From the NCBI GenBank assembly GCA_014305025.1, contig JACRTY010000036.1, forward strand, positions 62,001 to 126,000: 64,000 nucleotides of DNA, in the 5' to 3' direction. The notes beneath the pieces are model-generated. The model saw nothing but the letters and a program-made list of their open reading frames with translations. It was not told where the DNA came from and did no database searches. The position numbers and the translations under genes were made by a program. This document shows, piece after piece, positions 1 to 64,000 of this stretch; position 1 is the stretch's first letter; each line of letters begins with the position of its first letter. The DNA comes from Candidatus Nyctobacter psychrophilus. GTDB lineage: Bacteria > Vulcanimicrobiota > Vulcanimicrobiia > Vulcanimicrobiales > Vulcanimicrobiaceae.

Positions 1-1406
1 ATCGTATACCGGTCGATCACGTTTCGCCAACTCGCGATCGCCCACACATTCCCGCGCGGGTCATGCGCCGTGCACCACACGAGACCGCGGTCGTCGGTGA
101 CAGAGACGATATACCGTGCGGCTCGCGCAACCGCAGGATAGATCCGGCGTAACCAGTCAAGATCGCCGCTCGCCCGAAAGTGATGGTTGACGGCGAGAAT
201 GAAGAGCGGCGTATCGTCGTTGATGTTGAGGCCGTCGTCCGCGACGCTGCCGTCGATCGCGTTGTAGCACTCGGGAATCTTGCCGTCGGGATACTGCACC
301 TGCGCAAGCTTGTCAAGGAGGGCGCGCGAGAAGCCGGGCATGAAGTGATCGTTGCCGTACACGAACCAAGCGGCGTCGCGGCCGACAACGTTGGAAGAGA
401 CCCCCGGCTCGTTCGTGAACGCGCGGCCTTGCGGATAGTCCGACATCACGCGCCGCATGTTGACCTTGCTCCACAGCGCGCCCTCGTTGATGTGCCGGTT
501 GGGCGTCAGCACCTGAGCGATCTTCGCGATGTCTTCGAGGTACGCAATCGTCGCGGTTAGTGCATCGTCAGCCGAAGAAAGATGCTCGTAGCTGCGCAGC
601 GCCTCATGCTCGCCCGTAGCATAGGCAGCGCACGTAAGCGTGAACGCATCGCTCGCGCCGGGCTCAAGTGTCAGATCAAATTGTAGTGACCCGAGGATGT
701 CGCCGTGGTCATCGCTGGCGCCGGCGAGTGCGTGAAGGTGTGTCGGATCGTACGCGCTGCCGAAATCGACGGTCGTGGCGTAGCGCGTCGGCTGCCGGTT
801 GGAACCAAACACGCGCACGGCTGCGGGCATTCCTTCATTCCACGCAACGAGCGCACCGAGACGCTGGTCGTACCGTGCGCATACGTTCGCCGGTAGACTG
901 CCGCGCAGCCGCGCGAAACCGGAGACGCGCACGTGCTGCGTCGACGCACCACGGTTGGCGAGCGTAATGCGCACGTGGGCAGTCGGCGCGTCGGCGTGCG
1001 GGGTGGTGGCGGCGCCGAGCGGGACGAACAGCGTTTCCGTAACGTCGATCGAGCCGGCAATCGACATGGCGCGCCGTTGATAGGCCGGATGAATCTCGAC
1101 GGTCCCCGGACCGTCCGCTTGGAGACCGACGTACGAGCGTCCGCTGCTCGCTTGATCGTCGCCGTCGCAACGCGCGTGCAGCGCACTCGCCGTCAACCCG
1201 TAACGGATCGACACGGAGCCGAAGAGACTCTCGCCGAGCTGCGCGCTAAAGATCCGTTCGATCGCGCCGGTGCTTTTGCTGTTCACCCAGATCGCTCGGT
1301 TCCCGAGGCTGGCACCCATGGCCAGGCACGTATCGCTCAGCCGATACGCCGTCAGAGAAGAAGCTGCGTCTCGATAGGCGTGGGCTACGTCATGGAGGTC
1401 TTGCAA
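1..1406 (-). CDS. Partial six-hairpin-type glycoside hydrolase (C-terminus off the left edge)
   Basis: The minus-strand frame stays open from the left edge to about 1409, giving 468 codons without the C-terminus. An N-terminal beta-rich half is followed by a helical half with blocks such as 'NINDDTPLFILAVNHH' and 'FVYGNDHFMPGFSR'. These resemble the (alpha/alpha)6-barrel glycosidases of the amylo-alpha-1,6-glucosidase/trehalase/GH15 superfamily; the exact family and substrate are uncertain. I chose TTG 1406 because GGAG lies 6 bases upstream and the following residues look coding; ATG 1319 is the alternative. It lies about 33 bases downstream of the ROK kinase gene on the same strand, so the two probably form a sugar-use operon. 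No signal peptide is visible, so it is probably cytoplasmic. Confidence 0.7.
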   Translation of the reverse strand, partial: MQDLHDVAHAYRDAASSLTAYRLSDTCLAMGASLGNRAIWVNSKSTGAIERIFSAQLGESLFGSVSIRYGLTASALHARCDGDDQASSGRSYVGLQADGPGTVEIHPAYQRRAMSIAGSIDVTETLFVPLGAATTPHADAPTAHVRITLANRGASTQHVRVSGFARLRGSLPANVCARYDQRLGALVAWNEGMPAAVRVFGSNRQPTRYATTVDFGSAYDPTHLHALAGASDDHGDILGSLQFDLTLEPGASDAFTLTCAAYATGEHEALRSYEHLSSADDALTATIAYLEDIAKIAQVLTPNRHINEGALWSKVNMRRVMSDYPQGRAFTNEPGVSSNVVGRDAAWFVYGNDHFMPGFSRALLDKLAQVQYPDGKIPECYNAIDGSVADDGLNINDDTPLFILAVNHHFRASGDLDWLRRIYPAVARAARYIVSVTDDRGLVWCTAHDPRGNVWAIASWRNVIDRYT

Positions 1407-1439
1407 GGACTACTCCGGCGGCAGTGTGGTTGAACCATT

Positions 1440-2469
1440 CTAGAGCTCCAAAGCCCGCCCGTCGGTAAGCGCGCTTATAACGGGACCTGCTCTCTGGCTT
1501 CGTTCCCGGGCGAACGCCGCCGCACCGATCGCGCCGGCATCATTTCCGAGCACGGCAAGCCGAATCGCAGTCGTTCCGATGGGTACCATGGTCAGTCGGG
1601 CGTCGACGAGGGGCTTTACCGCGCTTACCAACATATCGCCGGCGGCGCTTAGCCCACCACTGATCGCAATGATGTGGGGATTCAGAAAGGTAACGACGTT
1701 GGCGATGCCGATCGATAAATCGCTCACGTAGCGCCGCCACGCCTCACTTGCATGCGGATCGCCTGCAGCTGCGGCGGCGACGATACTCTTTGCATCAAGC
1801 GACGGACCGGCCGATATCATCGTGCTGTCCGGGAATGATGCGGCTTGCGGCGAAGGCGTGCCGGCGCAACCCCGTAGCCGATGCTTGGGCTTCAAAACAG
1901 CCCCTGTTGCCGCATCCGCAAATGAAGCCATCGGTCGGGCGGATTGCGTGATGGCCGATCTCGCCGGCCGCGAATGCGGCGCCGTGGACGAGCTGCCCGG
2001 CCACGACCAAGCCTCCCCCGATGCCGGTCCCAAGCGTCAGGAGAGCGAAGTCGCGAGTCCCGTGTCCGCTACCGTAGCGGTATTCGCCAAGCGTGGCGCT
2101 GCGCGCGTCATTCGCAACGTACGTCGGCAGATTGAGCCGGTTGCGCAGCGCTGTGCCCAGCGGCGCATTGAACCAGCCGAAGTTCGGTGAATAGCGGACC
2201 ACTCCATCGCGGGGATCGATGCTGCCGGGCGATCCGACGCCGCCGGCACAAATTTCCATCGTGCCGATAAGCTCGCGGATGACGCCCGTCATCGTATTGA
2301 CAACGTCTTCGAAATGACGTTCGTAAATCAGGCTGCTCGTACGGCGAACGGCTCGTCCGTTCGGCTCGACAAGAAGCGCCGTAACGTGCGAACCTCCGAG
2401 GTCCACGCCGACTGCGTATCCGTCCACGTCAACAGTATATGGCCGGTCAGCGGGCTCTTCCGTAAGCAT
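1440..2469 (-). pseudogene. ROK-family sugar kinase (glucokinase-like), frameshifted
   Basis: The first two thirds, from ATG 2469, read as a ROK kinase: N-terminal phosphate loop 'GVDLGGSHVTALLVE', 'VANDARSATLGEYRYGSG', 'LLTLGTGIGGGLV', 'GEIGHHAIRP' and the zinc motif 'CGCGNRGCFE'. Around 1830-1870 the frame is lost. The rest of the family ('SAGPSLDAKSIVAAA', 'NPHIIAISGGLS', 'GNDAGAIGAAAFARE') continues in another frame to the stop at 1440. One indel explains this. ROK kinases phosphorylate glucose or amino sugars with ATP in the cytoplasm. Both parts are well conserved, so a sequencing error or a very recent mutation are equally possible. The downstream glycosidase suggests the kinase uses the sugar it releases. 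Confidence 0.85.
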
Positions 2470-2570
2470 GGTTACGACGCGCTCTTGTTGAGCGTTACGT
2501 GACCCTGCGCGCCCGGCGATGTCATGTCGCTTACACCGGCGGCAGGCGGTCTTGCGCGATACTTCAACGC

Positions 2571-4080
2571 GTGACCAGGAGGTCGACGCGTGCACCCACG
2601 CTTCACGCTCGCCGGGCCGCGGCGGGCGCTGCGTGTGGTACCGTGGCGGGCGTGATCCTGGCGCTGACCCAGTCGCACCCGTTCGTCGGCCTGGGCCTCG
2701 GCGCGGTGGCGGGAGCTGCATTTGCGCTCGCGCTGCGCGCGCGGCCGGATGCCTCAGCCGATACGGCATTGACGACGGCAACGCTCGGCATCGCTGCCGG
2801 GATTATCGTCGATGTCCTGCTCGAACCCGTTTTGCGCGGCCGAGCTCCGCAGTGGACGGCGGCCGGCATGCGCGCCGTCTTTCCCGGATTCGTGGGCTGG
2901 CTTCTGTTCGGGGTCGCGTTCGGGTTCGGGCTGCGCGGGTTCACGTCGCTTGGAACCATGCTCTTTGGTGCGCCGCCCGGGCCGGCGCCCGAATCGTCGG
3001 CCGAGCCGACGCACGTCGTCATTCTCGGCGGTGGCTTCGCCGGCGTAGCCGTCGCCAAGGGGCTCGAACGCGCTTTCGGTCTTGACCCGGCGGTCGACTT
3101 GACGCTGGTGAGCGAGACGAACGCGTTGCTGTTCACACCGATGCTGGCCGAGGTTGCGGCTGGCAGCCTCGAGGCAACGCACATCACCGCGCCGCTCCGC
3201 ACGAACCTCCGGCGCACCGCAGTCGTTCGTGGCCGCGTGACGGAAGTTGACTTCGAGCGGCGCTTCATTCGGACCGACGATGATGCTCGGATTCCGTACG
3301 ATCATGTGGTGTTTGCGCTCGGCGCCGTTTCCAACTACCTCGGTTTGGACGGCGTCGAGCAATGCGCGTTCGATTTCAAAACGTTGTTCGACGCGATCCG
3401 CATTCGCAATCACGTTATCGACGTCTTCGAACGGGCGGATCGCCACGGCAACGAAACGGTGCGGGAACGCTTGTTGACCTTCGTGATCGCGGGCGGCGGC
3501 TTTGCGGCGGTCGAACTCGCCGGCGCTCTCAACGACTTTGCGCGCGGCATCCTCTCGGACTATACGAACCTCAACGCGAACGATGTCCGCGTCACGCTGG
3601 TTCATTCGCGCGACCGAATCTTGCCCGAGCTCAGCGCGTCGCTGGCTGCCTACGCGCTCGAGCGCATGATGGCACGCGGCGTCACCTTTCGCCTTGGTGC
3701 GCGCGTTGCCGACGCGTCAGCGGGTTGCGTGACACTGAAGTCCGGCGAGACGATAGCGTGCGAAACGCTCGTCTGGACCGCCGGCACGAGTCCTAGTCCG
3801 CTCCTGCGCAAGGTCGGGCTTAGGACCGATTCCCGTGGTGCCGCCGTCGTCGACGCAACGCTGGCCGTGCCGGAGCGCTACAACGTCTGGGCGCTCGGCG
3901 CTTGCGCGGCCGTGGCCGACGCAAAGACCGGCGCGGCTTCTCCGCCGACCGCGCAGTTCGCGTTACGGCAAGCCCGGACGCTGGCCCGAAATATCGCCGT
4001 GGCTCACAAAGGCGGCAAACGTGCGCCGGCGCCGTTTCATTTCGATTCGCTCGGCTCGCTGTGTGTCATCGGCGATCGCG
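2571..4080 (+). pseudogene. ndh: Type II NADH dehydrogenase with N-terminal membrane domain, C-terminus lost
   Basis: After about 130 residues with three or four hydrophobic segments ('GTVAGVILALTQ', 'GFVGWLLFGVAFGFGLRG') comes a flavin pyridine-nucleotide oxidoreductase. The FAD loop is 'VVILGGGFAGVAVAKGLE' and the NAD loop is 'TFVIAGGGFAAVELAGAL'; 'LVWTAGTSPSP' and 'VWALGACAAV' are family motifs. NDH-2 passes electrons from NADH to quinone at the membrane without pumping protons. The gene stops matching after 'SLCVIGDRG' near 4080, where sequence from a membrane protein begins in another frame. The usual C-terminal membrane anchor of the family is missing. The start is uncertain; GTG 2571 is one choice. 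The gene lies divergent to the ROK kinase. Confidence 0.75.
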
Positions 4081-4935
4081 GTCCTCATCGGGACGACGTT
4101 TGCCCTGCTGTTCCAGCGCGAGATTCGCGGCGTTGGATCGAGCATGGGATGGGGCGCAACGTACGGGATCTGCTGGTGGTTTCTCGGGCCGCTGACGTTA
4201 CTTCCGTGGTTGACACACCATCCGGTCGACTGGACCGAAGCGCACGCGGCGACGCTGTTCGGCTCGCTCGTCGGCCACATCATCTACGGCATCATCGTCG
4301 GCTTGCTCTATGCCGCCTTCGACCGCGTCTGGCGACGCATTTTTTACGAATCCGATCCGCTCAATCGCGAGCCGGAGGGCGCCGGACAACGGACGCTTTC
4401 GTCGCTCGGATGGGGCCTCATCGGAAGCCTAGCGGGAGGGCTCGCGTTTAGTGTCGTGATGTTGACGACGGGGGAGTTGCCGCACGTTGCTGCGCTCGTC
4501 GGTGGTCATTCGGTTTTGCTCGGTTTCGTCGTCCACATGCTGATCAGCGCCGTCATCGGCGCGACGTTCGGTTTGCTCTTCCAATACGAATCGCCCGATT
4601 TTCCGGCCGGCATCGCGTGGGGTTTGGTGTATGGGCTGATCTGGTGGTTCGTCGGTGCCTTGACGCTCTTTCCGATCCTCCTTGGCCACGCGTTTACGTG
4701 GACGCCGGCGGTGGTCGGTTCGGATCTCCCGTCGCTCGTCGGACATCTGCTCTATGGGGCGGCGACGGCCGTCGTGTTCCTCTTGCTCGAACGCCGGCAT
4801 GCCGCTTGGCTTTTCGCCGACAAACGTCTAGCCGCTCGTGAAGCGCGACGAACGCGTCCGAGCGGGACGTCGGCGCCCGCGATTTGGATCGTGCTGCTGA
4901 CGCTTGGTATCATGTTGCCGGCGATTCTCTCATAA
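4075..4935 (+). pseudogene. Multi-span membrane protein with two tandem repeats, 5' end missing
   Basis: From about 4080 a new frame encodes 285 residues with many membrane spans, ending at a stop at 4935. It holds two copies of one module: 'LIGTTFALLFQRE', 'WGATYGICWWFLGPLTLLP', 'LVGHIIYGIIVGLLY', and later 'VIGATFGLLFQYE', 'WGLVYGLIWWFVGALTLFP', 'LVGHLLYGAATAVVFL'. The first copy lacks the segment that precedes the second ('GGHSVLLGFVVHML'), so the start of the gene has been lost at the junction with the NADH dehydrogenase. The family is unassigned. It may have been a separate gene or the C-terminal membrane part of the same long protein, because the NADH dehydrogenase also carries a membrane domain at its other end. 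Confidence 0.7.
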
Positions 4936-5096
4936 CCTGGAGGGGTTTAGTCAGCCGTAAAGCACCTCGGTGTGAGAGGCGACACGATCAGCGTGCACAA
5001 GCGAGCCGTCGCTGAGCCAGTGGTTTCGTTACAGTGTAAGCCACCTTATTCTGCGGCTGCACTCGGGTGCGGTATGATGGCGCCGTGAGGTCATCA

Positions 5097-5579
5097 ATGA
5101 GCCGAGGAACTATGCTGGCCGCGTTTGCCGGTGTTGCCGCATCGCTGGAAATCAAGAGCCGGCCGGCACGCGCTGTGGGCGAGCACTTCGAAATCCACCA
5201 CACCGACAAACAGTGGCATGCCATTCTCGATTCTGAGCAGTATGCGGTCTTGCGCGATCACGGGACGGAACCGCCGGCGTCGAGTCCGCTCGATGAAGAG
5301 AAGCGGGTTGGAAGTTATCTGTGCGCGGGCTGCAATCTCGCGCTCTTTGATTCGGCCACCAAGTTCGACAGCGGCACGGGTTGGCCGAGTTTCTACCGGC
5401 CGCTTCCCCACGCCGTCGAAACATCGCGCGACAACGGTTTCATGCTGGCACGAACCGAAGTACACTGCCGCCGCTGTGGTGGGCACCTCGGCCACGTCTT
5501 CAATGATGGGCCGCCTCCGACCGGTCTGCGCTATTGCATGAACGGCGTCGCGCTCGAGTTTCATCCGCATGCGAAGTAA
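5097..5579 (+). CDS. msrB: Peptide-methionine (R)-S-oxide reductase MsrB, exported
   Basis: This 160-residue protein shows the MsrB fold: two zinc-binding CxxC pairs ('CAGC' and 'CRRC'), 'FDSGTGWPSFY', 'GGHLGHVFNDGP' and the catalytic cysteine in 'RYCMNG' (residue 147). MsrB reduces the R epimer of methionine sulfoxide with thioredoxin-like donors. The first 27 residues ('LAAFAGVAASLEIKSRPARA') look like an export signal, so it probably acts in the periplasm. I chose ATG 5097 over an upstream start at 5067 because the signal then begins normally. It overlaps msrA by 11 bases, which implies a translationally coupled pair repairing both sulfoxide epimers. Confidence 0.93.
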   Translation: MSRGTMLAAFAGVAASLEIKSRPARAVGEHFEIHHTDKQWHAILDSEQYAVLRDHGTEPPASSPLDEEKRVGSYLCAGCNLALFDSATKFDSGTGWPSFYRPLPHAVETSRDNGFMLARTEVHCRRCGGHLGHVFNDGPPPTGLRYCMNGVALEFHPHAK

Positions 5580-6249
5580 CGCATTCGCGCAAACGATGCA
5601 TGCCGCACGAGCTTCCAAAACGGTCATCGTATCGCTGCTGGGAGCGGCCGTGATCGCCGGCTTCGGCTTTCGAATTACGCTTCCGGCCGGTGCTGCTCAG
5701 GTCCCGGAGACGCAAACCGCCGTGCTTGCAGGCGGGTGTTTCTGGGGCCTCGAGGGCGTCTTCGAAGCGCTCAAGGGAGTCCGCCACGTCGTGGCAGGTT
5801 ACTCAGGCGGCAGCGCGTTAAGCGCGCACTATGAGATCGTGAGCACGGGCTTAACCGGACATGCGGAATCGGTGTCGATCACCTACGATCCGCGCGAGAT
5901 TTCGTATGCCAGCCTCCTGAAGGTCTACTTCTTGGTCGCACACGACCCGACCGAGAGCAATCGGCAAGGGCCAGACTACGGACCTCAGTATCGATCAGAG
6001 ATATTTTACACTTCCAACGCGCAGAAGAATGTCGCGCAGCTGATGATTCGCCGCCTCACAGACGCGAAGGCGTTCTCCGCACCGATCGTCACGGAAGTTG
6101 CGCCGCTGCGCGCGTTCTATGCTGCGGAGCCTTATCATCAGCATTACATGGCCCTTCATCCGAACGATCCGTACATCGCAACCTTCGATGCACCGAAGCT
6201 CGACCATCTCAAGGCCGACTTCTCATCGCTCCTGGGCGCCAAATCCTAG
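5569..6249 (+). CDS. msrA: Peptide-methionine (S)-S-oxide reductase MsrA, exported or membrane-anchored
   Basis: The 226-residue protein has the MsrA active site 'GGCFWGLEGVFE' with the nucleophilic cysteine at residue 57. 'GYSGG', 'GHAESVSITYDP', 'DPTESNRQGPDYGPQYRS' and 'AEPYHQHY' are family blocks. MsrA reduces the S epimer of methionine sulfoxide. Residues 17-43 form a hydrophobic segment ending in 'AGAAQ', so the enzyme is probably exported or anchored outside the membrane, like MsrB upstream. An internal ATG at 5596 is a possible alternative start that would keep the signal. The next gene downstream, on the other strand, encodes a Met-rich exported protein, a plausible substrate. Confidence 0.95.
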   Translation: MRSNAFAQTMHAARASKTVIVSLLGAAVIAGFGFRITLPAGAAQVPETQTAVLAGGCFWGLEGVFEALKGVRHVVAGYSGGSALSAHYEIVSTGLTGHAESVSITYDPREISYASLLKVYFLVAHDPTESNRQGPDYGPQYRSEIFYTSNAQKNVAQLMIRRLTDAKAFSAPIVTEVAPLRAFYAAEPYHQHYMALHPNDPYIATFDAPKLDHLKADFSSLLGAKS

Positions 6250-6719
6250 AGAGCATCCAACGAGCCGCGCGATTCTTATCGTTTCACGAGAATCTCGGCG
6301 AACGGTTTTTTCAAGACGCCGGGCACGCGCGCGCTCTGCGCCAGAGGCCGGCATGCGCGGAGAACCGGGCGGAAAGCAGGTGAAAAGCGATCAGCATGCC
6401 GTCACGAGCGGCTGGATCGCCATGGCTTCGCCCGGCGTCATCGCTTTGGGACGTGAGGACCGGATAGTCGAGTGCCGTCGTCTTGGCAGTCGGCGTTGCA
6501 CCGGCGGTCGGTTAACCACCGCGATCAACGCGTCACGGTGCGCTAGCAGGTTCAGAGCGGCCCTACGCGAGCATTGCTCCCGTACGGCCGCCTCGACAGA
6601 ATCATGCGATCCAGAGATCCGCGACGCTTCTTAGCATTTCCACTCTACGCCTCGGTGGCTGTCTACAGCACTTCGGCCGATCGGGCCTGGATCGTCCCCG
6701 CCGGTGCGAAGCTCGGCGT
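6250..6719. other. Gene-free stretch of about 470 bases
   Basis: This stretch lies between the 3' ends of msrA and the Met-rich protein gene. I find no ORF with recognisable protein motifs on either strand and no RNA gene. Short open frames here have no ribosome binding site. It may contain eroded coding sequence, but I cannot identify any. Confidence 0.5.
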
Positions 6720-6754
6720 AAAAAAAAAGGCGCACCCCGTGGGCTGCGCACCTT
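6720..6754 (-). terminator. Rho-independent terminator of the Met-rich protein gene
   Basis: Read on the minus strand, an imperfect GC-rich hairpin of nine pairs (arms AAGGTGCGC and GTGCGCCTT, two of them G-U) is followed by a run of nine T (6728-6720). It lies 36 bases beyond the stop codon of the gene at 6790. Confidence 0.65.
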
Positions 6755-6789
6755 CGGTTGACGGTTAGGCGGCGTCCGCCCTTGACGGC

Positions 6790-7170
6790 TTACATATGTC
6801 CGTGCATAGAGCTGCTCATCATATGGGCGCCCATGGCATCGGCTTTCGATTTGCACATCATCGACATGTGATTTTTCATCATCATGTTGTGGTGCATTGA
6901 GCTGTTGTGGTTCATCGAGCTGTCGTGCATCATGGAGCTGTTGTGCATCATGGAGCTGTTGTGCATCATTTGCATGTGAGACTTGTCGGCCATCATGTAC
7001 GTCTTGTCCTTGGTGTTTACCATGACGATGGGGTCGCCTGATGAGCAATGCGGCTTCATCATCGATCCGTGCATCATCGACCCCTGCATCTGGTCTGCGG
7101 CGAAGACTGACGAGCTTGCGCCCGAGATAAGTGCGATAGTGAGGGAAAGCGTGGCTAGATACCGGTTCAT
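6790..7170 (-). CDS. Exported Met/His-rich small protein (oxidant sink or copper-binding candidate)
   Basis: The 126-residue product starts with a signal peptide ('RYLATLSLTIALISGASS', cleavage after 'SVFA'). The mature part of about 102 residues holds 28 Met and 13 His. A five-residue unit of the type MHNSS/MHDSS is repeated in tandem in the middle. There are two cysteines and almost no hydrophobic core, so it is probably disordered until it binds metal. ATG 7170 is preferred over ATG 7182 because the latter's own codons form the Shine-Dalgarno GGAGGT five bases before 7170. Met- and His-rich exported proteins often bind copper or silver. The neighbouring exported MsrA and MsrB suggest its methionines are also oxidised and repaired. 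The family is unknown to me. Confidence 0.8.
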   Translation of the reverse strand: MNRYLATLSLTIALISGASSSVFAADQMQGSMMHGSMMKPHCSSGDPIVMVNTKDKTYMMADKSHMQMMHNSSMMHNSSMMHDSSMNHNSSMHHNMMMKNHMSMMCKSKADAMGAHMMSSSMHGHM

Positions 7171-7219
7171 TGAGACCTCCATATGCTTTACTGTACCCCG
7201 AGCGGCCAGGCGCCAATCG

Positions 7220-7233
7220 GTAAGCTCGCTTAC
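7220..7233. promoter_or_regulatory. Perfect 14-base palindrome upstream of the Met-rich gene
   Basis: The sequence GTAAGCTCGCTTAC is its own reverse complement. It lies 50 bases upstream of the Met-rich protein start and inside the gap after the gene at 7288. Position and symmetry suit an operator for a dimeric repressor or a metal or redox sensor. No matching regulator was identified. Confidence 0.4.
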
Positions 7234-7287
7234 ATATCGCTTTCCGAGCCGTTTTACGGTGCGTTGGAGTTGTCGGGACGGCGGACG

Positions 7288-7869
7288 TCATGCGCCGCGC
7301 ACGAATTCCTCGACGAAGCTGGTGAGTCGCTCGAAAATCGTGGGCTGTGGGGCGGGTTCGTCGTGCGTCGCCGTTCCGAAACGTTCGCGGAGGAACGTTC
7401 GATTTTCGGCCATGCGCGCGGCTGCGGCATCGGCATCGCCGTCCCGTAGACGTTCGAGTCCCGAGCGGAGCGTCGCGAGCTGGCGCGCGAGTTCTTGGTC
7501 CGCCGACGGCGCCCCGTTGCGCGGACGGCGGCGTAAGTCTTTGGGAACGGCGAGGTAAGCGTTGATCGTGTCCGGCAAGTAGGCGCGCAGCGCCTCGCGA
7601 GCCGTGAACGCGTCGAGTCGGCTGGGACTGTGGCGTTTCTCGTGGTCGCGCGCGAGCTCGACAATAACCTTGGCCTCGCGCCGGTGCCGGTGTGGAAGCG
7701 TAGCGATGAGCGCTCCCATCGCTCTGCGCGACGGCAGGCGCGGCACCGGTGCCGGCGCAACGCGTCGGCGGCGAACCGCTACGGCGGTGCCGACGACAAG
7801 GGGGACCGCGCCGGCGGCCGCGATGGCTTCGAGAATCAATGCATCGAACACGGTTATCGCACCGTACAC
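7288..7869 (-). CDS. Membrane-anchored protein of unknown function
   Basis: The 193-residue product has one hydrophobic N-terminal segment (about residues 8-30, 'LILEAIAAAGAVPLVVGTAVA') and a basic stretch after it. The soluble region is helical and charged, with blocks 'LPDTINAYLAVPKDLRRR', 'LARQLATLRSGLERLRDGD' and 'NRTFLRERFG'. The proline-rich turn in 'LPDTINAYLAVP' looks like a conserved motif, but I cannot name the family. It is transcribed away from blaI, 149 bases apart. It was chosen over the overlapping frames because only this one gives the membrane-anchor plus amphipathic-helix pattern. Confidence 0.6.
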   Translation of the reverse strand: MYGAITVFDALILEAIAAAGAVPLVVGTAVAVRRRRVAPAPVPRLPSRRAMGALIATLPHRHRREAKVIVELARDHEKRHSPSRLDAFTAREALRAYLPDTINAYLAVPKDLRRRPRNGAPSADQELARQLATLRSGLERLRDGDADAAAARMAENRTFLRERFGTATHDEPAPQPTIFERLTSFVEEFVRGA

Positions 7870-7958
7870 AATCCGTACTGCTGCCCCGCAGAACCTGTTT
7901 CAGTGCCTGCCGAGGAACAGTGGCCGACGACAACATCCGAGTCCGAGTGGCCTTACGA

Positions 7959-7988
7959 TTGGACATAGGCGACAGGGTGTGCTAGGAT
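7959..7988 (+). promoter_or_regulatory. Promoter of the blaI-blaR1 operon
   Basis: A -35 box TTGGAC (7959-7964) and a -10 box TAGGAT (7983-7988) are separated by 18 bases. Transcription would start near 7995, giving a leader of about 24 bases before the blaI ATG at 8019. Confidence 0.6.
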
Positions 7989-7989
7989 C

Positions 7990-8005
7990 ACCTAATCTTT
8001 TAGGT
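7990..8005. promoter_or_regulatory. Operator palindrome at the blaI promoter
   Basis: The inverted repeat ACCTAA-TCTT-TTAGGT is perfect and starts one base after the -10 box, covering the likely transcription start. A dimeric BlaI/MecI-type repressor encoded directly downstream is the obvious ligand, giving autoregulation. The half-sites differ from the classic BlaI site TACA/TGTA. Confidence 0.6.
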
Positions 8006-8018
8006 CATGGAGGCTCGT

Positions 8019-8402
8019 ATGCCTAAACCCAAGGCGGAGAACCTCACGGAGGTCGAGCAACGCGCCATGGAGGTGTTGTGGTCGGCCGGAAGCGGGACCG
8101 TCAGCGAAGTGCTCGCCGCGCTGGACGCGCCGAAGCCGCTCGCGTTCAACACGGTTCAGACGATCTTGCGCATCCTCGAGAAAAAGGGTTACGTGCGGCA
8201 TCGGGAAGAGGGGCGGGCCTTTCGCTATTTTGCCCTAGTGGATAAAGCCACCGCATCCCGCAGTGCCGTGCATTCCGTGGTGCGCCGGTTCTTCGGCTCT
8301 CCCGGCGCGCTGGCCGTGAACTTGGTCCAGAACGAGAACCTGGGCGCCGCCGATCTGGCCCGCATTCGGCGCCTCATCGCCGACGCGGAGGCACGAAAAT
8401 GA
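8019..8402 (+). CDS. blaI: BlaI/MecI-family transcriptional repressor
   Basis: The 127-residue protein has the BlaI/MecI winged helix: 'LTEVEQRAMEVLWSAGSGTV', then 'FNTVQTILRILEKKGYV' as recognition helix, then 'REEGRAFRYFALVDKA', followed by a C-terminal dimerisation helix region. Proteins of this family repress target operons until a BlaR1-type sensor protease triggers their removal. The start is ATG 8019, not ATG 8007, because GGAGG (8009-8013) lies five bases upstream of it. The stop overlaps the next start (ATGA), so repressor and sensor are co-translated. The palindrome in its own promoter is the probable binding site. The inducing signal is unknown; beta-lactam is not implied, because such pairs are common outside resistance loci. 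Confidence 0.9.
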   Translation: MPKPKAENLTEVEQRAMEVLWSAGSGTVSEVLAALDAPKPLAFNTVQTILRILEKKGYVRHREEGRAFRYFALVDKATASRSAVHSVVRRFFGSPGALAVNLVQNENLGAADLARIRRLIADAEARK

Positions 8403-10375
8403 ACGCCGCCGCACTGCTCGTGGCGCTGTTCAACGGCGCCTGGCAGGGCGCCGTTGTGTGCGCGGTCGCGTATCTCGCGCTGCGCTCGTTGCGCCGAGTC
8501 AACGCGGCGACGATGTTTGCCGTATGGGGAGGCGTTTGGGCAATCTGCCTGCTCTTGCCGGTGGCCAACGATGTCTTTGCCGCAAAAGCGTCCACGGGCG
8601 ACGCTTGGGTCACGAGCCCGCAGCAAATCGTTGCTTTCCGACCGAGTTCCACCGAGCGCGGCTTGAGGTCATTGATTTCCGGTGTTCCTCGAAGGCCTGC
8701 GGGTCGCGCGCGTGCCGGTGCGGCGCTACCGGAGCGAGCCGCTGCGCCGCCGCGTGCGGGAGTCGCTGCCGCGCTTCGCGTTCTGCTTGCAAACGCCGGC
8801 ATCATCCTGTGGGTGTTGGCCGCTGTTGCCACAGTGCGCCTCATGCTGCTCGTGCGCGACATACGGACGATGCTGATGGCGCGCGGGCGGGTGCGGATCA
8901 TCGATCCGCCGGTGGCGTTGCGCCGCGCCGTCCGCCGGCCGTTGACGTTCGCCTCCTCGCCGGAGTTCTCGTCGCCCTGCGTGCTGGGCTTCGTTCCTAC
9001 CATCGTCGTCATTCCCGAAACGATTCTGAGCGGTTCGAAGGAACGGTTACACAGCGTCGTGCTGCACGAGTGCGAGCACGCGCGCCGCTTCGACGACGTG
9101 CAAAACGTCGTAATGCGCTTCGTCGGCGCCCTGGCGTTCATGTGCCCGGGCGTGCTGGTTGCCCAACGCCGGCTGGCGCTCTACCGCGAACAGATTTGCG
9201 ACGACGCGGTGCTCGCCGACACGGGCGACGCCGTGGCCTATGCCAAGACGCTGGCGCACCTGGCCGAGTGGACCCAGACGGTTCCCGCGCCGAGCCCGTG
9301 CCTCATCTTCGAGCGTAAACATCTCCTGCGCCGCGTGCACGTGCTGCTCGACGGAGCCGCGGTTCACTCCCTGCGTCTTGATCGGCGCTTCACGCTCGCC
9401 GCCGTTGCCGGTCTGGGATTGGCGGCGGCACTGGTGCTGCGCGTGCAAGTTCCCGTCATCGCCGATCCCGGCGTAACGGCTTCGTTCCCGGAAACGGCGC
9501 GCTTGCACGCAGACGACAGCGACATCCACATCCATGACCACGACGGCAAAGGCTCGGCATCGCGGACGGCAGCGCGGGCGCCGAAGACCTTTGCCGGAAC
9601 GTTCGAGCTTGCGGGATGTGCGGGTGCCGGGCAGGTTCGGCTCCGTCTCGAATACCATCACTTCAGCCCCGGGCATCTCGACTCCGACGACGTGGCAGCG
9701 TGCGTGCCGTTTTCGGAGCTTCGCGGCATCAGCGTGACGGATCTTGCCTCCCGCGACGTGGTGCACCGTACGTTTACGATCGTTCGCGATGCCGGTACGA
9801 TGCAAGCCCAAGGCCGGATCGGCAATGGTGCCGGGTCTGGAACGTGGACGTTCGTGCCGAGTTCAAGCTTCGTCGCAGAACTGCAGCGACGCGGCATCGG
9901 TGCTCCGAGCGCGATGCAGCAATTCGAGTGGATGCTGAGCGATTTTCAGCTCGCGACGCTCGACGCGCTACGCCGCAACGGGTTCGCGCGACCGTCCGTG
10001 CCCGATTTGGTTACGATGGGAGAAGTCGGGGTCACGGACAGGCTGATCGACCTCGCCGGAAGTCTCCCGTCACAGACAAAAACCGTCCGCCAACTGAACC
10101 GCCTCGCGGAGGTCGGCGTAACACCGAGTTACATCGGCGGATTGGAACGGCTCGGTTATCATACGTCGCTCGAAGAACTGATTCGGCTCAAGGAACTTGA
10201 CGTTACCCCGGACTACGTTGCGGGCGTCAAGCGTCTGGGTTATCGTCCCTCGGCTGAAGAACTCATGCGGCTCAAAGAGGTCGGTGTGACGCCCTCCTGG
10301 ATCCAGAACGAGAATAGCCGTGTCGCGCATCCGAGCATCGACGAGTTGATTCGCCTGAAAGAACGCGGATTCTAG
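8399..10375 (+). CDS. BlaR1/MecR1-like M56 membrane metalloprotease sensor with C-terminal repeats
   Basis: The 658-residue protein has N-terminal membrane spans, a loop, then the M56 peptidase zinc motif 'VVLHECEHARRFDD' (HExxH) followed by 'REQICDDAVL', which supplies the further ligand region. More spans follow near residue 330. The extracytoplasmic C-terminal part is not a penicillin-binding domain. It is a beta-type region followed by about three copies of a 28-residue unit (consensus LKEVGVTPxYIxGxxRLGY...EELIR) from about residue 569 to the end. The family cleaves or inactivates the cognate BlaI after sensing an external signal. Co-transcription with a DUF5916 barrel suggests control of an envelope function. 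Confidence 0.85.
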   Translation: MNAAALLVALFNGAWQGAVVCAVAYLALRSLRRVNAATMFAVWGGVWAICLLLPVANDVFAAKASTGDAWVTSPQQIVAFRPSSTERGLRSLISGVPRRPAGRARAGAALPERAAAPPRAGVAAALRVLLANAGIILWVLAAVATVRLMLLVRDIRTMLMARGRVRIIDPPVALRRAVRRPLTFASSPEFSSPCVLGFVPTIVVIPETILSGSKERLHSVVLHECEHARRFDDVQNVVMRFVGALAFMCPGVLVAQRRLALYREQICDDAVLADTGDAVAYAKTLAHLAEWTQTVPAPSPCLIFERKHLLRRVHVLLDGAAVHSLRLDRRFTLAAVAGLGLAAALVLRVQVPVIADPGVTASFPETARLHADDSDIHIHDHDGKGSASRTAARAPKTFAGTFELAGCAGAGQVRLRLEYHHFSPGHLDSDDVAACVPFSELRGISVTDLASRDVVHRTFTIVRDAGTMQAQGRIGNGAGSGTWTFVPSSSFVAELQRRGIGAPSAMQQFEWMLSDFQLATLDALRRNGFARPSVPDLVTMGEVGVTDRLIDLAGSLPSQTKTVRQLNRLAEVGVTPSYIGGLERLGYHTSLEELIRLKELDVTPDYVAGVKRLGYRPSAEELMRLKEVGVTPSWIQNENSRVAHPSIDELIRLKERGF

Positions 10376-10376
10376 A

Positions 10377-12461
10377 ATGCGGCCGTTCAGCGTCCTTTTT
10401 CTTACGGCCCTTATACCTATAGTATTAGGTACAACGACGACGCGTTTCGCTCAAGCAACGGCACCGCTGCCTAAGTTTGTGGTGAGCGCCGTCATGGCCG
10501 CAACTCCACCAAAGATCGACGGCACGCTCGACGATCCAGGTTGGCAGCAAGCGGCGCACGTTCGTCTGACGTGGGACTTCACGTACCGGCGGCCGGCCGA
10601 AGAAACCACCGACGTGTACGTGTTGGCGGATGCGCGTTTCCTGTATGTCGCGTTCCTATGCGTCCAAAGCGAGGCGCTCACCGCGACGCAGCACGCCGAT
10701 AACGTGCCGCTTACCACCGACGACGCCGTTACCGTGTATCTTTGGCCCGGCGGAAAGAACGGCTTTGAATACGGTTTCTCGGCCAATCCGCTCGGCTCGC
10801 ACGCTGGGTTTTCGTCGGAAAACACCGCTTTCGCTCCGAACTGGACCGCCGTCGGACGCCCGCGCGCTCACGGCTACGTCGTCACCGAACGTATTCCGCT
10901 CGACGTGATGCGCGGGGACGGACGAAACGCCTGGCTGTTGCAGTTCGATCGTGTCGTTCAAGCGAAAGACGTCACTTACGAGTGGGCACACGACCCTGCG
11001 CAAGGCGGGACCGATAATCCGAACTACGCGGGCGAACTGCGGGGAATGGATTTCGCGGCGCCGAGCACGCGCACGAAAGCGCGCCTGCAAGTGTACTCGC
11101 TCGGCGAGATCGCGGACAAAAACGCGGGCGGCAGCACGTCGCGCGCCGGTGCGGACTTCGCCGTGCCGATAACGCGAACGGCATCGTTTTTCGGCACACT
11201 TCATCCCGATTATTCGAACGTCGAACTCGACCAGCAAACGATTTCGCCGACGGTTTTCCCCCGGCAGTTCCAAGAGGTGCGACCCTTTTTCACCCAGGGC
11301 GGAAACTCTTACAATGACCTGAGGTGCCACGATTGCATCGATTATCCGCAACTCTATACGCCCGCGATTCCGACGCCGCGCGAGGGGTACGCCGTCGAAG
11401 GCGTGCAAGGCCAGTTCACGTTCGCCGGCCTTGACGCGATTGCGCCGCAACGAACGGATACGGCGCAGTCGTTCGAGTGGCGCTCGCGCGATCGGCGCTA
11501 CGACGTTTTGGCGCAACGACAGAGCGCCGACCTCCCCGGCATCCACGACGCGGCGCAATACTACCAGGTCAGCGTCAGCAACGTTCACAACTTCACTGCG
11601 TACGTAACCGATGGCGCGGAAAGCGGCACGGCCGTCACCGTACCGGGTGCGGGCGCGTATCGCGAGTACGGCGTGACCCTGTTCACGCCGAAGTCCGCCG
11701 TGCGCCTAACGTACCATGATGTCGGAGCGCAGTACGGTCCGGTCGACAGCTACGTCGCCCTCAACGATGTGCAGGGGCCGTCCGTCAGCGCGTACCGTGA
11801 GTTCGACTTCGGCGCAAATGCCTTCGTTAAGAACGTGAGTCTCTCGCAAGACTTCCAGCGCTTCCACTCGCATGCCGGGGCGCTCGACTTTACGGTCGAT
11901 CAATCGTCGCTCACGCTCAACGCGCAACGTCAGCTCTCACTCTCGCTCTCGAGTGGCGAAAACTACGTGCGGCAGACTGGCGAACCGGGCGGCTATGCCA
12001 ATCAGAACGGCGCCGCACTGTCGTACAAGGGTAACACTTCGACGCCAAGCGTCATCTCGTACAATGTCGGTCGCTTCGGTTTGGGGTATCTGCGCTCGTG
12101 GTCGCGCCTCGTCACGCTGCAGATCGGGCGGCGCGGTTCACTCGGCGTGGAAGCGGACGATACGATGGACGCGCTCGACCACGGCGGCAGGCTCACGCAG
12201 TGGTTGGAACGCGCGAACCTCGCCTACCAGTTTGGCCCCGACGCGTCGTTGGCGCTCGGCGCGCGCCGCATCATCGGCATCGGCCCAACGTTCTTCGACA
12301 GCCAGCAGTATGTCGATGCGACCAATCTTTCTCTCGCATACTACCGGCGGTTCGGAAACTCAGAGCTGTACGCCGCATACGGCGACCCGAACCGGCTGAC
12401 GACGCAGCACGCTTTCATCATTAAACTGATCCAGTACTTTGGCGCCGGAAAAGGGACCTAA
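10377..12461 (+). CDS. DUF5916-type outer-membrane protein with N-terminal CBM9/DOMON-like domain
   Basis: This 694-residue protein has a signal peptide (residues 1-26) and an N-terminal sugar-binding-like domain beginning 'PPKIDGTLDDPGWQQA' and including 'DVYVLADARFLYVAFLC'. A long beta-rich part follows with 'FGTLHPDYSNVELDQQTISP' and 'RPFFTQGG', the hallmark of DUF5916 carbohydrate-binding barrel proteins. It ends with a strand ('TTQHAFIIKLIQYFGA') typical of outer-membrane barrels. It is one base downstream of the M56 sensor gene, so it is very likely in the same operon. A paralogue lies at 34931-37195. Substrate and function are unknown; binding or uptake of a polymer at the cell surface is a guess. 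Confidence 0.8.
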   Translation: MRPFSVLFLTALIPIVLGTTTTRFAQATAPLPKFVVSAVMAATPPKIDGTLDDPGWQQAAHVRLTWDFTYRRPAEETTDVYVLADARFLYVAFLCVQSEALTATQHADNVPLTTDDAVTVYLWPGGKNGFEYGFSANPLGSHAGFSSENTAFAPNWTAVGRPRAHGYVVTERIPLDVMRGDGRNAWLLQFDRVVQAKDVTYEWAHDPAQGGTDNPNYAGELRGMDFAAPSTRTKARLQVYSLGEIADKNAGGSTSRAGADFAVPITRTASFFGTLHPDYSNVELDQQTISPTVFPRQFQEVRPFFTQGGNSYNDLRCHDCIDYPQLYTPAIPTPREGYAVEGVQGQFTFAGLDAIAPQRTDTAQSFEWRSRDRRYDVLAQRQSADLPGIHDAAQYYQVSVSNVHNFTAYVTDGAESGTAVTVPGAGAYREYGVTLFTPKSAVRLTYHDVGAQYGPVDSYVALNDVQGPSVSAYREFDFGANAFVKNVSLSQDFQRFHSHAGALDFTVDQSSLTLNAQRQLSLSLSSGENYVRQTGEPGGYANQNGAALSYKGNTSTPSVISYNVGRFGLGYLRSWSRLVTLQIGRRGSLGVEADDTMDALDHGGRLTQWLERANLAYQFGPDASLALGARRIIGIGPTFFDSQQYVDATNLSLAYYRRFGNSELYAAYGDPNRLTTQHAFIIKLIQYFGAGKGT

Positions 12462-12962
12462 TCACCAGGCCGTCAGTTCGGGAAACCCTTCGGGCGCTTC
12501 GCCCCACGTCAGCCGTCGCTCCATTTGCGGATCGAGCAGGACGACGAATGACGAACCCTCGTCGCGCCAACGTTCGCACTTCTCGACGAGTTCAGCGAGG
12601 TCATCGGTTTCGGAAAGCAATTCAACAACGATGTCGGGCACCGGCGGCGGGAATTGCTTGCGCTCCTGCGGCGTTAGACGAGCCACACGCTGCTGCGCGA
12701 TCAGAGCGGCGTCGGGCGAGCGCACGTCTCCGTCGGACAATCGGAAACCGGTACTCGAGTCGTAACCGACGTAGCCATGCCTATTGGCGAATTCCGCGAG
12801 CGGACCGTACAGATTGAAGTTACGGTTACCGGTCTGACCTCCGGTCGGTGGACTAACGACGACTTTGCCACGAACGTACTCCAGCTGCGAGCCTTTGAGC
12901 GCGAGGCGCGCCGATAGCCGTAAGAGATCATCGTCCGACAGCGGCGAGCGCAGAATTTCCAC
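12462..12962 (-). CDS. Uma2-family putative restriction endonuclease
   Basis: The protein has the PD-(D/E)XK core of the Uma2 family: 'LSDDDLLRLSARLAL', 'VVVSPPTGGQTGNRN', 'GFRLSDGDVRSPDAALI' with the metal aspartate, then 'PDIVVELLSETDDLAELVEKC' with the Glu and Lys, and 'VLLDPQMERRLTW'. The cellular role of the family is not established. I chose GTG 12962, which follows GGGG by six bases; an upstream TTG at 13037 would add 25 residues. Its stop abuts the stop of the DUF5916 gene on the other strand with no spacer, so neither has room for its own terminator. Confidence 0.82.
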   Translation of the reverse strand: MEILRSPLSDDDLLRLSARLALKGSQLEYVRGKVVVSPPTGGQTGNRNFNLYGPLAEFANRHGYVGYDSSTGFRLSDGDVRSPDAALIAQQRVARLTPQERKQFPPPVPDIVVELLSETDDLAELVEKCERWRDEGSSFVVLLDPQMERRLTWGEAPEGFPELTAW

Positions 12963-13109
12963 TGGTATCCCCGTCGTCGGTGTTCGCTTGCCAAAACCAT
13001 GCAACCCGCTAGAACTCGACGATGCGGCTTCAGGCAATAAGCCTGGGTCCGAGGTCCACGCCGAGCTTGCCGGTTACGTTTAAAGTGATGGGCGTAACCC
13101 GGGGTGCCC

Positions 13110-13152
13110 TTGACATTACCATCGGTATGGATACAATCGGAACAGATACAAT
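13110..13152 (+). promoter_or_regulatory. Promoter and PadR-type operator of ADOP permease gene 1
   Basis: TTGACA (13110-13115), 16 bases, TACAAT (13132-13137). The -10 box lies in a direct repeat GATACAAT (13130-13137 and 13145-13152) with a 15-base period. The same arrangement, with identical spacing, precedes padR at 19545-19585 (TTGACA, 16 bases, TATAAT, then GATACA). The shared layout marks them as targets of one regulator, most simply the PadR protein. Confidence 0.65.
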
Positions 13153-13225
13153 CTGCTGCGGAGCATCGCCCATGAGTCAGAACCCACGGCTAATTCTGCC
13201 GGCGGTTGCAGGCCTTTGACCGTTG

Positions 13226-15855
13226 GTGCCGTTTGCCGATCAGCTCTTCGCGTTCGTCTTGCGCGCAGCGCCCCAAGCGTTCCGCAGGACGTACGGAGCG
13301 CAGATGCGCCGTGATTTTCGTGAGGGATTACGGGAAGAGCGTGAAGCTGGGGGATCGGTGGGGGCGTTTCTTTTTGTCTTGCGCGCCTGTGCTGACGTCC
13401 TGTTGAGCGGATGGGGCGAGTACGGCGCCATGATCTTGCGCGACCTCGCTTTCGCTGTGCGTTCAATGCGCAAAGCACCGCTGTTCTCGGTCGTCGTGAT
13501 CGCGACCCTAGCGCTCGCGATCGGCGCCAACGCGACGGCCTTCAGCATCCTGCGCGCAGTCGTGCTGGCGCCGCTGCCGTACCCCCAAGCGGGACGACTC
13601 GTCGCCATTGACGGCACGCTCGAGGGCGTTGCGGCGTTCGCCGTCCCGTCTCTGGATCTCGAAGCATTCCGCAAAGAAAATCGGACCTTACGCGCGTTCG
13701 CCGGTGCAAGGGATACGACGGCGCTGTGGAGTTATCGGGGACGCGTGCGGAGAATGACGGGCGTCAACGCGACGCAGGATCTGTTTGCGGTGCTGGCTGT
13801 TCGCCCGCAACTGGGTCGCTTCTTTACCGAGGCGGATACGCATCCCGGTGCGAAGCCGGCCGTGGTCCTTTCCGACGCCTTCTGGCGGCATAACTTCGGT
13901 GCTGATCCACGAATCATAGGTACGCAGCTGCGAATCGACGGTGTCGCGTCGACGGTCGTCGGATCGCGCCGCGCGGACTGGAGCAACCGGAGACGAGCGG
14001 CGACTTAACCAAAGCGGACTTCTGGCGCGCCTTGCCGCTTCGACCGTCACGCTCTGGCGAAATTATGCTCTTGGGCGGAATCGGGCGCTTGCGCGACGGC
14101 GAGACGCTGGCCGCAGTTCGCGCCGATGTCCAAATGATCCACGCGCGTGTCGCCAAGCACTATACGAAGCTGGAGCCCCATTTCGGCGTGCGCGTCGAAC
14201 CGCTGCAGGACGCGGTCATTGGGGACGCAGGACCGTTCCTCTTTGCGATCTTCGCGGCCGTAACGGGAGTTTTGCTCGTCGCGTGTGCGAACGTTGCGAA
14301 CCTGCTATTGAGCCGCGGAGCCACCCGCGATCGCGAGTTTGCCGTCCGTGTAGCCAACGGCGCAAGCCGCCGCCGTATCATCGCGCAACTGCTGGCAGAA
14401 AGCTTCGTTTTCGCAGCATCGGGCGGACTGTGCGGGCTTGGGCTGGCCTACGCCGGAGTTACCGGCTTCGTCGCAAGTGCGCCTCAGCTTCCACGCCTGG
14501 ATGCAATCACGTTCGACGAGTCGACCGCCCTGTATACGCTGCTCGCCGTCGCTTTCTGCACGTTTGCGGCGGGACTCGCACCCGCATTTGCTCTATCGTC
14601 GCGCCAGGTCGCGATCGCGTTGAAGGCGGCGGGCCGCGGCGGCGATGCCAGCCGCGGTGCGCGAGCGCGCGCCGGTCTGATGGTCGTCGAGATTGCGCTG
14701 ACATTTGCGCTCGTCGTAGCGTCGAGTCTGGTCGTGCGGAGCTTCTGGATCCTCACGCATGAGCCGCTGGGGTTTTCGCCGCAGAACGTCATCGTCAGCG
14801 ACAACATCGATGACAGTTTGGAAAGTGCGATGGGACAGTCCTCGTCGAGCCGGCGTGTCTTTCGCGGTTTCTACGAACGCTTAGCAGCGAGAATGCAGGC
14901 GATTCCCGGTGTCCGCGCGGTGAGCTTGGCGATCTCTGCGCCGTTCATGGAGCGCATGCCGGAGCTACGGTTTACATTCGCGGACCATCCGATGCCGGAC
15001 ACAGAAAAACCGCGGGCTGAATTCGCTGCCGTTGGACCCTCCTATTTCGCTTTACTGCGCGTTCCGCTGCTGAAGGGCCGATCGTTCACCAACCGAGACC
15101 GCGCCGACGCGCTCGGCGTCGTCATCGTGAACGAGGTTTTTGCGCGCGAGTACCGGCCACACGGTCCCGTCATCGGCACACGCATCGCCGGCATCCCGAC
15201 CGGCGGAAACGGAAAGCGGCCGCCGGCAACGATCGTCGGGGTCGTGGGAGACGTCCGTGGAACCTATGCCTTGGCTCCGCAGCCGACCATCTACATGCCG
15301 TTCGAGCAGGCCCCGGTGTTACCGGCCATCGCTCTCGTGCGGACGGTCCCCGGTGTCCACGTCGCCTCCTCCGTCGCTGCGGAGGTGCCCGCGACGAATC
15401 CGCTCTTACCGGCACCGCAAATGCGCGATCTTACGAGCTACATGAGTGACGATGCAGCGCGCGCGCGTCTGGCAGCGATCACGCTTGGAACCCTGGGTTT
15501 GCTCGGATTGACGCTCGCGGTCGCCGGCATCTATGCCGTCGTATCCTACGGCGTCGCGCAGCGCACGCATGAACTGGGCGTGCGCATGGCGCTCGGCGCG
15601 CGGGCCCGACACATCGTGCAGCGTGTCATCGCCGGCACGCTAGGTCTGACGATCATCGGCGTTCTCTGCGGCATCGTCGTCGGCGCGTTCGCGGTGCGTT
15701 TGGTTGCCGACGAGCTGTATGGTATCAAGCCATACGATCCACTGACGTTTGGGCTCGTCATCCTCATGATCACGCTCGCGTCGATTGTTGCTGCGCTCCT
15801 CCCAGCGCGGCGTGCAACGCATGTCGAGCCCATCGTGGCGCTACGTTACGAGTGA
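13226..15855 (+). pseudogene. ADOP-family (FtsX/MacB-like) ABC permease 1, frameshifted
   Basis: A short 'permease prefix' domain ('RAAPQAFRRTYGAQMRRDF') leads into an FtsX/MacB-type permease: first span 'LFSVVVIATLALAIGANATA', a periplasmic domain, then spans at 'AIFAAVTGVLLVACANVANLL' and the C-terminal block 'RTHELGVRMALGARARHIV', ending 'PIVALRYE'. The frame changes near 13966: 'STVVG' should continue 'APRGLEQPETSGDLTKADFW', one base out of phase. A single missing base accounts for it. ADOP permeases lack their own ATPase domain and use separate ATPases to move lipids or peptides across the envelope. The start is GTG 13226 or TTG 13223. It is controlled by the promoter at 13110. Confidence 0.85.
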
Positions 15856-15894
15856 GCGCCGCCCTCCATGCAGCACCGCGAGTACCGCCGGCGA

Positions 15895-16506
15895 TTAGTG
15901 ATCCTCCGCGCCATAACGCTCGGCGTCGTCGGACTTGCGCGTTACGTGCGACATCTGATATTCCCAACGGCCTATCAGCGCGTACTGCCGCACGTCCTCC
16001 GCTGCCTGATGGTCATCGTAGTATCGTTCGACAATCTCCAGGATATGCTCGATGGCAGCGTCGTCGAGGCGTCCCAGCATGCGTGAGAGATTGCCTTGAT
16101 CGACCCCGCACGCCGAGTCGAGCTGCATGAGGACCAGGAAAGGTAACGGTAAAACGCGCGCACCGTTCTGGTCGTGCGACGGCGTCGCAGTGAAGGCCGC
16201 ATGAGCCCAGGCTTGCGGGCTGGCCAAGATATCGGCGTCCGTATGAAGCACGGGTTCGCGACAGGCACCGCCGTAGAGCCCAAGCTTCGCGTTGGGGAAA
16301 ACCAAGTCGCAACTCTTGCGCCAGCCTGCGTCGCGCAAACGCGCTTGGGCTTCTGCAAAGCGCTCGTGCGGTACGAGGAAATCGACGTCCGCCGTCACGC
16401 GGGGCGGCGCATACGCGTTGGCGGCATGTGCGCCGGCAAGCATGGTTACGATATCGCCGAAGACGGCCGAGGTCACAAACGAGATCGTCGGCCGTTCGCC
16501 CCGCAT
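15895..16506 (-). CDS. Nucleotidyltransferase-like protein (AbiEii/MNT superfamily)
   Basis: The 203-residue product has 'FGDIVTMLAGAHAANAYAPP' followed by 'RVTADVDFLVPHERFAEAQ'. This is the hAN(A)..R.T.D.DF.V signature of nucleotidyltransferase-fold proteins annotated as AbiEii-like. The later part ('LPFLVLMQLDSACGVDQGN', 'GRLDDAAIEHILEIVERY') is the helical half that normally deals with residency in the same family. ATG 16506 was chosen, with AGG upstream; an in-frame start further upstream would add about 34 residues. It sits on the opposite strand between two ADOP permease genes, and no partner antitoxin is seen. The role could be toxin or resistance-type nucleotidyl transfer; neither is shown. 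Confidence 0.7.
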   Translation of the reverse strand: MRGERPTISFVTSAVFGDIVTMLAGAHAANAYAPPRVTADVDFLVPHERFAEAQARLRDAGWRKSCDLVFPNAKLGLYGGACREPVLHTDADILASPQAWAHAAFTATPSHDQNGARVLPLPFLVLMQLDSACGVDQGNLSRMLGRLDDAAIEHILEIVERYYDDHQAAEDVRQYALIGRWEYQMSHVTRKSDDAERYGAEDH

Positions 16507-16733
16507 CAGCCTGCCGAGGTCGCTGCCGAACCGCGCGTGTTGCGCCGCGCGGCACGCTCCAGAAAGAAGCGCCTGCGGTTTGCGGCGACGCCAACGGCGC
16601 CGTACCATCGCTGCGTGCGGGACACGGCGTTCGACGTTCGTTGCGATGTGCTGAGAACCCGTCCGGCGCTCGGCTGGGCGGCAGCTCGGTACAACTCGCA
16701 AAGTCCTGCGTCACGTGAGAACGCCTGCGTAAC

Positions 16734-19378
16734 GTGAGCCGAATCGTCGTGAAAGTCTTCGCGCTACTGCTCTATGCGCTCCCACGCGCCTTTCGGCAGA
16801 GTCACGGTACGCAGATGCGCCGTGATTTTGAAGAAGCGTCGTTCAATGAACGAGAGTCAAGCGGTGTTTTCGGCATGGCAGCGTTTGCACTGTGCGCGTA
16901 TGCCGACGTTTTGGCGACCGCCTTGAGCGAGCACTCCGCCACGTTGTTTCGCGATGGGTCTTACGCCGTGCGCTCGCTGCGCAAGACGCCGTTTTTTGCC
17001 GCCGTCGTCGTGGCGACGCTGGCGGTCGCGATCGGCGCGAACGCGACGGCGTTCAGCGTCCTGCGCGGGGTCGTCCTGGCGCCGCTTCCCTACGCTGATG
17101 CATCGCGACTCGTCTCCGTAACGGTGAGCGCGCGGGGAAAACCGTTTGGATTTTCGATTCCGGCGTTTCTGGATGTGAGCGAACAGAATCGAACGTTGTC
17201 GTCGCTCGCGGCGTACTACCCCGGCGGGGACCATACGCTCACCGCCCACGGACAGCCCGTACGCTCACCGGGTTCGTCGCATCGGCGAACTTCTTCAACG
17301 TCCTTGCCGTCCGACCGCTTCTCGGCCGAAGCTTTACCGCTCGCGATGCGCGACTCGGCTCGCCGTCGGTGATCATCATTTCGCATTAGCTGTGGTCAGG
17401 GTTCTTCCGAAGCGACCCGCGCATCATCGGCCAACGGGTCGAGGCCGACGGCCTTGCGACGCGCATCATCGGCGTCATGCCGGCCGGTTTCGAGGAACCG
17501 GGCGTGGTGGACGGGTTCGCTCATGCCGATTTCTGGATGGTTTTACAACCCGCGAACCGCATCTACGTTCGTAGCTCGCACTATGCTTCTGCGGTGGGAC
17601 GTCTACGGCATGGTGTGACGGTCACGGCGGCGGCGGCCGACGTGCAAGCGTTATTCGCTCGTCTGGAAACGCGATATCCGATGGACGATCCGCCGTCCAC
17701 CCGCGTTCACGTTCAAACGCTGCACGATGCGCTCTTCGGTTCGGTACGCCCGCTGCTGTACGCCATCTTCGCCGCGGCCGGAGGCGTGTTGCTGATCGCG
17801 TGCGCCAACGTCGCGAATCTGCTGCTGGGCCGCGCCGCGACGCGCGACCGGGAACTGGGAATTCGGGTGGCCGTCGGAGCATCGCGCCGCCGTATCCTCG
17901 CGCAGTTGTTGACGGAAACGTTCGTGCTGGCCGCCTGCGGCGGCGGCGTGGGCCTTCTGCTCGCGTACCTCGCCGTCGGGGCGCTCGTCGCGTTGCATCC
18001 GGCGAGCGTGCCGCGCGCACAAGAGGTCACGCTTGACGGGGTGTCGGCACTATATACGCTCGGCATCGTTGCGTTTTGCACGCTTGCCGCCGGATTGGCT
18101 CCGGCTCTTACGCTGTCGTCGCATCGCTTGGCCGATGCGCTCAAGGCGTCGGGCCACGGCAGCGACGCGCGGCGCGGTGCGCGCGCCCGTGCCATCCTCG
18201 CTCCTACCGAGATTGCGCTTGCCTTAGCACTGGTGATTACGGCGGGCCTCGCCGTACGAAGCTACCTTGTCCTCACGCACGAAACGCTTGGCTTCAATCC
18301 GCGCAATGTGCTCGTCAGCCATCCGGTGGCCATGTACGGCAAACGATACGAAAGTGAGGCGGAAGTGCTCGCCTTCTACGATGGTGCCATGCGACGCACG
18401 CGTCGTATCCCCGGCGTACGCGACGCGGAGTGGGCCGACGCCACGCCGTTCATGGGGCGCACGGGTAGCCTCTCATTCAAGACCGTCGGCCGCAGCTCGG
18501 GCAGCGGTAACCTGCAGACTGCCGGGATCGGCATCGTGGGATTATCCTTTTTCCGGGTCCTGGGCGTGGCTCTTTTGCGCGGCCGCACCTTTGAGCGCAG
18601 CGACGGCTACGCTGCCGCGCGCGTCGTTGTGGTGAATGAAGCGCTCGCGAAGACGTACTTCCGGGAACGGCCGATACTCGGCGCCCACATCTCCTGGAAC
18701 TTCGCGCTCGGAACGAGGACCGAAGTTGCGCGCAAGAAACCGGTGCTGCGGACCATCGTCGGCGTCGTGCACGATACGCGCGACTCGTACGCCAGACCCG
18801 GCGCGCCGAAAATATATCTTCCGTTCCCACAGGTGCCGCTGCCCGGATTGCTTTTGGTGGCCGACATCGCACCGCACGCCCACGTTGGTGATGCGATCGC
18901 TCGCGCGGTAACGGCAGCAGACCCGCTTTTGGCGGCGCCGAAAATCCAACCACTGGACGACTTTCTCGCAGCGGACGCGGCGCGGGCGCACTTGAGTGCG
19001 CTCACGCTCGTCGTGCTGTCTTTCGTCGCCTTCTCGCTCGCGCTTGCAGGCATCTACGCCGTCGTCTCCTACGGCGTCGCGCGCCGAACGCATGAGTTCG
19101 GCATACGAATCGCCGTCGGAGCCCGCGCGACGCACGTCCTGCGCGACGTGCTCGGCGGCGCGGTGCGAATTGCCGCGCTCGGCATCCTCGCCGGCATCGT
19201 CCTGGGTGCGCTGGCCGCACGCGCAATTGCCGCTCAACTCTACGAGGTGGGACCGTTCGATCCGCTCACGTTCGGTGTTGTGGTGGCTGCGATGACCCTA
19301 GCCGCCCTCGCCGCGGCGCTCGTTCCCGCCTGGTACGCCATGCGGGTGGAGCCGATCGCGGCCCTGCGGTACGAATGA
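16734..19378 (+). pseudogene. ADOP-family ABC permease 2, frameshift plus in-frame stop
   Basis: The architecture matches permease 1: prefix 'YALPRAFRQSHGTQMRRDF', first span 'FFAAVVVATLAVAIGANATA', spans 'AIFAAAGGVLLIACANVANLL', C-terminal 'RTHEFGIRIAVGARATHV', ending 'PIAALRYE'. Two lesions are visible. Near 17260 the frame shifts: 'TAHGQPVR' should continue as 'LTGFVASANFFNVLAVRPLLG' (written with a shift). In that new frame a TAG stands at 17387-17389, between 'VIIISH' and 'LWSGFFRSDPRIIG'. Everything after 17390 is intact to the stop. No PadR-type promoter box precedes it. Two lesions in one gene argue more for real decay than a single sequencing error. Confidence 0.85.
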
Positions 19379-19470
19379 AACGGTATCGCTGGCATGCGCG
19401 TGTGATCCCAGGCTTGCCGGTCGATGGACTCTACGACTTGTTCGCCGGCGAAGTATTGCCGGAGCATTGA
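19375..19470 (+). pseudogene. Possible C-terminal scrap of a Uma2-type gene
   Basis: A 31-codon frame begins at an ATG overlapping the stop of permease 2. It reads 'RVIPGLPVDGLYDLFAGE', like the C-terminal 'PGf.lpv.eLF' tail of many Uma2 proteins. It has no upstream part. The identification rests on a short match. Confidence 0.25.
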
Positions 19471-19544
19471 CGGTTCGGCAGTGACGGGCGCCGCTTAGCA
19501 TGGGCCGGCGTCGGACGCCAGAAGTAGCCGGGCCGGTTACTGAC

Positions 19545-19585
19545 TTGACACTACCATCGTTATGGATATAATTGACCTAGATACA
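19545..19585 (+). promoter_or_regulatory. Promoter and operator of padR
   Basis: TTGACA (19545-19550), 16 bases, TATAAT (19567-19572), a near-ideal sigma-70 promoter. TATGGATA (19561-19568) and GATACA (19580-19585) are placed 19 bases apart, exactly as upstream of permease 1 (13126 and 13145). Autoregulation by PadR is the simplest reading. Confidence 0.7.
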
Positions 19586-19606
19586 GCCAAAATCGGAGCG
19601 ATGACG

Positions 19607-19729
19607 ATGTTGAAGTACGATACCGCGCCAAACCGCTGCCGGGTGCCGGCCAGCGTACGCTCGCTTCCGGAGATGCGACGCGCCACGTCGCCCACCGCGC
19701 TTTGCCGGCACCAGATGACCTCTCGATGA
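19607..19729 (+). CDS. Possible leader peptide upstream of padR (40 codons)
   Basis: Between the padR promoter and padR, an open frame starts at ATG 19607 (GGAG eight bases upstream; ATG 19601 is also in frame). It ends in a TGA that overlaps the padR ATG. No family is recognisable. The overlap would couple padR translation to this frame. It may equally be a chance frame in a long leader. Confidence 0.3.
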   Translation: MLKYDTAPNRCRVPASVRSLPEMRRATSPTALCRHQMTSR

Positions 19730-20085
19730 GTCGCGCGGCGCTGGATGCGCGCGAAGCGTTACCGCTCAGTGCGGCGACGTTTCACATCTTGCTCGCGCTC
19801 GCCGGCGGCGAACGCCACGGTTACGGCGTCATTAAAGAAGTCGAAGCGCAAACGGGCGGCACCGTAAAGCTCGGCCCCGGGACGCTGTACCGTCTGATCA
19901 AGCAGCTGCAGACCGACGGCTGGATCTCAGAAGTCGCGGGCGACGATGATGATGACGAGCGGCGCCGTTATTACCGCTTGACGCCGCGTGGTCGGCGCAT
20001 CGCTCAGGCCGAGGCCCAGCGGCTCGAAAACTTGGTGCGCGTCGCGCGGGCGCGGCGGTTGCTGCCTTCGCCTGCGAGCGCATGA
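19726..20085 (+). CDS. PadR-family transcriptional regulator
   Basis: The 119-residue protein shows the PadR winged helix: 'LSAATFHILLALAGGERHGYGVIKEVE', 'LGPGTLYRLIKQLQTDGWI', 'RRRYYRLTPRGRRIAQAEAQR'. It is of the short type with a single dimerisation helix. PadR proteins of this type are repressors that often control adjacent transporter genes. In many acidobacterial and related genomes they sit directly upstream of ADOP permeases, as here. Start ATG 19726 overlaps the stop of a small upstream frame; its own stop overlaps the start of the permease 3 remnant (ATGA). A conserved promoter/operator layout before it and before permease 1 suggests that it controls both. Confidence 0.9.
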   Translation: MSRAALDAREALPLSAATFHILLALAGGERHGYGVIKEVEAQTGGTVKLGPGTLYRLIKQLQTDGWISEVAGDDDDDERRRYYRLTPRGRRIAQAEAQRLENLVRVARARRLLPSPASA

Positions 20086-20463
20086 GTGGAACGGACGTTG
20101 CTGCGGGCCTCTTCCGGCTGTTTCTGTACGCCGCGCCGGACAGTTTCCGCAACGAATACGGCGCGCAGAGGTACGCACGAGTTCGGCGTGCGCATGGCGT
20201 TGGGCGCGCGTGCCTCACATGTCGTTCCTAACGTCGTTCGCGGCGCGCTGCGGCTGGCTGCCGTCGGTGTGCTTGGGGGCGTCGTGCTGTCGGCGTTCAG
20301 CGTGCGGTTCGTCTCCACACAGCTGTACGGCGTTGCGCCGTTCGACCCGTTGACGTTTGCCGCCGTCGTCTTCGTAATCGCGCTCGCGACATCATCTGCG
20401 GCGCTCGTCCCCGCACGGCGCGCGATCGACGTCGACCCGATCGTCGCGTTACGGTATGAATGA
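20082..20463 (+). pseudogene. ADOP permease 3, reduced to its two ends by an internal deletion
   Basis: From ATG 20082 (overlapping the padR stop) the first 29 residues are the ADOP prefix ('LYAAPDSFRNEYGAQ'). At about 20165 the sequence jumps directly to the last 100 residues of the family ('THEFGVRMALGARASHV' to 'PIVALRYE'), in a different frame. In permeases 1 and 2 the corresponding sites are separated by about 2.2 kb. Both sites carry GCGCAG in permease 1, and a single GCGCAG stands at the junction here, so deletion between short repeats is likely. The translated product would be about 48 residues and non-functional. Confidence 0.85.
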
Positions 20464-21802
20464 GATGAACCTTCGCGGAGATGCCGTCGATCTCGGCCGT
20501 AAGGCCGGACTCGCCCCAAACAAGCGGGATGTCCATGGGAATGCGATGGATGTCGTTCGCAGGCGTCCGCGCGTCAGCGTCAGCAAGACCGTCGTTCCAC
20601 TGATCGTGCTCGCGCTTATCGCCGCGGCGGCGTTTTCCGTCATCTCCCTCGCGCATCGTCCGGCGGCCGCGCCGCTGGTGGATGCGGGGCAGCTCGTGAT
20701 CGACGTCGCCAAGCGCGGGACGCTCGTGCGTTCCGTACGCGCGGCGGGAACAATCGAGCCCGATCACGTGCAGGTCGTGTCGGCCGCGGCCGAAGGGATG
20801 ATTGCGACGCTCGACGTGCGGCCCGGCAGCATGGTGCACGACGGGTCCACGATCGCGACCTTGCAGAACCCCGATCTGCAAGAGGCGGTCGTCGACGCCC
20901 GGACGCAGCTTGACGCGGCGCGTGCCGACGTCGCGAGCGCGCGTTCCGAAGCGCAAGCGACGCGGCTCGATAAGCAGGCTGCCTATGCAACCGCCGTATC
21001 TCAAGCGCAACAGGATGACGTGACGAGCACCGCCGACACGCTCTTGCACGCGCAAGGCTTGATCGGCGATCTGCAATACCGCGTCGCGAAGATCAAAACG
21101 CAGGAAGACCGCGGCTTGGCCGGCATCGCACACCGGCAGATCGGCGTCGACACGGCCGATGCGAACGCGAAGATCGCGGCCGCGCAAGCAAAAGTCGATC
21201 AGCTGTCGGCGGCGCTTGCCGCGAAGGAAGCGCAGCTCGGTACGCTCGACGTCCGCGCCGGTTCCGACGGCATCGTGCAGAGCGTCGCGGTCAACCGAGG
21301 CCAACGGGTGGCCCTCGGCGCGGAGGTTGCGCAGGTCGCAAACCTCGCCGATCTCAAAGCCGTTTTGCAAGTCGCCGAAAGCGATCTGCACGGGGTGGCG
21401 ATCGGGATGCCGGTCGCGATCGATATGAACGACGGCGGCACGAAGCGCGGCTTCGTCGAACGGATTGCGCCCGCGGCGCAAAACGGAACGGTTGCCGTCG
21501 ATGTGCGCTTCACGCAACTGCCGGCCGGTGCACGACCCGATCAGAACATCGACGGGACGATCGAACTTTCGCGCTTGCGCAACGTCGTTTCGATCGCTCG
21601 TCCGGCAAATGCGACCGATGATTCCACCATAAGCGTGTACCGGCCCTCGCCCGATGCCTCGCGCGCGTTCCGGACGTCCGTCCATTTGGGCACGGGCTCG
21701 CTCGATCGCGTCGCCGTTCTATCCGGCCTGCGCGCCGGCGACTCCGTCATCGTCTCCGACACCTCGGCCTACAACGACGTCCCCGTGCTGCGTCTCAAGT
21801 GA
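20456..21802 (+). CDS. MacA/HlyD-type periplasmic adaptor protein
   Basis: The 448-residue protein has a cytoplasmic tail, one membrane span (about residues 47-66, 'VVPLIVLALIAAAAFSVI'), then the split lipoyl-like halves around a long coiled coil (about residues 140-245, rich in Ala, Gln and charged residues), a beta-barrel domain ('LKAVLQVAESDLHGVAIGMP') and a membrane-proximal domain ending 'GDSVIVSDTSAYNDVPV'. Such adaptors link an inner-membrane ABC permease to an outer-membrane channel. The start (ATG 20456, or ATG 20465 in frame) overlaps the end of the permease 3 remnant, and the stop overlaps the leader of the ATPase gene. The permease that it served was therefore probably the deleted ADOP. 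Confidence 0.88.
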   Translation: MNEMNLRGDAVDLGRKAGLAPNKRDVHGNAMDVVRRRPRVSVSKTVVPLIVLALIAAAAFSVISLAHRPAAAPLVDAGQLVIDVAKRGTLVRSVRAAGTIEPDHVQVVSAAAEGMIATLDVRPGSMVHDGSTIATLQNPDLQEAVVDARTQLDAARADVASARSEAQATRLDKQAAYATAVSQAQQDDVTSTADTLLHAQGLIGDLQYRVAKIKTQEDRGLAGIAHRQIGVDTADANAKIAAAQAKVDQLSAALAAKEAQLGTLDVRAGSDGIVQSVAVNRGQRVALGAEVAQVANLADLKAVLQVAESDLHGVAIGMPVAIDMNDGGTKRGFVERIAPAAQNGTVAVDVRFTQLPAGARPDQNIDGTIELSRLRNVVSIARPANATDDSTISVYRPSPDASRAFRTSVHLGTGSLDRVAVLSGLRAGDSVIVSDTSAYNDVPVLRLK

Positions 21803-21810
21803 GGAACATT

Positions 21811-22497
21811 ATGCTCATCGAACTCGACCGCATCGGCAAGGTTTACCATACCGACGAAGTCGACACCTATGCACTCTCCGACGTGAGCGCTACGATCGAG
21901 CGAGGCGAATACGTTGCGGTGGAAGGGCCGTCGGGCTGCGGCAAATCGACGTTGCTCTCGATTCTCGGGCTCCTCGATACGCCGAGTTCCGGTTCGTACC
22001 GGTTGCTCGGCCGCGAAGTGGCGAAACTGGACACCTCCGAGCGTTCCCGCCTGCGCAACCGAGAGATCGGTTTCATCTTTCAAAACTTCAACCTCATCGG
22101 CGATCTGACGGTCTACGAAAACGTCGAACTGCCGTTGACGTACCGTGGCCTCTCATCGGGTGAACGGCGGCGACGCGTCGCCGAAGCGCTCGACCGCGTC
22201 GCGATGTCGCACCGCGCGCGCCACTACCCTGCGCAACTCTCCGGCGGTCAGCAGCAGCGCGTCGCCGTCGCGCGTGCGCTCGGGGGCGAACCGGCGGTGC
22301 TGCTCGCCGACGAACCAACCGGCAATCTCGACTCGAAGAACGGCGAACTGGTCATGGAACTCCTCGGTGAACTGCACGACGCCGGCTCGACGATCGTGAT
22401 GGTCACCCACGACCGCCGCTTCAACCGCTACGCCGGCCGCACGATCGGCCTCCTCGACGGCCGCATCGTACCGGAAGACGTCGCAGCCGCGATGTGA
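21811..22497 (+). CDS. ABC transporter ATPase, LolD/MacB type
   Basis: The 228-residue ATPase has Walker A 'GPSGCGKST', the Q-loop 'FIFQNFNLIGDLTVYENVE', signature 'LSGGQQQR', Walker B 'AVLLADEPTGNLD' and the switch 'MVTHD'. The 'GNLD' and 'NFNL' signatures mark the LolD/MacB/FtsE-like group, which powers FtsX-type permeases without moving substrate through the membrane itself. Start ATG 21811 has GAGG six bases upstream; GTG 21799 is less likely. It lies nine bases after the adaptor stop. With all nearby permeases damaged, it may serve ADOPs elsewhere in the genome. Confidence 0.92.
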   Translation: MLIELDRIGKVYHTDEVDTYALSDVSATIERGEYVAVEGPSGCGKSTLLSILGLLDTPSSGSYRLLGREVAKLDTSERSRLRNREIGFIFQNFNLIGDLTVYENVELPLTYRGLSSGERRRRVAEALDRVAMSHRARHYPAQLSGGQQQRVAVARALGGEPAVLLADEPTGNLDSKNGELVMELLGELHDAGSTIVMVTHDRRFNRYAGRTIGLLDGRIVPEDVAAAM

Positions 22498-22774
22498 TTG
22501 CAAGATCTCGGATTGCGCGAGGGCGATAGCGTCGAGCTCCGGCGAATCGAAAATGGCTGCGTTTGGGCTGGCGTTCGTCGCTCCGATCACGACCAGACCG
22601 CAAGGGCACGCCTTTGAAGTGCCGCTGCCTGCGGGGTGTGGAGCGAAGGGTGTCGTCACGGTCCATCAGTTGAAATCGTTCGATTGGCGTGCGCGACGAG
22701 CGAAGAACGCCGGTGGCGGCCCTCTAGGCCTTACCACTACGACATCAGAAATCGTTAAAGATATCGTGGGTTGA
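22498..22774 (+). pseudogene. Remnant of a MazE-MazF toxin-antitoxin pair
   Basis: One frame starting at 22498 reads 'LGLREGDSVELRRIENG', the middle of an AbrB/MazE-type antitoxin. The next frame from about 22550 reads 'AFGLAFVAPITTRPQGHAFEV' (given in part) and 'HQLKSFDWRARRAK', the middle and end of a MazF/PemK RNase. The antitoxin start, its C-terminal tail and the toxin's first strand are absent, so the two are fused by deletion. Neither part can be functional as written. Confidence 0.6.
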
Positions 22775-22796
22775 CGACCATGGCCGGGCCGTCGAG

Positions 22797-23189
22797 CTAG
22801 CGCTCGAGCTGATGTCCCGACACTTCCGGTACGGGTTGCTCGATGGTTGCCTCTTCGGTTTTCCCGGCGGCGTCTTTCCATGCTTTGAAGCCGCCGTCGA
22901 GAATGCGTAACGCGCCGTAACCGTCCGCGCGCAGTTTGTCGGTGATCTCTTCGAGGCCCTTGCCGGTGCCGTCTTCATCGTAGAGCACGACGAGGCCATC
23001 GTTCTTCGGTAAGGGTAAGATCAGCTTCGGCGCGTCCCGCAATTTATGCGGATCGTAGCGAATCGCACCATAAATCTGTTCACCATGCGTGCCACGCCGT
23101 AAGTCGAGGAGAAAGACATCGTTCGCTTCGACGTGCGCGCGAAGGTCGTCCACGCCGATCGGCGCGGCGGGGGCGGTGTGGTCTGCCAT
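22797..23189 (-). CDS. Rhodanese-like domain protein lacking the catalytic cysteine
   Basis: The 130-residue protein has a rhodanese-type fold: 'VDDLRAHVEANDVFLLDLRR', 'GAIRYDPHKL', 'LVVLYDEDGTGKGLEEITDKL', 'GYGALRILDGGFKAWKDA'. In active rhodaneses the loop after the 'VLY' strand begins with the persulfide-forming cysteine; here that position is Asp, and the protein contains no cysteine. It may act as a binding or regulatory module. Start ATG 23189 was chosen over a GTG six codons upstream. It is divergent from the Fur-family gene. Confidence 0.8.
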   Translation of the reverse strand: MADHTAPAAPIGVDDLRAHVEANDVFLLDLRRGTHGEQIYGAIRYDPHKLRDAPKLILPLPKNDGLVVLYDEDGTGKGLEEITDKLRADGYGALRILDGGFKAWKDAAGKTEEATIEQPVPEVSGHQLER

Positions 23190-23308
23190 GCTGCGCCTCG
23201 TACCCAAAGTCGCATGCTTGCGAACTCAACGAGGGGCCGCGGGTCGCATTCCTGCACTGACCCACGGCCCAACATGGGCGGTACGGCTCCGCGCTGAAAC
23301 ACGGCGGC

Positions 23309-23716
23309 GTGGCGAAAACGCTCGGCGAGCGCAATACGCGGCAGAAGCAAGCGATCCGCGATGCCTTCGTGCGGGCGGGCCGTCCGCTTGCAACCGAAGA
23401 GGTCCACCGCGCGGCGCAAACGGTAAGCGCGGGGTTGGGTCTGGCCACGGTCTATCGTTCGATCCGCAGCCTGCTCGAAGAGGGCTGGCTCGCGGTCGTC
23501 GACGTGCCGGGTCGTAACCCGCTGTACGAGATCGCGGGCAAGGGGCATCATCACCACTTTTCGTGCACCAACTGTGCGCGCGTCTACGAGTTCGAAGGTT
23601 GCGCCACGGTCGACGCTAAGCCGCCGCGTGGTTTCAAGACGACCGGCCACGATTTGACGCTCTTCGGGACCTGCGCCGCCTGCAATGGGACGAGCCGCAA
23701 GGCGACCGCAAGTTGA
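23309..23716 (+). CDS. Fur-family metalloregulator, probably Zur
   Basis: The 135-residue protein has the Fur winged helix ('RQKQAIRDAFVRAGRPLATEE' in part, 'LGLATVYRSIRSLLEEGWL'), the regulatory metal motif 'GKGHHHHFSCTNCARVYEFEG' region and two CxxC pairs ('CTNC', 'CAAC') forming the structural zinc site. Such proteins repress metal uptake genes when loaded. The neighbouring znuABC-type operon and the His-rich protein point to zinc, so Zur is the likely subtype. The start is GTG 23309. Its stop at 23716 precedes the His-rich gene by about 33 bases, or overlaps it if that gene starts at TTG 23713. Confidence 0.88.
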   Translation: MAKTLGERNTRQKQAIRDAFVRAGRPLATEEVHRAAQTVSAGLGLATVYRSIRSLLEEGWLAVVDVPGRNPLYEIAGKGHHHHFSCTNCARVYEFEGCATVDAKPPRGFKTTGHDLTLFGTCAACNGTSRKATAS

Positions 23717-23748
23717 CCGCGCGCGCCGCAGGGTATACGCTCTGCGTC

Positions 23749-24102
23749 GTGGAGCATCACGTTCACAATCGGCACGAGCACCAGCACGGCGACGACTGCG
23801 GTCATTTGGGCATCCGCCACGACGATCACGTCGACTACGTGCACGACGCCCATCTGCACCACGTTCATGGCGAACACGTCGATGAGCACGAGATTCCCGC
23901 GTCACAACGTAATCCCGACGATTGCTCAGCCGGGCACGCGTGCGGCGGCCATCCTGCCGATCACGTGCACGGCGTTGATTGCGGACACGACGTCGTGCCG
24001 CACGCGGGACACATCGACTATGTCGTCGCTGGCCACATCCATCGCCGTCACGGAAGCCACTGCGACGACCACGGCCCCCTGCCGGCTTATCGCAGTCACT
24101 GA
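23749..24102 (+). CDS. Histidine-rich metal-binding protein with two internal repeats
   Basis: The 117-residue protein is extremely rich in His and Asp and has no hydrophobic core or signal peptide. Two related halves can be seen: 'HGDDCGHLGIRHDDHVDYVH' and 'HGVDCGHDVVPHAGHIDYVV', each followed by an HLHH/HIHR-type cluster and a terminal HGxH. The conserved CGH and HVDY motifs recall a family of small His-rich proteins found next to zur/znu genes; its role is probably zinc storage or delivery in the cytoplasm. The start is GTG 23749 or TTG 23713. It is convergent with the znuB-like gene, nine bases away. Confidence 0.75.
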   Translation: MEHHVHNRHEHQHGDDCGHLGIRHDDHVDYVHDAHLHHVHGEHVDEHEIPASQRNPDDCSAGHACGGHPADHVHGVDCGHDVVPHAGHIDYVVAGHIHRRHGSHCDDHGPLPAYRSH

Positions 24103-24111
24103 ACGAATGTT

Positions 24112-24921
24112 TTAGCCCATCGACCGTCGGCGACTACAGAGCAGTGCGGCGACATATTCCAGTGCGGTTAGGACTGCGATGAAGAAACCGACCGGCCAGT
24201 CGCTGACGTAAGCGAGCGCAATCCCGACCAGGACCGCGAAGATCGAGAACGCAAGCGCCACAGCCACGGTCCAGGCCGGCCGCGCCGTCAGACGAATGGC
24301 GGCGGCGGTCGGCCCGATCGCAAGGCTGTAGATCAGTAAGGTGCCGACGATTGGCACCGTGACCGCGGTGGTGAGACCGACCAGGACGAGGAAGGCGACG
24401 TCGAGCGTTGCGACGGGAATTCCGCGCGTTTGCGCCGTTCCGCGAGCAACCGTCGCAAACAGGAGTGGTCGCGTCAGCCCTCCCAGCACGCCGATGATGA
24501 GAACGGTGGCAATCGCGATTGTCGCGACATCGGCGCGCGTGATGCCGACGATCGTCCCGAACAGCAGCGCGTACACGTTGGCCGCATAAGAATGGGCGAG
24601 CGCCAGAAACAGTGCTCCGGTCCCCAGCGCGGTAACCAGCACGAGCGCCGTCGTCACGTCGTTCGTACGCGAGTGTGCCGACCGCACGCCGAGCCCGGCG
24701 GCGCCCGTCACGGCGAAGGCGATCAAGCCTACGAGCGGATCGAACCCCAATAAGACTGCGCCGGCCGCTCCGGCAAAACCGATCTGCGCGAGCGCATGGG
24801 TGGCGAACGCCGCACCGCGCAAAACGACGAAGTACCCGACGCCGGCCGCAAGCAGGGCGATGAGCAGTCCGGCCGCGAGCGCGTTCTGCAAGTAGGGATG
24901 CGACAGGGCTTGCCCCACCAT
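24112..24921 (-). CDS. znuB: ZnuB/MntB-type metal ABC permease (second subunit)
   Basis: The 269-residue protein has about eight membrane spans of the ABC-3 family: 'FVVLRGAAFATHALAQIGFAG' region, 'HSYAANVYALLFGTIVGI', 'RGIPVATLDVAFLVLVGLTTA', 'LLIYSLAIGPTAAAIRLT'. It forms, with the preceding permease, the channel of a zinc- or manganese-type importer. The start ATG 24921 overlaps the stop of the preceding permease gene (ATGA). Two different permease genes in one operon suggest a heterodimer. Confidence 0.9.
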   Translation of the reverse strand: MVGQALSHPYLQNALAAGLLIALLAAGVGYFVVLRGAAFATHALAQIGFAGAAGAVLLGFDPLVGLIAFAVTGAAGLGVRSAHSRTNDVTTALVLVTALGTGALFLALAHSYAANVYALLFGTIVGITRADVATIAIATVLIIGVLGGLTRPLLFATVARGTAQTRGIPVATLDVAFLVLVGLTTAVTVPIVGTLLIYSLAIGPTAAAIRLTARPAWTVAVALAFSIFAVLVGIALAYVSDWPVGFFIAVLTALEYVAALLCSRRRSMG

Positions 24922-25745
24922 CACGCCCGGCTCGGTGAAAACGTTCGTGCACCGAGCAGCATGCCAAGTGCGATAATGGCGACGAAAAAACTGACGGGCC
25001 AGCCGGCGTGGCCGGATGACCACCCAAAACTCGCATACGCGAGCCCCGTCGACAGCCACACGTCGCTTACGCCGAGGACAATCGCCAGCGCGATCCCGGC
25101 GAGCGGGCGACGGACTAGTGCAAGCGCCGCAGCCGGTGGACCGATCAGAAGTGCGGCGGCGATGAGCACGCCGACGACCTGAGCCGTCTCGGCAACGGCG
25201 AGCGCGACAATCGCGAGGAATGCGAAGCCAACCGCACGCACCGGCACGCCCAAGCCCCGCGCCGTGTCCGCGGCAACGCTGGCAAAGAGGAGTGGACGAA
25301 AGAGCGCACCCAGCGTCACCAATGCGACGGCACCGACGAGGATCACCGCGCGCAGTGAGCCGGCATCCGTTTCAAAGATCGACCCGAACAAGAGCACGCT
25401 CTGGGCGTTCGGATCGCTGGTCTGCAGGTGGAGAAACAGTGCGCCCAGGCCGAGGGCGACGGCGAGCACGAGTCCGGTTGCGAGGTCGCGTTCGCGGGCG
25501 CGTTCGCCGAGGGCTCCGATGGCAAGCGCCGCGGCGAGCGAGAAGGCGATCAGTCCCCACAGCGGAGCGATGCCGACGAGCAGCGCGGCGGCCGCGCCGG
25601 TCAAGCCGATGTCCGTCAACGCATGGCCGGCAAACGAAAGCCCGCGCAACACGACGAAGTAGCCGATCGCGGCGGAGAGCGCGGCGACCACGCCGCCGGA
25701 AAACAGCGCCATCTGCACGCTTGGGCTCGCGAAGAAGTCGTTCAT
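24921..25745 (-). CDS. znuB: ZnuB/MntB-type metal ABC permease (first subunit)
   Basis: This 274-residue ABC-3 family permease carries 'GYFVVLRGLSFAGHALTDIG', 'SVLLFGSIFETDAGSLRAV', 'ARGLGVPVRAVGFAFLAIVA' and 'LIAAALLIGPPAAALALV'. It is clearly related to the second subunit but not a recent copy. The start ATG 25745 overlaps the ATPase stop by four bases, so translation is coupled. It probably moves zinc, since the genes lie beside a Zur-type regulator; manganese cannot be excluded from the sequence. Confidence 0.9.
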   Translation of the reverse strand: MNDFFASPSVQMALFSGGVVAALSAAIGYFVVLRGLSFAGHALTDIGLTGAAAALLVGIAPLWGLIAFSLAAALAIGALGERARERDLATGLVLAVALGLGALFLHLQTSDPNAQSVLLFGSIFETDAGSLRAVILVGAVALVTLGALFRPLLFASVAADTARGLGVPVRAVGFAFLAIVALAVAETAQVVGVLIAAALLIGPPAAALALVRRPLAGIALAIVLGVSDVWLSTGLAYASFGWSSGHAGWPVSFFVAIIALGMLLGARTFSPSRA

Positions 25746-26521
25746 GTACCGGCGACGACGATGATGCGGCCGCGAACCCGCACGACGTCGACGGGTCGAT
25801 CGTAGAGCCGGCTCAAGACGTCCTCGTTGATGATGTGATCCACCGTCCCGAGCGCGGCTCGGCCGTTCGCGAGGTACAGCACGCGGTCGATGGCGCGCAT
25901 AAGGGGATTGACGTCGTGCGCGACCAGCAGCACGGTCATGCCGCGTTCCTGCGCGATGCGCCGGACGAGCGTGACGACGTCGACGGCGCTGCCGAGATCG
26001 AGGTTCGCAAGCGGTTCGTCGAGCAGCAGCAACGCGGGCTCCCCGACGACGGCCTGCGCGATGGCGAGCCGTTGCTGTTCGCCGCCGGAGAGCCGGCCGA
26101 CGGGTTTATCCGCGAGCGCCAGCGCCCCCACATCGCGCAACGCGACTTCGACGCGTTGCGCTCGGGCGCGGTTGGGCAAGGGCAGTCCAAAGCGCTCCCC
26201 GTCGACGCCGAGCGCGACGAAATCGCGGGCCCGCAGCGGAACGTCGCGCGCGAGTTCGATGCGCTGCGGCACGTAGCCGAGCGGTCGATGTTTGCGGCGC
26301 GGATCGCCGGCAAAAATCCGCACGGTGCCCTCACTGGGCGCTAAAAGGCCAAGCGCCAGGTGCAGCAGCGTCGATTTTCCGGCGCCGTTGCCACCGATGA
26401 TGCCGACGAATTCGCCCGGCGCGATGGCGAACGTTACGTCATCGAGCACGACGCACGCCCCCCGCCGAAACGTCACGTTGGTGAACGCCACGGCGGCTCG
26501 CGTATCCTCCGCGTCGCTCAC
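25742..26521 (-). CDS. znuC: ZnuC-type metal ABC transporter ATPase
   Basis: The 259-residue ATPase has Walker A 'GGNGAGKST', Q-loop 'LGYVPQRIELA', signature 'LSGGEQQRLAIAQAV', Walker B 'PALLLLDEPLANLD' and switch 'LLVAHDVNPL'. The C-terminal extension ('DRPVDVVRVRGRIIVVAGT') is typical of the ZnuC/MntB group. Start GTG 26521 overlaps the stop of the binding-protein gene (GTGA); an in-frame start further upstream is improbable because it lies inside that gene. Confidence 0.92.
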   Translation of the reverse strand: MSDAEDTRAAVAFTNVTFRRGACVVLDDVTFAIAPGEFVGIIGGNGAGKSTLLHLALGLLAPSEGTVRIFAGDPRRKHRPLGYVPQRIELARDVPLRARDFVALGVDGERFGLPLPNRARAQRVEVALRDVGALALADKPVGRLSGGEQQRLAIAQAVVGEPALLLLDEPLANLDLGSAVDVVTLVRRIAQERGMTVLLVAHDVNPLMRAIDRVLYLANGRAALGTVDHIINEDVLSRLYDRPVDVVRVRGRIIVVAGT

Positions 26522-27417
26522 CTGCGTCGGTACGTTTGCAACGCTCGGGCGAGCGCCCTCAGTTCTCCGTCGAACCAACCCTGCACGCGCATGCCGGGCG
26601 GCAGCGTTTCGGTGACCGGCACGACGGCGACGCCGCTCGTCTGCGCAAGCGCAAGCAAACGCGAGGTGCTCGGTTCGACCGTTTGCCGGTTGTACACGAG
26701 CGCCGCGACGCGTCGTCCTTCGAGGAGGGCCCGCATGGCCGCGACGTCTTGCGGCGCGGGGTCGCTGCCGTTTTCAATGGCTTTGGAAAAGGACGGCGGC
26801 GTTGCAATCTGCAGCGATGCTGCGCGTAATACGGCGTCGAAGACCGGTTCCGTGATCGCGACGGACGTGCCGCGATAACGGCGGCCGAGCGTAAGCGTGC
26901 GCCGCGCGAAGCCGTCGATCCACGCGCGCACGCGCCCGTTTGCGCGTACGAATCCGTTGCGCCGTGCGGGCATGCGGTCGCCTAAATCGGTGACGGTCGC
27001 CGTGCACAGGCGGCGCAACGCCTCGGCCTCGTACCACACGTGAGGATTGTCGCCAGGGCGCCGTCCGGCAAGGGTGCCCACGACGATAACCGTCCGCCCG
27101 TTGCGCGGCGATGCGGCGAGCAGTTTGTCGACAAACGTGTCGTACCCCAGCCCGTTTTCGATGACGAGATCGGCATCGGCCACGGCGTCGGCGTCACGAG
27201 TCGTCGGTTCGTACGCGTGCGGATCCGCACTGGAACTGTTGAGAAGCGTCGTTATGGTCACCGCATTGCCGGCGATCTGATGCACGATGTCGCCGTACAC
27301 GGCTTCGACCGCAACGACGTGTACGCCGGACGCGGAATGTCGGCGTTCTAGAGCGCACGATGACAAGCAGAGAAGCAGACATGCCGCACTGAGAAGATAA
27401 TGACAAAGCCTTCTCAT
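26518..27417 (-). CDS. znuA: ZnuA-type metal-binding lipoprotein of the ABC importer
   Basis: The 299-residue protein has a lipoprotein signal ('LLSAACLLLCLSSC', lipobox cysteine near residue 21), so it is tethered outside the membrane. Metal ligands can be placed in 'DPHAYEP', 'NPHVWYE' and 'ITEPVF', where the third ligand is Glu as in the PsaA/MntC subgroup. The long His-rich loop of E. coli ZnuA is missing. Metal choice therefore rests on context (Zur-like gene, His-rich protein). Start ATG 27417 has AAGGA seven bases upstream; TTG 27420 is the alternative. It is the first gene of an operon whose four genes all overlap by four bases. Confidence 0.9.
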   Translation of the reverse strand: MRRLCHYLLSAACLLLCLSSCALERRHSASGVHVVAVEAVYGDIVHQIAGNAVTITTLLNSSSADPHAYEPTTRDADAVADADLVIENGLGYDTFVDKLLAASPRNGRTVIVVGTLAGRRPGDNPHVWYEAEALRRLCTATVTDLGDRMPARRNGFVRANGRVRAWIDGFARRTLTLGRRYRGTSVAITEPVFDAVLRAASLQIATPPSFSKAIENGSDPAPQDVAAMRALLEGRRVAALVYNRQTVEPSTSRLLALAQTSGVAVVPVTETLPPGMRVQGWFDGELRALARALQTYRRR

Positions 27418-27489
27418 CAATTCATCCTTGCGTGGCTTCCATGGGTTAGTCCTGCGCGGAGATGGCGTGCCCGCGTCGTAGCAACGGCG

Positions 27490-28721
27490 ATGAGCTTACC
27501 GGTCACCGTTTCCGACATCGAGGCCGCGGCCGAGCGTATCGCCGGATATGCGCTACGAACGCCGGCCGTGCCGGCTTCAGCGTTGTCGGAAAAAACGGGC
27601 GCGCGCGTCACGCTCAAACTCGAGACGCGCCAACGCACGGGTTCCTTCAAAGATCGTAGAGCGGCGAACCGGCTGCTGCAACTCGGATCAGACGACCGAG
27701 CGCGCGGTGTGATCGCGATGTCAGCCGGCAATCATGCGCAGGCCGTTGCCTACCAAGCGGCGCGCCTCGGCATTCCGGCGACGATCGTCATGCCGGAGAA
27801 CACGCCGTTCACGAAGGTCCGGCGTACGCAAGCCTTCGGCGCGCGCATCATGTTGTCGGGCGAAAATCTCGCCGATTTGGCGGTGACCGCGCAAGCGGTC
27901 GCCGCCGACGAAGGGCTAACCGTCGTACCTCCCTACGATGACGAGCGGATTATCGCGGGTCAAGGAACGTGCGGCCTCGAGCTGCTGCGCGACGTTCCCG
28001 ATCTCGATGTCGTACTGGTGCCGATCGGCGGCGGCGGCATCATCGCGGGCGTCGCCATCGCCGCCAAGGCGGCGCGTCCGCAGATCGAGATCATCGGCGT
28101 GCAGACCGAACTCTATCCGTCGTACTACCAGGTCCTCAACGGACTGCCGCCTTCACGGCGGTCAAACGATCGCCGAGGGGATCGCCGTCAAATCGATCGG
28201 GGCCATTCCACTGGAGATTGCGACCCGGCTCGTCGACGACGTGATGCTCGTGTCGGAGCAGTCCATCGAAGCGGCGATCCATCTGCTCATCGAAGAGGAA
28301 AAACTCGTTGCCGAGGGCGCGGGCGCCGTGCCGGTCGCGGCCTTATTCGATCGGCCCGAGCGGTTCGCGGGCCGCAACGTCGCTCTGATCATCTGCGGCG
28401 GAAACATCGACACGGGCTTGCTCGCCAACGTCATCGCGCGCGTGCGTCTGTGCGAAGGACGCGTCGTGCGCATGCGAGTCGAGATCATGGATCGGCCCGG
28501 TGTGCTGGCGGAAGTCGCAAAAAACTAATCGGCGAATGCGGCGCCAACATTCTCGATGTCACACATCAACGTCTGTTCCATGATGTGCCGTCAAAAAACG
28601 CCGAACTCGACATTACTTTCGAGACAGCGCTCCAGCCGACGTCGAGCAGATTCGCGCGAAGCTCCACGCTGCGCGGTACGCGACCAGCGTTCTTGAATCG
28701 GCTTCAAAAATTTCGGTCTGA
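27490..28721 (+). pseudogene. ilvA: Threonine dehydratase (catabolic, ACT domain) with three frame changes
   Basis: The PLP domain starts at ATG 27490: 'LKLETRQRTGSFKDRRAANR' with the cofactor lysine, 'SAGNHAQAVAYQA', 'VPIGGGGIIAGVAIA'. At about 28151 the frame shifts by one: 'NGLPP' continues as 'LHGGQTIAEGIAVKSIG'. At a run of six A (28519-28524) it shifts back: 'VAK' continues as 'LIGECGANILDVTHQR', the ACT domain. Near 28630 it shifts again, to 'DVEQIRAKLHAARYATSVLE', ending at 28721. All parts are intact at protein level, so sequencing error is as likely as decay. The enzyme deaminates threonine to 2-oxobutanoate. It is divergent from znuA with only 72 bases between. Confidence 0.85.
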
Positions 28722-28894
28722 GTCGCAAAGGCGCTTGCAAGTCACCCCAGATCGTTTTCATTACAGTGCCTCAGGCAAGAAGTTCGTGGCGTTACGCAAT
28801 TCTGACAATGTCGATAATAGACGGCTCACCGCGTATATCGGTGCTTCCGTCGGCGATGAACGAATGACTTGGCTTGAAGACCGCACTGTTCCGT
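28722..28894 (+). other. Unassigned coding-like patch
   Basis: A frame from about 28735 to 28896 reads 'FHYSASGKKFVALRNSDN' and 'RLTAYIGASVGDERMTW', with a start only at a TTG. It looks like part of a protein but I cannot place it. Base composition is less GC-rich than its surroundings. Confidence 0.3.
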
Positions 28895-29104
28895 AAGTCC
28901 GCTTCGCGAAACTATATCGCGGGAACGAAAAGGCTGCAAACTACTTTAGCGAATTCAGCAGTACCTCGCGCCACTGTTTCAACGGCCTTACACATGGAGT
29001 GAGCGAGAGTGGCGCAATCTGTGGGATGATATGTTTACGTTTTACGCCTACGACCCCGAGAAAACGTTTGTCTCGGCTGCGGATCCGTTAATGGCACCCT
29101 TCTA
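28895..29104 (+). pseudogene. N-terminal fragment of a DUF262 (GmrSD-like) protein
   Basis: One frame reads 'GTKRLQTTLANS'; after a frame change near 28955 the next reads 'QQYLAPLFQRPYTWSEREW' followed by 'RNLWDDM'. This is the classic DUF262 opening (a ParB-like nuclease fold found in GmrSD type IV restriction enzymes and relatives), including the FQRPYxW and LWDD motifs. It ends at TAA 29102-29104 after about 35 more residues. The rest of the protein, normally several hundred residues, is missing. Confidence 0.6.
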
Positions 29105-29290
29105 ATGGCGGTTCGCTTTGTGCGGTCGCTTCTCAATCACCTGAGTTTATCAATCGGAGAGGACCGTCATTACTGGCATATGACCATCCGTCTCCGAAAT
29201 GGTCGTTTCATGTTGCGCATGCTCGGCGGCGCTGACGGACCTGACTTGACGCAGTACCTCTTGCGCCAACAGAAAGCTCTAGAGACTTGA
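29105..29290 (+). CDS. Small ORF of unknown function, possibly a gene fragment
   Basis: A 61-codon ATG frame starts at the base after the stop of the DUF262 fragment. It contains 'LLNHLSLSIGEDRHYWHMT' and 'DLTQYLLRQQKAL'. I recognise no family. It may be debris of the same decayed gene as its neighbours. Confidence 0.3.
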   Translation: MAVRFVRSLLNHLSLSIGEDRHYWHMTIRLRNGRFMLRMLGGADGPDLTQYLLRQQKALET

Positions 29291-29359
29291 GCGCTCCATG
29301 GCGCAGTGTGGTCCCGAATCCGGGCGCTGGTGTTGGCAGTGCCCGATGCGCGAAAGGGG

Positions 29360-30085
29360 CTACAGTCGGAGGTTGAACTGCACGAACGGGAGGATGCCCG
29401 CGTTGTGATCGGCCGGTGCCGTGCTGCGGGCGTAGCTGATCGTTTGATTGACGTAACGCACGCCGTAGCCGAACGACACCCGGCTGCGCGCGCGGGCGAC
29501 GTAGCGTATCTCGGCATCGATCTGCGTGCCTGCTTCGGGATCGTAGCGATCCGGGGCGCCGGGAATGCCTGGGTACACGTGCAGCGTTCCGTGCGCTTGC
29601 GGAAGCCCGCCGACGGTGAGTTCCAACCGAGAGGTCGGCGTGGCGTCGAACGTCTCGTGCAGTTCCAGCCGCACCCCGTCGGCAAATGACGTGAACGAGC
29701 CCGGCGGCGCAATGCGATCGGTCGTGGAAGCGATCACGCCGTAGCCGATCCCGAAAGCCAGCCGCGGCGTCGTGTACAACCGGATCGTGGCGTCTCCGGT
29801 CTCAATCGTGCTGCGCGACTGATCGGAGGGATCACCGTAGCGACGGGTGCGTGCATAAGGCATGCCTTCTGCGTGCAGTTCGACGCCCCGCAAGCGGGCA
29901 TCGAAGTCGACGATGCCGACCGGAATGCCGCCGACGCGCGTCTCCCCGACCACGCTGCCGTGCGTGCCGACAAACGGTGCTGCGGCGATGCTGAAGGTCA
30001 CTTGAGCCGTGGCCGGGACGGCGGTGGCGGCAAACGCCGCTAGCGCGACTGCCGCGAATCGTGCACGGATCCGGCGTACGCAAAT
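29360..30085 (-). CDS. Exported beta-barrel-like protein
   Basis: A clear signal peptide ('RFAAVALAAFAATAVPATA', cleaved before 'QVTFS') is followed by about 210 residues of alternating beta strands ending with a Leu-Arg-Leu strand ('HNAGILPFVQFNLRL'), typical of outer-membrane barrels. No ATG, GTG or TTG stands in frame between the upstream stop (30090-30092) and the signal peptide. The only candidates are ATT 30085 or a CTG at 30103 that overlaps the previous gene, so the start is tentative. It follows the phosphoesterase gene directly and may be co-translated with it. Confidence 0.65.
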   Translation of the reverse strand: MCVRRIRARFAAVALAAFAATAVPATAQVTFSIAAAPFVGTHGSVVGETRVGGIPVGIVDFDARLRGVELHAEGMPYARTRRYGDPSDQSRSTIETGDATIRLYTTPRLAFGIGYGVIASTTDRIAPPGSFTSFADGVRLELHETFDATPTSRLELTVGGLPQAHGTLHVYPGIPGAPDRYDPEAGTQIDAEIRYVARARSRVSFGYGVRYVNQTISYARSTAPADHNAGILPFVQFNLRL

Positions 30086-30089
30086 CCAA

Positions 30090-31445
30090 CTATGCCGGAT
30101 CAGGGGCTTCTCCCGTCTCGACTTGGCGTTGGAAAAATGCCCTGCGATACCGCGCCTGGATCGTCGCGAAAGGCGGCGGACTCTGCGAGAAATCGAAGCA
30201 GTCGCGCAGATCGTCGGAGAGCGCATCGCGCGTACCGAGCGTCGGCAACGCGAAGGCTTCTTCGGTGAAATGCAAGATGCTGCCGAATTCGTGCTGGACG
30301 TGCGACACGTAACCGTGCTTCGCATAGGGCGAAATCACTAGCAGCGGCACGCGGAAACCCAAGCCCATGCGGTCGACCGGCGGTGGGGCGACGTGATCGT
30401 ACCAGCCGCCCCAGTCGTCCCACACGACGAAGATTGCTGTCGACGACCAATACGGGCTCGCGCCGACCGCGTTGACGACCGAAGCCACCCATGACGGTCC
30501 CGTGTTACTGTGCGCCAGCGGGTGATCGGAGTTCGGGAAGCTTGGAATCACCCAACTGACTTGCGGTAACGTCCCTTTACTCACGTCGCTAAATATTTGT
30601 GTTTCCGGATTGGTTTCGTTGGTCGTCCAGTCGTTGCCGTAACGGATATGGCGGATGGCATCGAAGGCGGAAAACGTACTGCCGGATTGCGCCTGCAGCG
30701 GCGGCGTGTAATAACGCCAACTCACCGCCGCGGCGTCCATGCGATCGGCCAAGGTCGCATAGTCGAAACACGGCGTAACGCCGGTCGTGTCGCTGCCGTC
30801 GGGCGCAAGGAGCGGGACGACGGTTCCGGGCGGCGCATCGCAACCCCAGGGCGCAACGGTGGGCGTTTCATCGGCGTCGGCCGATTGCCCGGCAATCAAG
30901 TACTGGTGGGCCGGGTAACTCGGACCGCTGTTCGACTCGAAATTTCGATCCGCCAACGTGTACTGCGCTGCAAGCTGCCGGTACGGTGCCGTCTCCACGG
31001 ACGGGACGTACGCGTAGGGCAACGTCGGGTCGGCGCCGGGAATGACGGAATACATTCCGTTAATGATACCGTAGCCTTGCTCGAGATCGAACCCGTTCAG
31101 CTGGCCCCCGTTGTAGGCGGCTTCGAACGAATAGTGAAAGTGGCCGATGTCCCGGCCGTCTTCGAGCGGAATGGGCCGCAGCGCAATGGTGGAGCCGTCG
31201 TGCAGCGTGCCGGTCGTCGCCGTGTCGGCTCCCGGATATCCGGCGAACAGATTGTCGAAGCTGCGATTTTCCTGCACGATGATGACGACATGCTTAATGC
31301 GCGACGCACCCGTTGTCGTATTCGAGCCGCCGCCCGGTGCAGGCAGCGGCTGCCCAGCCGTCCCTGCACCCGACCCGCCGCAGCCACTCGTTGCGAGAAT
31401 GCAGCACGACGCGGTCAGTACGACCGCATGCTCGCCAAACTTCAT
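30090..31445 (-). CDS. Phospholipase C/acid phosphatase-type phosphoesterase, lipoprotein
   Basis: The 451-residue protein begins with a lipoprotein signal (lipobox 'LATSGC'), so it is exported and lipid-anchored. The phosphoesterase family domain follows: '[21 protein letters not shown]', '[11 protein letters not shown]', '[20 protein letters not shown]', '[14 protein letters not shown]' and '[17 protein letters not shown]'. These match the family that includes bacterial non-haemolytic phospholipase C and acid phosphatase AcpA, which hydrolyse phosphate esters. A role in phosphate scavenging is plausible. The Glu-Asn pair in 'QENRSF' and the '[10 protein letters not shown]' block form the metal site. 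Confidence 0.88.
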
Positions 31446-31700
31446 CGCGCCGGGGTGCGGCCCGGAAGCGCTTGGTCCCTGCTGCGTATCGATTCTGAGA
31501 CGGGGAGGTGCTTTGGCGGCGTGGTTTCCGGGGACACCGAAGGCATGAAAAGATCGGCCGCGTTGAGTACCGTTGCCCGTGCACTTGCGCTCGCGGTTCC
31601 CATCGCCTCTTGAATCAAGATTTCGGCAAACGGCGCAAACGTTCTCCGCGCGGGGAACGTACTGGCGCTTGTACGGCAACTTTCAGCACGCCTAGGAACA

Positions 31701-32729
31701 CTAGCCGAAAAGCCGTAGAGTCCGGTCGGTGCTGCGGATTTGCTCGAGCGAGCACGTGCGCGCGGCTTTGTCCGGGCGCCAGCGCAGGGGTCGCGTGCCG
31801 TGCCGAAAGCGGTCGCTCGTGACTTGATCGAAGGCGACTTCGAGCACGAGTTCAGGCCGTAACACTTGCCACGCGCTCGATGCACCCCGGTTCCAACGGC
31901 TGGGCCCGCCCGGCGCGCGCCCATCGAACGACGTCGCCGCGTGCAGCGGACGTAGGCGATCGAGCAGCGCTCGTTTTTCGGCGCCGGAAAAGCCTGACGT
32001 GAACCCGACGTAATCCAGTCGTCCGCCATCATCGTAGAGCCCGAGCAGCAGCGAACCCACTCCCTCGCGCACGCTCGTGCGATATCCGCCGACGACGCAG
32101 TCGGCACTTCGGATTGCCTTGACCTTGACGACCGCATCGCGTTCTCCGGCGCGGTACGGCGCGTTCAGTCGCTTGGCGACGATGCCGTCCAGCGCTCCGC
32201 CGACGCGGCCGAACCAATCGTCCACCGTGGCCCGCTCGCGCGTGGCCGGGGAAAGGCGCAGCCGCGGGTCGTTGCCTTCCATAAATCGCTCGGTGAAGCG
32301 CTCCAACCGCGGGCGCCGCTGCTCCAGCGGTGCTTCGACGTAGGCCGTTCCCGCATCGTCGGCGAGGAGATCGAAGACCAGGTACGTCGCGGGCGTCTGG
32401 TGCGCCAGCCGCGTCACGCGTGAGGCAGCGGGATGAATGCGCTGCAGCAGATCATCGAAGGAAAGGGCGTCGCCGCTCGGCACGACGAGTTCGCCGTCGA
32501 GCACGAATTGCGGCGCACCGAGTGTGCGTAAACGTTCGACGATCTCCGGAAAGTAGCGCGCCAGCGGCGTTCCCGATTTCGACTGCAGCGCGATCTCGTC
32601 GCCGTCGCGGAACGCGAGGCACCGAAAGCCGTCCCACTTCGGCTCGTATTGCCAGCCGGCGTCGCGCGGAATCTCCCCGACGAGCCGCGCCTCCATCGGA
32701 GGCAGATCGAGCGGGACCGGGAGCCTCAC
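31701..32729 (-). CDS. ligD: ATP-dependent DNA ligase (LigD ligase domain as a separate protein)
   Basis: The 342-residue protein has the nucleotidyltransferase motif 'YEPKWDGFRCLAF' with the AMP-accepting lysine, 'FVLDGELVV', 'DGIVAKRLNAPYRAG' and 'AVVKVKAIRSADCVVGGY', followed by the OB-fold part 'GFTSGFSGAEKRALLDRL'. This is the ligase half of bacterial LigD, used in non-homologous end joining with Ku. Start GTG 32729 overlaps the stop of the polymerase gene (GTGA). There is no 3'-phosphoesterase domain in either gene and no Ku gene in the window. Confidence 0.92.
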   Translation of the reverse strand: MRLPVPLDLPPMEARLVGEIPRDAGWQYEPKWDGFRCLAFRDGDEIALQSKSGTPLARYFPEIVERLRTLGAPQFVLDGELVVPSGDALSFDDLLQRIHPAASRVTRLAHQTPATYLVFDLLADDAGTAYVEAPLEQRRPRLERFTERFMEGNDPRLRLSPATRERATVDDWFGRVGGALDGIVAKRLNAPYRAGERDAVVKVKAIRSADCVVGGYRTSVREGVGSLLLGLYDDGGRLDYVGFTSGFSGAEKRALLDRLRPLHAATSFDGRAPGGPSRWNRGASSAWQVLRPELVLEVAFDQVTSDRFRHGTRPLRWRPDKAARTCSLEQIRSTDRTLRLFG

Positions 32730-33679
32730 ATCAACGGCGCCAGGTCGACGCGCTTGGTGCGTCCGACCAGCAGCGGTCGCCACAGATCACCCGTGCGCGC
32801 CAAGCGCTGCCGCACGTTGTCCACCCGGAAGTCGCCGACCGTGATACCGTTCGCAATCTCATCCCACGTCACCGGCGTCGACACCGTCGCTCGCGGCGTC
32901 GGCCGGACAGAATACACCGACGCCAAGGTGCGTCCCCAAGCATTCTGATTGTAATCGACGAGCACGCGCCCCTTAGGACGTTTCGCGATCTTGTACTCAG
33001 CAGTCAGAATGTCGGGGCGCTTGGCCGCTGCGGCATAGGCAAACGCCTTGGCGAACCGCCAGACGTCGTGCTGCACGGGACCGCGTACGATCGGAACGTA
33101 CACGTGAATCCCGTTCGACCCTGACGTTTTGGCGTACGCCGGCATGTGAAGGTCGTCGAGCGCTTCCTTCACCACGAGCGCCGCTTCGCGCACGACGTCG
33201 AACGGCGTGCCGCCGCCGGCTCCGTCTTTCACCGGATCGAGATCGAAGTGCAGATAATCCGGCCGCTGCACGTCGTCACAGCGGGCGTACCACTGATTGA
33301 GGTCGATGCAGCCGAGGTTGATGATCCACAGCAACGCCGCGGTGTCGTCGACGACGGGAAAATCAATGATGTTTCCCGAGTCGTGTTCGATCCGGCAGGT
33401 GTGTAACCACGCCGGAGCGCCCGCCGGCGTCCGCTTCATGAAGAAGAACTCGCCCGCAGCGCCGTGCGGATAGCGCTTCATGACCATCGCGCGATCCTTG
33501 ACGTGCGGCAACAGCAGTGGCGCGACGTCGAGATAATACTGGAGCAGATCACGCTTGGTGAGGTTCGCTTCGGCGAAGAACACTTTGCTCAAGTTCGTGA
33601 CGTTGAACGCGCGCTCTCCGATGTGGAGCGTCGCCCCCTCAGCCTCGCGCGGCAGCGCCACCATCACCTTCGCCGGCAT
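32726..33679 (-). CDS. ligD: LigD-type primase-polymerase domain protein
   Basis: The 317-residue protein is the polymerase half of LigD: 'FNVTNLSKVFF', 'LTKRDLLQYYLDVAPLLLPHV', the metal-binding 'YLHFDLDPVK', 'AKTSGSNGIHVYVPI' and 'VLVDYNQNAWGRT'. These proteins add ribo- or deoxynucleotides at breaks before ligation. Start ATG 33679 was chosen because the open frame upstream of it does not look coding. It is the first gene of the pair and is divergent from xthA, 115 bases away, so repair genes are clustered here. Confidence 0.92.
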   Translation of the reverse strand: MPAKVMVALPREAEGATLHIGERAFNVTNLSKVFFAEANLTKRDLLQYYLDVAPLLLPHVKDRAMVMKRYPHGAAGEFFFMKRTPAGAPAWLHTCRIEHDSGNIIDFPVVDDTAALLWIINLGCIDLNQWYARCDDVQRPDYLHFDLDPVKDGAGGGTPFDVVREAALVVKEALDDLHMPAYAKTSGSNGIHVYVPIVRGPVQHDVWRFAKAFAYAAAAKRPDILTAEYKIAKRPKGRVLVDYNQNAWGRTLASVYSVRPTPRATVSTPVTWDEIANGITVGDFRVDNVRQRLARTGDLWRPLLVGRTKRVDLAPLM

Positions 33680-33794
33680 AGTCCGTGGTTTGTCGGGCTT
33701 CGCCCGACTTCCACCTGGTACGGTTCCGTAAACAACCGGGCATGGCCGCGGATGGTGCGCAGTAGTCGACGCAAGCGCGGCGAATCGCGGCGCG

Positions 33795-34574
33795 ATGTTG
33801 CGCGTCACGACCTTCAACGCCAACGGCATCCGGGCCGCGGCACGCAAGGGCTTCTTTACATGGCTGCGGCGCACGTCGCCCGACGTGCTATGCTTGCAAG
33901 AGACCAAAGCCCAGGAACATCAACTGCCGCCCGAGGCCCTGGATCTCGACGTATACCGTCGTTACGCGTTCGTCGACGCGCAGAAGAAAGGCTACAGTGG
34001 GGTCGCACTCTACGCGAAAGTCGAACCCGACGCGATCGTGCGGGGCCTGGGCATGCCCGACATCGACGCCGAAGGGCGCTTCGTCCGATTCGACTGGGGC
34101 GATCTGTCGATCTCGTCGTTGTACGTCCCTTCGGGGACCAGCGGCGAAGCGCGCCAAGCGATCAAAGACGGCTTCCTCGAACGCTTTCTCGGAACGCTTG
34201 CCGAGATGCGTCACGACGGACGCCGGCACATCGTGTGCGGCGACTACAACGTCGCGCACAAGGAAATCGACACGTTCGATCCGGTGCGCAACTCATACGT
34301 CACCGGCCATCTGCCGCACGAGCGCGCCTGGTTGGATGCGGTCGTCGATGAGGTTGGCTGGATCGATGCGTTTCGTGAAGTCGACCGCGAGCCGCGCCGC
34401 TACACCTGGTGGTCGAACTGGCCCGGCGCCTTCGAGCGCAATCTCGGTTGGCGCATCGACCTGCAACTGATCACGCCCAACTTGTCCGCATCCGTGCGCA
34501 GCGCCTCGATCGAGCGCAACGAACGCTTCTCCGACCACGCTCCGCTTACGGTGGCCTATGAGCTCACGCTCTAA
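33795..34574 (+). CDS. xthA: Exodeoxyribonuclease III (AP endonuclease)
   Basis: The 259-residue protein has the endonuclease/exonuclease/phosphatase motifs of the XthA subgroup: 'FNANGIRAAARKGFFTWL', 'LCLQETKAQ' with the metal-binding Glu, 'YSGVALYAK', 'IVCGDYNVAH', 'YTWWSNWPGAFERNLGWRID' and the final 'FSDHAPL'. It cuts DNA at abasic sites and removes 3' blocks in base-excision repair. Length is normal for the family. It starts with ATG and is divergent from the LigD pair. Confidence 0.95.
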   Translation: MLRVTTFNANGIRAAARKGFFTWLRRTSPDVLCLQETKAQEHQLPPEALDLDVYRRYAFVDAQKKGYSGVALYAKVEPDAIVRGLGMPDIDAEGRFVRFDWGDLSISSLYVPSGTSGEARQAIKDGFLERFLGTLAEMRHDGRRHIVCGDYNVAHKEIDTFDPVRNSYVTGHLPHERAWLDAVVDEVGWIDAFREVDREPRRYTWWSNWPGAFERNLGWRIDLQLITPNLSASVRSASIERNERFSDHAPLTVAYELTL

Positions 34575-34710
34575 ACTCGCCTCCGATACCACGTGCCCTG
34601 CGCCGTGTGCGCCGCCTCAACGTAGTCGCGCGACAGAGTCGCTGAGATCACGAAAGAGCGAGCGCTGGAGATTGCGTCACGACGTCGCGCAGGACGAAAA
34701 TGGTGCTTGG

Positions 34711-34923
34711 TCAGAAGAACGCGAAAATTCCCGGTTGCTTGATGTCCCAGTAGTCACGATACAGGGTGCCGCCGGCGTGCAGCGTTTTGGCGCCGACGAA
34801 AAAGAGTGCTTGATCTCCGGAAAACGGATCGAATAAGCGTGACGCTCCGATAACGGCAACGAGGATAACGGCCGCAGCCGAGAGCCATCGTACCGAACGA
34901 ACGCGATTGCGCGTCGCGGCCAA
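34711..34923 (-). pseudogene. Truncated N-terminus of a membrane glycosyltransferase
   Basis: A 70-codon frame (TTG 34923) reads a first membrane span ('WLSAAAVILVAVIGASRLFD') and then 'FSGDQALFFVGAKTLHAGGTL' region and 'YRDYWDIKQPGIFAFF'. That is the opening of GT39/ArnT-like mannosyltransferases (acidic 'GDQ' loop and the DxKxPG motif). A stop follows immediately. About 100 bases later, 'RDYVEAAHTAQGTWYRRR' could be the last residues of the same protein, which would mean an internal deletion; that part is weak. It follows the DUF5916 gene. Confidence 0.55.
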
Positions 34924-34930
34924 ACGGCTT

Positions 34931-37195
34931 TTACGTACCGGCGCCGCTGCCCGTGCGGAAGACGTATTTCACGATGACCCGTTGTAGCGTGGCCGTCGCC
35001 GCGGGAGTGCCGTAGTTCACGAACAACTCGCTGTCGTTACGGAAGCGACGGTGGTAACTAGCGGCGAGATTGAGACCGGGCAGGGCAAAGCCTCCTGTTC
35101 CCGAGATCGAGCGCAGCGAGACCGAGAGATTGGATTCGGGCCCCAGCGCCTCGCCGAGTGAGATGCGTCGCAACTGTTGACCATCGTGACCGCGAAGGTT
35201 CGCATCCTGCGTAGGATACGCTTCCAAGGTGCCGTCGTACTCGAGGCCGAGCGTCAATTTTTGTCCGAGCGGTCGTGACGTTGTAAACGAATACTGACGA
35301 AGATACGTTGGGCGCACGGTCCCGTCCCCGTTGAACGTTTCAAACGGCCCCCACGACGTCGCGAAGTCGTACGGCGTCGGCGTGCCGTCCTTGTAGCCGA
35401 CGCTGAAACCATGTGAGTTGAACGGTACCGTCACTCCGCCGGTGTAGCCGAGGTCGTAGCCGACGAGCGCCGTGCCGTTCCCGTACAAGCGCAACGCGCT
35501 GAACGAAGGGCCGCCGGACAGGTGCAGCAGATTCTTGAAGACGAGGTCTGCGTTGAGCTGGAAGTCCGCTTGATGAACCGCACCGGAGCCATCGCTGAGC
35601 CGGTCACCGAAGACGAACAACTCCGCGCGTTTGAGCGGACTTTGCTTGGGCGGGTTGCCGGAAAGATCGAAGAAGGCGCCGGGCCCCCTGATATCGGCGA
35701 CGTTGGTGAAGCCATCGATCGGATTCCATTTCGGCCCGATGTCACGGTACTCGGTGAACACCTCGTAATTCTGCTTGTGGACGTCGAGGAAGTCTTCGCT
35801 TTTATAGGCGAGCCGTGGGCTCGTGCCGGGGACGCTCGTTCCGTCTTCAGCGGCGTACTCTGCGGTATACACGAGCCCGTTGTGCAAATTGCGGCCGCCG
35901 ACCATTGCGTCGTACGTTACGTCGCTGTCGGCAAATGGATACGCCGTCAAGTTGCCGTCTTGATGGTGCGCCGAGACGGCATCGAAGGAGTAACCGAAGG
36001 TGCGATCCGGCAGTGAGTGTTTGAAGGCGATGACGGAATCATTGAACCCGGCGCCCTCGACGTTGAGTACGCCGATCGATTGGTTCCCGTACGTGCCTTC
36101 GATCTTTGCGCCGCGCGTGAACGGCCCGATGCCGGGCGAATAGAAGATTGCGTTCGGCGCTTGGTTGATGCCGGTCTGCGAAATCGGTGCGAAATAGTTG
36201 GCACCTTGTGCGAAGAAGGGACGGTACTCGGTAAGGTTGCGCCGGAACTCTTGCGGCGAGATCGTCTGCTGATCGACTTCTACGTTGGAGAAGTCAGGCG
36301 CGAGCGCGCCGACGAACGCAATGGTTCCAGTGAGCGGGACGTTGACGTCGAGCCCGAAGTTGCGCGTTCCCTGTGGGGCAAAGAGCTGCGTCGCGCTCTG
36401 GTAGATGTTCCGATCACCGCCGGCGCTGGCGAGTGCGTACAGTTCGGCACGGGGTTTGGGGCGAATCGCGCGGCCGCGGACTTTGATGCCGTCGACGTAC
36501 GGCCAGAAGCGCGCGTCGCCGAACTGCGGAAAGCCATTGCCCCCGGCATCGCTCATCAGCGGATCGTAGGCCCACGTCTCGTTCTCGTTGAGGGCGGCGA
36601 TGTGGCGCACGATGTTCACCCGCCAGCGTTGCACGGGCGCGTTCTGCGTGCGCAGGACGGCGAAGGGAATGACGAGCAGGGCGTCCCAATTGCCGTTCTG
36701 CGTCGCGGCGAGCGCGGTCCAGAACGGGTTATAGCGAGACGATTCGGCGGCTTGCTGGTAACGAACGCCGCGCGGCGTCACCTCGAAATAGTAGGCCTGG
36801 CCGTTTCCGGTCGTGTCGATGCCGACGCCGGCAAAGTCGTCCAGACCGAAGCCGACGTTGTTCGTCGTCTGCGTCGTGACGATGGGTGTCCCGCGCTGTT
36901 CGCAGTGAATGGCGACGTAAACGTTTGAGCCGTCGAACAGGATGCGGGCGATCGTCGCGTACCGCGCCTGCGTTCGCGTCGTCAATGTCTCGAAGGTGGT
37001 GATCGGCTTGGCGTTCGTCCAAGGCATCGTCGTGAAGTCGAGTGTCAGCGCCGGCGCCGATGCCACGACGAGCGCCGGGTACGTGTCATTCGGGGTCGCA
37101 ATGGCAAACGCTGGTTGCGGCGCGACGGCCCCGGCGATGACGCATAACGCAGCGGCAGGCGCAAGAAAAAATCGGCGGCTGAGCGGGCGACTCAC
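34931..37195 (-). CDS. DUF5916-type outer-membrane protein (second copy)
   Basis: The 754-residue protein begins with a signal peptide ('FFLAPAAALCVIAGAVAPQP', cleaved after 'AFA') and an N-terminal CBM9/DOMON-like domain ('FDGSNVYVAIHCEQRGTP', 'GLDDFAGVGIDTTGNGQAYY'). The long barrel part shares 'PDFSNVEVDQQTISPQEF' and 'YRPFFAQGANYF' with the protein at 10377. It ends with a beta strand ('QRVIVKYVF') near the C-terminus. GTG 37195 is the favoured start. Unlike the first copy it is not linked to a sensor pair; it precedes a truncated glycosyltransferase. Confidence 0.8.
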   Translation of the reverse strand: MSRPLSRRFFLAPAAALCVIAGAVAPQPAFAIATPNDTYPALVVASAPALTLDFTTMPWTNAKPITTFETLTTRTQARYATIARILFDGSNVYVAIHCEQRGTPIVTTQTTNNVGFGLDDFAGVGIDTTGNGQAYYFEVTPRGVRYQQAAESSRYNPFWTALAATQNGNWDALLVIPFAVLRTQNAPVQRWRVNIVRHIAALNENETWAYDPLMSDAGGNGFPQFGDARFWPYVDGIKVRGRAIRPKPRAELYALASAGGDRNIYQSATQLFAPQGTRNFGLDVNVPLTGTIAFVGALAPDFSNVEVDQQTISPQEFRRNLTEYRPFFAQGANYFAPISQTGINQAPNAIFYSPGIGPFTRGAKIEGTYGNQSIGVLNVEGAGFNDSVIAFKHSLPDRTFGYSFDAVSAHHQDGNLTAYPFADSDVTYDAMVGGRNLHNGLVYTAEYAAEDGTSVPGTSPRLAYKSEDFLDVHKQNYEVFTEYRDIGPKWNPIDGFTNVADIRGPGAFFDLSGNPPKQSPLKRAELFVFGDRLSDGSGAVHQADFQLNADLVFKNLLHLSGGPSFSALRLYGNGTALVGYDLGYTGGVTVPFNSHGFSVGYKDGTPTPYDFATSWGPFETFNGDGTVRPTYLRQYSFTTSRPLGQKLTLGLEYDGTLEAYPTQDANLRGHDGQQLRRISLGEALGPESNLSVSLRSISGTGGFALPGLNLAASYHRRFRNDSELFVNYGTPAATATLQRVIVKYVFRTGSGAGT

Positions 37196-37281
37196 GCCGC
37201 AACGTACCGGTAGGGCGCTCCATTGTTTCACGCTGCACACGGTGGCCCCGCGATATTGGCCCTGCGTTTAGTAACCGCGGG

Positions 37282-40050
37282 CTACGATTCGGCCCCTGAG
37301 CCGTTGGCGGCGCCGGCTTCGGTGAGCGCTGCGTAGGCGCTGAGTTCCGCGCGTGAGGAGATGCCCAGCTTTCTATACACGGCACCGAGATGTTTTTCCA
37401 CCGTCTTGTGGCTGATTGACAACGTGCGGCCGATCTGGAGGTTCGACTGCCCGCGCGTAACGAGGGCGGCGATTGCGCGCTCACGCTTCGAGAGCCGGTC
37501 GCGCTCCGATGCCGGTGTCCGCATTCCGTTTGATGAATCGAGCGTTTTCGCGGGCTCGGGCTCGAGGCGCCCTACATCGTACGTCGCGCCGCAGTGGCGA
37601 TAGATCTCAAGCGCCGCCGCGGGCTCTCCGGCGAGTTCCAGAGCCGCCGCTTCGAGTAGCGGAAACCCCAGCCGTCGCAGCCCGGCTGCGGCATGTTGCG
37701 CGAGCGCAATGGCGGCGTCGGTGCGTCGCTCGCGCTCTGCGACGAGGGCATCGAAGAGCGACAGGGCGTAACGCTCGACCAGTTCGGTCGGCGCGTCGGC
37801 AGCACGTTGAAGAATGGTGCGAGCCCGCGGGAAGTCTTGCGTCGCCCCGTAGCGCGCGACCGCAACCATTGTGAGTACGTGGCCGCGAGGGCGTTCACCG
37901 ATAGACAACGCCTCGTGAAGCAACGCTCGTGCATCTTGCAACCGTCCACGTCGGACCATTATCTCGGCGTATCCCGCGCCGCACAGAAAAGCCGTAAACG
38001 ATGAAGCCGCTCCCTCCAGCCGGTCGAACCAATACGCGGTCAATACCGGATCGTCGAGATGTGCTGCCACAACCGAGCCCCACGCGGCAGCATGCGCGAT
38101 CGTTATCTGGTTGTCGGTTGGAATGGCGCGCACGACATCGAGATCAGCTTTCGCACCGGCGAGGTTCCCGCGCAGGAGGCGACAAAAAGCTGACACGGCA
38201 TGCGCCGAGGCTTCGCCGTGGCGGGTACACTCTGCGCGCGCACTGTCGATGGCTAGGCCGATATCACGCTCGGCATCCTCGTGCAATCCCAGCAGGGCGT
38301 AGCAGAAGGCGCCATTGTAGTATACCGATGCTACCAGACCCGTACCACCCATTCGTCGCGCCGCTGCTAGCCACAGCGCATGTTCGGCGCGATAACGTTC
38401 CGCATCGCCCATCACCATCGCGAGCCATGCCACAACGTTATGAAACCGAAAGTCGATCTCCGGGACCGTCTCAATGGCACGGCGATCGACGTGCGCCAGA
38501 TGGTGGATCGTTTCATCCGGTTCATAGAACGTGATCGTCAGCCAGGCGATGCCCAGGTGCACTCGGCTGCGCGAGACGAAGTCGGAGTGATCAAGCCGTT
38601 CTAGCATCGCCTCGAGTGCCGCCGTCGGGTGAGTATCCCTGCCGGTGTAGCGTTGGACGGCCTCACGCACCAAGCACGTCGCCTCACGTTCGGAATCGCC
38701 GAGCGCTCGAAAGATCGCGGCAGCTTGAGCATACGCGCTTAGCGCCGCATCGTGGAACGACATGGCTAGCCGGCGATCCGCTATTTTCTCGAAGAGCCTG
38801 CCGCGCTGCAGGCACACGGGTTCGACGGTGTCGAGCGCACGTTGGAAAAACCTGATGGCATCGTCGTGAGCGTGAACGGCACCGGCAGCATCGCCCGCCA
38901 GTTCGTTATAGCGTACGGAGTTGGCGGCGTCTCCCGCCGCCCACCAATGGTACGCTAAACTCTCAATCGATCGCTGCTCTGCAGGCACGTTTTCGAGCGC
39001 GACGGCGATCGTGTGATGAAGCGGCCGGAGCTGGGCCGTCAGGAAATCTGCGTAAATCGCCTCGCGCGTCAAGGCATGGCGGAAACGAAAAAGGGTCGGC
39101 GATTCTTCTTTGATCAGCTGGAAATCGCGCGCTCGTTGCAGCGCCGGCAGCAGGGATGCGGTATCAGTCCCAAGCGTCCGTGCCAGAAGATCGAGATCGA
39201 AGCTGCGGCCGATGACCGCCGCCTGTGCCAACACTTTGTGTTCGCTTTCATCCAGCGGCCGCAGACGCTCCAACAGCGTTGCGCGGACGGTGGTTGGGAG
39301 AGCCGTCGCGTCGGACGTACGCGCGAGGCCTCGCCGTTCGACGGCGCTCTTGAGCAGCTCTTCGGTAAAGAACGGGTTCCCTTCGCCGGTAAGGGCGACG
39401 GCGCGCCGCGTTTCGTCCGCGAGTTCAAACCCTTCCAAAGCCGTGTCAATGAACGCGTGCAACTCCGGGCCTGCCAGCGCCGCGAGTTCCACGCGCTCGG
39501 TGCGTGTGCCGCTTACGAGCTTCGCGAGTCCGGCATAAGCGGGATGTCCGGAGTGGACCTCCTCCGGCCGAAGCGACGCGATGATGAGCAGCCGCATCGC
39601 TGCGAGTTTTGGGCTGAGGTATGCAAGTAGCTCGATGGTAGCGGCGTCCGCCCAGTGCAGGTCCTCGATGACGGCGACAGTCGCACTCTTGCGCGCGGCG
39701 CGCGCAAACGTGTCGGTGATCACGTTGAACTGCTCGTGCCGCGAAGCGGCCGGAGCCAAGTCGCCGACGGCAGGATCCAAACGAGAAATCACATCCAGGA
39801 CCGGCCCATACGGGCGCTGCGCGAACTGCAAACATGCGCCCTGTCCGATGCGCCACCGCGAGGTCGCAAGCAAGGAACAGAATTCCGCGATCAGTCGTGA
39901 TTTGCCGACGCCGGCCTCGCCGGTGACCAGCACGATACCGCCGTGCGACGCGCCCGCTTTCCGTCGTCGCTCGTGGAGAAAGGCGAGTTCCTGACGGCGT
40001 CCGATGAACGCTCGGCAGAGGACAGGCCGAAAGATCACGAGCGAGTGCAA
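37282..40050 (-). CDS. Large ATP-binding LuxR-type (LAL/MalT-like) regulator
   Basis: The 922-residue protein begins with an AAA-type sensor ATPase: Walker A 'GEAGVGKS' (44-51), Walker B 'VAVIEDLHWAD' (125-135), then a winged-helix-like region ('LARTLGTDTASLLPALQ'), about 500 residues of TPR-like helices and a C-terminal LuxR helix-turn-helix ('LSKRERAIAALVTRGQ', 'ISHKTVEKHLGAVYRKLGIS'). Such proteins activate genes on binding a small ligand and ATP. The target is unknown. It is transcribed toward the second DUF5916 gene and 86 bases from its start, so it may control that gene. Confidence 0.92.
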   Translation of the reverse strand: MHSLVIFRPVLCRAFIGRRQELAFLHERRRKAGASHGGIVLVTGEAGVGKSRLIAEFCSLLATSRWRIGQGACLQFAQRPYGPVLDVISRLDPAVGDLAPAASRHEQFNVITDTFARAARKSATVAVIEDLHWADAATIELLAYLSPKLAAMRLLIIASLRPEEVHSGHPAYAGLAKLVSGTRTERVELAALAGPELHAFIDTALEGFELADETRRAVALTGEGNPFFTEELLKSAVERRGLARTSDATALPTTVRATLLERLRPLDESEHKVLAQAAVIGRSFDLDLLARTLGTDTASLLPALQRARDFQLIKEESPTLFRFRHALTREAIYADFLTAQLRPLHHTIAVALENVPAEQRSIESLAYHWWAAGDAANSVRYNELAGDAAGAVHAHDDAIRFFQRALDTVEPVCLQRGRLFEKIADRRLAMSFHDAALSAYAQAAAIFRALGDSEREATCLVREAVQRYTGRDTHPTAALEAMLERLDHSDFVSRSRVHLGIAWLTITFYEPDETIHHLAHVDRRAIETVPEIDFRFHNVVAWLAMVMGDAERYRAEHALWLAAARRMGGTGLVASVYYNGAFCYALLGLHEDAERDIGLAIDSARAECTRHGEASAHAVSAFCRLLRGNLAGAKADLDVVRAIPTDNQITIAHAAAWGSVVAAHLDDPVLTAYWFDRLEGAASSFTAFLCGAGYAEIMVRRGRLQDARALLHEALSIGERPRGHVLTMVAVARYGATQDFPRARTILQRAADAPTELVERYALSLFDALVAERERRTDAAIALAQHAAAGLRRLGFPLLEAAALELAGEPAAALEIYRHCGATYDVGRLEPEPAKTLDSSNGMRTPASERDRLSKRERAIAALVTRGQSNLQIGRTLSISHKTVEKHLGAVYRKLGISSRAELSAYAALTEAGAANGSGAES

Positions 40051-40160
40051 ACCTGCATCTCATATCGTTCGCCGCGGAGGGTAGCCGCTCCGCGGGCTCG
40101 TTCACGTCCACGTGTTTGACGCCGCTCGGCCGCGGAACGATACCGTGATCGGAGGTAGCG

Positions 40161-40556
40161 ATGAGCACGCCTTTCACAGTCGGAACGGTCGGGCATTTCG
40201 GGCTGGCGGTGCGCGATCCGCGGGCGAGCGCGCGGTGGTACGAGCGCGTGCTGGGCATGCGCGAGGAGTTCACCTACGACGAAGGCGTGGCGGTTGGCAG
40301 CGACGGCGTCACGATTGCGCTCTTCCGCGGCGAGCCGTCACCCCAGACGATCGACCACGTGTCGTTTCATCTGCCGGATGCGGCCACGCTGCGTGCCGCG
40401 CTCGCTCACTTGAAAGCGAACGACGTCCACATCGAGGACCCCGCCGACGAGATTGGCCCTGAAGCGCCGGGTTCCCAAAATATCGGCCTGTGGTTTTACG
40501 ATCCCGACGGTTACCGACTCGAGTTCTCGGTGCTCGGCGGCGCGAAGGATCTCTGA
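40161..40556 (+). CDS. Glyoxalase/VOC-superfamily protein
   Basis: The 131-residue protein has two beta-alpha-beta-beta-beta modules: 'VGHFGLAVRDPRASARWYERV' and 'IDHVSFHLPDAATLRAAL', ending 'FYDPDGYRLEFSVLGG'. The ligand positions H (GHF), H (DHV) and E (LEF) of metal-dependent VOC enzymes are present. Substrate cannot be told; candidates include lactoylglutathione lyase-like or dioxygenase-like reactions. GGAGGT stands six bases before ATG 40161. Its 3' end overlaps the convergent tgt gene by 46 bases. Confidence 0.85.
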   Translation: MSTPFTVGTVGHFGLAVRDPRASARWYERVLGMREEFTYDEGVAVGSDGVTIALFRGEPSPQTIDHVSFHLPDAATLRAALAHLKANDVHIEDPADEIGPEAPGSQNIGLWFYDPDGYRLEFSVLGGAKDL

Positions 40557-41650
40557 AGCATCGTATCGCGATACGCGTCCCAACGCCGGTTTTCTATCGC
40601 TTCACGAACGTGCGCCATCAGTTTCGCGAACAGGGCGAGGTTGTGGTATGACAGCAGGCGTGGACCGAGCATCTCCTCAGCTCTGAAGAGATGCGAGAGA
40701 TATGCGCGGGTGTACGTCGCGCAAACCGCGCACCCGCACGTCGCATCCAGCGGCCGCGCGTCGCGCGCTAAGATGGCGTTGCGGATATTGAGATCGCCGT
40801 CGAACGTCAACGCCCGCCCATTGCGCCCGCAGCGGGTCGGATAGACGCAATCGAACAGATCGATGCCGGCGTCGACCGCGCGCAATAGATCGGGCACCGT
40901 TCCGACACCCATCAGATAGCGCGGTTTGTCGGGCGGCAAGAGAGTCGCGGTAAAGCGCGCCGTGCGGTGCAGCGCTTCGCGTCCTTCCCCCACCGATAAA
41001 CCGCCGATCGCATAACCCGGAAGGGCGAGCGCGACCAGTTCGTGCGCGCTCTGCTCGCGGGCCCGCTCATCCAGACCGCCTTGCACGATGCCGAAGAGCT
41101 GCGTCTGCGCACGTTCGCGCGCCTGCGCACAGCGCCGCGCCCAAGCGCTCGTCAAGCGCACGCTGCGCGCGATCGCCTCCCGGTCGGCGGGCAGCTTGAC
41201 GCAGACGTCGAGCGCCATCGCGACGTCGACTCCGAGCGCTTCCTGGAATGCCATGACGTTTTCGGGCGTGAACTCGTGCTCGCTCCCGTCGAGATGCGAC
41301 CGAAAGCGGACGCCGTCGTCGCAGACCTCCCGGCGTGACTCGAGCGAGAACACTTGGAAGCCGCCGCTATCGGTCAGCACGTTGCGCTCCCAGCCCATGA
41401 ACGCGTGGAGGCCGCCGAGCGCTTCGATCGTCTCGCGTCCGGGCCGCAGCCAGAGATGATACACGTTGGCGAGCACGATCCGCGTGTCGAACGCGCGCAG
41501 ATCATCGGGCGTCAGCGCCTTGACCGTGGCTGCCGTCCCGACCGGCATGAAGGCCGGCGTCTCAACGGCACCGTGCGCGAGCATGAGCGAACCGCGCCGC
41601 GCCGCGCCGTCGCGGGCGTGCAATACAAAGCCGAGCGGCGGCGCGTTCAA
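40511..41650 (-). CDS. tgt: Queuine/preQ1 tRNA-ribosyltransferase
   Basis: The 379-residue protein has the TGT motifs: 'TPAFMPVGTAATVKALTP', 'LANVYHLWLRPG', the catalytic 'TDSGGFQVFSL', 'GIVQGGLDERARE', the nucleophile-bearing 'GIDLFDCVYPTRCGRNG' and the zinc cysteines 'CGCAVC' with the later His. It swaps guanine 34 of GUN tRNAs for a queuosine precursor. The only usable start is TTG 41650, overlapping the rluD stop by four bases. It is the last gene of a ccdA-lspA-rluD-tgt operon. Confidence 0.93.
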   Translation of the reverse strand: MNAPPLGFVLHARDGAARRGSLMLAHGAVETPAFMPVGTAATVKALTPDDLRAFDTRIVLANVYHLWLRPGRETIEALGGLHAFMGWERNVLTDSGGFQVFSLESRREVCDDGVRFRSHLDGSEHEFTPENVMAFQEALGVDVAMALDVCVKLPADREAIARSVRLTSAWARRCAQARERAQTQLFGIVQGGLDERAREQSAHELVALALPGYAIGGLSVGEGREALHRTARFTATLLPPDKPRYLMGVGTVPDLLRAVDAGIDLFDCVYPTRCGRNGRALTFDGDLNIRNAILARDARPLDATCGCAVCATYTRAYLSHLFRAEEMLGPRLLSYHNLALFAKLMAHVREAIENRRWDAYRDTMLQRSFAPPSTENSSR

Positions 41651-42573
41651 GCGGAGCGGAGGGTTTCGCGGGCCGTGCGATAGTCGGCCGGCGGTTCGGT
41701 TTCGAAGACGAGCGTCGTGCCGCTTTGAGGATGCCGGAAGGCGAGTCGCCGCGCGTGTAAGGCTTGCCCCGGAAGATCGACGGCGGCATCAACGCTGCCG
41801 TAGAGGGGGTCGTTGATCAGCGGGTGGCCGAAGGCCGCCATGTGCACGCGAATCTGATGCGTGCGGCCGGTTTCCAAAACGAAGTCGAGTTCGCTTGCGT
41901 TGCGGAACGCCTCGCGTACGGCATAGTGCGTCACCGCCGGTTTGCCGTCGGGCCGCAGGGCGTGTCGCAGCCGATTGCGGGGGTCGCGGCCGAGCGCACC
42001 CTCGATCGTGCCGCGGGGATGTTCGGGAATGCCGACCACGAGCCCCACGTAGCTCCGTTCGATCGTACGGCGCATCATCTGTTTTCCGAGGGCGGTCAAC
42101 GCGGCGTCGGTTTTGGCGACGACGAGAAGCCCGGAGGTGTCGCGGTCGAGACGGTGCACCAAGCCGGCGCGCACGGGGTCACCGGGCAAGGAACCGGCAT
42201 GTGCGAGCAAGGCATTGACGAGCGTGCCGTCGCGTGCGCCGTGCGCCGGATGCGTCACCATGCCGGCGGGTTTATCAACGACCAGCAGCACGTCGTCTTC
42301 ATAGACGACGCTAAGCGCAATGGGTTCCGGCTGCGCGTCGAGCGGCGGCCGCGGCGCGATCGTGAATTCCAAGACGTCGCCTACCGACAGCAACATTGCC
42401 GGTTTGGGAAGCGCGCCGTTGAGCCGCACCGTGCCGTCGCGAATCGCTTGCGCCACGCGCCCGCGCGACGCACCGGACAGGCGGGCGATCGCAACGTCGC
42501 AGCGCGCGCCGGCTTCGGCAGCGGTGACGACGTGTCGAACGAGCGGCGGATGCCTCGGACGCGTCGCGTTCAG
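41647..42573 (-). CDS. rluD: RluD-family 23S rRNA/tRNA pseudouridine synthase
   Basis: The protein contains an S4-like RNA-binding domain ('RVAQAIRDGTVRLNG'), then the RluA/RluD catalytic motif 'GLVHRLDRDTSGLLVVAKT' with the catalytic Asp, 'LETGRTHQIRVHMA' and 'LINDPLYG'. It converts uridines in the large rRNA or tRNA to pseudouridine. No ATG, GTG or TTG lies in a sensible position; CTG 42573 overlaps the lspA stop (CTGA) in the pattern seen throughout this operon, so I use it. Longer in-frame starts inside lspA cannot be excluded. Confidence 0.88.
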   Translation of the reverse strand: MNATRPRHPPLVRHVVTAAEAGARCDVAIARLSGASRGRVAQAIRDGTVRLNGALPKPAMLLSVGDVLEFTIAPRPPLDAQPEPIALSVVYEDDVLLVVDKPAGMVTHPAHGARDGTLVNALLAHAGSLPGDPVRAGLVHRLDRDTSGLLVVAKTDAALTALGKQMMRRTIERSYVGLVVGIPEHPRGTIEGALGRDPRNRLRHALRPDGKPAVTHYAVREAFRNASELDFVLETGRTHQIRVHMAAFGHPLINDPLYGSVDAAVDLPGQALHARRLAFRHPQSGTTLVFETEPPADYRTARETLRSA

Positions 42574-43031
42574 CGGGGCGATTGCACCGGGGCCGTCGCG
42601 CGGTCGCGCTGCAGCGACGCCAGCAGCAACAGCGCGACGCCGACGGTGATGCACGAATCGGCCACGTTGAAGACCGGCCACCAGCGCAGGTCCACGAAGT
42701 CGACGACGTAGCCGTAGTGGAAGCGGTCAAGGATGTTGCCGAGCGCGCCGCCGACGATGCCGCCGAACGCGATGCGGACCAGCAGCGAGCGGGCCGCCTG
42801 CTCGCGGAACGCAAACCAAAAAACAGCCAACACGGCAAGCGCCATGCCGACGAGGAACCACGGCTGCGTTCCGAACAAGCCGAACGCGCCCGCATGGTTC
42901 TGCACGTACGTCAAATACAGCAGCCGCGGGATCGCGATGCGGCTTTCACCCGGCCCGAAGTTCGTCACGACGAGGTGCTTACTGTACTGGTCGAGCGCGA
43001 GCGCCAGTGCTGCGGCGAGCCAAAAGATCAC
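42570..43031 (-). CDS. lspA: Lipoprotein signal peptidase
   Basis: The 153-residue protein has four spans and the family motifs: 'LALALDQYSKHLVV', 'VQNHAGAFGLF', 'GGALGNILDRFHYGYVVDF' and 'FNVADSCITVGV' (with the second catalytic Asp). It cleaves prolipoprotein signals after Lgt has added the diacylglycerol. The lgt gene lies 0.8 kb away on the other strand. Start GTG 43031 overlaps the ccdA stop (GTGA). Confidence 0.93.
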   Translation of the reverse strand: MIFWLAAALALALDQYSKHLVVTNFGPGESRIAIPRLLYLTYVQNHAGAFGLFGTQPWFLVGMALAVLAVFWFAFREQAARSLLVRIAFGGIVGGALGNILDRFHYGYVVDFVDLRWWPVFNVADSCITVGVALLLLASLQRDRATAPVQSPR

Positions 43032-43747
43032 AGGCTCGGGGCTTTGACGTACTGGTAGAAGAAGCCCGCGATGCGCGTAAACTGGTCGGTTGCGACGACG
43101 AGTCCCGTCGCGACGAGAATCGCGCCCGACGTCGCTTCGATGACGGGCAGGAAGCGTTTGAGGCGCCCGAGCGCGCCCAAGGACTGGGTGATGAAGGCGG
43201 CCACGATCAGGAACGGGATGGCCAGGCCCAGCGAATAGACGAACAAGAGAACCGTTGCCTGAAGCAGTTTCTCTTGCGCGGCCTGCAAGATGATGAGCGA
43301 GAGGATCGGCCCGATGCAGGGCGACCAGCCCGCCGCGAAGCCCAGGCCGACGAGAAACGAGACCCACAGCGACTGTTTGCGCGGCACGGCATGGAGGCGC
43401 GTGTCGCGCGCCAGCAGACCGAGGCGCAAAACGCCCATCATCTGCAAGCCCAGCACGACGATGACGATGCCCCCCAGGATCTCGAGCGTGCGCTTGTTGT
43501 TGGTGAAGACGCCGCCGATGGCGCTGGCCGACAGCCCGATCGCGACGAAGATGAGCGTGAACCCGGCGATGAACGCGCCCGCGTGCGCAATGGTGCGCGC
43601 CTTGGCTCGGCCGCTGGTTTCGGCTTTGAGGTCTTCCAAGCTCGTGCCGGTCAAGAACGACAGGTACGATGGCACGAGCGGCAAGACGCACGGCGACACG
43701 AACGACACGAGCCCTGCCAAAAACGCCGTCGCGACGTTGAGTTGCAC
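43028..43747 (-). CDS. ccdA: CcdA/DsbD-type thiol-disulfide transmembrane protein
   Basis: This protein of about 239 residues has six spans with the paired cysteines of the CcdA family: 'FVSPCVLPLVPSYLSFLTG' and 'GWSPCIGPILSLI'. It carries reducing power across the membrane for cytochrome c maturation or for periplasmic thiol enzymes. The two exported methionine sulfoxide reductases in this genome would need such a supply. The start GTG 43747 follows a GGGGG run very closely and is uncertain; TTG 43771 is another candidate. Confidence 0.9.
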   Translation of the reverse strand: MQLNVATAFLAGLVSFVSPCVLPLVPSYLSFLTGTSLEDLKAETSGRAKARTIAHAGAFIAGFTLIFVAIGLSASAIGGVFTNNKRTLEILGGIVIVVLGLQMMGVLRLGLLARDTRLHAVPRKQSLWVSFLVGLGFAAGWSPCIGPILSLIILQAAQEKLLQATVLLFVYSLGLAIPFLIVAAFITQSLGALGRLKRFLPVIEATSGAILVATGLVVATDQFTRIAGFFYQYVKAPSL

Positions 43748-43857
43748 GCCCCCTTTTACGACGGCGACCAAATGCGGCCTTGATACAAGTGGTGCAAGGC
43801 TCACCGCAGGCGAGCCCAGCAGGGCGGCCGTCACGGGTGCCGCAAGCACAAACGGCC

Positions 43858-44724
43858 GTGCAGCACTGGTTTACCTATCCGAACATCGATCCGGTCGCGG
43901 TTCACCTGGGACCGCTGGCAATTCACTGGTATGGGCTTTCGTATCTGGTCGGCTTCATCGCAGTCGGAGCCTGGATGGCGCGTCCCGCCGGGCGGCGGCG
44001 CCTCGGATTGACGTTCGAAGGCGTGCAAGATTTTCTCGTCTACGCATTGATCGGCGTGCTCGTCGGGGGGCGGACGTTCTTCGTGATCGCCGACATCGTC
44101 ACCAAGCACGACGCGAGCCTGTACTTCGGCGACATACCGCGCAGTCTCATCAACGTGGTCGCGGTCTGGAACGGGGGGATGGGGTTCTTCGGCGGCCTCA
44201 TCGGGGTGATCATCGCGATCACGCTATTTGTCCGCAAATACCCCTGGTTGACGTTCGGCGTGCTGGGCGACGAGGTCGTCGTCCTGTTGCCGATCGGAAT
44301 CGCGCTGACGCGCATCGTCAATTTCATCAACGACGAACTCGTCGGCAACCTCTGCGTCCCCGACCAACCATGGTGCATCAAATTTCCGAGCGCCGCGGGC
44401 TACCGCTATCCGTCGCAAGTGTTCGAAGCGATGCTCGACATCGCGGTGCTCCCGATCGTCTACGTCGTATATCGCCGCCGTCCGCCCGACGGCGTCGTCG
44501 CGTGGACGTGGTTTACCTGTTACGGCATCACCCGCTCGCTCGCCGAAATGTGGCGCCAAACCGACCTGCAACTGGGCCCGCTCACCGGCGGACAACTGCT
44601 CGCGTTGCCGATGATCGCGATTGGTTCGGGGCTCATCGTGTTTGCGCTGCGGCGCAATCGCCATGTCGATGCAGGGCGCGCGGCCGGGAAGTTGGGGCGG
44701 CCCAAGGACAGCCTCGCGGTTTGA
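43858..44724 (+). CDS. lgt: Prolipoprotein diacylglyceryl transferase
   Basis: The 288-residue membrane protein has the Lgt signature: 'LGPLAIHWYGLSYLVGF', 'NVVAVWNGGMGFFGGLIGVI', 'RIVNFINDELVG', 'YPSQVFEAMLDI' and 'YGITRSLAEMWRQTD'. It transfers diacylglycerol to the lipobox cysteine of prolipoproteins (several are encoded here, such as ZnuA). I chose GTG 43858; the longer reading from 43780 adds a Pro/Gln-rich stretch that does not look like coding sequence. It starts a plus-strand operon with yggS and divisome genes. Confidence 0.93.
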   Translation: MQHWFTYPNIDPVAVHLGPLAIHWYGLSYLVGFIAVGAWMARPAGRRRLGLTFEGVQDFLVYALIGVLVGGRTFFVIADIVTKHDASLYFGDIPRSLINVVAVWNGGMGFFGGLIGVIIAITLFVRKYPWLTFGVLGDEVVVLLPIGIALTRIVNFINDELVGNLCVPDQPWCIKFPSAAGYRYPSQVFEAMLDIAVLPIVYVVYRRRPPDGVVAWTWFTCYGITRSLAEMWRQTDLQLGPLTGGQLLALPMIAIGSGLIVFALRRNRHVDAGRAAGKLGRPKDSLAV

Positions 44725-44743
44725 CGGAAAGCAGGTGGTCGAT

Positions 44744-45406
44744 ATGCCGAATTCGCTCGCGACCCGGATCGCGTCGATGCGGGCGTCGATCGACGCCGTT
44801 GCGCGACGCGCCGGCCGCGATCCGGCAGCGATCGTTTTGGTCGGCGTGACCAAGAAACAGCCGCGCGAGAGCGTCGTCGCCGCGCTCGAGGGCGGACTCA
44901 CCGACGTCGGCGAGAACTACGTGCAGGAAGCGCGCGAGAAATATGCCGGGCTGGCCGGCGCGCGCAAGCATTTCATCGGTCACGTCCAGACCAATAAAGC
45001 GAAAGCGATCGTGGAAACCTTCGACGTCGTGCAGTCGATCGACCGGTATGATGCGGGGCGCGCCATCGCGCGTGCCGCGAGGGGCGTGGGCAGGCCCGTG
45101 CGCGCCCTCGTACAGATCAACGTTTCACCGACGGAGCGTTTCGGCATCGCTCCCGGTGACGCGCCCGAACTGGCGGCGCGTTTGCGCGACGATGAGGGCC
45201 TCGACGTCGACGGCGTGATGGCGATCGGGCCCAATACGGACAACCGCGCGGAGATCGCCCGCGCATTCGCTTTGGCAGCGAAAACCCTCGGCACCGTCGG
45301 CGGATCGACGCTTTCGATCGGGATGTCCGGCGACTGGGAAGAAGCGATCGGCTGCGGGACCACGATGCTGCGCATCGGGACCGCCATCTTTGGAGCGCGC
45401 GCATGA
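44744..45406 (+). CDS. yggS: YggS-family pyridoxal phosphate homeostasis protein
   Basis: The 220-residue PLP-binding barrel has 'IVLVGVTKKQPRESVVAAL' with the cofactor lysine, 'VGENYVQEAREK', 'HFIGHVQTNKAKAIV', 'QINVSPTERFGI' and 'LSIGMSGDWEEAIGCGTTMLR' region, the standard COG0325 pattern. Family members keep free PLP balanced; they lie next to sepF in many Gram-positive and cyanobacterial genomes. ATG 44744 has AGGTGG upstream. Its stop overlaps the sepF start (ATGA). Confidence 0.93.
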   Translation: MPNSLATRIASMRASIDAVARRAGRDPAAIVLVGVTKKQPRESVVAALEGGLTDVGENYVQEAREKYAGLAGARKHFIGHVQTNKAKAIVETFDVVQSIDRYDAGRAIARAARGVGRPVRALVQINVSPTERFGIAPGDAPELAARLRDDEGLDVDGVMAIGPNTDNRAEIARAFALAAKTLGTVGGSTLSIGMSGDWEEAIGCGTTMLRIGTAIFGARA

Positions 45407-45867
45407 ACGAAGAGATCGAAGACCCACGTCAAGGTCAGAAAAACTTCCTCCACAAGCTCGGGTCGATCTTCGCAATCCACGAGGACGAAGCCGAGGAGTT
45501 CTACGAGGACGAGCCGCCGCAACCCAAGCGCAACGTCGTCGCTTTCTCGTCGCGGGAGAATCGACGCACGTCGGCCGGTGAGGTCAGCCTGTTCGCGCCG
45601 CGCAACTTCAGCGACGTGACGGAGATCGCCGACGCCTTGCGCATGCGCGCGGTCGTGATCGTCAATCTGCAGGGCGTCGATCGCGGGCTCTTGCAGCGAG
45701 TGGTCGACTTCACCAGCGGGGTCGCCTACACGCTCGACGGAAAGATTCAAAAGCTCGCCGACGCCATGTATCTCATCGTGCCGCCGGGGACGCCGGTCAA
45801 TTCGGCCGGCATCCGTGAGTCGCTGGCGAGCGACCCCTCCTTCGATTTCATGACCGGCCGAGGATGA
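45403..45867 (+). CDS. sepF: Cell division protein SepF
   Basis: The 154-residue protein has an acidic N-terminal part that probably holds a membrane-targeting helix ('NFLHKLGSIFAIHEDEAEEF' region), then the SepF core: 'LFAPRNFSDVTEIADALRM', 'AVVIVNLQGVDRGLLQRVVDF' and 'GVAYTLDGKIQKLADAMYLI'. SepF binds FtsZ filaments and tethers them to the membrane. Its presence in a diderm genome is one of the arguments for a Terrabacteria-type lineage. It lies between yggS (4-base overlap) and divIVA (1-base gap). Confidence 0.93.
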   Translation: MNEEIEDPRQGQKNFLHKLGSIFAIHEDEAEEFYEDEPPQPKRNVVAFSSRENRRTSAGEVSLFAPRNFSDVTEIADALRMRAVVIVNLQGVDRGLLQRVVDFTSGVAYTLDGKIQKLADAMYLIVPPGTPVNSAGIRESLASDPSFDFMTGRG

Positions 45868-45868
45868 C

Positions 45869-46378
45869 GTGGCGAAAATCACGATCGTCGACATCCAGCA
45901 TAAGCAGTTCAAGAAAAAGCTCAACGGCTACGATCCGACCGACGTCGATCAGTTTCTGGACGAGTTGATCGAAACGCTCGAAGACGAAGCGCAGCAGCGG
46001 GCCGCCTTCGAAGCGGAAGTCGTTGACCTTCGCGAACGGATCAGCCACTTCAAAGCGATGGAAGAGTCGCTGCAGAACACGCTGCTGCTCGCGCAGCGTA
46101 CGGCCGATGAAGTGAAGGCCAGCGCCCATAAAGAAGCGGATCTGATCCGTCAGGAAGCGCGGGTGCAGGTCGATAAAGAGATCGCGGCCTACGGCGATCG
46201 TACCGACGACGCGCGGCGCGAACATCAGCGCGCGCTCGAGACGGCGGAGAAGGCGCGCAGCGAGTTGCGCAGCCTCCTGATGACCCACCTTGCGCTGCTC
46301 GATCGTCCCGACAGCGCGGCACGCGTACCAAGCAGCCGAACCGGCAACGGTGCGTCCCTCGAACCGGTCGAGGCCTAA
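45869..46378 (+). CDS. divIVA: DivIVA-domain protein
   Basis: The 169-residue protein starts with the DivIVA N-terminal module ('ITIVDIQHKQFKKKLNGYDP', then 'TDVDQFLDELIETLEDEAQQ') and continues as coiled coil to about residue 145. It probably recognises negatively curved membrane at the division site or pole. Start GTG 45869, one base after the sepF stop. The C-terminal tail is short and has no extra domain. Confidence 0.92.
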   Translation: MAKITIVDIQHKQFKKKLNGYDPTDVDQFLDELIETLEDEAQQRAAFEAEVVDLRERISHFKAMEESLQNTLLLAQRTADEVKASAHKEADLIRQEARVQVDKEIAAYGDRTDDARREHQRALETAEKARSELRSLLMTHLALLDRPDSAARVPSSRTGNGASLEPVEA

Positions 46379-46381
46379 GGT

Positions 46382-47137
46382 TTGCCGGTTTCCTCCGCGA
46401 CATCGGCGGCACCGAGCCTCCACCCGGCGGGACGTGCGGTCACGTTGCTGGCGGCCTGCGGTCCCGAATTAGCCGGCCGCCGCCTGGTTATCGAAGGCCG
46501 ACGCATCTTTGCGGTTCGCTTCGGACGCCTGGCCCTGCTGCTCTCGTACGTCGACCCGGACGAGTTTGCACCCAGTGAACTCGAGCGGCGCCGGGCCGAT
46601 GCGGCTTGGCAAGCGCAGCAAGCGCGCATCCATGAGCGTGCCGTCGAGCGCGCGAGCACCCACGGTCACGTCTTGCCGCTCCGTCCGCTCACGGTTCTTG
46701 CCGGCACCGACGTTTTGGACGGGTATGTCCGCGAACATGCACCGCGCTGGACGCGCGGTTTGGCGCGGCTCGGCGACAAGCGCGAGTGCGCCGTTCACCT
46801 CTACGTCGGCCCGCATGCGATGCCGCTGCGCGAGCCGTATCTGTTGCGCGTATCGGGAAGAGCCACGCGTTCAAACCGTATTCCGGCGATTGCCGCCGGC
46901 GCCGAGATTGCGCAACACGCGCAACGCGTCTGGGGAACGTGCAGCGCGCTAGCGCAGGCCGTACGCCGCGTGCCCGAACCCAAACGCCGCGGTGAACTGT
47001 GGGCCGCGGCGCTGCTCCTCGCGCCCAACGACGTTGTAGCGCTGGGCGAAGCGGTCGAACGCTGCGCCGCGGTAGGCGCGGCACTGGGCGTTACGGCGTA
47101 CTTCGAAGGTCCACGGGCACCGTTTAGCTTCGCTTGA
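46382..47137 (+). CDS. GvpF/GvpL-family-like protein in a divisome operon
   Basis: The 251-residue protein follows the gas-vesicle GvpF/GvpL pattern: 'LLLSYVDPDEFAPSELERRR', then 'HERAVERASTHGHVLPLRPL' (H..hV...a..g.vlPlrfGt-like), 'RGLARLGDKRECAVHLYVG', a central Arg-rich segment, a helical segment, and the C-terminal 'LGVTAYFEGPRAPFSFA' matching the GxWPPYsF ending. No gvpA, gvpN or other gas-vesicle genes lie in the window. The gene is three bases after divIVA, probably read with lgt-yggS-sepF-divIVA. TTG 46382 with AAGG just upstream is the likely start. Its role outside gas vesicles is unknown. Confidence 0.65.
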   Translation: MPVSSATSAAPSLHPAGRAVTLLAACGPELAGRRLVIEGRRIFAVRFGRLALLLSYVDPDEFAPSELERRRADAAWQAQQARIHERAVERASTHGHVLPLRPLTVLAGTDVLDGYVREHAPRWTRGLARLGDKRECAVHLYVGPHAMPLREPYLLRVSGRATRSNRIPAIAAGAEIAQHAQRVWGTCSALAQAVRRVPEPKRRGELWAAALLLAPNDVVALGEAVERCAAVGAALGVTAYFEGPRAPFSFA

Positions 47138-47223
47138 GCGCCTCCGCTGATGCGGCGTGTGCCGAAACCGGCGGTTCCGGCTCAAAAGGGCGCCACGCGC
47201 AGGCAGCGTTGGAGCCGGATTTT

Positions 47224-47433
47224 TCAAGACTTGCGCGCACCGTCGGTCACGCTCGTTATGAGGATAAGGGCGAGGCCGCCGAAAAGCGCCAGGCCGCGTA
47301 TGAACGGCGAATCGATTGACGGCGCGATGACGACGGCAATGAAAATCAGCCATAACCCCACGGCGAGCGCAAAGAAACGGTCTTCGACGAAGAGGCCGGC
47401 GAGTTCGCCGGCGAGCGTGCGTAGCGCGTTCAC
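47224..47433 (-). CDS. Small membrane protein of unknown function
   Basis: The 69-residue protein has a helical start ('ALRTLAGELAGLFVEDRFFA') and two spans ('LAVGLWLIFIAVVIAPSI', 'GLALFGGLALILITSV'). Start GTG 47433 overlaps the stop of the larger membrane protein gene (GTGA), so the two are co-translated and may form a complex. No family is recognised. Confidence 0.75.
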   Translation of the reverse strand: MNALRTLAGELAGLFVEDRFFALAVGLWLIFIAVVIAPSIDSPFIRGLALFGGLALILITSVTDGARKS

Positions 47434-48170
47434 GTTGACGTGCGCATCCGGCGTACACGGGTTGCCGACAAGTACGCGACCGAAGCGGCTATGGCGAAAC
47501 CGCCGACGAGCCAGAGAAGCGAGAGTTCCGCGCCGGGCCACGCGATGCGCAAACCTTCACCGGTCCAGAACGTGCCGAAGCCGGAGAGCAGAATGCCGAC
47601 GCACAGTTTGAGCGCGTTCTCGGGAATGCGTGACAGCGGGGCGCGCAGCGCCACGCCCGCTCCGATGACGGCGATGCCCGCCAGTACAGCACCGGCACTC
47701 GCGGCGAAATAGGCACGCGCGCCGGCCCCCACTGCGATCACGATGAAAACAACTTCGAGCCCTTCGACTGCGACGGCCTGAAACGCGGTCGCGAAGCCTA
47801 TGCCGTCGATGCCGGAAGCCGGCTGCGCGGCGGTCGCGAGCGCGCGGCGCCGACGCTCGTAGATGGCGCTCTCGTCGTGCAAGGCGATCGTCCCGGCATA
47901 CCGCAGCAGCGCTTTACGTAACCAGCGCAGACCGAAGAAAAGCAGCAAAATGCCGAGTGCAAGTTGCAACGCGGTGAGCGGCACGTGCGCCAGCGCCGGA
48001 CCGAAGAACGCGACAAGCGCCGCCAATGCGGCCGCGGCGGCGGCGCTGCCCCACAGTGCCGACGGCCAACCGCGCGTGACGCCGACGGCGAGCACGATCG
48101 TGAGGGCCTCGACGAACTCGACCAGCGAAGCGAGGAACGCGGGCAACGCCGCCGCGAACGCGTAGGACAT
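47430..48170 (-). CDS. Polytopic membrane protein (COG4280-like, FTR1-related pattern)
   Basis: The 246-residue protein has about six or seven spans. 'LVEFVEALTIVLAVGVTRGW' near the N-terminus and 'FQAVAVEGLEVVFIVIAVG' in the middle are two copies of an E-x-x-E-type motif in membrane helices, like the REGLE motifs of FTR1 iron permeases and the uncharacterised COG4280 proteins. Divalent or ferric ion transport is possible but unproven. Start ATG 48170 overlaps the start codon of the divergent M16 gene by two bases. Confidence 0.75.
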   Translation of the reverse strand: MSYAFAAALPAFLASLVEFVEALTIVLAVGVTRGWPSALWGSAAAAAALAALVAFFGPALAHVPLTALQLALGILLLFFGLRWLRKALLRYAGTIALHDESAIYERRRRALATAAQPASGIDGIGFATAFQAVAVEGLEVVFIVIAVGAGARAYFAASAGAVLAGIAVIGAGVALRAPLSRIPENALKLCVGILLSGFGTFWTGEGLRIAWPGAELSLLWLVGGFAIAASVAYLSATRVRRMRTST

Positions 48171-50895
48171 GACGACCACCACCCTACCCGCTGTCCCGCG
48201 GGAATTCCGCTTGGACAACGGCTTGGAGGTCGTCATCGTGCCGTATGCCGCCGCACCGGTCGCGACGTTGATGGTGCTCTATCACGTCGGGGCGCGCAAC
48301 GAGGCCGTCGGTTACACGGGCTCGTCGCACCTGCTCGAGCACATGCTGTTCAAGGGCACGCGCGCGAACAATCGCAAGGTCGGCCGCGCGTTCGCCGACA
48401 TCATGAATGAAATCGGCGCAAGCAAAAATGCGACGACGTGGCTGGACCGCACGAACTACTTCGAGACCGTGCCGGTCGAGTTTTTGCCGCTCGCAATCGA
48501 ACTCGAAGCCGACCGGATGCGAAACGCGCTGATCTCCGACGCCGACCGGCGCTCGGAGATGACGGTCGTGCGCAACGAACTCGAACGCAACGACAATAGC
48601 GCTGCGCGGGTACTGTCCGCCGCGCTCGTCGCCACCGCCTTTCGCGAACATCCCTATCACCATCCCACGATCGGGTGGCGCGACGACGTGGAAAGCGTGT
48701 CGACGGAGCGGCTGCGGGAACTCTACGATACGTACTATTATCCCGACAATGCGACCGTCATCGTCGTCGGCGACGTGGAGATCGAGCGCGCGCTCGAGCT
48801 GATCGAGCGCAGTTTCGGACCGCTCGGACGCGCAACGGCTGCGATTCCGAACGTGCATACGAGCGAACCGCCGCAACTCGGCGAACGGTCGGTGACGATC
48901 AAACGCCCCGGTGATGAAACGCTGATCGCCTACGCCTTCCATACGCCCGCGGCTTTCGGTCAAACGACGGCGCTGCCGGCCGCCGAGCTGGCGCATCGCA
49001 TCGCGACCGGCGACGACCGTCGCGTCACATACGGCTTGGAAGTCCTGGGACGCATTCTGAGCGGCGGGCGCACGAGCCGGCTCTCACGGGCGCTCATCGA
49101 CGAGCGCTTGGCGCTCGAGGCGTCGGCGTGGAACTGGGCGTCGCGCGATCCCGGTCTTTTTCAGATCGTCGTCACCGTCGCTCCGGGCCAATCGCCCGAC
49201 GAGGTGCGCCGCACGCTCGATGCGACGCTCGAAGCCCTCGCCGCGGATGGACCGGATCCCGCCGAGTTGACCCGGGCCAAGAGTCAGATTGCGGTCCAGA
49301 GCGCCTTCGCGCGAGACGGAACGTTCGCGCTCACACAACGGCTTGGCGAGTTCGAAGCGGTCGGAAGCTGGCACCTCGAAGATGACTACGTCGAACGCAT
49401 CGAGGACATAACGGTCGACGACGTGCGGGACGCGGTGCGCACGTTTCTCCACGAAGATAATCGCACGGTCGGCGCGTTCCTTCCAGGAACGCCGCGAACG
49501 ATCGATCGCGTGCCGTTCGAAGCGGTCGAGGGGCGACCCGACGTCGCCGTGAGCGTTCCCTCAGTACCGTTGCCGTTACCCGAAGCGATCACCGGCGGCC
49601 ATTTTGCCGAGCGCATCGCACGGGTGCGCTTGCCCGGCGGCCTCGATGCCGCGTACATTCACAACGTCGAGAGCGCTACGGTCGTCCTGCGCGGCCTCTT
49701 GGAAGCGGGTCCGGCCTTCGCGGCCGGGCGCCCCTACCTGCCGGCGATCGTGGCGGAGATGCTTGAACGCGGCACGAGCTCCCACGATCGAGTTGCGATC
49801 GAAGAGCGGCTGGAACGGGCCGGCATTCGGCGCGGGTATTTCGTGGACGACGACCCCACGCAGAATTACAACGCCCTGGCCCTGCGTTTTGCGGCGTCGT
49901 GCGCGGTGAGCGATCTCCCCACGCTGCTCGAAACGCTGGCCGAAGAGTTGCGTGAGCCGGTCTTTGACGAACGCGAATTCGAACTCGTGAAGTCGGAGTC
50001 GCTCGGAGCGTTGCGGCTTTTGCGCACGCACACGAACTGGCGCGCCATGCAACGGTTCTTGCAACTCGCGTACGAACCCGGGGACGTCAACGCCGAACCG
50101 GAACTCGATGCGCTGTTGGCCGGCGTCGAAGCGCTCGACTTGGACGAGGTACGCCGCTATTATGCCGCGACGATCGTGGGAGCGCCGGCGCTGCTCAGTG
50201 CCGCCGGCGCGACACCGCCTTCGACGTTCGAGCGACTGGCGACACAGGCGCTCGGCGCCTTGCCGCTGCGGCCGATCGAAGCCATGTTTCCCGCCCCAGC
50301 CGTGCACGAGCGTCGGCCCCGCGACGTGCGCGAAAACGTCGAACTGGAACGCAAGACCAGCGTCGACATCGTGATGGGTCGCGCGACGTCGCTGGTACGC
50401 CGCGACGATTCGTATCTCGCCGCCACGATTGCGAACGGTATCCTCGGGCAGTCGACCCTCAGCTCACGCTTAGGCTTACAACTCCGCGACCGCGAAGGCC
50501 TGACCTATGGTGTAACCAGCGGCTTCTTGGCCGCCGGCCGCTTACCGGGACCCTGGCGCATCGGCGTGACCGTAAACCCCGCCAACGTGGAGCACGCGAT
50601 CGACTCGGCACGCGCGGTGCTGCGCGCCTACGCGCACGACGGTCCGACGCCGCGCGAACTCGACCAGCAGCGCAACTCCATGTCGGGTGCGCATCGGGTC
50701 GCGCTCGGCACGAACGGCGGCATCGCCGCGCAGCTCGAACGCATGACCTACTACGCGCTGGGCGACGATTACGTCGATACCTATCGGGAGCGGCTGGCTG
50801 CCGTTTCGCAGGGCGACGTTCGCGCGGCGATCGCGGCGCATCTCGACGAGCGCAACCTCGTCATCGTGGCCGCGGGGACGCTCAAGGCCCAATAA
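48169..50895 (+). CDS. M16-family zinc peptidase, two-domain form
   Basis: The 908-residue protein consists of two M16 halves. The first carries the inverted zinc motif 'HLLEHMLFKGT' (HxxEH, residues 54-58) with the third ligand Glu around 137 ('RNELERN'). The second half (from about residue 480) lacks HxxEH but has the R/Y pair region 'LQLRDREGLTYGVTSGFLA' that completes the substrate pocket. Family members degrade peptides or presequences. There is no clear signal peptide. The start overlaps the divergent membrane gene's start. The 3' end overlaps the convergent gene by 14 bases. Confidence 0.92.
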   Translation: MTTTTLPAVPREFRLDNGLEVVIVPYAAAPVATLMVLYHVGARNEAVGYTGSSHLLEHMLFKGTRANNRKVGRAFADIMNEIGASKNATTWLDRTNYFETVPVEFLPLAIELEADRMRNALISDADRRSEMTVVRNELERNDNSAARVLSAALVATAFREHPYHHPTIGWRDDVESVSTERLRELYDTYYYPDNATVIVVGDVEIERALELIERSFGPLGRATAAIPNVHTSEPPQLGERSVTIKRPGDETLIAYAFHTPAAFGQTTALPAAELAHRIATGDDRRVTYGLEVLGRILSGGRTSRLSRALIDERLALEASAWNWASRDPGLFQIVVTVAPGQSPDEVRRTLDATLEALAADGPDPAELTRAKSQIAVQSAFARDGTFALTQRLGEFEAVGSWHLEDDYVERIEDITVDDVRDAVRTFLHEDNRTVGAFLPGTPRTIDRVPFEAVEGRPDVAVSVPSVPLPLPEAITGGHFAERIARVRLPGGLDAAYIHNVESATVVLRGLLEAGPAFAAGRPYLPAIVAEMLERGTSSHDRVAIEERLERAGIRRGYFVDDDPTQNYNALALRFAASCAVSDLPTLLETLAEELREPVFDEREFELVKSESLGALRLLRTHTNWRAMQRFLQLAYEPGDVNAEPELDALLAGVEALDLDEVRRYYAATIVGAPALLSAAGATPPSTFERLATQALGALPLRPIEAMFPAPAVHERRPRDVRENVELERKTSVDIVMGRATSLVRRDDSYLAATIANGILGQSTLSSRLGLQLRDREGLTYGVTSGFLAAGRLPGPWRIGVTVNPANVEHAIDSARAVLRAYAHDGPTPRELDQQRNSMSGAHRVALGTNGGIAAQLERMTYYALGDDYVDTYRERLAAVSQGDVRAAIAAHLDERNLVIVAAGTLKAQ

Positions 50896-51370
50896 GTTCG
50901 GGGTGATACGAGGTGACGCGCGGGCGCATGCAGACGCCGGCGTCATGACGTAGCCAAGGGCGTTCGCACGATGCAGACAATTCGCCGCTGGGGACGCGCA
51001 CGTCCAACGTAACGCAGACGCGCTTTCCCATACCGGCCAGAGGTACGACCGAAACCCGGCGCGCGAGCTCCGAGATGATGTACAAACCGCGGCCGCTTTC
51101 GGCGTATTCGTCGACCGGTCGCCGGACGTCGAGCGAGAAAGCCGCCGTCGTATCGTGGACCGAGATCTGCGCCCGTCCGTCGGCGCGGCTCAGCTCGAGA
51201 CAGACGTTGCCCTTGGCATGGCGAGCAGCGTTGGACAGCAGTTCGCCGACGACGAGTTCTGCCGCGCTGAGCGCTTCTTCCGAATCCGTGTACGCTCGCA
51301 GCGCCGCTGCCGCCGCCTTGCGGGCGCTCCGCGCGGCCTGTACGTCGCCCGCATCCAACGTCCAGCACAT
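50882..51370 (-). CDS. RsbW-like serine/threonine kinase (anti-sigma/ATPase fold)
   Basis: The 162-residue protein has the GHKL ATPase fold typical of anti-sigma factor kinases: N-box 'VVGELLSNAARHAKG', G1-like 'VHDTTAAF', G2 'ESGRGLYIISELA' and a last strand 'MGKRVCVTLDVRVP'. RsbW/SpoIIAB relatives bind sigma factors and phosphorylate anti-anti-sigma partners. No anti-sigma antagonist or sigma factor gene is adjacent, so the partner is elsewhere. ATG 51370 is the start; the tail overlaps the end of the M16 gene. Confidence 0.85.
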   Translation of the reverse strand: MCWTLDAGDVQAARSARKAAAAALRAYTDSEEALSAAELVVGELLSNAARHAKGNVCLELSRADGRAQISVHDTTAAFSLDVRRPVDEYAESGRGLYIISELARRVSVVPLAGMGKRVCVTLDVRVPSGELSASCERPWLRHDAGVCMRPRVTSYHPELIGP

Positions 51371-51633
51371 GGTTGTTAGCCTACCCTACAAAATGGCGCT
51401 TTCACCGCTCAGCCGCGCTGCGGAAGCCATCCGGGGACAGCAATGGCCCGTTCCTATAACGGCCGGAACGCCCGGGTGCACGAGCGTCGGTCGCGGGTAG
51501 TTGCGGGAACACCGTGCCGGCACGCGGTGAACGTTGAGCCGAAAGGCTCACCGAGTCGGATGAATTCGTGCCGAATTTCCCCGGTCCAAAAGGCAGAGGA
51601 CCCAAGGGACGTTTTGGTCCGGCGGGGGACTTC

Positions 51634-52290
51634 ATGGAGAATCGCATGGACGTTTCAGACTCGATGTCCCCCTCCGCTACGGTCGCGCGGCCTCGCATGC
51701 GGCTGCAACTGCCCTTCGCGGCAGCGGTACGGCGGCGAGCGAGCGATGTGCCAGAGTGGTTCCGCGGCCTTGCCGTTCTCGCCGGTCTGCTGGCGTTCGT
51801 CGTTGCCTACGTCGTCTATTTAGAACGCATGAGTAGCGACGCAACGGCGCCGGCTTCGGCGGTCTCGTCGTCAGGCGGAGGGTCGCTTGCCTATCGCTCC
51901 ATCGATGATGCGCAGTCGGCAGGCAGTACCGGTTTTCAGTTCGTCGGCGGATGGCAGCGCGTCGTCGGAGAGCATGATGGTCGCTTGCACGGAACGAGCA
52001 CGCGCAGTTTCCGCATCGGTGCGACCGCTACGCTGGTCTTCGTCGGCCGCTCGGTGCGCGTGTACGGCGTGGGCGGCCCGAACGGCGGGACCGCAGCCAT
52101 TACGCTCGACGGGCGTTCGTACGGCACCGCGAGCTTCGCCACCCCACGGAAGCAGGCGAGATTGGTCGTGTTCGACAGTCCTCCGTTGGCGCCGGGTACT
52201 CACCGGCTGTCGCTCATCGTCGCGCCGCCCGCGGCGGGCAGCGTCGGCCGCGGTTACGTGAACATCGACGGCGCTGCGTACCAGCCGTAG
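51634..52290 (+). CDS. Single-span membrane protein with extracytoplasmic beta domain
   Basis: The 218-residue protein has a basic cytoplasmic tail, one span ('GLAVLAGLLAFVVAYVVYL', about residues 45-65) and a Ser/Ala linker. The C-terminal beta domain ('FVGRSVRVYGVGGPNGGTAA', 'APGTHRLSLIVAPP') resembles the jelly-roll carbohydrate-binding domains that end in an L.pG.H.l..... strand. Start ATG 51634 has GGGGGA four bases upstream; an in-frame GTG at 51568 is less likely. Function unknown; surface attachment or polysaccharide binding is a guess. Confidence 0.65.
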   Translation: MENRMDVSDSMSPSATVARPRMRLQLPFAAAVRRRASDVPEWFRGLAVLAGLLAFVVAYVVYLERMSSDATAPASAVSSSGGGSLAYRSIDDAQSAGSTGFQFVGGWQRVVGEHDGRLHGTSTRSFRIGATATLVFVGRSVRVYGVGGPNGGTAAITLDGRSYGTASFATPRKQARLVVFDSPPLAPGTHRLSLIVAPPAAGSVGRGYVNIDGAAYQP

Positions 52291-52348
52291 CGGGGCCTGG
52301 TTTCTGCGGGACGCGAGGTAGCGCACAAAGGCGACCGAAGTTCGCCGC

Positions 52349-53129
52349 GTGACGTGGATTTATCCGATTCCGGTATGGATTTTCGCGCTGTCGGTAATCG
52401 CCGCCATGTGTTCGGTCGCATGCTTTGCGCATTGGATCGTCCTCCGGCTCGTGCCGACGCGGGAGCTGGTAAAGCACAATAGCGTCGCAGCGGCCATCAT
52501 GGGCATCATCGGCACGGCATACGCCGTGCTGCTGTCCTTCATCGTCGTCGTGATCTGGCAACAATACAATGAATCCGACAGCGTCGCGTCGACCGAAGCC
52601 GGGGCGGTTTCCGATTTGCACCACCTCAGCGATGCGCTTCCGAGCCCGTTGAACGTGACGCTGAAAGCCGAAAGCGACCGGTACGTCAAGCTCATGATCG
52701 ACGTCGAATGGCCGGACATGCAACGCGGGGCATGGAGCCCGCAAGCGCAGCACTTGACGGGCGTCATCGTGCATCAGGTCGCCGACGTCATTCCGCGCAA
52801 CCCCGCACAACAGAATGCCGCAGCAAGCCTTGACCATCGCACGCACGTTGCTCGACGCCCGGCGCCAGCGCTTGCACGACAACGAGACGGGCATCCCGTG
52901 GATTCTATGGTCGACCCTATGGTGCGCTGCCGTGGTGACGCTCGGATTCAGTTTCATGTTCGGCGTCGAAAACGCCCGCATCCAATTGACGATGACTGCC
53001 GCTTTGACCGCCACGATTGCTTTGATGTTCGTGCTGATCGCCGAACTGGATTATCCGTTCCGGGGTGATGCCGGCATCTCGCCGCACAGTTGGTATCAGA
53101 TCCAGCGGCAACTTCACAGCGACCGCTGA
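52349..53129 (+). pseudogene. DUF4239-family membrane protein, frameshifted
   Basis: The N-terminal part (GTG 52349) has two spans and 'ELVKHNSVAAAIMGIIGTAYA' followed by 'VLLSFIVVVIWQQYNES', the DUF4239 hallmark. Near 52811 the frame breaks: the following frame continues 'QALTIARTLLDARRQRLHD', 'IPWILWSTLWCAAVVTLGFS' and 'LIAELDYPFRGDAGISP', the normal C-terminal half with two spans. One indel explains the break. The function of the family is unknown. Confidence 0.8.
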
Positions 53130-53133
53130 TCGC

Positions 53134-53151
53134 TCACGCCTTACGGCGTGA
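53134..53151. terminator. Perfect hairpin between convergent genes
   Basis: TCACGCC-TTAC-GGCGTGA forms a 7-base-pair stem and overlaps the cbbX stop codon. It lies 4 bases after the end of the DUF4239 gene. No T-run follows on either side, so its role as a two-way terminator or mRNA 3' stabiliser is tentative. Confidence 0.4.
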
Positions 53152-54058
53152 TGTCGAAGACACGGCTCTTGCGCAGGTCGTCCACTTCGATTGCCATCAG
53201 TTGCGCGCGCGTGATCGTTCCGCCCCCCGCGAAGAGGCGCGTCGCGGCCCGTAAGCGCGCGCGGTCGAGCGCATTGCGAACGCTGCGCGCGTTGGCGAAG
53301 TTCGGTTGCTTCATGCGCCGCTCGACGTACTCCAGAAACGTCGCCTGCGCGTTCGTACCGAATTCGTAGTTGAGCCGGCGCAGCATGAGCTGCGCGATCG
53401 CCATCAGTTCGTCCGCCGTATAATCCGGAAAGTCGATGTGATGGGCGACCCGTGAACTCAAGCCGGGATTGCTCGTAAAGAAGCGTTCCATCGGCGCTTT
53501 GTAACCGGCGAAGATGACCACCACGTCGTCGCGCTGGTTCTCCATCACTTGCAGAAGTATCTCGATTGCCTCGGCGCCGTAGTCGCGCTCGTTTTCGGGG
53601 CGGTACAGATAGTACGCTTCGTCGACGAATAGGACGCCGCCGGTCGCTCGCTTGAGCATGTCTTTGGTTTTAGGCGCGGTGTGGCCGATGTACTGGCCGA
53701 CCAAGTCGTCGCGCGTGGCGACCACGACGTGTCCTTTACGCACGTAGCCGAGACGGTGCAGCAGCTGCGCCATGCGCATCGCGACGGTCGTTTTACCCGT
53801 ACCGGGGCGGCCGGTGAACGACATGTGGAGCGGCGGCTTTTCGGCGGCCAGTCCGGCTTGGCGGCGCAAAGTGTCGATCAGGAGCAGGTGCGCAATTTCG
53901 CGGATGCGTGTCTTGACCGGCCTCAGGCCGATCAGTTCATCATCGAGGTTTTTTAAAACGTCGTCGACGTGCGAGTCGCGATACGCCGCATCGAGGTCGA
54001 AGCGCAAGTCCCTCGTCGCGCTGGCGATCTCTGCGCTGGGTGCGGCTTCCGGCGGCAC
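53141..54058 (-). CDS. cbbX: RuBisCO activase CbbX (AAA+)
   Basis: The 305-residue protein has Walker A '[20 protein letters not shown]' (GRPGTGKT), Walker B '[13 protein letters not shown]', sensor-1 region 'VVVIFAGYK', the arginine finger region '[18 protein letters not shown]' and the C-terminal helical cap '[20 protein letters not shown]'. CbbX remodels inhibited red-type RuBisCO by pulling on the CbbL C-terminus. It is the last gene of cbbL-cbbS-cbbX; GTG 54058 lies 5 bases from the cbbS stop. A hairpin overlaps its own stop codon. Confidence 0.95.
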
Positions 54059-54063
54059 GCTTT

Positions 54064-54507
54064 TCAGTCGGCCGCCTTTGACACGCCGTTGCGGTAGCGT
54101 TCCCCGTGCGGCCGCTCCGCAGCGTATGAATGGAGCGTGTAAGCAATGCGGCGATCCGAACGTTCCTGGCGGTCAAGGTGGAAGCCCGGCTCATGCCCGG
54201 GACGTTGGACGATGAAGCTCAGTGCCGTCGTTTGCCGGCCCAGGCGCGCATCGTATGCATTGACCTTGACGTAATCGTTCGCGTGCTCTTCACGCGCACG
54301 CCGGACCTCCTGCATGATGGCGGCCGCGTCGCGCAGATCGAACATGGGCAGCCCGTGCATCTCCCAGTACGAATTCCGCGGGTGCGGATCGTCGGTGTAT
54401 TCGATGGAAATGGGCCAGCCGTTGTCGACTGCATACTGGATCTGCTTGACGATCTGCTCGTCGGTCAGCGGCGGTAAGTACGAGAACGTTCCTTGAGTGA
54501 GATGCAT
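54064..54507 (-). CDS. cbbS: RuBisCO small subunit, red type
   Basis: The 147-residue protein has '[20 protein letters not shown]', '[20 protein letters not shown]', '[15 protein letters not shown]' and 'ALSFIVQRP'. Together with the C-terminal extension ('[20 protein letters not shown]' and beyond), this is the red-type (forms IC/ID/IE) small subunit, in which the extension builds a beta-barrel in the holoenzyme. It sits between cbbL (10 bases) and cbbX (5 bases). Start ATG 54507 is preceded by GAGGA. Confidence 0.95.
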
Positions 54508-54517
54508 CTGGAGATCC

Positions 54518-56044
<1,527 letters not shown>

Positions 56045-56054
56045 TCATCATTCC

Positions 56055-56112
56055 ACGATGATCGATAAAAGTCAAATAAGGTAGACGCTGTTAATCATAA
56101 GTTAAACCTTAT
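56055..56112 (-). promoter_or_regulatory. cbbL promoter region with CbbR-type inverted repeats
   Basis: The gap between cbbL and the dehydrogenase gene is strikingly AT-rich for this genome. It contains ATAAG-N6-CTTAT (56097-56112) and TTAA-N7-TTAA (56091-56105) upstream of a weak promoter on the minus strand (TTAACA, 18 bases, TTTTAT). LysR-type CbbR proteins bind such T/A-flanked dyads. The related dyad ATAA-N4-TTAT precedes the cbbR gene. Confidence 0.55.
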
Positions 56113-56142
56113 TCATCTAATGGCGACTCGATCGCCTCACGT

Positions 56143-56997
56143 TCACGCCGGAAGCGCGTCCTTCGCCATCACCGTCCAGTCGCTCGCGCCGTACCCGCGC
56201 TCGATCAATTCATCCATCTTGGCGGCAATCGCCGGCAGGGCGACGAGGTCGCTTCCGGCGCGCTGTGCCTCATCGAGCATCAAGCGGACGTCTTTGCGCG
56301 CCATCGTCAGTTCCCACGACGGATGGTCGAAGTCGCCTCCGATCAGTCGTGCCGCGCGCGCCGGTATGACCGCACCCGGATTGAAGAAGTCGAAGAGCGA
56401 GACCGCTTCGTGCGGCGCGAGGCCCAGTGCTTTCGCGAGGGCGAGAACATCGGTCAAGCCCGCGGTCACGAACGTCAAAAAGAGATTGCCCATCAGCTTG
56501 AAGGCGGCGGCACGATTGGGCTGCGCTCCGAGATAGAGCAGCTGGCCCGTCATCGGTTCCAACGCGGGGCGCAGCGCATCGAAGCGATCACGCGCACCGG
56601 AGGCGAGCATGGTTCCGCTCGACTCGAGCGCGTTCTGCGGCCCCATGAAAACCGGCGCATGCAGAAACGGGATGCCGCGCGCATCCCAGCGGGCGACGCG
56701 CTCTGCCGCCCCGCTCGCCGAGGTCGTCGTGTGGTCGACGATCGCGACGTCGCAGGCGAAGCCGGCGCGAGCGCGCTCGAGTACGTCGTCGACCGCGTCG
56801 TCATCGGAGAGCGTCAGGTGAATGCGTTTTGCACCGCAGGCGGCATCCGCGGGATCGGCGGCGACCTGCGCGCCGTCGGCTTGCAGCGACCGCGCCTTTT
56901 GCGGCGTGCGGTTCCACACGCGCACGTCCTCGCCGCGGCGGCGCAGGGCGCGCACGAATCCCGCTCCCAATAATCCGGTCCCGAACCAAGCGATCAC
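56143..56997 (-). CDS. 6-phosphogluconate dehydrogenase/HIBADH-like NAD(P) oxidoreductase
   Basis: The 284-residue protein has an N-terminal Rossmann loop 'AWFGTGLLGAGFVRALRRRG', 'VWNRTPQKA', the substrate-binding 'DHTTTSASGAAERVA' and the catalytic lysine motif 'FKLMGNLFL'. It belongs to the beta-hydroxyacid dehydrogenase family (glyoxylate reductase, 3-hydroxyisobutyrate dehydrogenase and relatives). Start GTG 56997 has GGGAG five bases upstream. It lies between cbbR and cbbL on the same strand. In a carbon-fixation locus, reduction of glyoxylate or tartronate semialdehyde from photorespiratory glycolate would make sense; this is inference. Confidence 0.8.
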   Translation of the reverse strand: MIAWFGTGLLGAGFVRALRRRGEDVRVWNRTPQKARSLQADGAQVAADPADAACGAKRIHLTLSDDDAVDDVLERARAGFACDVAIVDHTTTSASGAAERVARWDARGIPFLHAPVFMGPQNALESSGTMLASGARDRFDALRPALEPMTGQLLYLGAQPNRAAAFKLMGNLFLTFVTAGLTDVLALAKALGLAPHEAVSLFDFFNPGAVIPARAARLIGGDFDHPSWELTMARKDVRLMLDEAQRAGSDLVALPAIAAKMDELIERGYGASDWTVMAKDALPA

Positions 56998-57008
56998 GTG
57001 ATCTCCCG

Positions 57009-57896
57009 TTAAGCATCCGTCGAGGTAAAATCGCCGGCGGTGCGCAGATAGTCAACGAACCGGGCTGCCGGCGACGACAATTCCCGCTCTGCGCTCGCGA
57101 CGAGGTGCCACGGTCGCGGCAACGGCGTCACGGGCGTCGCAATGATGTCGATCACCCCATCCGCCAGCTCGCGCGCGATCCCTTCGCGCGCGAGCAACGA
57201 GACGCCGAGGCCCACGCGGATGCACTCGCGGATCGCACCGTTCGAACCGATCGTGAGCCGTGGCGGATCGATGGCCAGCGCCGTGAAAAACTCTTCGGTC
57301 GTCGTTCGCGTTCCCGAACCCGATTCGCGCAGGAGCCACGTTTCGCGCGCGAGCGCCTCGATGTCGTGCGCGCCCGTGTGAGCGGGACCGACGACGACCA
57401 GTTCGTTCCCGCGAGTCGCCAACGTTTGAAAGGCGCGGCCGAGCGGCGGCCGTCCCGCAAGCACGAGTTCGACCTCCCAGTGCGCGAGAAAATCCCAGAC
57501 GCGACTGCGGTTGGCGACCTCGAGTTCGATCTCGCCGGTACCCTCGCGTTGCCCGAAGCCTTGGATCAGTTGGGGCAACAGATGCTCCGCCGCCGTGGTC
57601 ACGGCAGCCATCCGGACGCGTCCGGCGCGAGCGGTCTGGGCCGCCCGCGCTTCTTCCAGTCCTTCGGCGATGAGCGACAGGACGCGGCGCGCGTAGCGCT
57701 CGAGTGCTTTGCCCGATGCCGCCAGCCGCAAGGTGCGGCCGTCGCGCTCGAAGAGGGGGGCCCGAACCTCGCGCTGCAGCGTCGCGAGCGCCGAGGAGAC
57801 CGCCGGCTGTGAGACATTTTGACGCTCCGCCGCCGCCCGCACGGAGCCGGCATCGATGACGTCCAGGAAGGTCTGAAGCTGATGAAGCGAAGGCAT
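57009..57896 (-). CDS. cbbR: LysR-type regulator of the CBB cluster
   Basis: The 295-residue protein has the LysR winged helix ('LHQLQTFLDVIDAGSVRAAA', 'NVSQPAVSSALATLQREV') and a periplasmic-binding-like effector domain. CbbR proteins sense metabolites such as RuBP and activate cbb operons. Its gene lies between the two oppositely oriented cbb arms, which is the standard CbbR position. An ATAA-N4-TTAT dyad stands two bases upstream of its ATG, suggesting autoregulation and control of the divergent rpe-fba-prk arm. Confidence 0.88.
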   Translation of the reverse strand: MPSLHQLQTFLDVIDAGSVRAAAERQNVSQPAVSSALATLQREVRAPLFERDGRTLRLAASGKALERYARRVLSLIAEGLEEARAAQTARAGRVRMAAVTTAAEHLLPQLIQGFGQREGTGEIELEVANRSRVWDFLAHWEVELVLAGRPPLGRAFQTLATRGNELVVVGPAHTGAHDIEALARETWLLRESGSGTRTTTEEFFTALAIDPPRLTIGSNGAIRECIRVGLGVSLLAREGIARELADGVIDIIATPVTPLPRPWHLVASAERELSSPAARFVDYLRTAGDFTSTDA

Positions 57897-57898
57897 AA

Positions 57899-57960
57899 AT
57901 AATCGCTTATCATTCCGTGAGAAACTTGTATTTGACTTCTATTGGTTACGCTGCCATGAT
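57899..57960 (+). promoter_or_regulatory. Divergent cbbR/rpe control region
   Basis: ATAATCGCTTAT (57899-57910) is a dyad just upstream of cbbR. On the plus strand TTGACT (57932-57937), 17 bases, CATGAT (57955-57960) form a promoter for rpe-fba-prk, with the start point about 40 bases before the rpe ATG. The dyad lies where a LysR activator would bind (22 bases upstream of the -35 box). Confidence 0.55.
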
Positions 57961-58008
57961 GCCGGGACCTCGACGGCACGTCGAGGCTGGCTTGGTTGGG
58001 GGGTTGCC

Positions 58009-58389
58009 ATGAGGAGCACCGTGGAGTTCGAAGCTGCGTCAACCGCGGTTACGTCGCGAACCACGGGCGTGTTCGCGTCGCTGTTGAGTGGCGATTTCGG
58101 GCGCCTGGCCGAGCAAGTCGGCGAACTGCTGCTCATGGGCGTCGATCCCGGATTCGGCGGCCAAGCGTTCATCGAAGCGGTCGCACCGAAGATTGGTGCC
58201 GCACGGCGGCTCATTACCGCGCACCACAGCCGCGCCAAGATTAACATCGACGGCGGCGTCAAGCCCGACAACGCGCGCCGGCTCGCCGATGCCGGGGCCG
58301 ATTACCTCGTCGTCGGCTCGGCCCTCTTCGGGGACGCCGGCATCTCCGCGTGCGCGGGCCGTTTGCGCGCCGCGCTGATGGGAGGCTGA
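58009..58389 (+). pseudogene. rpe: Ribulose-phosphate 3-epimerase with the middle deleted
   Basis: The 126-residue frame starts like Rpe ('ASLLSGDFGRLAEQV' corresponds to the usual 'SLLSADFarLgeQv') but then jumps directly to the C-terminal half: 'LLMGVDPGFGGQAFIEAV', 'INIDGGVKPDNARRLADAGA', 'LVVGSALFGDAG'. About 100 residues with strands 2-5 are missing. They would include the metal-binding His and Asp residues. The junction is in frame. The epimerase is needed to recycle xylulose phosphate in the CBB cycle. A second epimerase elsewhere, a fusion artefact or an assembly collapse are all possible. GGAGG near its end is the ribosome site of fba. Confidence 0.8.
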
Positions 58390-58392
58390 GTG

Positions 58393-59517
58393 ATGATCGA
58401 ACATGACACCACGCTTGCCGGCATCGCTCGCAGTTTGGTCGCGAGCGGTAAAGGCATTCTCGCGGTCGACGAAAGCACGGCAACGTGCAACAAGCGATTC
58501 GCAAAGCTTGGAATTGCCCAAACCGAAGAGATGCGGCGTTCGTATCGCGATTTGTTGTTGAGCGCCCCGGGCCTCGCTGGGTTTATCAGCGGTGCCATTC
58601 TCTACGATGAAACGCTTCGCCAGAGCACCGCCGACGGCACGCCGTTCGTCAGCGTAATGGAAAGCGCCGGAATGCTCCCCGGCATCAAAGTCGACACGGG
58701 AACGGTGCCGCTGACGGGTGGTTCCAGCGAGAAAATCACCGAAGGACTCGACGGGCTGCCCGCCCGCGTTGCCGAGTACCGCCGGCTCGGCGCGCGCTTT
58801 GCGAAATGGCGTGCCGTCGTCACGCTCGGCGACGGCCTGCCGACGCAGCAGTGTCTCGAAGCCAATGCGCACGCGCTCGCGCGGTACGCGCGCCTCTGTC
58901 AGGACGGCGGCCTCGTGCCGATCGTCGAGCCCGAGGTGCTCATGGACGGCGCGCACTTGCTCGCGGAGTGCGAGCGCGTGACCGAAGAGACGTTGCAGCG
59001 GGTCTTCGCGGCGCTGCGGTTGTACGGCGTTGCCCTCGATGCGATGATCCTGAAGCCCTCGATGGTGATTGCAGGGACCGACGCAGCGGCGCAGGCGGAC
59101 GGGGACGAGGTCGCGCGTGCAACCGTTGCGTGCCTGCGGCGAACCGTTCCGGCAGCGGTCGCCGGGATCGCGTTCCTTTCGGGCGGTCAAGGCGACGTCC
59201 GTGCCACCGAGCACCTCGACGCGATGAATCGTCTGCCGGTCGCCAAGCCGTGGCCGCTGACCTTTTCGTACGGTCGCGCGCTACAGGAGCCGGCGCTCGA
59301 ACATTGGTGCGGCGCGACAGACCATGTCGCCGAGGCGCAGCGCCGACTCGTCCAGCGCGCGCGTTGCAACGCGGCAGCTGCCTGCGGGGCATACACGCCC
59401 GCGATGGAGACCGAGGCGGTCATCGACGCGACGTACCGCGACGCCTTCGAGCCGCCGGCGGAGGCGGCGTTCGAGACGCCGCTCTTCAACGAGCGCTCGC
59501 TGTTTCGCGCGGTCTGA
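58393..59517 (+). CDS. fba: Class I fructose-bisphosphate aldolase
   Basis: The 374-residue protein is of the eukaryotic/plant-type class I family: 'GKGILAVDESTATCNKRF', 'GARFAKWRAVV' (K139), 'VPIVEPEVLMDG' (E180) and the Schiff-base lysine 'DAMILKPSMV' (K221). 'GIAFLSGGQGDVRATEHL' (in two parts) forms the phosphate site. It makes fructose 1,6-bisphosphate (and possibly sedoheptulose 1,7-bisphosphate) in the CBB cycle. ATG 58393 has GGAGG seven bases upstream. It follows the truncated rpe by 3 bases and precedes prk by 18. Confidence 0.95.
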   Translation: MIEHDTTLAGIARSLVASGKGILAVDESTATCNKRFAKLGIAQTEEMRRSYRDLLLSAPGLAGFISGAILYDETLRQSTADGTPFVSVMESAGMLPGIKVDTGTVPLTGGSSEKITEGLDGLPARVAEYRRLGARFAKWRAVVTLGDGLPTQQCLEANAHALARYARLCQDGGLVPIVEPEVLMDGAHLLAECERVTEETLQRVFAALRLYGVALDAMILKPSMVIAGTDAAAQADGDEVARATVACLRRTVPAAVAGIAFLSGGQGDVRATEHLDAMNRLPVAKPWPLTFSYGRALQEPALEHWCGATDHVAEAQRRLVQRARCNAAAACGAYTPAMETEAVIDATYRDAFEPPAEAAFETPLFNERSLFRAV

Positions 59518-59535
59518 CTTGCGCATGCGCTCATC

Positions 59536-60411
59536 GTGTCGGTAAAGTACCCGATCATTGCGATCACCGGCTCGTCGGGCGCGGGCACGACGACCGTGCG
59601 AGCGACGTTCGCGCAGATCTTCCGGCGCGAGGCCATTACTGCGGCCATCGTCGAGGGCGACGCCTATCATCGGTACGATCGCGCCGAGATGCGCGCGATG
59701 ATGAAAAAAGCGCAAGAGGCGGGTTTCGACGCCTTCAGCCACTTCGGCCCGGACGCCAATCTGTTCGAAGAACTCGAAACGCTCTTTCGCGTATACGGCG
59801 AGACGGGCGGCGGCACGGTTCGTAAGTATCTTCACGATGAGGAGGAGGCCGCGCCGTATTCCCAAGCACCCGGCACGTTCACGCCGTGGGAACCGATCGC
59901 TCCCGACACGGCGCTCCTCTTTTACGAGGGGCTGCACGGAGCCGTGGCCGCCGAAAACGTCGACGTCGGGCAATACGTCGATCTCTGCATCGGCGTCGTG
60001 CCGACGATCAACCTCGAGTGGATCCAAAAACTGCGCCGCGATAAAGCCGATCGCGGTCATTCGCACGAAGCGATCGTGGAGACGATTCTGCGCCGGATGC
60101 CCGACTATGTGAACTACATCTGCCCGCAGTTTTCTCGAACGCACGTCAATTTCCAGCGCGTGCCGATCGTTGACACCTCCAACCCGTTCATCGCCCGCAC
60201 CATTCCGACGCTGGACGAAAGCATGCTCGTCATCCGTTTCCGCAACGCCAAGGGCATCGATTTCCCCTATCTGCTGGCGATGCTGCACGACTCCTTGATG
60301 CCGCGTCCCAACACGATCGTCTGTCCGGGCGGCAAGATGGATCTCGCCATGCAATTGATCTTCACGCCGATGATCCTGCAGTTGATGGACCGCAAGAAGC
60401 GAGGCCTGTGA
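59536..60411 (+). CDS. prk: Phosphoribulokinase
   Basis: The 291-residue protein has the P-loop 'GSSGAGTTTV' (12-21), 'VEGDAYHRYDRAEM', 'FGPDANLFEELETLFRVYG', 'LFYEGLHGAV' and 'WIQKLRRDKADRGHS' with the catalytic and RuBP-binding basic residues. It is the short bacterial (proteobacterial-type) class. It phosphorylates ribulose 5-phosphate to RuBP, the substrate of CbbL. GTG 59536 is the start. The stop lies beside the convergent tolC-like gene. Confidence 0.95.
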   Translation: MSVKYPIIAITGSSGAGTTTVRATFAQIFRREAITAAIVEGDAYHRYDRAEMRAMMKKAQEAGFDAFSHFGPDANLFEELETLFRVYGETGGGTVRKYLHDEEEAAPYSQAPGTFTPWEPIAPDTALLFYEGLHGAVAAENVDVGQYVDLCIGVVPTINLEWIQKLRRDKADRGHSHEAIVETILRRMPDYVNYICPQFSRTHVNFQRVPIVDTSNPFIARTIPTLDESMLVIRFRNAKGIDFPYLLAMLHDSLMPRPNTIVCPGGKMDLAMQLIFTPMILQLMDRKKRGL

Positions 60412-60412
60412 C

Positions 60413-61780
60413 TTATGGACGAGTATAGGGCTCGATGCCGGCAGCCTGCAGCGTCCGGTCGAGCGGAAGCGTCGCCGTCACTTCTTCGAGTGCGAGAAGC
60501 GCGTTCGATTGAGCTTCTTGGGCGGCGACGGTCGTTACTTGGGCATTGAACAGTGCCTGTTCGTCGCTCGCGACTTCAAAATATGACGTCTCACCCGCTC
60601 GCTGAGCGCGCCTGCTGATCGTGTAGATGCGCGCGTCCAGTTGCTCCTGTGCCGTGGCGCTGCGAACGTTGACGATGCTTTGTTGCCACGTGTAGTACGC
60701 CGAAGCGGCCTGGGTCGCTAAGCTTTGCCGTTCTTGGTCGAGCGTCAAGCTGCTGATGGACTGCTGCAATTCGGCGCGCGCGATCGCCCGTCGCGTTACT
60801 CCGAAATCGAAGAGGCGTTGCGAAAAGCCGATGCCCAGCTGCGCCGCCAGCCGATAAGCACCCGCGCCCAGGCCCGGAACGCCGGCGGCCGTCGTGGCAA
60901 AGACCGGATTGAGCAGATCGTACGAAGTCGACCCAGCCAGCGTAAGGGTGGGACGCAGTGCCGCGCGCTGCTCGTCCACCGCCGCTTGGGCCGAAGCGAC
61001 TGCCAACTCGTCGAGCAGGGCCTGTGGATTCGCAGCCGCAGCGGCATCGATCGCCTCTGTGGCATCGGTGAAGGGCGGTGTGGTAAGCCCGAGATCCGGG
61101 AGCACCACCAGGGGCGACGCTGCCGATCGGTTGAGGAGAACGTTGAGAACCGCACGTTCCAGCCGTTCGTCGCTCTGTGCTTGGAACAGGACCGTCGCTT
61201 CGGCTTGCGATTGCGCAGCCGCGCGGTCGACGTCGATCTCCCCCACGATGCCGGCGCGATTGGCGTTGCGCAGCGTCTGCAGATCGCGGTCGACGCGGGC
61301 CTTGAGGCCGCTCACGATTCGGACGTCTTGCTGCGCGAGCCAGAGCGCATCGTAGGCCGAACCGGCTTCGGTGAACACCGTGAGTGCCGCGATGCGGGCG
61401 TCTTGGTCGGCCTGCCGGCCTTCGATGCGTGCAATCGCCGCCTCCGCAGCACGCAAGCCTCCGTCGAGGATCGCATATTGAGCGGTGATGCTCGGGCCGA
61501 GGTCGCGTGCGACGCCGGGCTGGTGCAGCGTGGCGGTCGCTGCGGCGTCGATGGTTCCCAGCGCCGAAGCGCGCCTACGCGCCGTCTGGAGATCGAGTGC
61601 GGCGATGGCGCGCTCGCGGCTGGGAATCTGGGCGTTGGGACTCACGGCGAGCGCCGTCTGCACGAGGGTGAGAAACGGCGTGGGTGCCACGGTCGCGGTG
61701 GGTTGCGCCCGAGCCGGGGCACCAACCAGCACGAACGCACCCGCCGCGGCAGCGAGGCGAAACGAAAAGCCTGCCCTCAC
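60413..61780 (-). CDS. TolC-type outer-membrane efflux protein
   Basis: The 455-residue protein has a signal peptide ('LAAAAGAFVLVGAPARA') and two tandem TolC/OEP repeats. These are long amphipathic helices rich in Ala and Gln ('QARQADQDARIAALTVFTEA'-like stretches) and short beta strands with 'FGVTRRAIARAELQQSISSL'. It forms a trimeric channel in the outer membrane. GTG 61780 lies one base after the RND gene stop, so pump and channel are co-translated. The periplasmic adaptor is probably upstream, outside the window. Confidence 0.9.
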   Translation of the reverse strand: MRAGFSFRLAAAAGAFVLVGAPARAQPTATVAPTPFLTLVQTALAVSPNAQIPSRERAIAALDLQTARRRASALGTIDAAATATLHQPGVARDLGPSITAQYAILDGGLRAAEAAIARIEGRQADQDARIAALTVFTEAGSAYDALWLAQQDVRIVSGLKARVDRDLQTLRNANRAGIVGEIDVDRAAAQSQAEATVLFQAQSDERLERAVLNVLLNRSAASPLVVLPDLGLTTPPFTDATEAIDAAAAANPQALLDELAVASAQAAVDEQRAALRPTLTLAGSTSYDLLNPVFATTAAGVPGLGAGAYRLAAQLGIGFSQRLFDFGVTRRAIARAELQQSISSLTLDQERQSLATQAASAYYTWQQSIVNVRSATAQEQLDARIYTISRRAQRAGETSYFEVASDEQALFNAQVTTVAAQEAQSNALLALEEVTATLPLDRTLQAAGIEPYTRP

Positions 61781-61781
61781 A

Positions 61782-64000
61782 TCAACCGGCCGTAGGCTGC
61801 GGTTGCGATGCGGCGCTTGTCGGCTCTTGGATACGCCGCGGCTCTTTAAGCTCTCGCGGCGCGATCCACTGGTACATGATCGGCACGATGACGAGCGTCA
61901 GAACGAGCGAACTGGTCAGACCGCCGATGACGACGATCCCGAGACTGCTGCGCTGCGAGGCCCCGGGTTCAAGCGCGAGCGCGAGGGGCGCCATCCCGAA
62001 AATCATCGCAGCCGTCGTCATGAGGATCGCCCGGAAGCGTGTCTCACCGCTCTCTTGGATCGCCTCGAGTTTGTCTTTCCCCCGACGGCGCAGCGTATTG
62101 GCATAATCGACGAGCAATATCCCGTTCTTCGTCACGATGCCGACGAGCATGATGATGCCGATCAGCGAGTAGAGGTTGAGCGTGTTGCTCGTGAGCCACA
62201 GCGCCCCGAGCGCTCCGATCGACGCAAGGGGAATCGCAAACATGATGATCAGCGGCGTCGTGTAGCTATTATAGAGCGCCACCATCAGAAGAAACACGAG
62301 CAGGAACGAGAGCACGAGCGACGCGCCCAGAAGCTGCAACGTCTGTTTCATCTGGTCTTGCTGGCCTTGCGGCGTCGCCTTGATCACGACGCCCGGCGGC
62401 AGGTGAAGCGCGGAGACGCGCTGCTCGAACGCCTTCGTTACGTTGGAGAGCTGTGCGTTCGCTGGGACATTTGCGTCGACGTGGACCACGTCGACGGCAT
62501 TCGTACGGGTGATCAGTTGCGGCGCGGGCGACCAACTTAGCGCGGCGATGTCGCCGACGTGAACGATCGAGCCGTTGTTCGCACGAATGGGAATCGCGAG
62601 CACGTTGCCGAGATCGTGCCGGTCCGAACGCTCGTAGATCACTTGAATTTGGATCAGCCCGTTTGCATTTTCCAGTTGCGAAGCGATGGCGCCGCCGAAC
62701 GCCGCCCGGATCGCGGTAGCCGCGTTGCCGACGCTCACGTCGAGCGCGCGGGCCATGTTGCGATTGAAAATGACGTCGACCTGCGGCGAAGGACTGGACG
62801 CCGTATCGTTCACGTTCGTGGCTCCGGGCGTCGCCTTGAGCGCCGTGAAGACGCGCTGCGCGTACGCGGTCGGGTCGCCGCCGCCGCGCAACGAGACGAG
62901 CTCGTCGATCGGCTGCTTGGGACCGCCGCTCTGGGCGCTTGCGGGCTTGATGATGACGCCTGCGTTGGGCGTGAGCCGGTTCGTAACGCGGGTCAGGTAG
63001 TCGATCCAGTATTGCGTCGAATGCTGCCGGCCGGTCTTCAAGAATATGTGGATCTGGCCGACGTTGGATTCCTGGACCGGCCCGCCGAACGGAGCGTCGA
63101 ATTGACCCGCTTCGCTGGTCTCCGACTCGATGTCGGGAATCTTGTCGACGTACCGCTCGACGGCGATGATATGCTTGCGCACGCTCAGCACGGGGGTGCC
63201 CGAGGGATAGGTGAATTGCGCGAAGATCTCGCCCTGGTCGCCCGCTGGGATGTACGTCTCCCCGACGAGCCCGCTCGGTACGAGCATGAGGGAACCCAAG
63301 AACAACACGACGGCAACGGCCACGACAAGCCACGGATGCTTCAGCGACCACGGCAAGACGCCGCGGGCATACCGGTCACGGACCCACTCGAAGCCGCGCG
63401 TGAACAGTTCGATGATCCGCCACGGCTTCCACGTCGATTCCAAAGCCCACAGGCCGGCTAGGGTCGGCGTGATCGTGAACGAGACGAAGAGCGAGGTGAG
63501 CGTTGAAACCGTGACGACGATGCCGAATTCCTTGAGGACCTGACCGATCGGGCCGGTCATGAAGGCGATCGGCAGGAAGACGACGACGTCGACCAAGGTG
63601 ATGACGATCGCGGCCGTCCCGATCTCGCTGCGGCCGTTGACCGCGGCCGACGCCGGCTCTTCACCTTGGTCGGCATGCTGTCCGATGTTCTCGAGCACGA
63701 CGGTCGAGTCGTCGACGAGAATCCCGATCACAAGCGTCATCGCGAGCAGCGAAATCGTGTCCAGGGTCAGGTTGAGGCGCCACATGGCGAAGAGCGCGAC
63801 GCAGAGGGAGGTGGGGATCGCGACCATCACGACGACCGCATTGCGTAACGAGCGAAGGAAAAAAAATCATCACGATGGCCGTGAGAATGATCGCCTCGAC
63901 GAGCGTGTGAAGTACGCCCTGCACCTGCTGCTTGGAATACGTCGATTGGACGTGGTCGACGGTGAAGGTGACTGCCGGAAATTGCGCGCGCAGCGCGGGC
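61782..64000 (-). CDS. RND efflux transporter (AcrB/HAE1-type), partial, one homopolymer frameshift
   Basis: The readable part holds the second half of an RND pump: 'TLVEAIILTAIVMIFF', 'LLAMTLVIGILVDDSTVVLEN' with the proton-relay Asp pair, 'RFRAILMTTAAMIFGMAPLAL', 'SLGIVVIGGLTSSLVLTLVI' and a C-terminal tail with 'EPTSAASQPQP'. The 5' end runs off the right edge. The frame shifts at an A8 run (63859-63866) between 'AIVMIFF' and 'RSLRNAVVVMVAIPTSL'; seven A would keep the frame open. It is therefore probably intact. It exports substrates by proton antiport with the TolC protein next door. Confidence 0.88.

Follow-up and report, generated by a model that had tools for sequence, protein, structure and literature searches.

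What does a BlaR1/BlaI-type switch respond to when the outer part of its sensor is not a penicillin-binding domain, and which gene does it control? Proteases of the BlaR1 type are best known as antibiotic sensors. The question is raised by an operon of Candidatus Nyctobacter psychrophilus that lies in the window, the whole stretch of 64,000 nucleotides that was analyzed. Three open reading frames (8007-8402, 8399-10375 and 10377-12461) make up a tight operon on the plus strand, in which the blaI and sensor genes overlap by 4 nt and a gap of 1 nt separates the sensor stop from the barrel frame. This gap and the common strand bear out the preliminary description of this DNA in placing sensor and barrel in one operon; the span that it gave, 8399-12461, covered two real reading frames but left out blaI. 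The operon and its surroundings comprise the following features:

7960-7988, plus strand: promoter-like site TGGACA-17-TAGGAT, 5′ of blaI (consensus scan, 9/12 matches)
7990-8005, no strand assigned: operator 1, ACCTAATCTTTTAGGT, predicted BlaI site immediately 5′ of blaI (one of only two perfect copies in the genome)
8007-8402, plus strand: blaI-type repressor, 131 aa (PF03965, 5.9e-30)
8399-10375, plus strand: M56 sensor-protease of 658 aa, with a beta domain and helical repeats fused to it
8453-9343, plus strand: M56 membrane protease part, residues 19-315, with HECEH at 223-227 (PF05569; motif invariant in the alignment)
9590-9859, plus strand: predicted six-stranded beta domain, residues 398-487, without a Pfam match (AlphaFold model, invariant residues)
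9911-10363, plus strand: predicted helical solenoid of 11 short helices, about 5.5 two-helix units, residues 505-655 (AlphaFold model)
10118-10201, plus strand: canonical 28-residue unit, residues 574-601 (repeat profile, 30.3 bits)
10202-10285, plus strand: canonical 28-residue unit, residues 602-629 (repeat profile, 29.5 bits)
10377-12461, plus strand: DUF5916-like secreted protein, predicted outer-membrane barrel, 694 aa (PF19313, 0.00022, below cut-off; low-confidence model)
10415-10430, no strand assigned: operator 2, ACCTATAGTATTAGGT, within the signal-peptide codons of the DUF5916-like gene (second of the two perfect genome copies)

The product of the first gene belongs to the Penicillinase_R winged-helix repressors, with a PF03965 score of 104.4 bits against a cut-off of 22.6. 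The promoter-like site is weak when taken alone, as the consensus scan found 2 such sites in 4.8 kb where 0.8 were expected.

Pfam recognized an M56 domain (PF05569, E 4.9e-19) in residues 19-315 of the 658-aa sensor frame, and the H, E and H of its zinc motif HECEH (residues 223-227) were invariant in 18 aligned sequences; membrane spans were judged by eye. Of the BlaR1 models of NCBIfam, only the protease part was matched. No penicillin-binding (class D lactamase-like) domain was found by Pfam up to E 1, the only second match within that limit being a sub-threshold HTH_3 inside the repeats. These results, together with a C-terminal half that is modelled as a beta domain followed by a solenoid, agree with the earlier proposal of an M56 sensor devoid of a penicillin-binding domain. 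AlphaFold modelled the outer half (residues 360-658) with a mean pLDDT of 90 from an alignment of 44 sequences, and placed in order six strands (398-487), one helix and eleven short helices (505-655), with two of the latter in every 28 residues. The prediction thus returned the helical repeat solenoid and added a beta domain that was absent from the preliminary description, whose count of about three 28-residue units was fair for the visible units but fell short of the about five that the structure gives (some 5.5 two-helix units). A repeat profile built from relatives detected 2 canonical units, a partial unit at residues 643-654 (9.1 bits) and 2 weak units. In the beta domain, A106-G107, G113 and G122 of the aligned segment were invariant in 15 and in 44 sequences.

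In the beta-plus-repeat alignment, any one Pfam family matched at most 8 of the 44 members. Pfam matches to a single repeat unit, helix-turn-helix families among them, were set aside as chance likeness of two short helices. Fold comparison aligned the solenoid with BurrH over 159 residues (4cj9; Z 5.1, rmsd 6.0) and with chain A2 of a complex that contains MTERF4 over 80 residues (7o9k; Z 5.7, rmsd 3.6), both weak matches with 9-11% identity and scores within the range of common arrangements. Sequence-profile matches came only from repeat proteins of designed or engineered origin, 5 in number (E 1e-8 to 0.002). As these matches were too weak, kinship with TALE proteins or designed solenoids was dropped, and so was a lipocalin-like reading of the beta domain, which reached a Z of only about 3-4 when compared as part of a larger model.

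In relatives, the usual operon consists of blaI, an M56 gene with repeats, mostly a separate secreted partner composed of a beta domain and repeats, and sometimes a DUF5916 gene. In the window no separate partner was found within 1.5 kb, and a partner-like part is joined to the sensor itself. Residues 398-658 of the window sensor align end to end with the two closest partners (38 and 41% identity, 177 and 179 bits); sensors match this segment almost solely in the repeats, with a best score of 86 bits. The repeats alone scored 126.6 bits against partners and 124.3 against sensors, values from which the origin of the window repeats is not assignable. Four Acidobacteriota sensors (L090, L099, L112 and L116) are fused in the same way. 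None of the 5 fused sensors has a separate partner as opposed to 28 of the 31 unfused helical sensors that do (Fisher P 1.5e-4; here and below the compared rows are related, so that Fisher P values overstate their independence). No recognized partner lay within 1.5 kb of the other 3 unfused helical sensors, nor of 13 of the 42 pentapeptide sensors described below. Judged from these alignments, the window sensor is a fusion of a sensor with a formerly separate partner. Repeats of partners scored higher with a partner profile than with a sensor profile in 13/14 cases (one by 0.3 bit), and sensors did the reverse in 17/17. We therefore rejected the idea that the matching repeats arose by recent duplication of the outer part of the sensor; the own-profile preferences indicate mostly old, separate lineages.

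M56 sensors were taken from the best matches listed for 98 genomes, with the addition of the window and of the named loci. Each set of identical proteins entered the counts a single time whereas near-identical ones were kept apart, and 4 of 103 M56 reading frames were dropped before counting (two shorter than 300 aa and two cut by a contig end). The beta-plus-repeat module occurred at 59 loci, under record titles that name Eremiobacterota, Acidobacteriota, Gemmatimonadetes, Alphaproteobacteria, Latescibacterota and others. An M56 gene was present at 21 of these 59 loci, some of which lie on short contigs; at the remaining ones no regulator was recognized among same-strand neighbours, as judged from their first residues. 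In many sister operons both sensor and partner carry pentapeptide repeats instead of helical ones, and Pfam PF00805 was confirmed in all 7 pentapeptide proteins tested. A sensor was assigned to the helical kind when it had at least 3 matches to a custom repeat profile and to the pentapeptide kind when it had a run of at least 6 with a custom score; L055, whose M56 gene is split in two reading frames, was set to helical by hand. Among the 114 M56 sensors classified in this way, the kind of repeat was the same in all 57 sensor-partner pairs (28 helical-helical, 29 pentapeptide-pentapeptide and no mixed pair). Sensors with repeats and without a partner numbered 13 pentapeptide and 8 helical, 5 of the latter being fused, and none of the 36 repeat-less sensors had a partner with repeats.

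A careful tree of the M56 domain was built with 72 of 116 rows, after exclusion of rows that had no repeats or long branches and of some that were short or near-duplicates. In this tree the kind of repeat changed at least twice, on well-supported branches, and none of 200 bootstrap trees had a single change. A quick tree with all 116 rows forced at least 3 changes for either kind.

Within the 3.22 Mb of the genome, the palindrome ACCTA-N6-TAGGT has exactly 2 perfect copies (7990-8005 and 10415-10430) and is found with one mismatch at three further places. A perfect palindrome precedes blaI in 12/12 window-type relatives. The position of operator 2, in the signal-peptide codons of the barrel gene, is kept in 5 related operons (in one of them with 1 mismatch) while the flanking bases diverge; in the window, 2 of the six TTA/ATA/CTA codons of the barrel gene fall inside operator 2 and a third at its edge. 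A second group of helical-repeat operons has the related pattern TACTA-N6-TAGT(A/T), with 12 sites in 6 blaI upstream regions. The shorter core CTA-N6-TAG lies 5′ of blaI in 6/6 operons of this second group, where about 2% would be expected, and in 14/37 pentapeptide operons, 13/33 repeat-less ones and 2/11 of the other named helical ones, the expectation here being about 1%. BlaI is predicted to bind these palindromes.

Such sites are also found at genes located elsewhere. In L055, DUF5916 forms a separate upstream unit, and a site of its own lies 33 nt 5′ of where the gene starts. In G027, whose operon is without partner and barrel, an unlinked DUF5916 gene has a site 21 nt before its start, and the G001 assembly (70% complete), in which no window-type operon was found, contains an unlinked DUF5916 gene with a site at its start. 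In G048, perfect sites lie near the start codons of three genes, which encode peptidases of families S15 and S10 and a 314-aa protein; others lie near the starts of genes for a BAAT-type hydrolase (G069), a TonB receptor (G121), an erythromycin-esterase-family protein (G122) and a 249-aa protein (G039). No cell-wall gene was recognized among these predicted targets in relatives. Subtilase genes adjoin the operons of two relatives. Quantification in 13 window-type genomes gave 26 perfect sites, of which 17 were in operons and 9 unlinked, and a reversed-pattern control gave 19; the unlinked sites do not exceed the control, so that only their placement argues for function, 5/9 being within 30 nt of a start codon. 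Where a genome has no window-type operon, similar sites precede other kinds of gene. The perfect palindromes of L244, L246, L274 and L278, which fall within a gene or at its end and have GC-rich or other spacers, were discarded as likely due to chance. Between -150 and +75, CTA-N6-TAG was absent from the DUF5916 genes of L052, L056 and L057 and from 23 of 25 DUF5916 starts in pentapeptide loci, the other 2 sharing one with a divergent blaI. The window genome has 12 DUF5916 matches, and no perfect palindrome was found at those outside the operon (genome scan; four loci inspected).

In the barrel protein, PF19313 matched residues 256-310 with 2.2e-4 and 20.5 bits, which does not reach the gathering cut-off of 22.6. 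Two unlinked homologues with the same operator (L155 and L238) pass it with 33.2 and 27.4 bits, and one operator-bearing DUF5916 homologue above the cut-off also has a sub-threshold CBM9_1 match. The AlphaFold model, with a pLDDT of only 47, has about 20 regular strands from residue 347 on, and the 50 Foldseek rows listed for this poor model were nearly all outer-membrane barrels (best E 1.3e-5), but matches to a model of this quality carry little weight. The protein is a candidate for an outer-membrane location.

The co-occurrence of repeats and DUF5916, which the preliminary description had put forward as a check, was analyzed by counting DUF5916 genes on the same strand within 2.5 kb downstream of the sensor. 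Some loci had been chosen for a nearby DUF5916 match, and the remaining listed M56 matches were then added too. With the window left out, DUF5916 lay directly 3′ of 27/63 repeat-bearing and 0/36 repeat-less sensors (P 6.4e-7), that is, 22/42 pentapeptide, 5/21 helical and no repeat-less ones; the other 36/63 repeat-bearing sensors had none in this position. In two repeat-less loci (L193 and L196) a DUF5916 gene is found about 0.55 kb away on the opposite strand. These counts, and the palindrome copies before blaI and in the barrel gene, support the initial view that sensor and barrel belong to one circuit, which is real, conserved and very probably controlled by BlaI. Two observations had been expected to speak against that view: the beta-plus-repeat module is indeed widespread, with its 59 loci, but nothing in the window indicates separate transcription of the barrel gene, while two relatives have operator-bearing barrel genes at other places.

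The matched pairs can be read in more than one way. It is conceivable, and we put it forward tentatively, that there is a class of bacterial transmembrane switches in which an M56 protease and a free periplasmic partner know each other by stacking like repeat on like repeat, with the fold (28-residue helical or pentapeptide beta-helix) exchangeable if both halves change and a fusion amounting to a one-piece receptor. However, the outer part of the sensor adjoins the partner gene, so that one recombination could move both, and matching need not mean contact. A swap of one contiguous DNA stretch, in which the two proteins may separately bind the same external ligand, would be in keeping with the 4-nt overlap of sensor and partner genes in 10/16 helical-repeat operons with a listed partner, with pentapeptide partners whose starts lie at -49 to +197 nt relative to the stop of the sensor, with a sensor-partner order common to both kinds of repeat, and with M56 sister clades between which the cassette as a whole is different but blaI, and often DUF5916, is retained. 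Yet a partner that was merely carried along should sometimes mismatch, and 0/57 pairs do; moreover, fusion of partner and sensor in at least two separate lineages, that of the window and that of the four Acidobacteriota sensors, suggests joint action. We regard this explanation as somewhat unlikely.

The proposal of the preliminary description, that it is the repeats that bind a polymer outside the cell or report the state of the cell wall and that the barrel answers, seems to us improbable. Solenoids often bind extended ligands, which is in its favour, and the S15 and S10 peptidase, BAAT-type hydrolase and TonB receptor targets and the subtilase neighbours fit a nutrient or polymer signal. 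But the same output gene follows two unlike kinds of repeat, which argues that a ligand of the helical repeats is not the common principle, and no cell-wall gene was recognized among the predicted operator targets; the 57 like-kind pairs make protein-protein pairing likelier than polymer or cell-wall sensing. Finally, the barrel gene might be co-transcribed by chance and lie outside BlaI control. Many DUF5916 genes in these genomes are not beside an M56 gene (the window genome alone has 12 matches), and in the window genome only the DUF5916 gene of the operon has a perfect palindrome. This possibility is nevertheless very remote in our estimation, given the difference between 27/63 and 0/36 sensors with DUF5916 directly 3′, the operator that the window and 5 relatives retain within the opening codons of the barrel gene, and the operator sites that G027 and G001 have at DUF5916 genes unlinked to such an operon.

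We consider it fairly probable that the operon encodes a BlaR1/BlaI-type switch with a rebuilt input, made of paired repeats that are fused here, and with the barrel as output. The operon, the fusion, the matched repeats and the palindromes with their placement are read from the sequence. BlaI on ACCTA-N6-TAGGT 5′ of its own gene and at the start of the barrel gene would keep the operon low and the barrel lower still, and operator 2 may stop read-through from making barrel before a signal arrives. The M56 protease would cross the inner membrane and expose an outer part composed of the beta domain and the helical-repeat solenoid. Where the system has its usual form, the sensor has its own repeats, and these most likely dock with the repeat stack of the secreted partner, and a signal caught by the partner would pass to the sensor; in the window, partner and sensor would act as a one-piece receptor. 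A signal at the outer domain would switch on the M56 protease, BlaI would be cut, by analogy with known systems, and barrel would be made; in some relatives secreted hydrolases are perhaps also induced. As for the signal, the predicted peptidase and hydrolase targets allow a weak guess at peptide- or polymer-derived material outside the cell.

The resemblance to BlaR1/BlaI and MecR1/MecI lies in the repressor family, the membrane M56 family with its zinc motif, the overlapping genes and the palindromic predicted operators. According to PMC7593790, the activated M56 protease of BlaR1/MecR1 removes BlaI, and the layout of BlaR1 given there likewise has the variable part at the C-terminal outer end. 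In contrast to BlaR1 and MecR1, the outer domain in the window is predicted to be a beta domain with helical repeats rather than a penicillin-binding domain, the linked output is a DUF5916-like barrel rather than a lactamase or PBP2a, and relatives of the window system have a separate partner with matching repeats. The window differs in turn from those two-part M56 systems in having no separate partner with the same kind of repeat. Pentapeptide-repeat proteins (PF00805) are present as sensor and partner in the sister operon form, whereas the window has 28-residue two-helix repeats. With two-helix solenoids such as the TALE-like BurrH the likeness is one of shape only, the window solenoid having a 28-residue unit and being expected outside the cytoplasm. 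With DUF5916 proteins (PF19313), some of which have a CBM9-like front, the window protein shares a weak match and a barrel-like strand pattern. Searches of one open-licence collection gave no match for DUF5916, for pentapeptide repeats together with the M56 family or for Eremiobacterota together with BlaR, and among the papers listed there for broader combinations of BlaR1, BlaI and M56 none was noticed on the present system. Pentapeptide repeats and BlaR1 occur together in two papers of the collection, which to judge by title and opening of the abstract deal with antibiotic resistance.

All in all, the interest of this locus lies in paired outer parts that change fold together rather than in three repeats. 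The M56 sensors described here represent a large family with a shared neighbour gene, in which the outer parts form matched pairs and two unlike kinds of repeat are used. They offer a natural set of pairs, swaps and fusions for asking how M56 proteases switch across the membrane, and provide a first regulatory handle on DUF5916 proteins.

The barrel protein had 12 matches in its own genome (G000), where barrel-like proteins form a large paralogue family. At the four barrel-paralogue loci examined (L149-L152, on G000 contigs C44, C57, C54 and C2), no operator with one mismatch or fewer was found. Among loci L064-L118, there were beta+repeat proteins for which no M56 gene was found in the same locus; the record names of these loci were Alphaproteobacteria, Gemmatimonadetes and Acidobacteriota.

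In relatives, a protein of about 1040 residues was encoded immediately 5′ of the helical-repeat blaI operon at three loci. The domain scan covered two of the three, L044 and L045, and returned Sortilin/VPS10 and BNR matches in both. In two close relatives, a subtilase (S8) gene lay upstream of blaI, ending about 80 nt 5′ of it.

L044 1004-4120: ~1040-residue protein
L045 2006-5155: ~1040-residue protein
L046 2142-5267: ~1040-residue protein
L041 4521-6191: subtilase
L042 9301-10911: subtilase

The window's own blaI operon is flanked as follows.

5067-5579: methionine sulfoxide reductase MsrB (SelR), upstream
5569-6249: methionine sulfoxide reductase MsrA (PMSR), upstream, adjacent to MsrB
6790-7182, minus strand: 130-residue, secreted-looking protein
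13223-14008 and 14032-15855: MacB/FtsX-type permease, downstream

The permease (whole span 13223-15855) seems to be divided over two ORFs, as if by a stop or frameshift. Judged by eye, both Msr N-termini are leader-like. The 130-residue protein near the Msr pair is strongly enriched in Met, His and Ser, contains NSSMMH-like repeats, and is perhaps metal-binding or a methionine sink.

Follow-up and report, generated by a model that had tools for sequence, protein, structure and literature searches.

We consider it probable (about 78%) that the first gene of the Calvin cycle (cbb) operon of Candidatus Nyctobacter psychrophilus is what remains of a second rpe (cbbE), a cbb-linked paralogue that lost 111 codons by an in-frame deletion and whose function can be covered by a housekeeping Rpe. 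The gene, here called rpe', lies in the 64,000-nucleotide stretch of DNA that was analysed (the window) as an open frame of 126 codons. It heads the operon rpe'-fba-prkB on the plus strand, which diverges from cbbR, a gene for a NAD-binding protein and cbbLSX on the minus strand (Table 1). The probable CbbR is 47-57% identical to the cbbL-adjacent regulator of three relatives (G006, G014 and G028), and the NAD-binding gene matched no counterpart in the cbb loci of relatives that were searched. Form IE RuBisCO has been reported in members of Candidatus Eremiobacterota (PMC9758169, PMC9561532).

Table 1. Features of the cbb locus, in positions of the window.
Feature	Position	Strand	Basis
RuBisCO activase (cbbX)	53141-54058	-	TIGR02880
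RuBisCO small subunit (cbbS)	54187-54507 (matched stretch; frame continues to 54064)	-	PF00101
RuBisCO large subunit (cbbL)	54518-55984	-	catalytic motifs present
6PGDH/HIBADH-like NAD-binding protein, flanked by cbbR and cbbL	56143-56997	-	PF03446
LysR-type regulator, probably CbbR	57009-57896	-	PF00126/PF03466
Match to a sigma-70-like promoter (TTGACT-17-CATGAT) in the gap from cbbR to rpe'	57932-57960	+	consensus match only; 1 found against 0.2 expected in shuffles
rpe' remnant, Rpe beta1-alpha1 joined in frame to beta6-alpha8, 126 aa	58009-58389	+	ORF, profile and codon comparison
Deletion join, GAA CTG (Glu-Leu), at both ends of the segment absent relative to G002	58120-58131	+	codon comparison
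3' end of rpe', with a GGGAGG run resembling a Shine-Dalgarno sequence and the TGA stop immediately before the fba start codon (GTG 58390 / ATG 58393)	58379-58395	+	sequence
Class I fructose-bisphosphate aldolase (fba)	58390-59517	+	PF00274, NF033379
Phosphoribulokinase (prkB/cbbP)	59536-60411	+	NF011997

A preliminary description had proposed an rpe without its middle, with the N-terminus joined in frame to the C-terminal half, and this is borne out by a profile search and by alignment to the intact Rpe encoded in the cbb locus of a relative, G002. Residues 32-107 match only positions 123-198 of the 198 in PF00834 (E 1.1e-22), a score above the domain cut-off (80.9 versus 21.1), whereas the TIGR01163 score of 84.9 bits is well short of the equivalog cut-off of 212.6, and the product does not qualify as a whole Rpe protein. 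Rpe begins with a stretch corresponding to residues 21-38 (VFASLLSGDFGRLAEQVG), and its end corresponds to residues 39-123. Aligned with G002 the remnant reads VFASLLSGDFGRLAEQVG-EL-LLMGVDPGFGGQ, where the first part resembles G002 residues 5-22 and the second G002 residues 136 onwards. In a codon-by-codon comparison the join maps to the codons for Glu-Leu (58123-58128), inside the range suspected beforehand (58080-58140), with 333 bp absent. The presence of a Glu-Leu pair at both deletion ends suggests a deletion between short repeats (microhomology), one where helix 1 ends and one where strand 6 begins; this microhomology is judged against G002 and not against the ancestral sequence of the host's own gene. 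A deletion leaves the frame intact by chance in one case out of three.

The retained N-terminal stretch is short, as previously described, but it comprises about 18-20 family residues instead of 15, and the position of the start codon is uncertain. If translation begins at ATG 58009, about 20 further residues without family match precede this stretch, and they show low model confidence and a codon-position composition that differs from the neighbouring genes. A start at GTG 58069 would coincide with the N-terminus of the family, without an evident ribosome-binding site.

Compared with the Rpe/CbbE family (PF00834, TIGR01163), rpe' retains strand 1 and helix 1, strands 6-8, both phosphate loops (GFGGQ at 48-52 and the GSALF of VGSALF at 103-107) and an operon position as for cbbE. 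Unlike the family, it has no strands 2-5, so that the eight-stranded barrel is incomplete, and the HVDVMDG and VHLM motifs are lost with them. Known Rpe structures assign metal binding and proton transfer to the H and D of HVDVMDG and the H of VHLM. The earlier claim that the strands holding the metal ligands are deleted holds for these three of the four ligands but not for the remaining one, Asp 81 in NIDGG, which is kept; one of the two catalytic aspartates is gone. The roles given here to the lost motifs and to the kept ones (GFGGQ, NIDGG and VGSALF) follow established knowledge of Rpe structures. Half a TIM barrel with a single metal ligand and a single catalytic aspartate should be inactive as an epimerase.

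The suggestion that the epimerase is supplied elsewhere was supported by the search for a second gene. A full-length housekeeping rpe is present on another contig of the same genome (G000:C16:76723-77316, E 1.3e-77). It is the only full-length rpe of the genome, it groups in the tree with the housekeeping lineage of the phylum, and its product shares 68% identity with a Candidatus Eremiobacterota Rpe and at most 53% with those retrieved from other phyla, so the host probably belongs to Candidatus Eremiobacterota. This enzyme belongs to the same family as the remnant; unlike it, it is full length, lacks cbb linkage and stems from a different lineage, sharing about 41% identity with the remnant. 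Among 149 genomes of the phylum, an intact cbb-linked second rpe was found only in G002 (L033:276-959, minus strand), where rpe and fba are arranged beside cbbL as in the locus of the remnant. The two genes are orthologues with about 59% identity over the common C-terminal half, but the G002 protein has its full length of 228 aa, and its gene diverges directly from cbbL without an intervening cbbR. Another eight relatives whose CbbL is close (G006, G007, G008, G014, G015, G028, G042 and G044) carry a single housekeeping rpe. In the cbb loci read for seven of the eight, a permissive search for rpe gave only chance-level matches, and in G014, which has the closest CbbL (90%), neither the surroundings of cbbL nor the stretch read around fba contain an rpe. 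As most CO2-fixing relatives likewise have the housekeeping gene only, the cbb-linked rpe appears to be a dispensable paralogue in these RuBisCO-bearing bacteria, seen intact, halved or absent. In this sense, an intact orthologue in G002 and a full-length rpe that could cover the function point to ordinary gene loss of a spare copy and not to a new kind of protein. The housekeeping Rpe would then be shared by the Calvin cycle and the pentose-phosphate pathway.

Some other matches were recorded along the way. A second partial rpe match (G108:C15:20366-20659) was rejected as a true half-Rpe, being cut by a contig end in a bin whose listed contamination is 7%. Also in the 149-genome search, the rpe match of G144 (C93:18487-19070) is split into two pieces, which suggests a frameshift, and that of G147 (C451) lies at a contig start. 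The cbbL of G028 (L083:700-2068) matches as two overlapping pieces, suggesting a frameshift or a sequencing error.

Apart from the deletion, no decay is visible in rpe', and no relative with the same deletion was found for comparison among the 149 genomes. The C-terminal halves from the window and G002 cluster with 100/98 support apart from all housekeeping Rpe, and the terminal branch is 0.31 for the remnant versus 1.27 for G002, a coarse result from 84 columns. On a profile of other Rpe, the C-terminal half scores 90.8 bits in the remnant and 80.8 in the intact G002 protein, and the lower quartile of the other Rpe is 107.4. Since the remnant stands above G002 but below most Rpe, these scores point to a divergent cbb-linked lineage and not decay of the remnant. 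Pairwise dN (0.35) and dS (1.8) are comparable with the values for neighbouring genes, but this divergence may for the most part be older than the deletion and so does not prove current constraint. The absence of decay fits a recent loss and also fits a retained function.

A possible explanation for the intact frame is found at its 3' end. The rpe' stop codon (58387-58389) directly precedes fba, and the GGGAGG run lies within the last rpe' codons and is likely the ribosome-binding site of fba. In G002, rpe and fba overlap as ATGA. From this arrangement, translational coupling of rpe' and fba is likely, and it may be the simplest reason why an in-frame loss would be better tolerated than a frameshift, because an open frame ending at the start and ribosome-binding site of fba would avoid polarity on fba and prkB. 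Without further decay, either the deletion is recent or the frame was kept because rpe' ends immediately before fba; probably both contribute. The genome also encodes a second class I aldolase homologue (G000:C51:61484-62512), 59% identical to the operon fba.

An assembly or strain artefact, in which the true gene (or that of most of the population) is full length and 333 bp were dropped or chimerised, is unlikely, yet it is the most serious rival of the paralogue remnant. The genome has a draft appearance (58 contigs), the remainder of the rpe' frame is undamaged, and the deletion form was found in no second genome, either among the 149 of the phylum or in the best 80 loci of a GTDB scan. Against this, the deletion is located within a 148-kb contig and not at its edge, and an apparent homology of about 6 nt at the join (judged against G002) is too short to mislead an assembler. 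When the missing middle was sought across the assembly, the sole match was the housekeeping gene. That the short protein remains an active epimerase is hardly credible: it keeps the phosphate loops and a single catalytic Asp but lacks strands 2-5 together with the H and D of HVDVMDG and the H of VHLM.

We regard as improbable a half-barrel with a new role, for example that of a cbb-operon partner with a sugar-phosphate-binding or regulatory task, an option raised in the preliminary description for which we found no positive evidence, though the remnant is not visibly decaying. Its open frame, its phosphate-binding loops with one Asp and the lack of accelerated change would suit such a role. 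An AlphaFold2 model (mean pLDDT 71.7), well predicted in its C-terminal part, has four putative barrel strands (22-25, 39-43, 77-81 and 99-101), and its query-normalised TM against solved Rpe reaches 0.72. However, residues 1-20 and 27-29 fall below a pLDDT of 50, and full-length Rpe rows guided the prediction, which is no proof that the fragment folds alone. The same half-Rpe was seen nowhere else in the genomes and GTDB loci mentioned above, a literature search for half-barrel Rpe found nothing, one for cbbE pseudogenes returned nothing evidently relevant in titles and abstracts, and a recent loss accounts for the same facts. Slightly less probable still is the more specific proposal that strands 1, 6, 7 and 8, contiguous around the ring, form a natural half-barrel expressed with the Calvin cycle genes and kept as a sugar-phosphate-binding or regulatory protein; if expressed and folded, it would be a naturally occurring parallel to the half-barrels obtained by engineering. 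As a paralogue remnant, rpe' would instead illustrate how a cbb-linked epimerase can disappear from an operon while the pathway continues with a housekeeping enzyme that it shares, which is useful to bear in mind when pathway completeness is judged from operons.
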